A stretch of 34,065 bases of DNA from Candidatus Alloenteromonas pullicola (lineage in GTDB: Bacteria; Bacillota_I; Bacilli_A; RFN20; CAG-826), in assembly GCA_018714785.1 (NCBI GenBank), contig DVMV01000039.1, forward strand, positions 1 to 34,065, in the 5' to 3' direction. Within the stretch, counting starts at the first letter, position 1. Every line of letters starts with the position of its first letter. The position numbers and the translations under genes are program-made. The notes under the pieces are model-generated. The model was given only the letters and a program-made list of their open reading frames with translations, did no database searches and was not told the origin of the DNA. This document shows, in pieces, positions 1 through 34,065 of this stretch.

Positions 1-48
1 TATCAAATTGGATATCAAAAGGTTCGGCTATTACTGCCTTTTCTTATC

Positions 49-90
49 AGTCTAATTAACATAATGGACATTATGCGAAGTCTAATAACA
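49..90. repeat. Inverted repeat with flanking direct repeats at left edge
   Basis: CATAATG at 60-66 and CATTATG at 69-75 form a 7-bp inverted repeat with a 2-nt centre. It is flanked by near-identical direct repeats, AGTCTAATTAACA (about 50-62) and AGTCTAATAACA (about 80-91). The block lies beyond the terminator of the rsfS operon, so it may be an operator for a gene left of the window or a degenerate member of the AT-rich repeat family described below. No gene is seen in 1-170. Confidence 0.4.
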
Positions 91-120
91 AATTTTAAAA
101 GCCCCAACTTGTCGTTGAGG
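90..120 (-). terminator. Rho-independent terminator after rsfS operon
   Basis: Read on the minus strand, CCTCAAC (120-114) pairs with GTTGGGG (108-102) around a 5-nt loop, with one G-U pair. A U-rich tail follows (CTTTTAAAATTT, 101-90). It lies about 50 bases after the rsfS stop and would end the yqeG-to-rsfS transcript. Confidence 0.7.
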
Positions 121-170
121 CATTTTATTAATATATTGACGAACGTTATCTATGTTAGGCGGTTGTCACC

Positions 171-521
171 CTATTTCTTCTGGCCGTCGATCTTGGTAAG
201 CGAGCTAACCAACTGCTCCAGCCCGAACTCTTTTCGATTGACGTCTAGGAATATATGGACGATTACCTCCCCCGCTTCCACTATCATCCATCCGGAATCG
301 GGCGTTCCCTCCTTTAAGGTAACTTCGATTCCGCCTTTCTCGAAGGCGTCCTCAAGCAATTCGGCGTAGGCGCCCAAAGCCCTGACGTTGGGCGCGGTCG
401 CCAGAAGGTAATAGCTTGCGAAGGGGCTTATCTCCCCCACTTCGATGGCCTCGATGTCGATCGCCTTGTGCTCGTCTAGGCAATTCTTGGCGATCTCCAA
501 CTCTTTTAGCTGTTCTTCCAT
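171..521 (-). CDS. rsfS: Ribosomal silencing factor RsfS
   Basis: The 116-residue product matches the RsfS/Iojap (DUF143) family in length and pattern, with the conserved block around residues 65-97 (GTPDSGWMIVEAG, then VIVHIFLDVNRKEFG). RsfS binds uL14 on the 50S subunit and blocks subunit joining when nutrients are short. It is the last gene of the yqeG-yqeH-yhbY-nadD/yqeK-rsfS operon, the usual place for rsfS in Bacilli. The ATG lies only 3 nt after the nadD/yqeK stop, and its Shine-Dalgarno AGGAGAT is inside the last codons of that gene, so translation is probably coupled. Family assignment is firm; the role is inferred from the family. Confidence 0.95.
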   Translation of the reverse strand: MEEQLKELEIAKNCLDEHKAIDIEAIEVGEISPFASYYLLATAPNVRALGAYAELLEDAFEKGGIEVTLKEGTPDSGWMIVEAGEVIVHIFLDVNRKEFGLEQLVSSLTKIDGQKK

Positions 522-524
522 TTA

Positions 525-1622
525 TCAATCTCCTAAATATAATTCGTAGCATTTCTTGGTAAGGGGGTTGTCGATCCGATACCCCCCTTCCGCAAGGAAT
601 TCCATGTTGGCTTTGAAGACCTCGAGGAACCCGGTGTAGTAATTCTTGTAGCAGGCATTGATGAGCTTCGAGGAGTCGTATCCCCTGGTTGGCTCTATCT
701 TGTCGGAGGAATAGATTATCTTCGATAACGGCGGCATATGGGCGTCGCCGGTGGCGTGCCGCGATATCGCCTGGAGTATCTCATCGTCGTCGACTCCGAA
801 CACCTCCTTGGCTTTGGTCACCCCGGTGAACTGATGGTAACTCCATTCCGGCATGTCGAGGAATTCGGGATAATCCCGGCGCATTATCAGCCGAGCCTCC
901 TCCTTGGGCAGGTATTTTCCGATGTCATGGAGCAATCCGGCACAGTAGGCCTTCTGGTATGACGGGTTCTTGTTCCGGATGGCGATCGAATAGGCCAGAT
1001 GCCCCACCGAAACAGAATGCAGGAGCCGCTTCGGGGTCAGTAGGCGCGACAGTTTCTGGAAGTAATACAGCCCGTGCTGCTCTATGTACGACCTCACGCT
1101 CATCGGGATATCGGATGACTGAAGCCGCCTGACGTCGGAGCTAGACACCTCGCCAGACTTGCTATAGTCGAGGCGGATCATCCTAAACCTCGACAACGCC
1201 ACGTCGTCGACCTTTACGCCCGGACGCGGGACATAGACAATCCTGGCCATCTTGGCGATGAGGTCGGGATCCTTCCATTTCGGGAAGGAATTGGCCTCGT
1301 CGGCCCCAATTAGCAGGTAAAGCTGCCGTTTGCGGTACTTCCTCGCGAAATAGGCGACCGTATCGACCGAATAGTTGATCTCGGAATCGCTTTTCAGCTC
1401 GAAGTCGCTTATGAAAAACGACCCGGAGCCGTTCTCGTTGAGGGCGAGCTTGAGCATCGAGAGCCTTTGCGAGGGGCTCGCCATCGGATTCTTCCAGCGC
1501 GGCGACTTAGACGGCACGAAAACCACGTCGGCGTTCAACAGCAGACTGGCGGCCCGGGCCATTCTAAGGTGTCCGTTATGTATTGGGTCAAACGACCCGC
1601 CGTAGATAAGAAGCGACTCCAT
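525..1622 (-). CDS. nadD: Fused NadD (NaMN adenylyltransferase) and YqeK-type HD hydrolase
   Basis: This 365-residue protein carries two enzymes that are separate neighbouring genes in Bacillus. Residues 1-190 are NadD: GGSFDPIHNGH (8-18) is the nucleotidyltransferase T/HxGH loop and SSSDVR (160-165) is the family's ISSTxIR-type motif. This part adenylates nicotinate mononucleotide in NAD synthesis. Residues 195-365 are an HD phosphohydrolase of the YqeK type, with the first His at 202, HD at 232-233 (GLLHDIGK) and SSDKIEPTRGYD around 305-316. YqeK homologues hydrolyse diadenosine tetraphosphate. The same fusion is, as I recall it, present in mycoplasmas (MG240). The start overlaps the yhbY stop by one base (TAATG), implying coupling. 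No frameshift separates the two parts. Confidence 0.95.
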   Translation of the reverse strand: MESLLIYGGSFDPIHNGHLRMARAASLLLNADVVFVPSKSPRWKNPMASPSQRLSMLKLALNENGSGSFFISDFELKSDSEINYSVDTVAYFARKYRKRQLYLLIGADEANSFPKWKDPDLIAKMARIVYVPRPGVKVDDVALSRFRMIRLDYSKSGEVSSSDVRRLQSSDIPMSVRSYIEQHGLYYFQKLSRLLTPKRLLHSVSVGHLAYSIAIRNKNPSYQKAYCAGLLHDIGKYLPKEEARLIMRRDYPEFLDMPEWSYHQFTGVTKAKEVFGVDDDEILQAISRHATGDAHMPPLSKIIYSSDKIEPTRGYDSSKLINACYKNYYTGFLEVFKANMEFLAEGGYRIDNPLTKKCYELYLGD

Positions 1623-1915
1623 TATGCCGGCAAGACGATCTTCCTGTGCTTATTCGATGGCCGATACAAGACGATGACCCTTCCGATTATCTGGACGAGC
1701 TCCGCGCCGAGCTTGGCGCAGATGTCCTCCCCCAGCTCCCTCGGCTTGGATTCAGAGTTCTGCAGGATGCCGACCTTGATCAGCTCGTTTGCCTCGAGCG
1801 CCTTGTCGAGCTGGTCGAGGAAAGCCTCGTCGGGCTCTTGCTTGCCCAACAGGTAGCGGTGGTCGATGGTATTGGCCAACCCGCGAAGATACGATAGCTG
1901 TTTACCTTTTAGCAT
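1622..1915 (-). CDS. yhbY: YhbY/YqeI ribosome-assembly RNA-binding protein (CRM domain)
   Basis: The 97-residue product is a single CRS1-YhbY (CRM) domain and is full length for the family. It begins LKGKQLSYLRGLAN, continues with a KVGILQNSE strand and ends with the QIIGRVIVLYRPS strand that closes the domain. Family members bind 23S rRNA in pre-50S particles. The ATG directly abuts the yqeH stop (TAA then ATG) and the stop overlaps the next start. In Bacillus aroE sits between yqeH and yhbY; here it is absent and the two genes touch. Confidence 0.93.
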   Translation of the reverse strand: MLKGKQLSYLRGLANTIDHRYLLGKQEPDEAFLDQLDKALEANELIKVGILQNSESKPRELGEDICAKLGAELVQIIGRVIVLYRPSNKHRKIVLPA

Positions 1916-3058
1916 TTATTTAACCTTCGATCTGGTCGTGTAGACCGCGACCCCCTTGGGGACGAATATGCGCCAGGTCTGTTTGTCCCCTTTGAAGCAG
2001 AACCAGCCCAGGCCCTCGATGCCGATGTCGCGGAGCCCTTCCTCCTCGACCTCGATGTCGAAGGCATCGAAGGATTGGCTTTCCCCCTTCATGGCCAGCA
2101 GCGGCCGGTACGCCCCGGCGGCCAGCTCGGCAAAGTAGCCGTTTCCGCCGGCGAGTTTATTGGCCGGGCGCTTGGACAGGTCGAGCGTCGGGGCGAAGTA
2201 GCATCCAACCTGCTGCTTGTTCCCCTTTAGAAGGACCAATAGGCCCAGCCCGCCCATGGCGATGCCGTCGCCCTGCGAAAGCGTTATGTTGCGGCGCCTA
2301 ACCGGCTCCGATGGATAGACTTGGCGCGCGGCGTCGAGATTCATCTTCGATTGGATGGCGTTGTCGGTCGGGATGCCCGGGGTATCGTATAGGTAGCTCG
2401 AGGTGTCGAGCGGTATCCGCATGACCCTTAGCCTGGTCCCTGGATAATTTACGGTGCTCACGGCCTCGCCGGAAACGTTGGTGTAGCCGCGAAGGAAGGA
2501 GTAGATGAGCTGCGTCTTGCCGGCCGCGACCGCCCCGATGACGTAAACGTCATGGCGGCGACGGCGCTTCTCGATCTCCTCGCGTATCGCGGAGACGTCG
2601 TAGGTCGAGGTTAGGGAGGTCAATATGACGTCATCCTCCTTGACCTGCAGCCTGGCCATCCGGAAGCGGTGGCCGACATAGCGGCGGAGCTCCTCATCGG
2701 ATGCCGACTCCGGAAGCAAATCGCGCTTATTGGCGATGACCAGGATGTTGAGCCCCTCTATCTGCTTGGTAACCGAGGGGGCGAAGGAGCTCTCGAAGGA
2801 GAACAGGTCGACCACGTAGACGATCAGGGCGTCAGAGGCCTGGGCGTCCTGGAGCATCGTGAGGTAATCAGCCGAGATGCTAGGCCCCCTCGGGGCGAAG
2901 TTGTAGCGCTGGGTCGACCAGCATTTGGAGCAGAACAGCACCGTCTCGTCCCCGCCTTCCAATAGGCGCGGCTCGATGTAGCCTTCCTTGCCTTCGTCCT
3001 CGCATTGGAGGATGGCGCCGCAGTTGTAGCAGCGACGCACCACTGACATCTTGCTCAT
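1916..3058 (-). CDS. yqeH: Circularly permuted ribosome-biogenesis GTPase YqeH
   Basis: This 380-residue protein is the YqeH-type GTPase needed for 30S assembly. A treble-clef zinc finger lies at the N terminus (C10-x2-C13, C43-x2-C46). The GTPase motifs then appear in permuted order: G4 NKRD at 110-113, G1 GAVAAGKT at 175-182, the G2 region around T208 and G3 DTPG at 225-228. A C-terminal domain of about 150 residues follows, as in the family. The start overlaps the yqeG stop by 4 bp (ATGA). Motif order and the zinc finger make this assignment secure. Confidence 0.96.
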   Translation of the reverse strand: MSKMSVVRRCYNCGAILQCEDEGKEGYIEPRLLEGGDETVLFCSKCWSTQRYNFAPRGPSISADYLTMLQDAQASDALIVYVVDLFSFESSFAPSVTKQIEGLNILVIANKRDLLPESASDEELRRYVGHRFRMARLQVKEDDVILTSLTSTYDVSAIREEIEKRRRRHDVYVIGAVAAGKTQLIYSFLRGYTNVSGEAVSTVNYPGTRLRVMRIPLDTSSYLYDTPGIPTDNAIQSKMNLDAARQVYPSEPVRRRNITLSQGDGIAMGGLGLLVLLKGNKQQVGCYFAPTLDLSKRPANKLAGGNGYFAELAAGAYRPLLAMKGESQSFDAFDIEVEEEGLRDIGIEGLGWFCFKGDKQTWRIFVPKGVAVYTTRSKVK

Positions 3059-3582
3059 ATTGCCTCCTTAAGGCCCTTCAGCAGGCCTTTTTTACTAAGC
3101 TTTTTCCGCCATCTTCTATCGAACAGGCGGTTGAATCTGGTCGTGAACGGCTCGTTGTCCGGATCAAGCGGGTCGGTGAGGACCGCCCTGATCCCCGCCC
3201 CGTTGGCGGCGATGACGTCGGTTGTGATCTGATCGCCGACCATAAGGCATTCCCCGGGCTGGGCGCTTAGGTCAGCCAAGACCCTCTTGAGCCCTTTGGA
3301 GAGCGGCTTCAGCATGAAGCATTCGGCCCGCACGCCGAGCAACTCGGCGTAGCGATGGACGCGCTCGCCGCGGTTGTTCGAGCAGATGAGCAGCTCGATG
3401 CCGGCGAGGCTAAGCGAGGCGACGTAGTCCTTGACCTTCTGCGAAGGCTCGGCCTCATGGTATGAGGATAGCGTGTTGTCGAGGTCGGAAAGCACGTATC
3501 TCACGCCGGCTTCCCTAAGCAATTCCGGGGTGAGGTCGAAGATGCTTTCCTCGTGGGCGAACGGTACGAGCCTGTTCCACAT
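3055..3582 (-). CDS. yqeG: YqeG-family HAD phosphatase (subfamily IIIA)
   Basis: This HAD-type phosphatase shows the three expected motifs: DLDNTL with the nucleophile Asp about 33 residues from the start, CSNN (motif II), and a motif III of Lys-Pro followed by GDQITTD. The physiological substrate of YqeG proteins is not well established; the family is linked to mitochondrial phosphatidylglycerophosphatases. The gene heads the yqeG-yqeH operon, as in Bacillus. An in-frame GTG at 3586-3588 lies two codons upstream, but the ATG at 3580-3582 aligns with the start of Bacillus YqeG and was chosen. The only candidate ribosome site is a weak AGGCG near 3600, so the start is the least certain part. 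Confidence 0.9.
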   Translation of the reverse strand: MWNRLVPFAHEESIFDLTPELLREAGVRYVLSDLDNTLSSYHEAEPSQKVKDYVASLSLAGIELLICSNNRGERVHRYAELLGVRAECFMLKPLSKGLKRVLADLSAQPGECLMVGDQITTDVIAANGAGIRAVLTDPLDPDNEPFTTRFNRLFDRRWRKKLSKKGLLKGLKEAI

Positions 3583-3654
3583 GAGCACATTTTACGCCTA
3601 AAGGCGGGCGCGGGCGAGAGGAAGGAGCTCGTCCAATACCATTTTGTTGCTGGA

Positions 3655-3692
3655 AATCTACTAATAGTTGATAGTTTATTACTACGTAATAA
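3655..3692 (-). repeat. AT-rich TAGTAG repeat, copy A, directly after parC
   Basis: Immediately after the parC stop, the minus strand carries an AT-rich tract with a GTAGT word (3685-3681) and ATTAGTAGATT (3665-3655) about 22 nt apart. The same words, in the same orientation relative to the upstream gene, recur after plsY, after glyQS and near the end of the gene at 29107-29901. The rest of 3583-3692 shows no clear promoter or hairpin. Confidence 0.6.
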
Positions 3693-6341
3693 TTAATTAT
3701 CGAAATCGAAGTCGTCAAATATGGATATTTGCTCGTATTTCTCGTTGACCCCGTCTGAATCGTCCTCGACTATCGAAGAGTCGGATCTCTTGGTGGGCTC
3801 GTCCTCGGGGACGGCGTCTTCCTCCACTTTGCCCTCTTCGGCGGGCAGCAGGCTCTTTATCGAATCGTCGACGTCCTCGCCCCAGGTCACGTTGACGCAG
3901 GAGATGGTCTGGGCTTTGGGGAGCTTGATTTCGCCTTTGGCGATCTTGTCCATCGGGGTCAGGAAAAGGTCTTGGAAAGTCACGTCTATGTAGTCCCCGC
4001 CGGAGCAGGTAGCATGGAAAGTCAGCGGCGCTTCGTCCTCTTTCTTGACCCTATAGGCGAAGATGAGCGAATTCGGCTCCTTCTTGAAGGATTTGAATAT
4101 GGTGGTTGCCTTGTTTAGGCGCCCGCTCGGCTTGACGTTTGAGGATGACAGAACCCTGGTGGCCCCCATGTCGGTGATCAAAGCGAACTTGCAGCCCTCA
4201 TCGGGATAAAGGGCGAACAAGGCGACCACATCCTCGCCGTGGAAGCTCGCGGCCTTCACCCCGCTGGATCCGGTTGAAGTCGGGGTGATCTCGGATTCGG
4301 AGTAGTTGGCACATAGGCCACGCTCGGAGAAAAGGAACAGCTGCGAGTTGCCCGAGCTTATCGCGGCGCAGGAAAGCTCATCCCCTGAAAGAAGCTTCAT
4401 CGCGCGAAGCGGCTTGCCGAGCCTCGATGATTTGAAGCTTGATAGCCTTACCCGCTTGATGAGTCCCTTGCGCGAGGCCAAGACCACGAATAGGTCATCG
4501 CGCCAGCTCTTGATGCAGAAGGCGCGGACGATCTTCTCCTTGGGGCTAAGCGAGGCGGTGTAGTTTATGTGGATGCCCTCGTCAAGCCATTTGTTGGCCT
4601 TCAAAAGGTGCACCGGCAGCTCGATGTATTGCCCCATGTTGGTGAAGATGAGCAGATGGTCGGTGGAAACGCATTTGTCGATGTAGGCGAAGGTGTCCTT
4701 GCTCTTGAGCCCCGGGAGGACGCCATTGTGTCCCCCGCTCCCTTTATAGGAGGCGATGGAGCTGCGCTTGACGTAGCCATCGCGGGTCAAAGCGACCATT
4801 ACCTCCTCCTTGGCGACCAGATCGCCGCGGTTGATGACCTTGAGGCTGTCGTCTTCTTCCTGTATCTGGGTGCGGCGCTTGTCGGCATAGGCCTTGGAGA
4901 CGGCGCGCAGGTCAGAGATTATCGATTTGTTAAGGACTTCCTCGGAGCCAAGCAATGCGTTGTAACTGTCGATGTCCTTATGCAGCTGGTCGCGCTCGGC
5001 CATCAATACGTCTATGTCCGTGTGGGAAAGCTTGTAAAGCGGCATCATGACGATGGCTTCGCTCTGCTCCTCGTTGAACAGGAACCGGCTTTGCAGGTTG
5101 ATCTTGGAATCGGCCTTGTCCTTGCTGGCCCTGATAACGGCGATGACCTCATTGATGATCGAGGCCGCCTTGATGAGCCCGTCGACGATGTTGAGCCGGG
5201 CCTTAGCCTTGGCCAAGTCGAACCGCGCTCGCCTCGTGACCACGTCCTTCTGATGGGCGATATAGGTGTCGCAATAGGTTAGGAGGTTCATCGTGACCGG
5301 CCGCCCGTCGACGATCGCGACCATATTGGCCGAATACGAGGTGCGCAGCTTGGTCTTGGCCATGAGGTAGGAAAGCACCGCCTCCGGCTTGAAGCCGTTC
5401 TTCAGATCGATGGCGATCCTCATGCCGGACCTATCGGTCTCGTCTCTCACCTCGTCGATGCCGTCGATGTCCTTGTCGTGCCTTATCCGGTCGATTGAGC
5501 CGACTAGAGCGCTCTTTATGACGCCATAGGGAATCTCGGTGATGATTATCTGGTTGATTCCATCCTGGGTGGTCTCGAAATGGTATTTGCAGGCCACGGT
5601 TATCGAGCCCCGCCCGGCGAGGTATATGTCCTGAAGGCCCTGAGACTGATAGATGACCCCGCCAGTCGGGAAATCCGGGCCGGGCACGAAGCGCATCAGC
5701 GACTCGATTGGGCAAGACGGCCTTTCAAGGCGGTATATGACCGCGTCGATGACCTCTTTGAGGTTGTGCGGCGGGATCTCGGTGGCCAGACCGACCGCGA
5801 TGCCGCTCGCCCCGTTTACCAGCATGTTCGGGAAGCGCGCCGGCAGCACCAGCGGTTCGAATTCGCTGTCGTCGAAGGTGAGGCCCATGTCGACCGTGTC
5901 CTTGTTCAGGTCGCGGACTAGTTCCTGGGATATGGCGCTAAGCCTGGCCTCGGTGTAACGGTAGGCCGCGGCGGAATCGCCGTCTATTGATCCGTTGTTT
6001 CCCTGGAAATCGACTAGGGGCGCCCTCATGCGCCAGCCCTGCGACATCCTGACCAAGGCATCGTAAATCGAGGAGTCGCCGTGCGGATGGTATTTGCCCA
6101 TGACCTCGCCGACTATGTGGGCGCACTTCTTGGTCGGCTTGTCGATGGTGTTGCCGGTCTTCCACATCGCGTAGATGATGCGGCGCTGGACCGGCTTCAT
6201 GCCGTCCCTCGCATCGGGAATCGCGCGGTCCTGGATTACGTCTTTGGCGTATATGTCGAAACGCTCGCCCATCAGCTCATCGAGCGTACCGGGCTGAATA
6301 GTCTCGATTATCTCCGCCTTCTCCGGCTTTTTGCGTGCCAT
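3693..6341 (-). CDS. parC: DNA topoisomerase IV subunit A (ParC)
   Basis: The 882-residue product is the A subunit of the type IIA topoisomerase that decatenates daughter chromosomes. The breakage-reunion domain is intact: PDARDGMKPVQRRIIYAM (42-59), the quinolone-pocket helix HPHGDSSIYDALV (85-97), and AAYRYTEARL with catalytic Tyr129. S90 and D94 sit at the positions of E. coli GyrA S83 and D87, so the pocket looks wild type. A beta-pinwheel C-terminal domain follows, then an acidic tail of about 70 residues ending FDDFDFDN. The pinwheel has no recognisable QRRGGKG GyrA box, and the adjacent partner is ParE-like, which favours ParC over GyrA. The start shares one base with the parE stop (TAATG). 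Confidence 0.95.
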   Translation of the reverse strand: MARKKPEKAEIIETIQPGTLDELMGERFDIYAKDVIQDRAIPDARDGMKPVQRRIIYAMWKTGNTIDKPTKKCAHIVGEVMGKYHPHGDSSIYDALVRMSQGWRMRAPLVDFQGNNGSIDGDSAAAYRYTEARLSAISQELVRDLNKDTVDMGLTFDDSEFEPLVLPARFPNMLVNGASGIAVGLATEIPPHNLKEVIDAVIYRLERPSCPIESLMRFVPGPDFPTGGVIYQSQGLQDIYLAGRGSITVACKYHFETTQDGINQIIITEIPYGVIKSALVGSIDRIRHDKDIDGIDEVRDETDRSGMRIAIDLKNGFKPEAVLSYLMAKTKLRTSYSANMVAIVDGRPVTMNLLTYCDTYIAHQKDVVTRRARFDLAKAKARLNIVDGLIKAASIINEVIAVIRASKDKADSKINLQSRFLFNEEQSEAIVMMPLYKLSHTDIDVLMAERDQLHKDIDSYNALLGSEEVLNKSIISDLRAVSKAYADKRRTQIQEEDDSLKVINRGDLVAKEEVMVALTRDGYVKRSSIASYKGSGGHNGVLPGLKSKDTFAYIDKCVSTDHLLIFTNMGQYIELPVHLLKANKWLDEGIHINYTASLSPKEKIVRAFCIKSWRDDLFVVLASRKGLIKRVRLSSFKSSRLGKPLRAMKLLSGDELSCAAISSGNSQLFLFSERGLCANYSESEITPTSTGSSGVKAASFHGEDVVALFALYPDEGCKFALITDMGATRVLSSSNVKPSGRLNKATTIFKSFKKEPNSLIFAYRVKKEDEAPLTFHATCSGGDYIDVTFQDLFLTPMDKIAKGEIKLPKAQTISCVNVTWGEDVDDSIKSLLPAEEGKVEEDAVPEDEPTKRSDSSIVEDDSDGVNEKYEQISIFDDFDFDN

Positions 6342-8290
6342 TACCTATTAACCTCGTTGATGAAGTCGTCCTTCTCGTTGAACTTGACGTTCTCCTCGAT
6401 CCACGTGCGGCGCTGCGAAGGGTCCTTGCCCATGAGGATCGATATCCTCTTCTCAACGACGAGCGGGTCGTCTATCCTCACCTGAAGCAACTGCCTGGTG
6501 GCTTTGTTCATGGTGGTTGAGGCGAGCTGTTCGGCGTTCATCTCGCCGAGTCCTTTGTAGCGGTTGATCCCGTATCCGGGGCCGATCTTCTTCTTCGCTG
6601 CCTCGAGGTCCTCGTCGCTCCAAGCGTAGACGAACTCCTTGGATGGGTTGCTCTTCTTATAAACGCGGTAAAGCGGGGGGCAGGCAAGATAGACCATGCC
6701 ATGGGTGATGAGCGGCTTCATGTAGTTGTAGAAGAAGGTCAGCAGCAGTATCTGAATATGGGCTCCGTCGGTATCGGCATCAGTCATGATTATGATCTTG
6801 CCGTATTTGGCGTCTTCGACGTCAAAATCGGCGCCGACCCCGGCCCCGATGGTCGAGATGATGGTCGAGAACTCGACGTTTTGCAGCATTCGCTCCATGG
6901 TTACGGAATCGGTGTTGAGCGGCTTGCCGCGCAGCGGAAGAATCGCCTGATGGAGCCTATCGCGCCCGCTTTTGGCCGAGCCGCCTGCGGAATCGCCCTC
7001 CACGATGAACAGCTCGTTCTCCTTATAGTCCTTGCTCTGGGCCGCGGCGAGCTTATCGGATATGACGAGGTCCTCTTTCTTCTTCGATTTCCCGGTCCTG
7101 GTTAGCTCCTTGGCCTTCCTCGCGGCATCCCTGGCCTCTTTGGCGGCCTGGCATTTCTTGATCAAGTCGATGGCGAATTCCTTGTGCTCGGCCAAGTAAT
7201 GGACAAGCCTATCGTAGGCGAAGTCGTTGACGGCCGAAAGCGCGGCCGGGGTGCCGAGCTTCCCCTTGGTCTGCCCCTCGTATTCGAGCAGCTTCTCGGG
7301 GACCTTGACCGAAATGACGGCGGTAAGGCCTTCGCGGATGTCGGATCCGTCAAGCTTGGCGATTTCCTTTATGACGCCGTTTTGCGTCGCCCAGTCGTTC
7401 ACCGCTTTGGTTATGCCGAGGCGGAGTCCGGTCTCGTGGGTCCCGCCATCGTGGGTCCTGACGGAGTTTGCGTAGGAATAGACGTTCTCGTTGTAGTCCT
7501 TATTGCACCACTGCATCGCCAACTCGATCTTTATCGCGGCGTTGTCGTCGTCGAAATAAAGTATCGGGCCTAGCGGCTCCTTGTTCTGCGTAAGGTTGGC
7601 GACGTATTCGCGCAGTCCCTGCTCGTAGTAGAACTCGCGAGATAGATTCGCCCGCTCATCCTTAAGGATGAAATGGACCTTCTTCAACAGGAAGGCCTCT
7701 TCCTGGAGGTGATTCGAAATGGTATCCCACTTAAATTCTACGGTCGTGAAAATCCGCTTATCGGGCTTGAAGCGGACCAACGTCCCATGCTTTTTGGTGG
7801 TCCCGAGGTCCTCGAGCGGGGTCACCAGCTTGCCGCCGTCCTCGAAACGGATGTGATAAATATGCCCCAAGCGATAGATGGTTATGTCCAGCCATTCCGA
7901 CATCGCGTTGGTCACGGTTGCGCCGACGCCGTGAAGGCCGGCCGAAACCTTGTAGTTCTGATCGGAGAACTTGCCGCCTGAATGAAGGGTCGTGTACAGC
8001 AATTGGACGGCGGGTATGCCGGTTTGGGGGTGAACATCGACCGGGATGCCGCGGCCCTCATCCTCAACGGACACCGACCCGTCCTTATGGACGGTAACGG
8101 AAACTCGGTCGCCATAGCCGTTCACGGCCTCGTCGACGGCATTGTCGACTATTTCCCAAATCAAATGATGGAGGCCGGTGGCGTTGGTTGAGCCGATGTA
8201 CATGCCAGGGCGCTTGCGAACGCCTTCCATCTCGGAAAGCAGCTCAATGTTCCTGGCCGTATATTCCTTTTCTGCCTTCTCGATGTCCAT
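6341..8290 (-). CDS. parE: DNA topoisomerase IV subunit B (ParE)
   Basis: The 649-residue product is the ATPase subunit partnering ParC. The GHKL ATPase domain shows E46 and N50 (EIVDNAVDEA), D77-x-GRGIP, GGKF (105-108) and GLHGVG (118-123). The TOPRIM domain has EGDSAGG (431-437) and DADTDG (504-509), followed by RYKGLGEMN (577-585). The C-terminal RRTWIEENVKF is typical of ParE rather than GyrB. No good Shine-Dalgarno precedes the ATG; a TATAAT box lies about 32 bases upstream. The gene is divergent from plsY and forms a two-gene operon with parC. Confidence 0.95.
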   Translation of the reverse strand: MDIEKAEKEYTARNIELLSEMEGVRKRPGMYIGSTNATGLHHLIWEIVDNAVDEAVNGYGDRVSVTVHKDGSVSVEDEGRGIPVDVHPQTGIPAVQLLYTTLHSGGKFSDQNYKVSAGLHGVGATVTNAMSEWLDITIYRLGHIYHIRFEDGGKLVTPLEDLGTTKKHGTLVRFKPDKRIFTTVEFKWDTISNHLQEEAFLLKKVHFILKDERANLSREFYYEQGLREYVANLTQNKEPLGPILYFDDDNAAIKIELAMQWCNKDYNENVYSYANSVRTHDGGTHETGLRLGITKAVNDWATQNGVIKEIAKLDGSDIREGLTAVISVKVPEKLLEYEGQTKGKLGTPAALSAVNDFAYDRLVHYLAEHKEFAIDLIKKCQAAKEARDAARKAKELTRTGKSKKKEDLVISDKLAAAQSKDYKENELFIVEGDSAGGSAKSGRDRLHQAILPLRGKPLNTDSVTMERMLQNVEFSTIISTIGAGVGADFDVEDAKYGKIIIMTDADTDGAHIQILLLTFFYNYMKPLITHGMVYLACPPLYRVYKKSNPSKEFVYAWSDEDLEAAKKKIGPGYGINRYKGLGEMNAEQLASTTMNKATRQLLQVRIDDPLVVEKRISILMGKDPSQRRTWIEENVKFNEKDDFINEVNR

Positions 8291-8322
8291 CGCTAAAGAA
8301 AATCCGTCTTTTCGACGAAGGC

Positions 8323-8328
8323 ATTATA
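8323..8328 (-). promoter_or_regulatory. Candidate -10 box for parE-parC
   Basis: A perfect TATAAT reads on the minus strand at 8328-8323, predicting a start near 8316 and a leader of about 26 nt. No convincing -35 box is seen at 16-18 nt upstream. The 92-bp parE-plsY gap must hold promoters in both directions. Confidence 0.5.
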
Positions 8329-8340
8329 TCGCATACGCGC

Positions 8341-8369
8341 TTCAAAAATAAGGGTAAAACCATCATAAT
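8341..8369 (+). promoter_or_regulatory. Candidate plsY promoter
   Basis: TTCAAA (8341-8346) and CATAAT (8364-8369) are separated by exactly 17 nt and match the housekeeping consensus at 4/6 and 5/6 positions. Initiation would fall near 8376, leaving a leader of only about 7 nt before the plsY ATG. Confidence 0.4.
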
Positions 8370-8382
8370 TACGCCGGATAGC

Positions 8383-9126
8383 ATGAGCATTTACGTAGCA
8401 AACGTCTTGGCCGCCATCGCCTGCATAGTCGGCGGATACCTACTTGGTTCCATACCAAACGGCGTCATCATCGGGAAGGCCTTCTTCCATAAGGACCCCC
8501 GCGACTACTACTCCCACAATTCGGGCGGAACCAATGTTGGCAGGGTCTTGGGAAAGAAGGTCGGCATTTTGGTAATAGTCCTAGACGCCATAAAGACCTC
8601 CATCCCCCTATTCGCGTCCTTCGCGGTGCTTTCCTTTGTTCCCGGCATCGCGAAATACATGGTATGGGGCAATGGCTACAACGCCGCCCCCCTTTGGTAT
8701 TGGCTTAGCGGCTTCTTCGCCTTGGTCGGCCATTGCTTCCCGATATACCTCGGGTTCCGTGGCGGGAAGGCGGTGTCGAGCTTCGTGGGCCTCGAGATCT
8801 TCTTCAGCTATATCGAGGTTGTCCTCTTCCCAATTCTTTTCTTTGGGTGCCTTAAGAAAACCAAAATGGTTTCAATTTCGTCAATCATAGCCAGTTCATC
8901 CTGCGCGGTCGTCACCTTGGCGACATCAATTGCGCTTGAGGCTCTCCATCTAACTGACTCAATCGGCTATTACCTGACGTGGTCGTTTGGCGGATTCTAC
9001 CTCGAGTTCGGGCTGGAGGCCGGAATCATTTGCTTCCTATCCGCCGCCGTCTTGGTCCTAAGGCATATCCCGAACATCATTCGCATCAGGAACGGCAGCG
9101 AGAGCAAGATAAGCTGGATGAAATAA
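8383..9126 (+). CDS. plsY: Glycerol-3-phosphate acyltransferase PlsY
   Basis: This 247-residue polytopic membrane enzyme transfers acyl groups from acyl-phosphate to glycerol-3-phosphate, the first step of phospholipid synthesis. The three family motifs are visible: GSIPNG (22-27), SGGTNVGRVLG (47-57) followed by a DAIK helix, and GHCFPIYLGFRGGKAVSSF. The frame stays open upstream to 8188, but that extension is antisense to parE, and family homology begins at the chosen ATG, which directly precedes the first membrane helix. No Shine-Dalgarno is evident. It is one of only three plus-strand genes in the window. Confidence 0.94.
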   Translation: MSIYVANVLAAIACIVGGYLLGSIPNGVIIGKAFFHKDPRDYYSHNSGGTNVGRVLGKKVGILVIVLDAIKTSIPLFASFAVLSFVPGIAKYMVWGNGYNAAPLWYWLSGFFALVGHCFPIYLGFRGGKAVSSFVGLEIFFSYIEVVLFPILFFGCLKKTKMVSISSIIASSSCAVVTLATSIALEALHLTDSIGYYLTWSFGGFYLEFGLEAGIICFLSAAVLVLRHIPNIIRIRNGSESKISWMK

Positions 9127-9163
9127 CGCTTAGTTGTTTATTAGTAGTTATTTAGTAAATATT
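9127..9163 (+). repeat. AT-rich TAGTAGTT repeat, copy B, directly after plsY
   Basis: Starting right after the plsY stop, the sequence holds TTAGTTG (9130-9136), TTAGTAGTTA (9141-9150) and TTTAGTAAAT (9151-9160). GTAGTTAT followed by AGTAA is shared with copy C at 20036-20072. Orientation relative to the upstream gene is the same as in copies A, C and D. Confidence 0.6.
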
Positions 9164-9202
9164 GTTCCTCGTTAATAAATTGTTGAAAAGAAATGGTTAT
9201 CA

Positions 9203-9232
9203 AAAAAACAGACGATTCAAGGCCTGTTTTTT
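9203..9232 (+). terminator. Possible plsY terminator
   Basis: AAAAAACAG (9203-9211) pairs with CTGTTTTTT (9224-9232) around a 12-nt loop. The stem is AT-rich and the U tract is part of it, so this is a weak intrinsic terminator. Nothing else in 9164-9295 is clear except a TTGACA word at 9234-9239 with no good -10. Confidence 0.45.
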
Positions 9233-9295
9233 ATTGACAAAAATTTTGCAAGCTACACTTTAGACGCTAATTTTACCCAAGGAGTTTTTTGCAGC

Positions 9296-9327
9296 AAAAA
9301 AGGCGGCAGGCAATAAGCCCTACCGCC
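9296..9327 (-). terminator. Terminator of the efp-yneF transcript
   Basis: On the minus strand a GC-rich hairpin (9327-9302, arms GGCGG.AGG and CCT.CCGCC with one mismatch) is followed by six U residues (9301-9296). It begins nine bases after the yneF stop. This is a clear intrinsic terminator. Confidence 0.85.
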
Positions 9328-9335
9328 ATTTCCAA

Positions 9336-9578
9336 TCAAAGGTCCGAGTTCTTCCTCATCGAATTCATGACCGCCCGGATCTGCGCTTCGGTGGGCTTGC
9401 GGCCCATCTGCATATACATGGCCCGAATGGTCTTTTCATCGATCGGAGGATGCTTCTTCAGCTCCCGCTTTATAAAGGCGCGAGCCCCGAAGAAGCCGAC
9501 GACTAAGCCGATTATCAACGCGGCGATTAGAAGGCCGAACCAGCCTCCATCCCACGCCATCAAAGCGTCAATCAACAT
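9336..9578 (-). CDS. YneF-like UPF0154 small membrane protein
   Basis: The 80-residue product has one N-terminal transmembrane helix (about 14-34, rich in Leu, Ile and Gly), a GARAFIKRELKKHPPI segment and the block MYMQMGRKPTEAQIRAVMNSM. This is the pattern and length of the UPF0154/YneF family, found mainly in Firmicutes and mollicutes. Its molecular function is unknown. The ATG shares one base with the efp stop (TAATG) and a GGGAGA ribosome site lies in the end of efp, so it is co-translated with efp. Confidence 0.88.
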   Translation of the reverse strand: MLIDALMAWDGGWFGLLIAALIIGLVVGFFGARAFIKRELKKHPPIDEKTIRAMYMQMGRKPTEAQIRAVMNSMRKNSDL

Positions 9579-10138
9579 TAAGCTCTCCCGTCGTACTTAC
9601 CAGTGGTGGTGTCGACGCTGACCTTATCGCCCTGGTTGATGAATAGCGGAACGCGGATCTTGAGCCCGGTCTCGAGGGTGGCATCCTTGGAGCCGCCGTT
9701 GGTGACGGTGTCGCCCCTGACGCCCGGCTCGCACTCGATGACGGTCAAAGCGACCTTGGAGGGGAGCAATACGCCGAGGACTTCGTCCTCATAGGAAACG
9801 ATGGTGACTTCGCTGTTGGCTGTCAGATACGGGATCTCGTTCTCGAGATGGCTCTTCGGGAGCTCGATCTGCTCGTAGGTCTTGCCATCCATGAAGCAGA
9901 GGGTCTCGCCGGTGTCGTATAGGTACTGCATGGTCTTCTTGTCGACGTGGACGTCTTCGACGCCATAGCCGGAGTTGCGGGCCAATTCGGTGATGGCGCC
10001 GGTCCTCATGTTCTTGACTTTGACTTTCGCGACCATCTTCCTCATAGCGGTCTTGTTGAGGAGGATGTCGATGACCTGGTAGAGGTTTCCTTCATCGATG
10101 AAGTAGTTGCCCGGTCGGAGTTCGGTTACATTGATCAT
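9578..10138 (-). CDS. efp: Translation elongation factor P, NKTAMR-loop type
   Basis: This 186-residue, three-domain protein matches EF-P end to end and rescues ribosomes stalled at polyproline. It shows LRPGNYF, the KVKVKNMRTG strand, MQYLYDTGETLCFMD and a C-terminal OB domain ending PLFINQGDKVSVDTTTGKY. In the domain I tip loop the usual PGKG is replaced: by ungapped alignment to E. coli EF-P, the modified Lys34 corresponds to Met32 within NKTAMRKM. A similar NKTAMR loop is, as I recall, found in mycoplasma EF-P, so the protein is probably functional but not modified in the E. coli or Bacillus way. The Shine-Dalgarno AAGGAGAT is excellent. The upstream gap carries a promoter with an operator-like palindrome. 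Confidence 0.95.
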   Translation of the reverse strand: MINVTELRPGNYFIDEGNLYQVIDILLNKTAMRKMVAKVKVKNMRTGAITELARNSGYGVEDVHVDKKTMQYLYDTGETLCFMDGKTYEQIELPKSHLENEIPYLTANSEVTIVSYEDEVLGVLLPSKVALTVIECEPGVRGDTVTNGGSKDATLETGLKIRVPLFINQGDKVSVDTTTGKYDGRA

Positions 10139-10175
10139 TTCTTAATCTCCTTGAATATTGGGTGTCACAAAGACT

Positions 10176-10192
10176 TTGGTATTATATACCAA
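10176..10192 (-). promoter_or_regulatory. Palindrome over the -10 box of the efp promoter
   Basis: TTGGTAT and ATACCAA form a perfect 7-bp inverted repeat with a 3-nt centre. A minus-strand TATAAT (10186-10181) lies inside it and would serve efp-yneF. A repressor bound here would cover the -10 element. The -35 region is not recognisable, so both promoter and operator are inferred. Confidence 0.5.
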
Positions 10193-10222
10193 CAAATTAA
10201 GTAGAAATAGGCAAATATAGCC

Positions 10223-10846
10223 TTAAAGGGCTTTTAGGTATGGATTGAAGAGGAACTGACTGGACAGCTTTCCCCCGCTGCCGTGTCCTGAATAAAACGA
10301 CAATCCCCCATCCAGGGCTTTTATTTTTCTAAGCGATTCCTCGGCTTTCCGAGGCAAGGCATGCGGCAAATCGGCCCGTCCGATGCCAAGGTTGAACAAG
10401 GTGTCGCCGGTAAACAGGGCGTTTTCCCCCTCGACTAAGTAGCAGACGCTGCCCTTCGTATGGAATGGAGTCTTGATGGTCTTTATTTCAAAATTGCCGA
10501 TCTTCATGGTTTCGGCAGCGAAGCAAAGCCTGATCTTGCCTTCGTCTATCAGCACCGGCTCGCCAAGCAGATCGATTGAGCCGTTGAGGCGTCCGTCTCC
10601 AAGCTGCGGTTCATCCTCGGCGTCGATATAGACCGGAATATCGGTCCCATATATCGAGGAAAGCCCGATTATGTGGTCGAAGTGCGCGTGGGTGAGCAAG
10701 ACGGCGCCGATCTTTAGATCATGCCGGGCGCAGAAGGAGATGGCCGAGGCCCCATCGGCTCCGAAATCGATTATCAAAGCCTCGCCCATCGCGGAGAGGA
10801 CGTAGGTGTTGCAGGAAGCGGGAGAGGAGCAGAATTTGGCTATCAT
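10223..10846 (-). CDS. MBL-fold hydrolase, glyoxalase II-like
   Basis: This 207-residue metallo-beta-lactamase-fold protein has the metal motif THAHFDH (52-58), His129 in PFHTKGS, Asp148 in FTGDTLF and His188 in the GHGS turn, so a binuclear metal site looks complete. It resembles the YqgX/YcbL group annotated as hydroxyacylglutathione hydrolase-like; the true substrate cannot be read from sequence. The usual Gly in TPGHTPGS is Phe here. The start is odd: the ATG sits four to five bases after the U tract of the rpmG terminator and has no Shine-Dalgarno. A later Met at residue 20 would delete conserved N-terminal strands, so the first ATG is kept. Confidence 0.88.
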   Translation of the reverse strand: MIAKFCSSPASCNTYVLSAMGEALIIDFGADGASAISFCARHDLKIGAVLLTHAHFDHIIGLSSIYGTDIPVYIDAEDEPQLGDGRLNGSIDLLGEPVLIDEGKIRLCFAAETMKIGNFEIKTIKTPFHTKGSVCYLVEGENALFTGDTLFNLGIGRADLPHALPRKAEESLRKIKALDGGLSFYSGHGSGGKLSSQFLFNPYLKAL

Positions 10847-10852
10847 GGCGAT

Positions 10853-10878
10853 AAAAAAATAAGGCCGAAGCCTTATTT
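10853..10878 (-). terminator. UUCG-loop terminator overlapping the rpmG stop
   Basis: On the minus strand AAATAAGGC (10878-10870) and GCCTTATTT (10865-10857) form a perfect 9-bp stem capped by a TTCG tetraloop, with a U tract at 10859-10853. The rpmG stop codon is within the first arm. The next gene starts just downstream at 10846, so this may act as an attenuator between the two. Confidence 0.85.
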
Positions 10879-11031
10879 CTTTTCCTTGTGGAGGGTCTGC
10901 TTATTGCACTTGGGGCAGAACTTCATGATCTCCATCTTGTTGGGATGGGACCTTTTGTTGCGGGTGGTGATGTAGTTCTCATCGCCACATTCGGTGCACT
11001 TAAGTATCACTTGATCGCGTTTGCTGGCCAT
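10873..11031 (-). CDS. rpmG: 50S ribosomal protein L33 (zinc form)
   Basis: The 52-residue translation begins [20 protein letters not shown] and ends [10 protein letters not shown], a full-length bL33. It keeps the zinc ribbon C12-x2-C15 and C39-x2-C42, so it is the C+ form. A GGGAG ribosome site lies about 10 nt upstream. It is single in its transcript unless readthrough of the overlapping terminator reaches the hydrolase gene. It is divergent from ispG. Confidence 0.95.
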
Positions 11032-11112
11032 TTGTCTTCACACTCCCTTTTCAGCGCGAATAGAATACTACCATAGCAGAAACTCGAATTCCACAAGAAA
11101 GGAGCCCATATT

Positions 11113-12162
11113 ATGGCAAACAGGACCAGTACCCGACCAGTAATGGTCGGCAACGTTCAGGTCGGCGGGAAGGACGAGGTCGTCATCCAGTCTATGTGCA
11201 ACATCAAAACCAGCCGGGTAGAGGAGGTCGCCGCCCAGATAAACCGCTGCGCCGCCTTGGGCGCGAAGATCATGCGCGTCTCGGTCCTCGACGAGGAAGA
11301 CGCCATGGCGATAAAGAGGATAAAGGAACTGACCACGACCCCAATAGTCGCGGATATCCATTTCTCGTCCAAGCTCGCCCTGCTCTCCCTTAATGGCGGA
11401 GTCGACGCTATTCGGATCAACCCCGGGAACATCGGCGACCGGGCGAAAACCGAGGAAGTCGTCAAGGCATGCAGGCAGAAGAGGGTTCCCATCCGGATTG
11501 GGGTAAACTCAGGTTCGCTAGATAAAACTATCGAAAAGGAAGGAACCATCGAGGCGGAGCAGCTGGTTGAGTCGGCCAGGCGCCACGTCGAGATACTGGA
11601 GTCGATGGACTTCCGCGATATCGTCATATCTGTCAAAGGCAGCAATGCCCTAACCACCATAAAAGCCTATGAGCTCGCCTCTAAGGCCTTCCCATACCCT
11701 CTGCATCTGGGCGTGACCGAGGCCGGGCCGAAGGACATCGGTCTCCTCCGCAGCGCCGCCGGGCTCAGTCCCTTGCTCCTCGAGGGCATCGGGGACACGA
11801 TACGCATCTCGCTTTCCGACGACCCCGAGGAGGAGGTCAAGGCCGCCTGCCGGCTGCTGCACGACCTCTCGCTGAAGGCCGACTACCCCACCTTCATATC
11901 CTGCCCGACCTGCGGCCGGACCGAGGTCAACCTCATCCCGACCGCCAAGGCGATACAGGATTATCTGGAGAAGTCCGGCAAAAGGAAAACCGTCGCCATA
12001 ATGGGCTGCATAGTCAACGGGCCCGGAGAGGCGAGGCACGCCGACCTCGGCGCTGCCGGGGGCAATGGCGTCTGGGCGATATTCAAAAAAGGGAAGGTCA
12101 TCCGGACCGTCAAGGACGAAGACATAGTCGAGGAGATGAAGAAGGAGATCGACCTCCTATAG
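11113..12162 (+). CDS. ispG: 4-hydroxy-3-methylbut-2-enyl diphosphate synthase IspG (GcpE)
   Basis: IspG converts MEcPP to HMBPP in the MEP isoprenoid pathway. The 349-residue protein has the N-terminal TIM-barrel (VQVGGKDEVVIQSMCN, then VADIHF and RINPGNIG) and the C-terminal 4Fe-4S domain with C264-x2-C267 and C299 plus E306 (GCIVNGPGEA). This is the short bacterial form without the plant-type insert. AAAGGAG at 11098-11104 is a strong ribosome site for the ATG. The stop overlaps the convergent nfo stop by six bases. The next MEP enzyme, ispH, lies 2.3 kb away on the same strand. Confidence 0.96.
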   Translation: MANRTSTRPVMVGNVQVGGKDEVVIQSMCNIKTSRVEEVAAQINRCAALGAKIMRVSVLDEEDAMAIKRIKELTTTPIVADIHFSSKLALLSLNGGVDAIRINPGNIGDRAKTEEVVKACRQKRVPIRIGVNSGSLDKTIEKEGTIEAEQLVESARRHVEILESMDFRDIVISVKGSNALTTIKAYELASKAFPYPLHLGVTEAGPKDIGLLRSAAGLSPLLLEGIGDTIRISLSDDPEEEVKAACRLLHDLSLKADYPTFISCPTCGRTEVNLIPTAKAIQDYLEKSGKRKTVAIMGCIVNGPGEARHADLGAAGGNGVWAIFKKGKVIRTVKDEDIVEEMKKEIDLL

Positions 12163-13026
12163 GGCTTCGCGCCAGGCGGGGTCGAATTCGCCGCTTCGGA
12201 GCATCTCCATCTCCTTTTCATACGGTGGCTTACCGTTGAAGTATGGCGTCTCGAGTATCGTCGGTATGCCTTGCAGGGCTTTGCTGTGGGCCAATCGGCA
12301 TAGCGCATCGAAACCGATATGCCCCATCCCGATGTTCTCGTGCCTGTCCTTATGCGAGCCGATCGGGTTCTTGGAATCGTTTAGGTGGAACACCAATAGT
12401 TTTTCCAGCCCCACCTTGCTATCGAAATCGCTGAAAAGGGCCTCGGGATCGCTAACGTCGATGCCGGAGTCCGAAAGATGGCATGAATCAAGGCAAACCC
12501 CGATTCGGTCATGGTTTTCGCATCCATCTATTATCTGCCTAAGCTCGGAGAAACCGACCCCGATCTCGCTTCCTTTGCCCGCCATCGACTCGATGGCAAT
12601 CGAGATTCCTTCAACCTCGGCGGTGGCTTGGTCGAGCGCGGCGCAGAGCGCGGCTTTCCCCTCCTCGAACCCATATCCGAGGTGGCATCCGGGGTGGAGA
12701 ACCAGCCTATTGGCCCCGAAGGCTTTCGCCCGCCGGAGCTCGTTTTTCAATAAGCTCAGCGCATAGGAGTACTTCTCCTCGTCTTTCCGGCAGGCGAGGT
12801 TGATGATATAAGGCGCGTGGACCACCAAATCGGAAAGGCTGCGCCCGGCGCCCTCCCATTCCCTTTTGCCTTCATCGATCCTCATCCTGGCTAGGTCAGC
12901 CCTGACCGCGTTCTGCGGGGCGCCGGTGTAGAACATGAAGGTATCGCAGCCGAAGGAAAGCGCCTGCTCGACCGAGGAAAGGAAATACCCCGGCCCCGAA
13001 AGCGATATGTGGCAGCCTAGCATCAT
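12157..13026 (-). CDS. nfo: Endonuclease IV (AP endonuclease Nfo)
   Basis: This 289-residue TIM-barrel enzyme cleaves 5' of abasic sites in base-excision repair. All nine zinc ligands of the family can be placed: H70, H111, E146, D180, H183, H214, D227, H229 and E259. They lie in motifs such as VVHAPY, LHPG, CLDSCH, FHLNDSK and KDRHENIG. Two Met codons open the gene; the first was kept. The start lies four bases after the stop of the helicase gene, with GAAGGA in that gene's tail as ribosome site, so the two form an operon. Confidence 0.96.
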   Translation of the reverse strand: MMLGCHISLSGPGYFLSSVEQALSFGCDTFMFYTGAPQNAVRADLARMRIDEGKREWEGAGRSLSDLVVHAPYIINLACRKDEEKYSYALSLLKNELRRAKAFGANRLVLHPGCHLGYGFEEGKAALCAALDQATAEVEGISIAIESMAGKGSEIGVGFSELRQIIDGCENHDRIGVCLDSCHLSDSGIDVSDPEALFSDFDSKVGLEKLLVFHLNDSKNPIGSHKDRHENIGMGHIGFDALCRLAHSKALQGIPTILETPYFNGKPPYEKEMEMLRSGEFDPAWREAL

Positions 13027-13030
13027 GGGC

Positions 13031-14374
13031 TCAGTCCTTCTTCGACTTAGATTTGGAGATGGCGATGTTGATTGCCTTGCGGCGGTACTTGCCTTTGACC
13101 CGTTCTATCGCCCGCTTGGTCTTCTTTTTGTAGCCCGGCTTGACCTTCTTGGGGCGCGAGCGGGCCTTGGCGATTTTTATTTCCCGCATCTCATCGGCGG
13201 GCAATTCTTTCTTGGATGTCAGTTTTTTCTTAGGCAGAAGCCCGACCGGATCGGGTTTGAGCCCATCTTTGCGAAGCGTAAGGAAATCGGGCTTGACCCC
13301 TTTGGCCATAAGCGCGCGGGCCCTGTCGGCGGCGTCCTGGTCGTAGAAGACATACGAATCGCCTTCCTTGCCGAACCGCCCGCTGCGGCCGGCCCGGTGG
13401 AAATAATAAGATAGGTCCCCTGGCAGGTCGATGGAGACGACGTCGGTCACGTCCTCGATGTCAATGCCCCTGGCCAGTAGATCTGAGCAGACGATGACTT
13501 GGTACTTGTTGGCCTTGATCTCCTTTATGGCCCGCTTCCTCTCGCGGTCGGTTAGGTCACCGGAGAAAAGAAGGCATTCGACGTTGGCTTCCTTCAATGC
13601 GGCATAGGCCTTGCTGACCCCCTCCTTGGTCGAGGAGAAGGCGAGGCAAAGATAGGGGCGCTTTTGCTTGATGAACTCCACGAGCGCGGCTTCCTTGGGC
13701 ATATGCCTAATGTCGACGAAATGGTGCCTCACGCCTTTGGCGGTCTTCTGCTTCTCCCCATCGAATATCAGCTTGGTGCCGAAGGATTTCTCCAATTTGG
13801 AGGTCAATCCGACGTGGAGAGTGGCCGAGTAGACCAGAACCTGCTTCTTCTCCGGGAGCACCGATAACAGCCTGTCGACGTCATCGAAATAGCCGAGCTC
13901 CATCAGCATGTCGGCCTCATCAAGGACGATGGTCCTCACATTCGTCAGGTCCAGCGGGTGCTCCTTATAGAGCAGATCGGCGAGGCGCCCCGGAGTGCCA
14001 ATCACCAGGTTAGGGGCCTCGCTGAGGCCCTCCCTGTTCTCGCTGACCTCATCTTCCGAGGTGAAAAGGCGAACCTTAAGGCCTTCGAAGAACGGGCAGA
14101 ACTGCCTGGCGAACTCATATACCTGGCGGGAGAGCTCGCGGCTTGGGCAGATGACTATGGCCTGCAGCGCCTGAGCAGGCGACATATTCTCTATTATCGG
14201 GATGAGGTAGCTATGCGTCTTACCCGATCCGGTCTCCGACTGGGCGAGCAGGCTCTCGCCCCGCAGCGCGGCGGGAATGGTCCTAAGCTGCACCGGGCTG
14301 GGATTCACATAGCCAAGGCTTTCCAGGGCCTTGAGCATCTTATCCGATAGGTTCAATGAAGCAAATGTCTGCAT
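13031..14374 (-). CDS. DEAD-box RNA helicase (CshA/RhlE-like)
   Basis: The 447-residue product has every DEAD-box motif: Q motif (FASLNLS ... PSPVQ), motif I AQSETGSGKT (44-53), PSRELSRQ, GTPGR, DEAD (152-155), SAT (183-185), ARGIDI and HRAGRSGR (326-333). About 60 very basic residues at the C terminus replace the longer tails of CshA and may bind RNA. It probably unwinds RNA in ribosome assembly or decay. The frame is open to an ATG at 14437, but that would overlap the divergent ispH start; homology begins at MQTFASLNLS, so the ATG at 14374 was chosen. There is no Shine-Dalgarno, and a TATATT box lies 9 nt upstream. Confidence 0.93.
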   Translation of the reverse strand: MQTFASLNLSDKMLKALESLGYVNPSPVQLRTIPAALRGESLLAQSETGSGKTHSYLIPIIENMSPAQALQAIVICPSRELSRQVYEFARQFCPFFEGLKVRLFTSEDEVSENREGLSEAPNLVIGTPGRLADLLYKEHPLDLTNVRTIVLDEADMLMELGYFDDVDRLLSVLPEKKQVLVYSATLHVGLTSKLEKSFGTKLIFDGEKQKTAKGVRHHFVDIRHMPKEAALVEFIKQKRPYLCLAFSSTKEGVSKAYAALKEANVECLLFSGDLTDRERKRAIKEIKANKYQVIVCSDLLARGIDIEDVTDVVSIDLPGDLSYYFHRAGRSGRFGKEGDSYVFYDQDAADRARALMAKGVKPDFLTLRKDGLKPDPVGLLPKKKLTSKKELPADEMREIKIAKARSRPKKVKPGYKKKTKRAIERVKGKYRRKAINIAISKSKSKKD

Positions 14375-14435
14375 ACGGCAATAAATATACTGGAAACGGC
14401 TTCTTTTTTCACCTCGCTTGCGCGACAATTGAGCC

Positions 14436-15266
14436 ATGGAAGCGTTCCTGATTGAGCCAGGCGGCTATTGCTTCGGGGTCAAGATGGCCCTGCAGAAGGC
14501 GATGGATGCCGCGAAAGGCGGCAAAGCCTACTGTTTGGGGCGGCTTGTCCACAACGAGAAGACCTTGGAGTCGCTTTCCCGCTCGGGGGTAGTGACCATC
14601 GACGAGAGGGAGGTTGGCCTTTCCGAGGCCATCGACCATCTACCAAGCGGGTCGACCATCGTCTTCTCGGCCCACGGCCACGACCCGAAGCTCGAGGAGA
14701 AGGCAAAGGGCAAAGGGCTAATAATCGTCGACGCCACCTGCCCGTTCGTGAGGGCCAATGTGCTCGCCGCGGCGAAATCGGGCCACGTCGCCTACATCGG
14801 CTCAAAGGGCCATGCCGAAGCCGAGGCCTTTCTCGCCTCGACCAAGGTCGACGCCTTCTATGACGTAAAGTCGGGAAGGCTCGAGGCCTACGGCTCGCCT
14901 AGCCATATAATCGCCCAGACAACCCTCTCGGAGGCGGAGATAGAGGAAGGCGTCGCCAAGATAAGGGGCTCCTTCCCGGAGGCGAAGCTCATCAAGGGAA
15001 GATGCGAAGAGACCAAAACCAGGCAAGAGGCCGTCGAGCGGGCCTGCTCTAGGGCTAGGACGCTCGTGATCATCGGCTCTAGCAGCTCTTCCAACGCCAA
15101 CAAGCTCCTCCAGATTGGCCGAAGCCACGGAATCGTAAGCTACCTGGCGGAGGACGCCAAGGGAATAGAGGGCAAGAAGCTCATACCGCCGGTGGGCATA
15201 GCTTGCTCGGCCTCAAGCGACTATCGGGACTGCCTCGGCTGCCTCAATTACGTCGATTCGCTTTGA
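14436..15266 (+). CDS. ispH: 4-hydroxy-3-methylbut-2-enyl diphosphate reductase IspH (LytB)
   Basis: IspH makes IPP and DMAPP from HMBPP, the last MEP step. The 276-residue protein keeps the three iron-sulfur cysteines C12 (GGYCFGV), C102 (DATCPFV) and C190, the substrate histidines H39 (LVHN) and H80 (SAHG), and E128 in GHAE at the place of the catalytic HPE glutamate. Several usually invariant stretches have drifted: HPE is HAE, the last Cys region reads CEETKTRQ, and the C-terminal GITAGAS block reads GIACSAS. A CLGC pair sits near the end. It is somewhat shorter than the usual 280-320 residues. No Shine-Dalgarno is visible. The gene overlaps convergent trmK by 23 bp. Confidence 0.93.
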   Translation: MEAFLIEPGGYCFGVKMALQKAMDAAKGGKAYCLGRLVHNEKTLESLSRSGVVTIDEREVGLSEAIDHLPSGSTIVFSAHGHDPKLEEKAKGKGLIIVDATCPFVRANVLAAAKSGHVAYIGSKGHAEAEAFLASTKVDAFYDVKSGRLEAYGSPSHIIAQTTLSEAEIEEGVAKIRGSFPEAKLIKGRCEETKTRQEAVERACSRARTLVIIGSSSSSNANKLLQIGRSHGIVSYLAEDAKGIEGKKLIPPVGIACSASSDYRDCLGCLNYVDSL

Positions 15267-15930
15267 GCTCATCGGCCAATAGCAGATAAAGCGTCATGTA
15301 GACGCGGCGCTTTTCCTTGTCTAGCCCTTTGTTCAGGATGTCAGAAACCTTCTTGCGATTCTCCTCGAGGTATTGGAGGTAGATTTCGCCGCCCCGCTTC
15401 CTTATCACCGGGCCGAATAGCAGGTCCGCCTCGCTATAATGCGGGGCTTCGCCGGGGACGAAGCGGATTACGCTGTAGTATACCTTGTCCTCGTAGACCA
15501 GCTCCTCGTCTTGTATCCGCAGCCCAAGCTTAGCCGCCTCCGACCTTAGATACCGGAGATCGCGATGGGCATCGACGACCAGGCAATCCAGGCCCGCGAG
15601 CCTTTTCTGGCCGCGGCGCAGGATATCGATTATAAGCCTTCCGCCCATCCCGGCTATGGCCACGGCCTCGGCATCGGCCGAAAGGCGGTCAAAGCCATCC
15701 GAAAGCGAGCAATCGATCCGATACCCCATTGGGGAGGCCTCGACGTTGCGCTTCATCGTCATGAAGGGGCCCGGCTTGTTCTCAATTGCCTGGGCGTATG
15801 GCGTCTTGCCCGACTCGACAAGCTCGAGGACGAGGTGGGCGTGGTCGGCGCCGACGTCGGCGACGAACCTTCCCGATGGAAGCATGTCGTAGACGGCCTG
15901 CAGCCTCCTCGACAGTTTCTTCCTACCCAT
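15244..15930 (-). CDS. trmK: tRNA (adenine22-N1)-methyltransferase TrmK
   Basis: This 228-residue Rossmann methyltransferase shows the SAM loop VADVGADHAHL (about 23-33), an acidic AIENKPGP segment, and IAGMGGRLI (about 92-100), followed by a helical C-terminal region. This is the TrmK/YqfN pattern; the enzyme methylates A22 of tRNA. It sits downstream of rpoD as in Bacillus, here separated from it by a second sigma gene. The start overlaps the stop of that sigma gene by 8 bp. The 3' end runs 23 bp into ispH on the opposite strand. Confidence 0.93.
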   Translation of the reverse strand: MGRKKLSRRLQAVYDMLPSGRFVADVGADHAHLVLELVESGKTPYAQAIENKPGPFMTMKRNVEASPMGYRIDCSLSDGFDRLSADAEAVAIAGMGGRLIIDILRRGQKRLAGLDCLVVDAHRDLRYLRSEAAKLGLRIQDEELVYEDKVYYSVIRFVPGEAPHYSEADLLFGPVIRKRGGEIYLQYLEENRKKVSDILNKGLDKEKRRVYMTLYLLLADELKANRRN

Positions 15931-16816
15931 CGATCCCGTGATCCTCCATAAAGGCTTTGATCAGTTGGCTTGCGCGCTCATCGAGCTGGCGCACCCTTTC
16001 CCTGGATATCCCCATGTCACGGCCTACCGCGGCATATGTTTCCTTCTGGTGGCCGTAAAGGCCCCAGCAGCGGATTACTATGCTCTTCTCCCTATCGGGA
16101 AGCGAATCGATGGCTTGGCGCAGCAATTCGTCTTTTTCATCCCGGTCGATTGATTCGGATATCGATTCCCCGGAATCGGGCAGGTTATCGATCTCGGTGC
16201 GCTCGGAATCGTCGGATGAGGAGGCATCGAGGGAATCCACGCCGTAAAGCTGTTGGCGGAGCACGTTGAGCCGATCGACGTCCTCGGCGGTTATGCCCTC
16301 CCCAGATTTCTCGGCTATCTCCTCGCTGGTGGGCTCGCGCCCCAGCGAAGAAGAGAGATCGAGGTAGGCTTTGGCGACCCGGGCGAGGTCGGACTTGGTC
16401 TTTGAGTCGATCCTAATGGGCCCTATCTTGGACAACGCATCCTTTACGGCCCACTGCACCGATTGCTTGGCGAAAGGGAAAAACGGAAGGTTTTTGTCCG
16501 GATCGTAGCGCTCCGCCGCGGAAATCAGGGCGTTGTATCCTTCCTGTATGAGGTCGAGGTTGGCCTCCTTCCCGCGCAGGGATTCGGGGATGAGGTCGCT
16601 GACGACGCGCAAAACCATCTCCAGATTGGAGCTCACCAGCTCATTCCTGGCCTCGATGGCGTCTTGCCTTTCCTCCTCGCTCGCCCCTTCGCGGAGTCCG
16701 GCTTTGATACGCTTGCCGAGGGCGATCGACTGCTCGGTGGTGAGGCGGGGGTGGTTAAGCGCCTCCTGCCTCACTTGGGCGAGGGCATCGGCTAGGTTTG
16801 CTTTGTCGAAATCCAT
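15923..16816 (-). CDS. Second, divergent sigma-70 family factor downstream of rpoD
   Basis: The 297-residue protein has sigma regions 1.2, 2, 3 and 4 but no region 1.1. Region 2 runs from LVSSNLEMVLRVV (60-72) through LDLIQEGYNALISAAERYD (87-105) to PFFPFAKQSVQWAVKDAL (111-128). Region 4.2 (YAAVGRDMGISRERVRQLDERA, about 261-282) keeps the RER-RQ residues that read the -35 box. In region 2.3/2.4 the residues equivalent to E. coli sigma70 Y430, W433, W434, Q437 and T440 are F, Q, S, W and K, so DNA melting and -10 recognition should differ from RpoD. It follows rpoD by 21 bp with its own AAGGAGGG site and overlaps trmK. It is an alternative factor of unknown regulon, not an ECF factor. Confidence 0.9.
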   Translation of the reverse strand: MDFDKANLADALAQVRQEALNHPRLTTEQSIALGKRIKAGLREGASEEERQDAIEARNELVSSNLEMVLRVVSDLIPESLRGKEANLDLIQEGYNALISAAERYDPDKNLPFFPFAKQSVQWAVKDALSKIGPIRIDSKTKSDLARVAKAYLDLSSSLGREPTSEEIAEKSGEGITAEDVDRLNVLRQQLYGVDSLDASSSDDSERTEIDNLPDSGESISESIDRDEKDELLRQAIDSLPDREKSIVIRCWGLYGHQKETYAAVGRDMGISRERVRQLDERASQLIKAFMEDHGIDG

Positions 16817-16837
16817 GGGGCCCTCCTTGCCTATTGC

Positions 16838-18136
16838 TTATCGCCCGTCCTTCTTGCTTGGCTCGTTGAAGATGGCGTCTTGGTAATCGCCGAGCTTCTT
16901 CGCTCTGATCGGGTGGCGAAGCTGTTTGATGGCCTTCACCTCGATCTGACGGATGCGCTCGCGGGTCAGGTTGAAAACCTTCCCGACCTCCTCCAAGGTT
17001 CTCGGGCGGTTATCGTCGAGCCCATAGCGGAGGCGGAGTACCATCTGGTCGCGCGGCTTGAGGTCGCGCATGATCTCGTAAAGCTCGTCCTTGAGCAGCG
17101 ACTTGGTCGTGTACTCCTGCGGGCTCTCGTCGTCTTTGTCCTCGACGAAGTCGCCGAGTCGGGAATCTTCCTCCTCGCCAATCGGGGTCTCCAGGGAAAC
17201 CGGCTCGATGGCAATGCGCTGGATCTCGCGGATCTTCTCAGGGCTGAGCGCCCCATCCATCTTCTCCGAGATTTCCTCGGGGGTTGGATCGCGGCCCAGC
17301 TCTTGCACTAGCTGACGCTGATAACGGGTCATCTTGTTGATGGTCTCGACCATGTGGACCGGGATGCGGATGGTCCTGGCCTGATCGGCGATGGCGCGCG
17401 TTATGGCCTGCCGGATCCACCAAGTGGCATAGGTTGAGAACTTGAATCCTTTGGTGTAGTCGAATTTATCGACGGCCTTCATAAGCCCGATGTTGCCTTC
17501 CTGAATGAGGTCGAGGAACTGCATGCCGCGGCCGACGTAGTGCTTGGCGATGGCGACGACCAAGCGAAGGTTGGCGGTGGTCAGCTGATCCTTGGCTTCT
17601 TTGGCGTCCATCTTCTCCCAGTCGGTGGCATCCTCGCGCTTTCCGGCCTCGATGCGCTTGGCGAGCTCCTTCTCCTGTTGCTCATTGAGCAGTCCGACCT
17701 TGCCGATCTCCTTGAGATATAGCTTGACCGAATCGGTGATCTTGACGTCGGAGTTGCCAATCGCGGTTAGGTCGGCGGAGGCGAGCTCTTCCTTGCCCTC
17801 GTCGGAAAGGTCGCCGGCATCGTCGTCGGGGTCGAGATCCGGATCGGCGTTCATCATGTCGGCGTCGGGGCCCTCGATGTCCTCTAGGTCCTCGTCCTCG
17901 TCGGACTCGACGGTTATGCCGGCGTCCTTGAAGTATTGGATGAGGTCATCTAGGTCTTTCTCGGAAAGATCGAGGTGCTGCACGGCATCCATGACGTCGG
18001 CCGCGTTGATGCTGCCCTCTTTCTTGCCTTCGCTCAAAAACTGCTTCTTTATCGATTCAAGCGAGGCGACGGCTTCTACGTCGAAATCCTCGTCCATGCT
18101 ATCGATGGTTTCTTTTTCCTTCTTCTTGCTTGCCAT
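16838..18136 (-). CDS. rpoD: Housekeeping RNA polymerase sigma factor RpoD (SigA)
   Basis: The 432-residue product is the primary sigma factor. It has a short region 1.1 (about 22-76), an acidic linker (77-120), region 1.2 ([11 protein letters not shown]), region 2 with [12 protein letters not shown] and the melting helix [17 protein letters not shown] (233-249), region 3, and region 4.2 [19 protein letters not shown]. The frame is open to 18250, but the ATG at 18136 follows a good AAGGGAAG site and begins MASKKKEKE as expected for the family; the longer frame would overlap dnaG. It lies downstream of dnaG, the classic macromolecular-synthesis arrangement. Confidence 0.96.
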
Positions 18137-18203
18137 ATTTGCTTCCCTTTCTTCTAGAAATGTTCGGATGGTGTCATCGGATGGCCTTCGCAGCGGCCAA
18201 TGC

Positions 18204-20012
18204 CTACTTCTTCCTGCTTTTCTGGAGCTGCCTCCTCTTGAATTCGACAAGTTCGGATAGCCCGGCGACCTGTTCTTGCCTGGATGGCCTCTTCAGGGCA
18301 TCCTTAGCCGTTTTCTCGGCCCGGGCTTTCTCCCGTTCCTCGCCTATGGCCTCGATGCATTCGTCGACCGGCGGGATCGAATCGACCTCGCGCTTCTCCT
18401 TCATGAATATCGAGGAGACGGTGCCGTTGAGGACATCGGCGTCTTCGGGATTTCCCAGCTCTATCTGGGCCATAAGCGAGGCGACGTCTATCGCCTCCTG
18501 AGCTGGATTATCGTAGCGGTAATCGAGCACAGCCGTGGCAATCCGCTGGCAATGGTCGTCGAGGAACGTCTGAACCTCCTGCTCGAAGCGCTCGCTCGCT
18601 TGCTTGCTCTCCACCATATGGTAGAGCATGCCTTGCTCTGCCCTCACAAGCCGCCTGATCCTGGCGGGCCGGCCTTTAAGTCCGGGGCGCTTGGTCAGGA
18701 TTGTCTCCTCCTGAGTCAGGTTGGCCGATTGGGAGCCGACCATCTCTCGGATTGCGCTGGGATCGAAGCCGGTGGCTTTGGCGAGGCGGACGATGTAGTC
18801 CTCGCGCTCTATGCCGGGCGGCAGCTCGCGGATGTATGGGATTATCTGATTCGCGAGCTTGCTGCGCTGCTCGGTGCTGTCGAGGTGATGGGTGTTCGTG
18901 TAATATCCGAGCTCGAATTGCAGCGGATCGACCAGGACCGACATCTTCTGCTTAACCGCCTCGGCGCCTTCCTCTTGGAAGACGTCATCCGGGTCGCGCA
19001 AATCGCCTTGATAGTCTACTAATCGGAACGGAACGTTAGATTTCCTGAGGAGCCTAGCGCATTTCATCATGGCCGTCTGCCCCGGGGCGTCGCCATCAAG
19101 GCAAAGCCTTACCTCTGACTTAAGCCTCGATAGCATGTTGATGTGGTCCGGCGTCAGCGATGTCCCCATCAGGGCTACGGCGGATTCGATGCCGGATCGG
19201 TTAAGGGCTATGACATCCATAAACCCCTCGAGAACGTAGACGTATCCGTCCCTTCTGGCCGCCTGGGCTGCGTCGGAATAGTTGTAAAGCACGCGGGATT
19301 TCTGGAATATCCTCGTTTCGGGCGAGTTGATGTACTTCGAGGAGGGATCGTCGTCTTTTATCTTCCTTGCGGAGAAGCCGACGACCTGCCCATCGGAGTT
19401 AAGCAGCGGGAAAATCACGCGGCCAGCGTTGCGATCGCGCATAGTTTGGCTGCTTTCGTCAGCGATGCCTATTCCTTCGATGGAATGGGCAGAATGGCCT
19501 TTCCCCTTGAGGAACTCGATGGTCTTCTCCCCGTCGGATGGCGAATAGCCGATGCGGTATCTCTTAATCGAGATGTCGTCGATGCCCCTGGCGGCGAGGT
19601 AGTCCTTGCCGGCCTTCCCCTCCGGGGTGTTGAGCATGTATGAATAGAAAGACTGGAGGTCGTCTATGCAATCGTATAGCCGCTTGACCTCCTCGGGTAT
19701 CTTCCGCACATAGGTTTGCTCGGAAAGCCGGGGATCGGAATATCCGATGAGCTGGGCGAGTTTCCGTACGGCGGCCTCGAACGGTATCTTCTCGTACTTC
19801 TCTATGAACCCGATGGCGTTTCCGCCGGTCCCACAGACAAAGCATTTGAATATCTGCCGTTCTGGCGAGATGGAAAGGGAAGGGTTGGAGTCGTCATGAA
19901 AAGGGCAGAGGGCGACGTAGTTCCTGCCTTTCTTCTCAACCTTGAGGTAGGAGGAAATAACGGACACGATGTCGGCTTTGCTAAGGATGTCTTCTACAAG
20001 CTTAGGGTCCAT
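18204..20012 (-). CDS. dnaG: DNA primase DnaG
   Basis: This 602-residue primase makes RNA primers for replication. The CHC2 zinc finger is C36, H39, C57 and C60 ([12 protein letters not shown] ... [10 protein letters not shown]). The catalytic TOPRIM core has EGFMD (262-266) and DGD (306-308) within CLDGDAPGQ. The C-terminal part, about 430-602, is helical, as in helicase-binding domains, and ends in a basic tail. An excellent AAAGGAGGG ribosome site precedes the ATG. The leader between glyQS and dnaG contains a 17-nt palindrome and an AT-rich repeat. rpoD follows after 67 bp. Confidence 0.96.
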
Positions 20013-20025
20013 CTTCCCTCCTTTC

Positions 20026-20042
20026 TATCTACTTTGTAGATA
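20026..20042 (-). promoter_or_regulatory. Palindrome just upstream of the dnaG ribosome site
   Basis: TATCTAC and GTAGATA form a perfect 7-bp inverted repeat with a 3-nt centre. It lies directly upstream of the dnaG Shine-Dalgarno and overlaps one end of repeat copy C. It could be an operator or a small mRNA hairpin affecting dnaG translation. Confidence 0.45.
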
Positions 20043-20072
20043 AAACTACTAATTAATTACTTGATAACTACC
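20036..20072 (-). repeat. AT-rich TAGTAGTT repeat, copy C, directly after glyQS
   Basis: Read on the minus strand, GTAGTTATC (20071-20063) is followed by TTAGTAGTTTTATCTAC (20052-20036), with the two TAG units 20 nt apart. Aligned without gaps to copy D, 28 of 40 positions agree, and TAGTAGTTTTATCTA matches at 14 of 15. The element starts two bases after the glyQS stop. Confidence 0.65.
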
Positions 20073-20073
20073 A

Positions 20074-21456
20074 TTAGGCGAGTTTGGTATGCTCACGGAG
20101 GTAGTTTTCGAGTTCATCGAGCGCAACCCTGACCTGAGTCATGGAATCGCGGTCGCGGACGGTCACCTTGCCGTCATTGGCGGTGTCGAAGTCGACGGTG
20201 ACGCAATACGGCGTGCCGATTTCGTCCTGGCGGCGGTACCGCTTGCCGATTGATCCGGTCTCATCGTAGGTAAGCGATATATCGCCGGAAAGCTTCTTGA
20301 GGACTTCCTGGGCCTGCGGAGCCAGCTTCTTGGAAAGCGGGAGTATTGCCGCCTTGTACGGGGCCAATCCCGGATTGAGGTGCATGACGACGCGCTTGTC
20401 GCCGCCCTCTAGCTCCTGCTCATCGTAGGCATCGACCGCCACCATGAGAAGCAGCCTGTCCAATCCCATAGACGGCTCGATGGTATAGGGGATATAGCGC
20501 TCGTTGGTATCGGGATCGAAGTAAGTGAGGTCCTGCTTCGAGTATTCCTGATGGCGCTTTAAGTCGTAATCGGTGCGATCCGCGATGCCGAGGATCTCGC
20601 CCCACCCAATCGACGGAAAGTCGTATTCGACGTCGGTGGTGGCCTTCGAATAGAAGGCGAGCTCGGCCGGCTCGTGGTCGCGGAAGCGGAGGTTCTCCGG
20701 CTTTACGCCCAAGAAGGCGATGAAGTCGAGGCAGTGCTTCTTCCAATAGGCGAACCACTCAAGGTCGGTGCCGGGCTTGCAGAAGAACTCCATCTCCATC
20801 TGCTCGAACTCGCGGGTGCGGAAGGTGAAGTTGCCCGGGGTGATCTCGTTGCGGAAGCTCTTTCCGGCGTTGCACACGCCAAACGGAAGCTTCTTGCGGC
20901 AGACGCGCTGCACGTTGCGGAAGTTCACGAAGACGCCCTGAGCGGTTTCCGGACGGAGATATACGGTCGAGGAAGCGTCCTCGGTGACCCCGATGTGGGT
21001 CTTGAACATCATGTTGAATTTGCGGATCGGGGTGAAATCGGACTTGCCACAGTTGGGGCAGGTTAGCTTATGGGTCTTCATGAAGGCATCCATGTCTTCG
21101 AAGGTCATGCCGTCAACATCGACGTCTGGATACTCTTCCTTTATCAGCTCATCGGCGCGATGGCGGGCCTTGCAGGCCTTGCAATCGACCATCGGGTCGT
21201 TAAAGGTCGAAACATGGCCGGTGGCCTCCCATACCTTCGGATTCATTAGAATCGCGGCGTCGATGCCGACGTTGGTCGGGGATTCATGAACGAATTTCCT
21301 CCACCAGTAGGCGCGGATGCTGTTTTTTAGCTCCACGCCTAGCGGGCCGTAATCCCAGGTGTTTGAAAGACCGCCGTAGATGGACGATCCCTGGAACACG
21401 AAACCCGTGTTCTGCAGATGCGACACGATCTGCTCGAACGAGAATTTGCTTGCCAT
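20074..21456 (-). CDS. glyQS: Glycyl-tRNA synthetase, single-chain alpha2 type
   Basis: The 460-residue class II enzyme charges tRNA-Gly. It opens with the FVFQGSSIYGG and WDYGPLGVELK motifs of the dimeric, eukaryote-like GlyRS, has a zinc site C92-x2-C95 and C133-x2-C136, motif 2 around FRNEITPGNFTFRTREFEQ (201-219) and motif 3 in EPSMGLDRLLL. An anticodon-binding domain forms the C terminus. Bacillus subtilis instead uses the unrelated alpha2-beta2 enzyme at the same locus, so the type differs while gene order is kept. A candidate promoter with an inverted repeat lies upstream, and AAGGA is the ribosome site. Confidence 0.96.
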   Translation of the reverse strand: MASKFSFEQIVSHLQNTGFVFQGSSIYGGLSNTWDYGPLGVELKNSIRAYWWRKFVHESPTNVGIDAAILMNPKVWEATGHVSTFNDPMVDCKACKARHRADELIKEEYPDVDVDGMTFEDMDAFMKTHKLTCPNCGKSDFTPIRKFNMMFKTHIGVTEDASSTVYLRPETAQGVFVNFRNVQRVCRKKLPFGVCNAGKSFRNEITPGNFTFRTREFEQMEMEFFCKPGTDLEWFAYWKKHCLDFIAFLGVKPENLRFRDHEPAELAFYSKATTDVEYDFPSIGWGEILGIADRTDYDLKRHQEYSKQDLTYFDPDTNERYIPYTIEPSMGLDRLLLMVAVDAYDEQELEGGDKRVVMHLNPGLAPYKAAILPLSKKLAPQAQEVLKKLSGDISLTYDETGSIGKRYRRQDEIGTPYCVTVDFDTANDGKVTVRDRDSMTQVRVALDELENYLREHTKLA

Positions 21457-21505
21457 GTCTTGTTTTTCCTTACCTAGTGGCGCTACGCGCGCACAACCGA
21501 TAAAA

Positions 21506-21533
21506 ACAATATTGCTTCAGAGCAAAATGTCAA
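21506..21533 (-). promoter_or_regulatory. glyQS promoter with inverted repeat in the spacer
   Basis: On the minus strand TTGACA (21533-21528) and TATTGT (21511-21506) are 16 nt apart, a good housekeeping promoter. The spacer contains TTGCT (21512-21516) and AGCAA (21521-21525), a 5-bp inverted repeat with a 4-nt centre. A second palindrome, ACCCTT-TTT-AAGGGT (21533-21547), lies just upstream and may be an operator or the recO terminator, although it lacks a U tract outside its stem. No T-box leader is evident in the short leader. Confidence 0.65.
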
Positions 21534-21566
21534 CCCTTTTTAAGGGTACGGATAATCGGCCAATTA

Positions 21567-22304
21567 TCAAATCTTTCTTAGGACTTCGGTGTTTTTCAGC
21601 CTTATGCCCATTCGCCTGGAAAGGTAATCGGAAAGGTATATTAGCAGAGCTTTCTCCCCCGATGGTTCCAAGGTTGGCAGCTTCGACCCCAAGAAGACAA
21701 GCCGGAACTCGCGAAGCTGCGGCACCCCGAACCGGTCATCCCCGTCGCGAAGGCAGTCCCGGCAGACGAACCCGCCATCCTCCCCGCTGGTGCCGACAAT
21801 GGATTTCTTCGAGCCGCACCTAACGCAGCGATCAACCTCTGGCTCGATGCCGCACATCGAAATTGCGGTAGATAGGAACCTAGCGCCTTGGAAATAGGCG
21901 TCGGCGCCGAGCTTTATCTGCCTTAGGGAATCGAGCAAACCGAGGTAGGCATCATGGCATTCCTGCTTGCTGGAGTCCTCGCTTAGAACCTTCTCCGCCG
22001 CTTCGGAAAGCAAACTGGAGACGACCATGGCGTCCAAATCGCCGAATTTCGTCATCACCTCAAGGCTCTCGCCCTCCAAAAGGGAATAATTGCCCCGCTT
22101 CGATCTCTTAAGCCGGAAGCTAGACCGGGAGAGCGGCTGGCAAGAGGAAAAATTCCTGCTTCCCGGCTTCCTTATCCCCCTGGCGAAGAAACTGAAAAGG
22201 CTGTCGCTGCACAGAGCGGTTACCATCGCATCGTTGTCTTTGGTGGGAGATAGGCGCAGGACTATCGCCTCGCGCTTCTCCTCGCCTTCCGGCTCATTTC
22301 CCAT
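21567..22304 (-). CDS. recO: DNA repair protein RecO
   Basis: RecO loads RecA onto SSB-coated single-stranded DNA. The 245-residue product has an N-terminal OB-fold (EAIVLRLSPTKDNDAMVTAL ... FFARGIRKP), a helical middle and a zinc finger at C160-x2-C163 and C181-x2-C184, as in Firmicute RecO. The start overlaps the era stop by 11 bp, so it is the last gene of a coupled run ybeY-cdd-era-recO. Confidence 0.93.
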   Translation of the reverse strand: MGNEPEGEEKREAIVLRLSPTKDNDAMVTALCSDSLFSFFARGIRKPGSRNFSSCQPLSRSSFRLKRSKRGNYSLLEGESLEVMTKFGDLDAMVVSSLLSEAAEKVLSEDSSKQECHDAYLGLLDSLRQIKLGADAYFQGARFLSTAISMCGIEPEVDRCVRCGSKKSIVGTSGEDGGFVCRDCLRDGDDRFGVPQLREFRLVFLGSKLPTLEPSGEKALLIYLSDYLSRRMGIRLKNTEVLRKI

Positions 22305-23172
22305 ATCCTAACGAAGCCAATATCTTCGGGTCATCGCGCCAGCCGGGTATGGCCTCGACCTCGATGGTTAGCGAAAGGATCCGCTCGTGGAAGCTTTCCT
22401 GAAGCTGCTGCCTCGCGGACATGGCGATTTTCTTGACCATCGCCCCGCCTTTGCCGATTACTATCGCCTTATGCGATTCCTTCTCGACCAGCACCGTCGC
22501 CTCGATCACGAGGCCGCCGGGCTTTCTGGCGAATTTGTCGATCCTGACCGCGGCTTGGTGCGGCACCTCGTTGCGGAGGAACCGGAGCATCTTCTCCCGG
22601 ATGGCTTCCTTTGCCATATATGACTGATCTTTATCGGTTATAGTGCCTTCGGGGAAATACGCCGGGCCGTCGCTAAGCAGCGGCAATATGGCCTCCCTGA
22701 CGTCCTTTAGCCCAAAATTGGTCTTGAAAGAGGCCTCGATCAGCTTCACGTCGCCGAAAGCGGCGGCTATCTCCTGCTTCTTCCTATTCGCCTCCTCGGG
22801 GCCGATCAGGTCGATCTTGTTTAGGATTAGGATCCTCGGGGCCTCGGAATGTATCGAGGAGAATATCTTGGCGTCTTCTTCGTATGAACGGCATCCGGCA
22901 TCTAGCAGGTAGAGTATGGCATCGACGTCGCGGCTGGACGAGAACGCCGCCTTGCGCATCGTCGAGTCTAGTTTGGCCTTGCCGAAGAAGATGCCCGGGG
23001 TATCGACGAAGACGATCTGGGCATCGGAAAGGTTCAACACCCCCATTATCGAATCGCGGGTGGTCTGCGCCTTAGGAGAGACAATGGAGACCTTCTTGGA
23101 AAGAAGGGCGTTTAGCAAAGTGGACTTGCCGACGTTGGGCCGTCCCAATATGGCAACGAATCCGCTTTTCAT
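22294..23172 (-). CDS. era: GTPase Era
   Basis: The 292-residue protein is a full-length Era, the GTPase that checks 16S rRNA 3'-end maturation. G1 is GRPNVGKS (10-17), G2 lies in AQTTRDSI, G3 is DTPG (57-60) and G4 is NKID (118-121). The C-terminal KH domain carries VIGKGGAMVKKI. The start overlaps cdd by 4 bp (ATGA). Confidence 0.96.
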   Translation of the reverse strand: MKSGFVAILGRPNVGKSTLLNALLSKKVSIVSPKAQTTRDSIMGVLNLSDAQIVFVDTPGIFFGKAKLDSTMRKAAFSSSRDVDAILYLLDAGCRSYEEDAKIFSSIHSEAPRILILNKIDLIGPEEANRKKQEIAAAFGDVKLIEASFKTNFGLKDVREAILPLLSDGPAYFPEGTITDKDQSYMAKEAIREKMLRFLRNEVPHQAAVRIDKFARKPGGLVIEATVLVEKESHKAIVIGKGGAMVKKIAMSARQQLQESFHERILSLTIEVEAIPGWRDDPKILASLGYGK

Positions 23173-23567
23173 AGGTCGGACTCATCGAAAGCGTAGGGAA
23201 GCAGCTCAGCGATCGTGGTTTCCTTCACGTCGCCGCGGAGATTGCCAAGGTATATCGGCTTATCGGCGGGGAAAAGCTCGCTCAAGACCTGCCGGCAGGC
23301 TCCACAGGGCGAAACCGGATCCTTGGAATCGGCCACAACGGCTAAGGCCTCGAAATCATCGATGGTCTTCCCATCCATCATCGCGCCATAGATCGCGTTG
23401 CGCTCGGCGCACATGCATAGCGGATAGGAGGCATTCTCGACGTTGGCCCCGATATAGAACGAGCCGTCTTTGCATAGAATTGCGGCCCCAACCTGGAAAT
23501 GGGAGTACGGCGTATAGGACTTATCCCTAGCCTCCATGGCGATCGAAAGTAGTTCGTCAGCGGTCAT
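23169..23567 (-). CDS. cdd: Cytidine deaminase
   Basis: The 132-residue enzyme deaminates cytidine and deoxycytidine for pyrimidine salvage. It shows YSHFQVGAA, the substrate motif NVEN (42-45), C53-A-E55 with the catalytic Glu, and the zinc pair C88 and C91 (PCGACRQ). The frame is open to 23684, but the ATG at 23567 follows AAGGAGGG at ideal spacing and overlaps the ybeY stop by 4 bp. In Bacillus dgkA lies between ybeY and cdd; it is missing here. Confidence 0.95.
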   Translation of the reverse strand: MTADELLSIAMEARDKSYTPYSHFQVGAAILCKDGSFYIGANVENASYPLCMCAERNAIYGAMMDGKTIDDFEALAVVADSKDPVSPCGACRQVLSELFPADKPIYLGNLRGDVKETTIAELLPYAFDESDL

Positions 23568-24034
23568 TTGCTGCCCTCCTTGTTGGCATAAGCGTCCAAT
23601 ATCCTGTCCTGAAGCGGGAACATTATCTCCTCGTCTTCCTTCTTCATGTGGTCGTAGCCGAGAAGGTGGAGCAGGCCATGGCAAAAAAGGAACGAGAGCT
23701 CCCGCTTCGGCGTGTTGCCGATTGATTCCGCCTGCCGAAGGGCCTGCGGTACGCAGATGAATATCTCGCCCAATAGCTTCGGCACATCGCCTTTTATGGC
23801 TCCTAGCTCGCTCTTGTCGTCCTCAAACGCGAAGGAAATCACGTCGGTTACCCTATCCACGCCGCGGTAGTCGCGGTTGATCTGATAGATGTCGTCGTCT
23901 CCGACCAACGAGACGTCAACTTCGTAGTTCTCCTCGACACCGAGTATGGAAAAGGCGGTTTCCATTATTCCCTCGTACAGGGGGCAAAGGTCGTCGTATG
24001 CCTTATCGAGGCGGTTCTCGAATCCTAGTTCCAT
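23564..24034 (-). CDS. ybeY: Endoribonuclease YbeY
   Basis: YbeY is a metal-dependent RNase for rRNA maturation and quality control. The 156-residue protein has the defining H-x3-H-x5-H motif in HGLLHLLGYDH (H119, H123, H129) and the conserved RGVDRVTDVISFAF block (57-70). It starts a coupled gene run with cdd, era and recO. No Shine-Dalgarno is seen; a TAAAAT hexamer lies exactly 9 nt before the ATG. Confidence 0.95.
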   Translation of the reverse strand: MELGFENRLDKAYDDLCPLYEGIMETAFSILGVEENYEVDVSLVGDDDIYQINRDYRGVDRVTDVISFAFEDDKSELGAIKGDVPKLLGEIFICVPQALRQAESIGNTPKRELSFLFCHGLLHLLGYDHMKKEDEEIMFPLQDRILDAYANKEGSK

Positions 24035-24069
24035 TGCGCATGGATTTTACCATATCGCAACCATCGATT

Positions 24070-25278
24070 TCACCCTCTGCGCATGAAATGGAAGGCAAAA
24101 TACCCCTCCTCGCGCCGCTTAGTCGACATCTTGGAGAAGGAATCGCGGAGTTTGTCGGCAATCGAGTAGATTAGCATCAGCGAAAGGCTTGAGAAAACGA
24201 ACCTTTCGGCGCTTGGCTGGCTCATAAGCAGGCAAAGGCACCCAATGCAGACCGACAAAACGTATCCAAACGCGCTTTCCGCCAAAAGGGCGGATGAGAA
24301 TCTGGCCGAGCCGTTGCGGAGTCCGGATATCGCTTCCGTTCTCCGTCGAAGGCTATCCGAGGAGAGAAAATCGTTTTCGAGGCCGCCGACCTCGCGCTTG
24401 AGCGCCTCCATCCGCGGCGAAACAAAGATCCACTTCAGGCAAAGCGCAAGCAGCATGATGGCGATCCCAAGCCCCAGCGTCGGGTCGCCGAAGCTGAGGA
24501 AGAATGAGGAAGCCGCCAGCTCCAGGCACGACGATATGGCCATCGGCATCCCGGAGAAGGCGGCCGCTTTATATGAATGGTACCTCGCAAACAGTTCCTT
24601 CCTGCGAGACGGAACCGAGGAGTCGACCCCATCCATATAGGAGATGTCGAAGCGCCTCATCGCCCGCGATATATGCCATTTCCCGAACAGCGATGAAGCA
24701 AGCGACAGCAGGAAAAGCGACAATGCCGCCAAGCCTAGCCGGCCGGCGAAGGAAAGCAAAAGCAAACCGGCAAGCAACAGCATTGGCGGCAACGCGCTGA
24801 GCGCCGTCGCGGCGATTTCGGCCAGGACTCCGATTGGACGCGGCTTCTCGGCTTTCGGGGCTACATCCTCGTAAGCTTCGATGAGGAGAACCGTTCCCTC
24901 CATGGCGGAAGAGAACTCCTCCTGGCTCGCCGTTCTCCTTCCCGAGCTTGGATCGAGGAACCCGACCCTGCCGCGGGAGGCGGAGACGACGTAAACCGCA
25001 TGCAATCTCCCCGAGTCACGCAATACGCAGATGAAGGGGAAAACCGACTTTGAGGTGAGGACTTCCCTTGGATCGCGGGCCTTGTAGGCGCCTAGCTTCA
25101 TTCCCATCAAAGAGGCATAGCGGACGAGATCCGCGATCGAAGGGGCCTGACCAGAACCGATATCGGGTTCCTTGGCGTAGGCGAAGTCCTTTCGCCCCGA
25201 TGCATGCATCAGCGCCATCTTGACCGCTGCGTAGCCGCATCCTTTCTCCTGTGCCTGATATACGATTCTTGCCCTCAC
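24070..25278 (-). CDS. C39-type cysteine peptidase fused to a six-span membrane domain, no ATPase domain
   Basis: Residues 1-135 look like a C39 bacteriocin-processing peptidase: Q8 and C14 in YQAQEKGCGYAA match the oxyanion Gln and nucleophile Cys, H93 in RLHAVYVV the catalytic His, and D109 in FLDPSSG the Asp. Residues 150-376 contain about six hydrophobic helices (near 150-177, 180-200, 240-265, 268-288, 330-353, 359-376), like the membrane domain of PCAT-type ABC exporters. The protein ends at residue 402 with no Walker A or signature motif, and no ATPase gene is adjacent. It starts at a GTG with no clear ribosome site. It could process and release a leader peptide without ATP, or use an ATPase encoded elsewhere. 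No cognate peptide gene was recognised nearby. Confidence 0.75.
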   Translation of the reverse strand: MRARIVYQAQEKGCGYAAVKMALMHASGRKDFAYAKEPDIGSGQAPSIADLVRYASLMGMKLGAYKARDPREVLTSKSVFPFICVLRDSGRLHAVYVVSASRGRVGFLDPSSGRRTASQEEFSSAMEGTVLLIEAYEDVAPKAEKPRPIGVLAEIAATALSALPPMLLLAGLLLLSFAGRLGLAALSLFLLSLASSLFGKWHISRAMRRFDISYMDGVDSSVPSRRKELFARYHSYKAAAFSGMPMAISSCLELAASSFFLSFGDPTLGLGIAIMLLALCLKWIFVSPRMEALKREVGGLENDFLSSDSLRRRTEAISGLRNGSARFSSALLAESAFGYVLSVCIGCLCLLMSQPSAERFVFSSLSLMLIYSIADKLRDSFSKMSTKRREEGYFAFHFMRRG

Positions 25279-25333
25279 GCCATATCAGTAGTGCCCAACG
25301 GCGCATAAGGCTACACCAAAAAGAAAATCCAAC

Positions 25334-25359
25334 AAAAAATCCCCAAGTTTCCTTGGGGA
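25334..25359 (-). terminator. rpsU terminator
   Basis: On the minus strand TCCCCAAG (25359-25352 read in reverse complement) pairs with CTTGGGGA across a GAAA tetraloop, and a six-U tract follows (25339-25334). It starts six bases after the rpsU stop. Confidence 0.88.
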
Positions 25360-25364
25360 ATGGC

Positions 25365-25541
25365 TCACCACTTCTTGCGACGGGTGAACTTCGATTTCAT
25401 CTTGCGCAGCAATGCTGGCTTGAGGAAGGCTTCGCGCTTACGGGTTTCGTAGAGGATGCCGGCCTTGTTGACCCCGCGCTTGAAGCGGCGGAGGGCATCA
25501 TCGACGGTCTCGCCCTCGCGGACGACGGTTTTGACTGCCAT
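25365..25541 (-). CDS. rpsU: 30S ribosomal protein S21
   Basis: The 58-residue, very basic translation opens [20 protein letters not shown] and ends FTRRKKW, a complete bS21. A GGAAGG Shine-Dalgarno lies upstream, with its own promoter and terminator, so it is a single-gene transcript. In other bacteria rpsU often heads the rpsU-dnaG-rpoD operon; here it is about 5 kb upstream of dnaG. Confidence 0.95.
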
Positions 25542-25574
25542 TTATCTCACTTCCTTCCTGCTCGTGCGTTTGAA

Positions 25575-25603
25575 ATAATACGCGGTTTCCAACATTAAAT
25601 CAA
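25575..25603 (-). promoter_or_regulatory. rpsU promoter
   Basis: On the minus strand TTGATT (25603-25598) and TATTAT (25580-25575) are separated by exactly 17 nt, predicting a start near 25568 and a leader of about 27 nt. The -35 box abuts the stop codon of the ECF sigma gene. Confidence 0.75.
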
Positions 25604-26098
25604 TCATTTATCCGAATATGCCCTCTTGGCTTGCCTAAGGGCCTCAAGGCACTTCTTCTTGGCGTAGGATTCGCTTAGCCCCAGCGCCTCGCCGACCTCT
25701 TTGTACTTAAGCCCGAAGCCGATGCGGAGGGATATCATGGCCTTCTGCTCGGGGCTAAGGCTATTCGGCAGCAGGTAATCGAGCCTTTTGGGGTCGAAGG
25801 AGGGGATCAGGTCCGCCTCTAGCCCAAGCTGCTCGCGCTTCTTCCTAAGCGCGTCGAGGCAGCGGCTGCGGGCTAGCCTCACGATATATGAATGCAGCGC
25901 CTTGGCCGACTCTATCCGGCCCCGGTTAGCCCAAAGGCAGGCGAAGCAGTCCTGGAACGCATCCTCGGCATCTTCCCTCTCCCCCATGTACCCAAGGCAG
26001 ATGTAGAAGACCAGCCGGCGATAGGCGAAATAAACCTCCTCGAAGGCTTTCTCGTCTCCGTCGACCATGCGCCGCGCCACCTCGATTGATACGTTCAT
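25604..26098 (-). CDS. ECF-type RNA polymerase sigma factor
   Basis: The 164-residue product is a two-domain ECF sigma factor. Region 2 spans about 18-86 (FEEVYFAYRRLVFYI, then REDAEDAFQDCFACLW and LHSYIVRLARSRCLDALRK). Region 4 spans about 112-160 with the helix-turn-helix YKEVGEALGLSESYAKKKCLEALR. The frame is open upstream to 26215, but homology starts at MNVSIEVARRMVDGDEKAF, and the ATG at 26098 overlaps the preceding gene's stop by 4 bp (ATGA). The partner upstream is a single-span membrane protein, a likely anti-sigma factor. The regulon and signal are unknown. Confidence 0.92.
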   Translation of the reverse strand: MNVSIEVARRMVDGDEKAFEEVYFAYRRLVFYICLGYMGEREDAEDAFQDCFACLWANRGRIESAKALHSYIVRLARSRCLDALRKKREQLGLEADLIPSFDPKRLDYLLPNSLSPEQKAMISLRIGFGLKYKEVGEALGLSESYAKKKCLEALRQAKRAYSDK

Positions 26099-26763
26099 GC
26101 CTGGCCTTTCAGCGCCTCTAGGGCGAGATATGCGGCTTCCTCGGCGCCTATCCCGTTGACCACGGCCAGCATCAGTCGGATGCCATCGTGGTCTAGGCGT
26201 AGGACGCATTGCCACTCATCCACCACCTCCACGTAGGCCGCGCTTAGGTCGGAAAGCGTCTCCCTGGCGCAGAGGAAGTCGATCGAGATCCCCTCGTAGG
26301 AGAAAAACTCCAGCCGATCGTATCCCATCTCGGTGAGAACCCAATACCCATCCCAGATGGAGGAGGCGTCGAAAAGATAGAAGCAATCCGCCAAGGACTC
26401 CGGCTGCGCGTCTAGCCCAGCCGAGGCGTCGTAGGAAAGCGGGCGCTGATCCAGGAAGGACAATAGCTCGTCGTAGCTTTCAAAATCAAACGTCGGCCCC
26501 GGATCGCCGGGAAGCGGGCCTTCCGTTTGCCCCGACCCGCCCGCGGGCTCCGTGGTTTGCGGCGAAGACGGCCCGCCTCGCCCTATAAAGGCCAAAGGCA
26601 GGCAAAGCGCCAATGGGATCAGCACCCCAAGCGAGGCCAAAGCCGCTATGGCCAGCCGAGGCGGTCGGCGATGGGCGGGCTTTGAAAAGGGGGCTGGCGG
26701 AAGCAATTCGTCCACCGCCCCCAGAAGCTCATCCCTGAATTTCCCTTTGCTGAACCTTCTCAT
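26095..26763 (-). CDS. Single-span membrane protein, putative anti-sigma factor
   Basis: I do not recognise a named family. The 222-residue protein has a short basic cytoplasmic part (1-36), one hydrophobic helix (about 38-60), a Pro/Gly/Ser-rich linker (62-90) and an acidic outer domain of about 130 residues containing YDELLSFLD and MGYDRLEFFSYEG. Location and topology suggest the membrane anti-sigma factor of the overlapping ECF gene, but the cytoplasmic part is short and lacks a zinc anti-sigma motif. The gene comes before its sigma gene, the reverse of the usual order. No Shine-Dalgarno is seen. It could instead be a surface sensor or lipid-facing protein. Confidence 0.65.
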   Translation of the reverse strand: MRRFSKGKFRDELLGAVDELLPPAPFSKPAHRRPPRLAIAALASLGVLIPLALCLPLAFIGRGGPSSPQTTEPAGGSGQTEGPLPGDPGPTFDFESYDELLSFLDQRPLSYDASAGLDAQPESLADCFYLFDASSIWDGYWVLTEMGYDRLEFFSYEGISIDFLCARETLSDLSAAYVEVVDEWQCVLRLDHDGIRLMLAVVNGIGAEEAAYLALEALKGQA

Positions 26764-26806
26764 ATTAGGAATAGACGCGGGAAAGGGCTATTTCGTCACC
26801 TAAGCC

Positions 26807-27448
26807 TCATTCCTTCATTATGCTGACCGAGGCGCTCGCGCCGATGCGGTTGGCGCCGGCCTCTATCATGGATAGGGCCTCTTCCTTGGTGTGGACCCCG
26901 CCGCTGGCCTTCACGCCCATCTCCGGCCCCACGGTCTTCCGCATGAGCTCGACCGCGTGGACGGTCGCGCCCTGCTTGGAGAAGCCGGTCGAGGTCTTGA
27001 CGAAGTCGGCCTTGGCGCGCTTGGCGGCCAGGCAGCACTCCACGATCTCCTCGTCGGTGAGCAGGCAGGTCTCGAGGATGACCTTCAAGGTCGCCCCGGG
27101 GACGGCCTCGCGGACCATCCTTATGTCCTTCTCCACCTCGCCATAGCGGTGGTCCTTGGCGGCGGAGATGTTGATGACCATGTCGACCTCATCGGCGCCT
27201 TCTCCCACGGCATAGGCGGCCTCGTAGGCCTTGACCTTGGAGTCATTGGCCCCCAGCGGGAAGCCGATGACGGTGCACACCTTCACCCCGCTGCCCTCAA
27301 GCAGCTGCCTGGATAGCGGGACGAAGTCCGGGTTGACGCAGACGGAGGCGAACCCATAGTAGGCGGCCTCCGAGCAGAGCTTCCTGATCTGCTCCTCGGT
27401 GGCGTCGGGCTTCAGCAGGGTGTGGTCGAAATATTTTGCTAGATCCAT
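26807..27448 (-). CDS. deoC: Deoxyribose-phosphate aldolase
   Basis: The 213-residue TIM-barrel class I aldolase splits 2-deoxyribose-5-phosphate in deoxynucleoside catabolism. It has FDHTLLKP (7-14), D89 in EVDMVINI, the Schiff-base lysine K151 in DFVKTSTGF, and K180 in GVKASGGV. An in-frame ATG at 27490 lies inside the rpmF terminator region; the ATG at 27448 fits the family start and has GAGGT upstream. The gene may be co-transcribed with the anti-sigma/sigma pair 43 bp downstream. With cdd it suggests nucleoside salvage. Confidence 0.95.
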
Positions 27449-27469
27449 ATGTTTGATTACCTCAGCTGA

Positions 27470-27475
27470 ATTATA
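27470..27475 (-). promoter_or_regulatory. Candidate -10 box for deoC
   Basis: A perfect TATAAT reads on the minus strand about 21 nt before the deoC ATG. The matching -35 position falls in the U tract of the rpmF terminator and is poor (TTTTCT). Confidence 0.45.
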
Positions 27476-27488
27476 TTGAAATGCGGGC

Positions 27489-27514
27489 AAAAAGAAAACC
27501 CGCCAGACGGCGGG
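27489..27514 (-). terminator. rpmF terminator
   Basis: On the minus strand CCCGCC (27514-27509) pairs with GGCGGG (27504-27499) around GTCT, followed by TTTTCTTTTT (27498-27489). It is 15 bases past the rpmF stop. Confidence 0.9.
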
Positions 27515-27529
27515 TCAGCCAGCTTGAGC

Positions 27530-27733
27530 TTACTTCTTGCTCGGGGCGTCGTCTTCCTTGGCGACGTGGAGGACTTCCTTGCCACCGTAGTAGCCGCACT
27601 TGGGGCAAACGTGGTGGGCCCTGATCATCTCCCCGCAGTGCGGGCAGGCGACGAGTCCGGTGATGTTGAGCTTGAAGTGGGTCCGGCGAAGCCTCTTGCG
27701 GGTCTTGCTGGTCCTTCTTTGTGGAACTGCCAT
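27530..27733 (-). CDS. rpmF: 50S ribosomal protein L32 (zinc form)
   Basis: The 67-residue protein begins [20 protein letters not shown] and holds a zinc ribbon at C30-x2-C33 and C43-x2-C46, a full-length C+ bL32 with a slightly extended acidic tail. GAAAGGAG is the ribosome site. It has its own promoter and terminator. In many bacteria rpmF precedes plsX and the fab genes; here it does not. Confidence 0.96.
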
Positions 27734-27761
27734 ATCGTTAATCTCCTTTCAACCGGGTGAA

Positions 27762-27789
27762 ATTATACATAGGCGGGGTACGAAGGCAA
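27762..27789 (-). promoter_or_regulatory. rpmF promoter
   Basis: On the minus strand TTGCCT (27789-27784) and TATAAT (27767-27762) are 16 nt apart. The leader would be about 22 nt. Confidence 0.65.
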
Positions 27790-27810
27790 GGAAAAAATTT
27801 AGACGATGTC

Positions 27811-27837
27811 AAAAAATTCATCAATCAATCCGATGAA
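27811..27837 (-). terminator. mtaB terminator overlapping its stop codon
   Basis: On the minus strand TTCATC (27837-27832) pairs with GATGAA (27822-27817) around a 9-nt loop, and six U residues follow (27816-27811). The mtaB stop lies in the loop. The stem is short, so efficiency may be modest. Confidence 0.6.
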
Positions 27838-29105
27838 ACCTCGCTTGAGTATATTACGTCTTCGATGCTTCCGGGCTCCTTTTTCCCTTTGACCGCGACA
27901 AGAAGGTAGTTCTCGGTATGGCCATAGGACATTCCTTTTGCCCCGTCGTAGGTCTCGAATAGCACCGGCAGGCTCTTTCCGTAGAAGCCCTCCTCGTATT
28001 CCTTCCGCAGCTGCTTCGACAGAGAAAGCATCTCCTTCACCCGGAGCTTCTTGGCCGCGGGGTCAACCTGCGGGAGGGTCGCGGCGTAGGTGTTCTTCCT
28101 TAGCGAATAGGGGAAGACGTGGATCTCGGCAAAGCCGGCTTGGCGGCAGAACGACATCGTCTCGCCCCATTCCTGCTCGGTTTCTTCGGGAAATCCGGCG
28201 ATGAGGTCGGTGGTTATGGCGATGCCCGGCCTTATCCCCCTTATGGCGGTCAGCTTCTCTAGGAACTGAGCGGTTGAGTAATGCCGGTGCATCCGCTTCA
28301 GCACCCCATCGCTCCCGGATTGCAGCGGGATGTGGAGGTGGCTAACTATCTGCGGATGCCTCCTAAGGCAGGAGAGGAACTTCTCGTCGAGCTCGCTTTC
28401 CTCAATAGAGGAAATCCTTATCCGAAGCAGCCCTGGGACTTTGGCGCAAAGCGAATCGAGAAGGTCCGGAAGCCGGTAGCTGCCGTCGCCGAGGTCCTTG
28501 CCATAGGCCCCGATGTGGATTCCGGAGATGACTATCTCCTTGTATCCCAAGCAGCATAGCCGCTTGGCCTCCTCAATGGCCTCGCGCGGGTCGCGGGAGC
28601 GCGAATTGCCCCGCAGGCGCGGTATGGCGCAATAGGAGCAGAAATTGTCGCATCCGTCTTGGATCTTAAGGTACGCCCGGGCGTTCTCGGCGAGGCTTGG
28701 GGCCCCGAATTCCTCGTATTTCTGATCGCGGCTATCGGCCACGGGGCTAACCACCTTCTCCCCATTGCTTAGGAATCCCGATATCAGCGATGCGGCATCT
28801 TGCCGCCTTCCTGATCCGAGCACGATGTCCGCCCCAAAAGACGCGCAGGCCTCCGATTCGTCTTGGGAATAGCAGCCCATTACCAGAAGGCAGGCCTTGG
28901 GGTTGGCCTCGCGGTAGCTCCGGATATGCTGACGGCTTTTCTTTGACGCCACGGCGGTCACCGCGCAGGTATTCAGCACGATGACGTCGGCCGAGGCGGG
29001 ATCATCTACCCTCTCAAAGCCTTCCTCCAGCAGCTTGGAGGCGACGCAATCGGTCTCATAGGCATTGACTTTGCACCCCAGGGAATGCGTAAAAAAGGTT
29101 TTCAT
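27825..29105 (-). CDS. mtaB: tRNA t6A37 methylthiotransferase MtaB
   Basis: This 426-residue radical-SAM enzyme adds a methylthio group to t6A37 of tRNAs. The N-terminal UPF0004 domain has C11 (HSLGCKVNAYETD), C47 (LNTCAVT) and C78 (GCYSQ), which bind the auxiliary cluster. The radical-SAM cluster is C152-x3-C156-x2-C159 (DGCDNFCSYCAIP), and the C terminus resembles a TRAM domain. HSLGCKVNAYET is typical of MtaB rather than MiaB or RimO. The frame is open to 29153, inside the upstream gene, but the ATG at 29105, one base after that gene's stop, fits the family start. There is no strong ribosome site, so translation may be coupled. Confidence 0.94.
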   Translation of the reverse strand: MKTFFTHSLGCKVNAYETDCVASKLLEEGFERVDDPASADVIVLNTCAVTAVASKKSRQHIRSYREANPKACLLVMGCYSQDESEACASFGADIVLGSGRRQDAASLISGFLSNGEKVVSPVADSRDQKYEEFGAPSLAENARAYLKIQDGCDNFCSYCAIPRLRGNSRSRDPREAIEEAKRLCCLGYKEIVISGIHIGAYGKDLGDGSYRLPDLLDSLCAKVPGLLRIRISSIEESELDEKFLSCLRRHPQIVSHLHIPLQSGSDGVLKRMHRHYSTAQFLEKLTAIRGIRPGIAITTDLIAGFPEETEQEWGETMSFCRQAGFAEIHVFPYSLRKNTYAATLPQVDPAAKKLRVKEMLSLSKQLRKEYEEGFYGKSLPVLFETYDGAKGMSYGHTENYLLVAVKGKKEPGSIEDVIYSSEVSSD

Positions 29106-29106
29106 G

Positions 29107-29901
29107 TTATCTGCCAAACTTTCGGTCCAATTGCTCGTTAAATTTGTTCTCATCGTAGGTAATCTTATAGATTAAACTACTAGAAATTAACTTATTATCT
29201 ACTAATGATTTGATGAACGCCTTCTTGTCGTCCTTATAGTAGGCCTCCACCGCCCCCTGAATGCGATCGAGCATATGGTTGTACGATGGGCGGCCGATGT
29301 AGCGGTCAAACAGCACCAAGTCTGCGTCCAGCCTCCCTTGTTCGTTGACGAAGTAGACCTCATAGGCGTCGTAATCGAAATACGCCCTATTGCCCTTATG
29401 CGAGGCGACCTTGATCAGCTTGGTGAAGAGCGAATCGAACAGATCGGGGCCGTAATAGTCAAAGGGATCGACGGTCGCGTAGCGGTAGTTGCGGAGAAGC
29501 ATCTTATATGGATGGTCCTCGAGCTTCGCGGGGTCGCTGCCGTAAACCGAGTTGAGGCTGCGCGGGAAAAAAGGCATCCAAATCCGCTCGCCATCAGCCT
29601 CGTAATACGGCAATTTGGCGAGCTCAGACTCGTACATCGCCTTGACGGCGGATGGGTCCTGCTGCCCGCCTTCCTTTCTAATCGCCTTCCGATACGCCGA
29701 CTCAAGGGTCTCCTTGTTGGAAAGCCCCCGCAATATGACGTTGGCCCGTATGACGTCGAAGCTTCGCGAGGCCTTGACCAGCGGCTTGAAGGCGTCGAAT
29801 CCGGAAAGCTTGGAGACGTTCTCGAGGTAATACCTCATCTCCTCCGACATGTTGAATGGGTTGTATAGCCGCTTGGCGCGCAGCTTCTCGAACAGGTCCA
29901 T
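29107..29901 (-). CDS. Protein of unknown function, between rsmE and mtaB
   Basis: I do not recognise this 264-residue protein. It has no signal peptide or membrane helix and is rich in Tyr, Phe, Lys and Asp. Notable stretches are KRLYNPFNMSEEMRYYLENV near the start, RIWMPFFPRSLNSVYGSDP around 107-125, and NRAYFDYDAYEVYFVNEQGR. It looks soluble and alpha/beta. It sits in a tight run with rsmE (2-bp gap) and mtaB (1-bp gap), so a role near rRNA or tRNA modification is possible but unproven. Residues about 233-246 are encoded by an AT-rich repeat also found between genes. The ATG at 29901 follows a GGGGGA site; an upstream in-frame ATG at 29922 overlaps rsmE. Confidence 0.75.
   Translation of the reverse strand: MDLFEKLRAKRLYNPFNMSEEMRYYLENVSKLSGFDAFKPLVKASRSFDVIRANVILRGLSNKETLESAYRKAIRKEGGQQDPSAVKAMYESELAKLPYYEADGERIWMPFFPRSLNSVYGSDPAKLEDHPYKMLLRNYRYATVDPFDYYGPDLFDSLFTKLIKVASHKGNRAYFDYDAYEVYFVNEQGRLDADLVLFDRYIGRPSYNHMLDRIQGAVEAYYKDDKKAFIKSLVDNKLISSSLIYKITYDENKFNEQLDRKFGR
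29164..29205 (-). repeat. AT-rich TAGTAGTT repeat, copy D, inside a coding sequence
   Basis: On the minus strand TTAGTAGATAATAAG (29205-29191) is followed by CTAGTAGTTTAATCTATAAG (29183-29164), with the TAG units 20 nt apart as in copy C. It is read in frame as part of the 264-residue unknown protein, about 55 bases before its stop, and its codons are much more AT-rich than their surroundings. Confidence 0.65.
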
Positions 29902-29903
29902 CT

Positions 29904-30620
29904 CTATTCCCCCACGCTGCATAGCAGGCTGGCGGCGTAGATTGCCGCGGTCTCGGCCCGGAGTATCCGCTTCCCTAGGCTAACCGGCTCGAAGCCCTTC
30001 TCCAAGGCGAGGCTGGCCTCTTTCTCGGAGAATCCGCCCTCAGGGCCGATCAAAACCAAAACCGAGGACCCGGGAGCGATGGTTGGCAGCAAGCTGAACA
30101 GGCTTTTGCCCGATAGCGACTCCTCCTCGTAGGCGAAGAGCTTCCGGTCGGCCTCGATGTTCAGGACATCGGCAAAGCGCGAATACCCGTCGACCTCGGG
30201 GACGATGAGGCGCCGGCACTGCTCGGCCCCCTCCTCGGATTTCTTGCGGAGCCGGAGCAGCTTGCCATCCTCCTTCCCCTTGGGGAAGACGACGGTCCGC
30301 TCGCTTAGGAAGGGGATGAAGCGGCTGACGCCGAGCTCCGTGCCCTTCAAGACGATCAGCTCGTTGTGGTCACCCTTCAGCAGTCCAAAGGCCAAGGCCA
30401 TCTCGATGGACGGCTCCCGGCCCTCCTGGATGAGCCTTTCGATCGATATGCGGAGGGGAAAGAGCTTTTCGACGCGGCAGATGGCGGATTTCCCCCCATC
30501 GACGACCTCGATCTCCTCGCCGACTTCGGCTCGCTTCACATGCAAAAGATGATGGGCCTTCCCCTCGTCTAGGAAGGCTTCCATCCTGGAAAAATCAAGC
30601 GTCCCGAAGAAATGCTGCAT
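29904..30620 (-). CDS. rsmE: 16S rRNA (uracil1498-N3)-methyltransferase RsmE
   Basis: The 238-residue SPOUT methyltransferase has an N-terminal PUA-like domain (HHLLHVKRAEVGEEIEVVDG), KGTELGV (92-98), EQCRR, the SAM-binding knot IGPEGGFS (191-198) and LGKRILRAETA (215-225). It methylates U1498 of 16S rRNA. The start shares a base with the stop of the upstream TM2 gene (TGATG). Confidence 0.95.
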   Translation of the reverse strand: MQHFFGTLDFSRMEAFLDEGKAHHLLHVKRAEVGEEIEVVDGGKSAICRVEKLFPLRISIERLIQEGREPSIEMALAFGLLKGDHNELIVLKGTELGVSRFIPFLSERTVVFPKGKEDGKLLRLRKKSEEGAEQCRRLIVPEVDGYSRFADVLNIEADRKLFAYEEESLSGKSLFSLLPTIAPGSSVLVLIGPEGGFSEKEASLALEKGFEPVSLGKRILRAETAAIYAASLLCSVGE

Positions 30621-31057
30621 CAGCGCAGCAGCTCCCCGTGCCCGTCTTTCAGGGATTGCCCGTTGAAGAGGTAGAAAACCCCGGCGGCGACGTAGAAGAG
30701 AACGACCAGCAAGGCCGGGATGAGGTAGCAGAGGAAGCTTTTCGCAGCGGCGAAGTAAAGCAGCGACCCGAGCCCGCCGATGATTAGCGCGCTGGCAAGC
30801 AGCTCGATCGCTCCGCGCAGGTTCTTCCCTAGGTAGAACGAATGCGCCCCGGCGTAGCCGGCTAGGCAGCAGAGCAAGGCGAAGGTCTTGCGGGACTTCG
30901 AGCGGTAAAGCTCACCCTCTAGCTTCACCCCGGATAGCGTCTGGGTGACGTCCATGGTCCTGTAGTTGTCCTCAAGCGGCTTCTTCCCGCCGCAATGGGG
31001 GCAGATATCGGAATCGAACCGGGTTATCTCCCGGTGGCAGTATTTGCAGTATGGCAT
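30620..31057 (-). CDS. Zinc-ribbon plus TM2-domain membrane protein
   Basis: The 145-residue protein has a zinc ribbon at C4-x2-C7 and C19-x2-C22, a linker, and then a TM2 domain with its signature GYAGAHSFYLGK (67-78). Three hydrophobic segments follow or overlap it (about 58-76, 83-103, 108-131). The function of bacterial TM2 proteins is unknown. It lies one base after the guaD-like gene and overlaps rsmE by one base. The final NGQSLKDGHGELLR resembles the end of other TM2 proteins. Confidence 0.85.
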   Translation of the reverse strand: MPYCKYCHREITRFDSDICPHCGGKKPLEDNYRTMDVTQTLSGVKLEGELYRSKSRKTFALLCCLAGYAGAHSFYLGKNLRGAIELLASALIIGGLGSLLYFAAAKSFLCYLIPALLVVLFYVAAGVFYLFNGQSLKDGHGELLR

Positions 31058-31058
31058 C

Positions 31059-31517
31059 TCAATATGCGGTCCTATTCGTCTTCTTCAGGTATTCGTCGTA
31101 TAGCTTCAGGCACTCGTCGCGGTCGAGCTCGGTCTCGAACCTCGCCTTGTTCTCGGGCTTGGACAGCTCGTAGAACTTCTCGTCGCGGAAGCCGATCCTC
31201 TCGGTGTCGATGACGTTGCATCCGTAATACACCTTCTCGATGTTGGCCCACATGATGGCCCCAAGGCACATCGGGCAGGGCTCCCCGGTGGTGTAGATCG
31301 TCGACCCCGAAAGGTCGAAGGTCCCCATCCGCTTGCAGGCGTCGCGGATGGCCTCCATCTCGCCATGGCACGTCGGGTCGCCGTTTTTGACGACGCGGTT
31401 GTGCCCGCGGCCGATTATCTTGCCGTCCTTGACAATCACGGCCCCAAAGGGGCCGCCATCGCCCGCGTTTATCCCGTCGTAGGCTTCCTCGATGGCGATT
31501 TTCATATATTGGTCCAT
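31059..31517 (-). CDS. guaD: Nucleoside/guanine deaminase of the cytidine-deaminase fold (GuaD-like)
   Basis: The 152-residue protein has the zinc-deaminase motifs H51-x-E53 (CHGEMEAIRDA) and P80-C81-x2-C84 (PCPMCLGA), with GGPFGAVIVKDG near the start. Length and the C-terminal IDTERIGFRDEKFYE segment resemble Bacillus guanine deaminase GuaD more than tRNA adenosine deaminase TadA. It would convert guanine to xanthine, but substrate specificity is inferred. The frame runs far upstream through dnaJ antisense, but AAGGAG lies at good spacing before the ATG at 31517. It heads a five-gene run to mtaB. Confidence 0.88.
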   Translation of the reverse strand: MDQYMKIAIEEAYDGINAGDGGPFGAVIVKDGKIIGRGHNRVVKNGDPTCHGEMEAIRDACKRMGTFDLSGSTIYTTGEPCPMCLGAIMWANIEKVYYGCNVIDTERIGFRDEKFYELSKPENKARFETELDRDECLKLYDEYLKKTNRTAY

Positions 31518-31567
31518 AGGCTGCTCCTTCGTTTTTTTAATCTTATCACCTTTGGTGGCCCTAGCCA

Positions 31568-31593
31568 CAACAAAACCCGGCCAGAAGGCCGGG
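31568..31593 (-). terminator. dnaK-dnaJ terminator
   Basis: On the minus strand CCCGGCC (31593-31587) pairs with GGCCGGG (31582-31576) around a TTCT loop, then TTTTGTTG follows. It begins a few bases after the dnaJ stop. The guaD-like gene starts 50 nt beyond it; a small GTGGC-TAGG-GCCAC hairpin is in that leader. Confidence 0.85.
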
Positions 31594-31597
31594 GATG

Positions 31598-32740
31598 TCA
31601 TTTTCCGAACTTGCTCTTCCACTTGGCGAAGGGGCCGGAGCCGGATTTGCCGAGCTCGCCGAACTGCTTGAGCAGGTCCTTCTGCGCCTTGCTGAGCTTG
31701 GTCGGCGTCTCCACCTTGACGTGGATGTACTCGTCTCCCGGAACCTGGGTGCGCAGGTCCTTGATGCCGCGCCCCTTGACGCGGAGCACTTGGTCGGGCT
31801 GCGTCCCCTCCGGGACCGAGACGGTGACCGTCCCGTAGACGGTCGGGACCTCGATCTCGCAGCCGAGGGCGCAATCGACGAAGCTCAGCGGCACCTCGAG
31901 GTGCACGTCGTTGCCGTTGCGCTTGAACTGCGGGTGGTCGGCCACCACGACCTCGACGTAGAGGTCGCCGTTGGGGCCGCCGTTTATCCCGCGCTCTCCC
32001 TTGCCGGTGACGCGGATCTGCTGTCCCGAGGCGATGCCGGCCGGTACGTTGACCGGGATGTCCTTCCGGACGTGGTTGTATCCCGCCCCGCCGCATTCAT
32101 GGCATGGCGTCTTGACCTTTTTGCCGGTTCCGCCGCATTCGGGGCAGACGGTCTGCGACTGCATGACCCCGAAGATGGTGCGCTGCTGGCTCATTATGAC
32201 GCCGCTGCCGCCGCAACGGGGGCAGGTGGCGATGTCGCTTGGGCTCTCGGCCCCGGTCCCGTGGCAGTGCTCGCAGGGCTCGTCGTAGGAGACGTTGAGC
32301 TTGACCTTGGTGCCGAGCACCGCGTCCATGAACGAGATCTTGATCCTGGTCAGCTTGTCCTGGCCCTTCCGTGGCCCGGATGATGCCCTAGACGACTGCT
32401 GACGGCGCCCTCCCCCGAAGAAGGAGGAGAAGATGTCGCCGAGGTCGATGTCGCCGAATCCGGCCGAGGAGAACCCCGAGCCGAACGGGCCGGCCCCGCC
32501 GGTGGAGGCGCCTTGCTCGAAGGCCGCCTGCCCGAACTGGTCGTATTGGGCGCGCTTGGTATCGTCGGAAAGGACGTCATAGGCCTCCTGCACCTCCTCG
32601 AACATCTTGGGGGCGTCGGGATCGTGGTTTATGTCCGGATGGTATTTCTTGGCCAGCTTGCGGTAGGCCGAGCGGATCTCGTCTTTGGTCGCGGTCTTGG
32701 AAACGCCGAGGACTTCGTAGTAATCGCGTTTGGTAGCCAT
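31598..32740 (-). CDS. dnaJ: Chaperone DnaJ
   Basis: The 380-residue type I J-protein is DnaK's co-chaperone. The J domain carries HPD (34-36), the Gly/Phe-rich linker spans about 70-112, and the zinc region has four CxxC pairs (C156/C159, C173/C176, C199/C202, C213/C216). The C-terminal substrate domains are complete. AAAGGAG precedes the ATG. It follows dnaK after 61 bp that contain a strong hairpin. Confidence 0.97.
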   Translation of the reverse strand: MATKRDYYEVLGVSKTATKDEIRSAYRKLAKKYHPDINHDPDAPKMFEEVQEAYDVLSDDTKRAQYDQFGQAAFEQGASTGGAGPFGSGFSSAGFGDIDLGDIFSSFFGGGRRQQSSRASSGPRKGQDKLTRIKISFMDAVLGTKVKLNVSYDEPCEHCHGTGAESPSDIATCPRCGGSGVIMSQQRTIFGVMQSQTVCPECGGTGKKVKTPCHECGGAGYNHVRKDIPVNVPAGIASGQQIRVTGKGERGINGGPNGDLYVEVVVADHPQFKRNGNDVHLEVPLSFVDCALGCEIEVPTVYGTVTVSVPEGTQPDQVLRVKGRGIKDLRTQVPGDEYIHVKVETPTKLSKAQKDLLKQFGELGKSGSGPFAKWKSKFGK

Positions 32741-32762
32741 ATATGCTCCTTTCCCGCAACAA

Positions 32763-32785
32763 TGCGCCGGTTATTGGCCGGCGCA
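32763..32785 (-). promoter_or_regulatory. Intercistronic hairpin between dnaK and dnaJ
   Basis: TGCGCCGG (32763-32770) and CCGGCGCA (32778-32785) form a perfect 8-bp GC stem with a 7-nt loop. No U tract follows on the minus strand, so it is not a standard terminator. It may protect the dnaK mRNA 3' end or reduce dnaJ expression relative to dnaK. Confidence 0.6.
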
Positions 32786-32801
32786 CGTCGCGTTGTGAAT
32801 G

Positions 32802-34065
32802 TTAGTTCTTCTTGTCGGTGAAGTCGGCATCGACCACGTCGTCGGCGGTCTGGTTGCCTTCCTCTTGCTTGCTCGAAGCGCCGGCGGAGGCATCGGCCTG
32901 CGGGTTGGCGCCCATCGAGGCGGCCTTGGCGGCCAGGTCCTCGAGGCGGCCGACTATCTCGCGGAGCTTGTCGATGTTGTCGTTGGTGATGGCTTCCTGG
33001 GCCTCGTCGCGCATCTTGGTCAACTGCTCCTTCTGGTCAGCGGGGAGGGTGTCGCCCTTCTCGGTGAGCACGGAGTTGATCTGATCGACGTAGGTCTGGG
33101 CCTTGTTCTTGACCTCGACGTCGCCCTTGCGCTTCTCGTCGGCGGCCTTGTTGGCCTCGGCGTCCTTGACCATGCGGTCGATGTCCTCCTTGGACAGCCC
33201 GTTGGAGCCGGAGATGGTGATGTCCTGGCTCTTCTGGGTGTCGAGGTCTTTGGCCGACACCTTGACGATGCCGTTGACGTCGATGGAGAAGGTCACCTCG
33301 ATGCGGGGCTGGCCGCGGCGGGCCGGCTTGATGCCGCTGAGCTGGAAGTGGCCGAGCAGCTTGTTGTCGTGGGCCATGGAGCGCTCGCCCTGGTAGACCA
33401 TGATGTCGACGGCCGGCTGGTTGTCCTCCGCGGTGGAGAATATCTGGCTCTTGGTGGTCGGGATGGTGGTGTTTCTCGGGATGAGCGGGGTCATGACGCC
33501 GCCGAGGGTCTCGATGCCGAGGGTCAGCGGGGTGACGTCTAGCAGCACCACGTCCTTGACGTCGCCGGCGATGACGGCGCCTTGGATGGCGGCGCCGATG
33601 CTGACGGCCTCATCGGGGTTAACCGAGAGGTTGATCTGCTTGCCGGTGACCTGCTTCACCATCTCCTGGACGGCCGGCATGCGGGTCGAGCCGCCGATCA
33701 TGAGGATGGTCGAGATGTCGTTGTAGTTGAGCCCGGAGTCGCGCAGCGCGTTCTCCATCGGGGCCTTGCAGCGCTGCAGCAGAGCCTTGGTGAGGTCCTG
33801 GAACTTGGCGCGGGTCAGCTTGGTCTCGAAGTTGATCGGGCCGGCCTTGCCCATGCCGATGAACGGCAGCGAGATGGTGGTCTCAAGCGAGCTGGAGAGC
33901 TCGATCTTGGCCCTTTCGGCCGCGTCGACGAAGCGCTGGCGGGCCATCTTGTCGGTCAGATCGACGCCGAACTCGATCTTGATCTGGGCCTGGATCCAAT
34001 CGGCCAGGACGTGGTCCCAGTCGTCGCCGCCCAGGTGGGTGTCGCCGTTGGTGGATAGGACCTGG
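32802..34065 (-). CDS. dnaK: Chaperone DnaK (3' part; 5' end outside window)
   Basis: The frame is open to the right edge and covers about the last 420 residues of a protein usually near 600. It begins within [19 protein letters not shown], a phosphate-binding part of the Hsp70 ATPase domain, continues through [12 protein letters not shown] and the linker [16 protein letters not shown], then the substrate-binding domain ([12 protein letters not shown]) and the lid. It ends with the conserved [13 protein letters not shown]. Hsp70 refolds proteins together with DnaJ and GrpE. The start, promoter and any CIRCE site are outside the window. Confidence 0.97.

Follow-up and report, generated by a model that had tools for sequence, protein, structure and literature searches.

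A fast-diverging second sigma factor behind rpoD in an uncultured Bacilli lineage and recurring rpoD-like copies across its order

What does a second sigma factor do when its gene directly follows that of the housekeeping factor RpoD? This question is raised by a stretch of 34,065 nucleotides (hereafter the window) from the genome of an uncultured Bacilli lineage (G000; 1.05 Mb in 41 contigs, 86% complete), in which an open reading frame for a sigma-70 factor that we call SigX lies behind rpoD.

The rpoD-sigX locus

The genes dnaG, rpoD, sigX and trmK follow each other in this order within the window, tightly packed and all on the reverse strand (Table 1). A sequence-only reading of this DNA had proposed a second sigma factor without region 1.1 in the same operon as rpoD; the first point holds and the second is very probable: Pfam sigma-70 regions 2, 3 and 4 all match SigX above their gathering cut-offs, while regions 1.1 and 1.2 are matched in RpoD but neither of them in SigX (where residues of about 8 to 41 line up with region 1.2 by eye), and the gene is placed for co-transcription. 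With its start 21 nt past rpoD, its AAGGAGG motif and its 8-nt overlap with trmK, sigX is very likely transcribed as part of the rpoD message. The true start of rpoD itself probably lies downstream of the listed TTG codon.

Table 1. Features of the rpoD-sigX locus (positions in the window)
Feature	Position	Strand	Basis
trmK, tRNA (adenine-22) methyltransferase, overlaps the end of sigX	15244..15930	-	PF04816
sigX, second sigma-70 factor, 297 aa	15923..16816	-	ORF; Pfam regions 2, 3 and 4; purifying selection in relatives
SigX region 4.2, -35-reading helix SRERVRQ, residues 271-277	15986..16006	-	alignment
SigX sigma region 2, residues 60-130	16427..16639	-	PF04542 match
SigX region 2.3-2.4 stretch FFPFAKQSVQWAVKD, residues 112-126	16439..16483	-	alignment; corresponds to E. 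coli F427-R441
sigX ribosome-binding site AAGGAGG	16822..16828	-	seen directly in the sequence
rpoD, primary sigma factor	16838..18250	-	Pfam regions 1.1 to 4; NCBIfam RpoD_Cterm above cut-off
dnaG, primase, first gene upstream of rpoD	18204..20012	-	TIGR01391 above cut-off

Apart from dnaG, rpoD and trmK, the neighbours of sigX are ispH, a DEAD-box helicase gene and an endonuclease IV-like gene, and no anti-sigma-like gene is present in the adjoining gene block. Besides rpoD and sigX, the genome carries three more sigma genes. One of them lies inside the window and is of ECF type (25604-26215, reverse strand; region 2 above cut-off, with Bacteroidetes-type ECF models as the closest in NCBIfam, below cut-off); it adjoins a gene for a 402-aa protein with a C39 peptidase domain (24070-25278, reverse strand). 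The two further small sigma genes are found on contigs C14 and C18.

Promoter-contact residues and family placement of SigX

SigX clearly belongs to the sigma-70 family, with PF04542, PF04545 and the NCBIfam superfamily model TIGR02937 all above cut-off and sigma factors in the PDB matching it far beyond chance (9e-27). Numbered after E. coli RpoD by alignment, the positions Y430, W433, W434, Q437 and T440 are occupied by F, Q, S, W and K, just as the sequence-only reading had listed them, and its SRERVRQ helix is likewise borne out, with the -35 readers at 584, 585, 588 and 589 (R, E, R and Q) unchanged. The stretch FFPFAKQSVQWAVKD carries the replaced wedge and -12 readers, and R441 is additionally changed to D, H455 to K and E458 to S. 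In contrast, N383, L402, D403, Q406, E407 and F427 are unchanged and F419 is a tyrosine. SigX has thus altered its melting wedge, its -12 readers and the reader of the extended -10, whereas the residues known to serve core binding and the -35 helix suggest that both are intact, and the pocket for A(-11) (Y419, F427 and F430) looks largely kept together with N383. Replacement of the residues for flipping and holding the -10 bases, as proposed earlier, therefore stands for the wedge and the -12 readers but not for the A(-11) pocket.

That altered melting residues would be odd in themselves did not survive comparison with other sigma factors. In the same alignment, the equivalents of W433-W434 are Q-R in FliA, H-W in RpoH and P-M or R/K-C in the sporulation sigmas of the order. 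Group 3 sigmas also lack the W433-W434 pair, yet they open promoters (PMC6411747, PMC10216364), and natural non-WW wedges are functional in sigma 32 and sigma 28, with Q-R being the weakest of those tested in sigma 32 (PMC10216364). The replaced wedge is a sign of an alternative sigma factor and, taken alone, no sign of a new mechanism.

Within the established groups, SigX is set apart from group 1 (RpoD) by the lack of region 1.1 and the replacement of all five residues named above, with a score far below the cut-off of the NCBIfam RpoD model, and from group 2 by Q, S, W and K where RpoD-type W433, W434 and -12 readers are expected. Regions 2 to 4, no region 1.1 and non-conserved melting residues agree with group 3, though the region 1.2-like stretch seen by alignment is a feature that strict definitions of this group bar. 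SigX also stays below the cut-offs of the named group 3 models in NCBIfam (SigBFG, 79 of 234 bits; FliA/WhiG, 89 of 190; RpoH, 73 of 323; spore_sigF, 60 of 321). The sporulation sigmas of the order form their own clade (99/90) and SigX is placed elsewhere in the tree, so the phylogenetic check proposed earlier comes out in favour of a factor distinct from them. An AlphaFold2 model built with 17 aligned relatives (mean pLDDT 81, pTM 0.45) has confident helices in sigma 2, 3 and 4, while residues 192-222 form a disordered linker. Among solved structures it comes nearest to the sigma S and sigma A chains of initiation complexes; global TM-scores stay low (about 0.38) since the model leaves the relative placement of the domains undefined.

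Among known systems, group 2 sigmas such as E. coli RpoS (the nearest solved sequence and fold) and mycobacterial SigB resemble SigX as extra relatives of the primary sigma that lack region 1.1 and keep the -35 helix. However, they retain W433, W434, Q437 and a TATAAT-type -10, while SigX lacks these three residues and probably prefers an altered -10, lies within the rpoD operon and is just 26-32% identical to known group 2 members. Group 3 sigmas (FliA, RpoH and the sporulation factors SigF/G/E/K) share the replaced wedge and -12 readers, and FliA even has the same Q at 433, but they differ from SigX in its RpoD-type -35 helix, its position outside the sporulation clade and its scores below every group 3 cut-off.

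Relatives of SigX and recurring rpoD-like copies

Among the 27 genomes of the genus that could be read at this locus, 14 have an intact second sigma gene behind rpoD and one (G012) has a copy interrupted by a stop, while in the other 12 rpoD is followed by trmK within 85 nt. The second sigma is consequently not essential to the lineage, and the tandem pair, whose conservation the sequence-only reading had wanted surveyed, is consistent within the window's own clade (intact in 5/5 genomes: G000, G009, G010, G014 and G028) but not universal in the genus. These five are joined at 97/97 in the tree, with G011, G025 and G029 added at 96/83. The sister copies are 32-38% identical to SigX of the window and carry A/Y at 433, W at 434, A/S/T at 437 and K at 440; the full F/Q/S/W/K set is therefore private to the window's species, with K440 as the only one of the five sites common to the clade. 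On its tip branch SigX has accumulated 1.82 changes per site compared to 0.018 for RpoD of the same genome, and its function may have shifted along this very long branch.

Despite this divergence, sigX is kept by purifying selection in the sister species G009, G010 and G028, whose three pairs give dN/dS ratios of 0.056, 0.121 and 0.108 (Nei-Gojobori); ratios of wider pairs (0.4 and more) were not used because dS is near saturation. Similar values were obtained for DnaG (0.072-0.118) and TrmK (0.076-0.112) and lower ones for RpoD (0.044-0.051). A short form of 209-226 aa, which lacks region 3 and has altered -35 readers, is encoded behind rpoD in G024, G030 and G020 (L067 37-717, L068 7485-8165 and L070 4592-5221); it too is kept by selection, with a dN/dS of 0.070 between G024 and G030.

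Looking further afield, at 136 genomes from the order and 20 fetched loci, we found additional rpoD-like copies following rpoD in a number of genera and families, and sometimes directly past trmK instead (G122, family f5). The starred branches of the larger tree force at least 5 changes of the label "extra copy" (gains or losses), and a gene-block tree covering 39 genomes calls for no fewer than 6 switches between having and lacking a copy. For the recent cases in this larger tree (G122, G039 and G032/G124), repeated duplication is firm. A single origin of all copies was not rejected on an initial set of 19 (p-AU 0.10) but is contradicted by these recent duplications. For the eight-member SigX group itself, AU tests reject a position inside the Bacilli RpoDs (p 0.015) or inside the RpoDs of the same genus (p 0.0105), though both involve long branches that weaken them, and this group is also compatible with an ancient duplicate that part of the lineages retained and the rest lost. 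A phage origin was considered and dropped, with matches that are weak at 26-32% identity.

The extra copies span the range from near-RpoD to group-3-like. Copies of G102, G108, G109 and G131 have the full RpoD residue set, W433 is the sole tryptophan lost in those of G124, G025, G011, G014, G009, G057 and G070, and both tryptophans are lost in those of G000, G111, G052 and G073; G029_X, a member of the SigX group, still has W433, W434 and Q437. We compared 27 copies at 116 sites that are invariant in RpoD with random sets of these sites and found the -35 readers retained at 0.85 against a mean of 0.57, which random sets reach in just 1.9% of cases. Single sites differ widely (W433 0.30, T440 0.19, E458 0.30 and the whole of region 3.0 0.34, but F427 0.96, N383 0.93 and D403 0.96). 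Across the 27 copies, special retention is thus evident for the -35 readers. No special loss is evident for the -10 readers: their five sites taken together stand at 0.46, and random sets fall as low in 19% of cases.

In a few loci the arrangement of the pair is different. G124 (L310 1215-4055) and G032 (L042 1-2490), which belong to one genus, have it in reversed order, with the divergent copy first behind dnaG and the RpoD-like one second, and in G104 (L307 1217-3919) a divergent sigma with W434 changed to R adjoins dnaG and is followed by an RpoD-like gene. The same slot is occupied in another class, as a Clostridia metagenome-assembled genome from horse faeces has two similar tandem rpoD-like genes between dnaG and trmK (L113 4717-6777). 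Multiple primary-like sigmas are known as rpoD paralogue families in Streptomyces (HrdA-D), cyanobacteria and Burkholderia. Unlike these, the copies of the order lie in tandem behind rpoD, have arisen repeatedly and represent all stages of -10-reader loss, and the literature that we searched, which covers the field in part, contains no description of tandem rpoD copies.

We tentatively propose that the rpoD operon of this order repeatedly spawns new sigma factors that keep core and -35 binding, may lose, step by step, W433 along with the -12 readers and recognition of the extended -10, and would end in a group-3-like state with a fast-changing -10 specificity under purifying selection. If true, living species display how alternative sigmas evolve from a housekeeping factor. 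The origin of new promoter preferences from an essential housekeeping sigma has so far been inferred mostly from ancient families, and the presence of near-RpoD, half-changed and fully changed copies in one slot of related species makes the order of changes testable. W433 and T440 are mostly lost while the pocket for A(-11) is kept along with the -35 helix, and in vitro work on a few proteins could show how these changes bear on promoter choice.

Possible functions of SigX

On balance we favour, with some reserve, SigX as an active alternative sigma factor that is made together with RpoD and combines an RpoD-type -35 preference with an altered -10. As one of the recurring extra rpoD-like copies of the order, diverging fast under purifying selection, it would derive from an rpoD-like gene and be co-produced with RpoD from a dnaG-rpoD-sigX-trmK operon. 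Region 2.2, where D403, Q406 and E407 are kept, probably provides its contact to core RNA polymerase, and region 4.2 probably reads RpoD-like -35 boxes. Flipped A(-11) is likely still captured, while the wedge and the -12 readers would be different ones and extended -10 reading would be lost. It would then serve promoters that combine a good -35 with a -10 unlike TATAAT, at which it may act alongside or in competition with RpoD.

The sequence-only reading had likewise expected shared -35 boxes and a different -10. The -35 half is well matched by the kept readers and from the residues it is reasonable to expect a -10 of its own, but no second -10 emerged from the approximately 0.99 Mb searched in the genome of the window. 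In this search, -35-anchored words were counted in G000 (0.99 Mb), G004 (0.33 Mb, without a second sigma) and G028 (0.40 Mb), giving 30 near-TATAAT words behind near-TTGACA in G000 against 4 expected and no -10 class besides the RpoD type in any of the three, at a power that is low because gene calls were crude and even G004 yielded little RpoD signal. A dyad scan returned mixed words without a clear motif.

This outcome would also suit a brake that occupies core polymerase and -35 boxes yet melts DNA weakly or fails to melt it, competing with RpoD and thereby tuning or buffering housekeeping transcription. Such a role is consistent with kept core and -35 readers next to the loss of both wedge tryptophans, with the weakness of Q-R among the sigma 32 wedges (PMC10216364) and with expression from the rpoD operon, as suggested by the gene spacing. 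We nevertheless consider it rather unlikely, since a pure brake would have no need of the kept F427, F430, Y419 and N383 and group 3 sigmas without the WW pair are active (PMC6411747). A weak wedge is also predicted to require help, as expected if SigX, though made with RpoD, were a stress- or activator-dependent sigma under post-translational control by an anti-sigma, proteolysis or a partner. Control of this kind is common among alternative sigmas. No anti-sigma-like gene adjoins sigX, however, and although one may be encoded elsewhere, we regard a regulated factor as improbable.

The two remaining explanations concern where SigX comes from and whether it works at all. An acquired group 3 sigma inserted into the operon, rather than a copy of rpoD, would account for the rejected nesting among Bacilli RpoDs, but beyond the long branches in this test it has to contend with phage matches of such low identity, with the retention of W433, W434 and Q437 in G029_X of the same group and with rpoD duplications in or beside the same slot elsewhere in the order, which make it highly improbable. 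A decaying, functionless duplicate, for which the sequence-only reading had named frequent loss or decay in relatives as the telltale sign, could draw on the very fast divergence, the broken copy of G012 and the 12 species without one. Yet reading frames are intact in all five species of the clade, the -35 readers are retained and dN/dS is 0.06-0.12 in close relatives, which refutes decay for the sister species and leaves it hardly credible for SigX.
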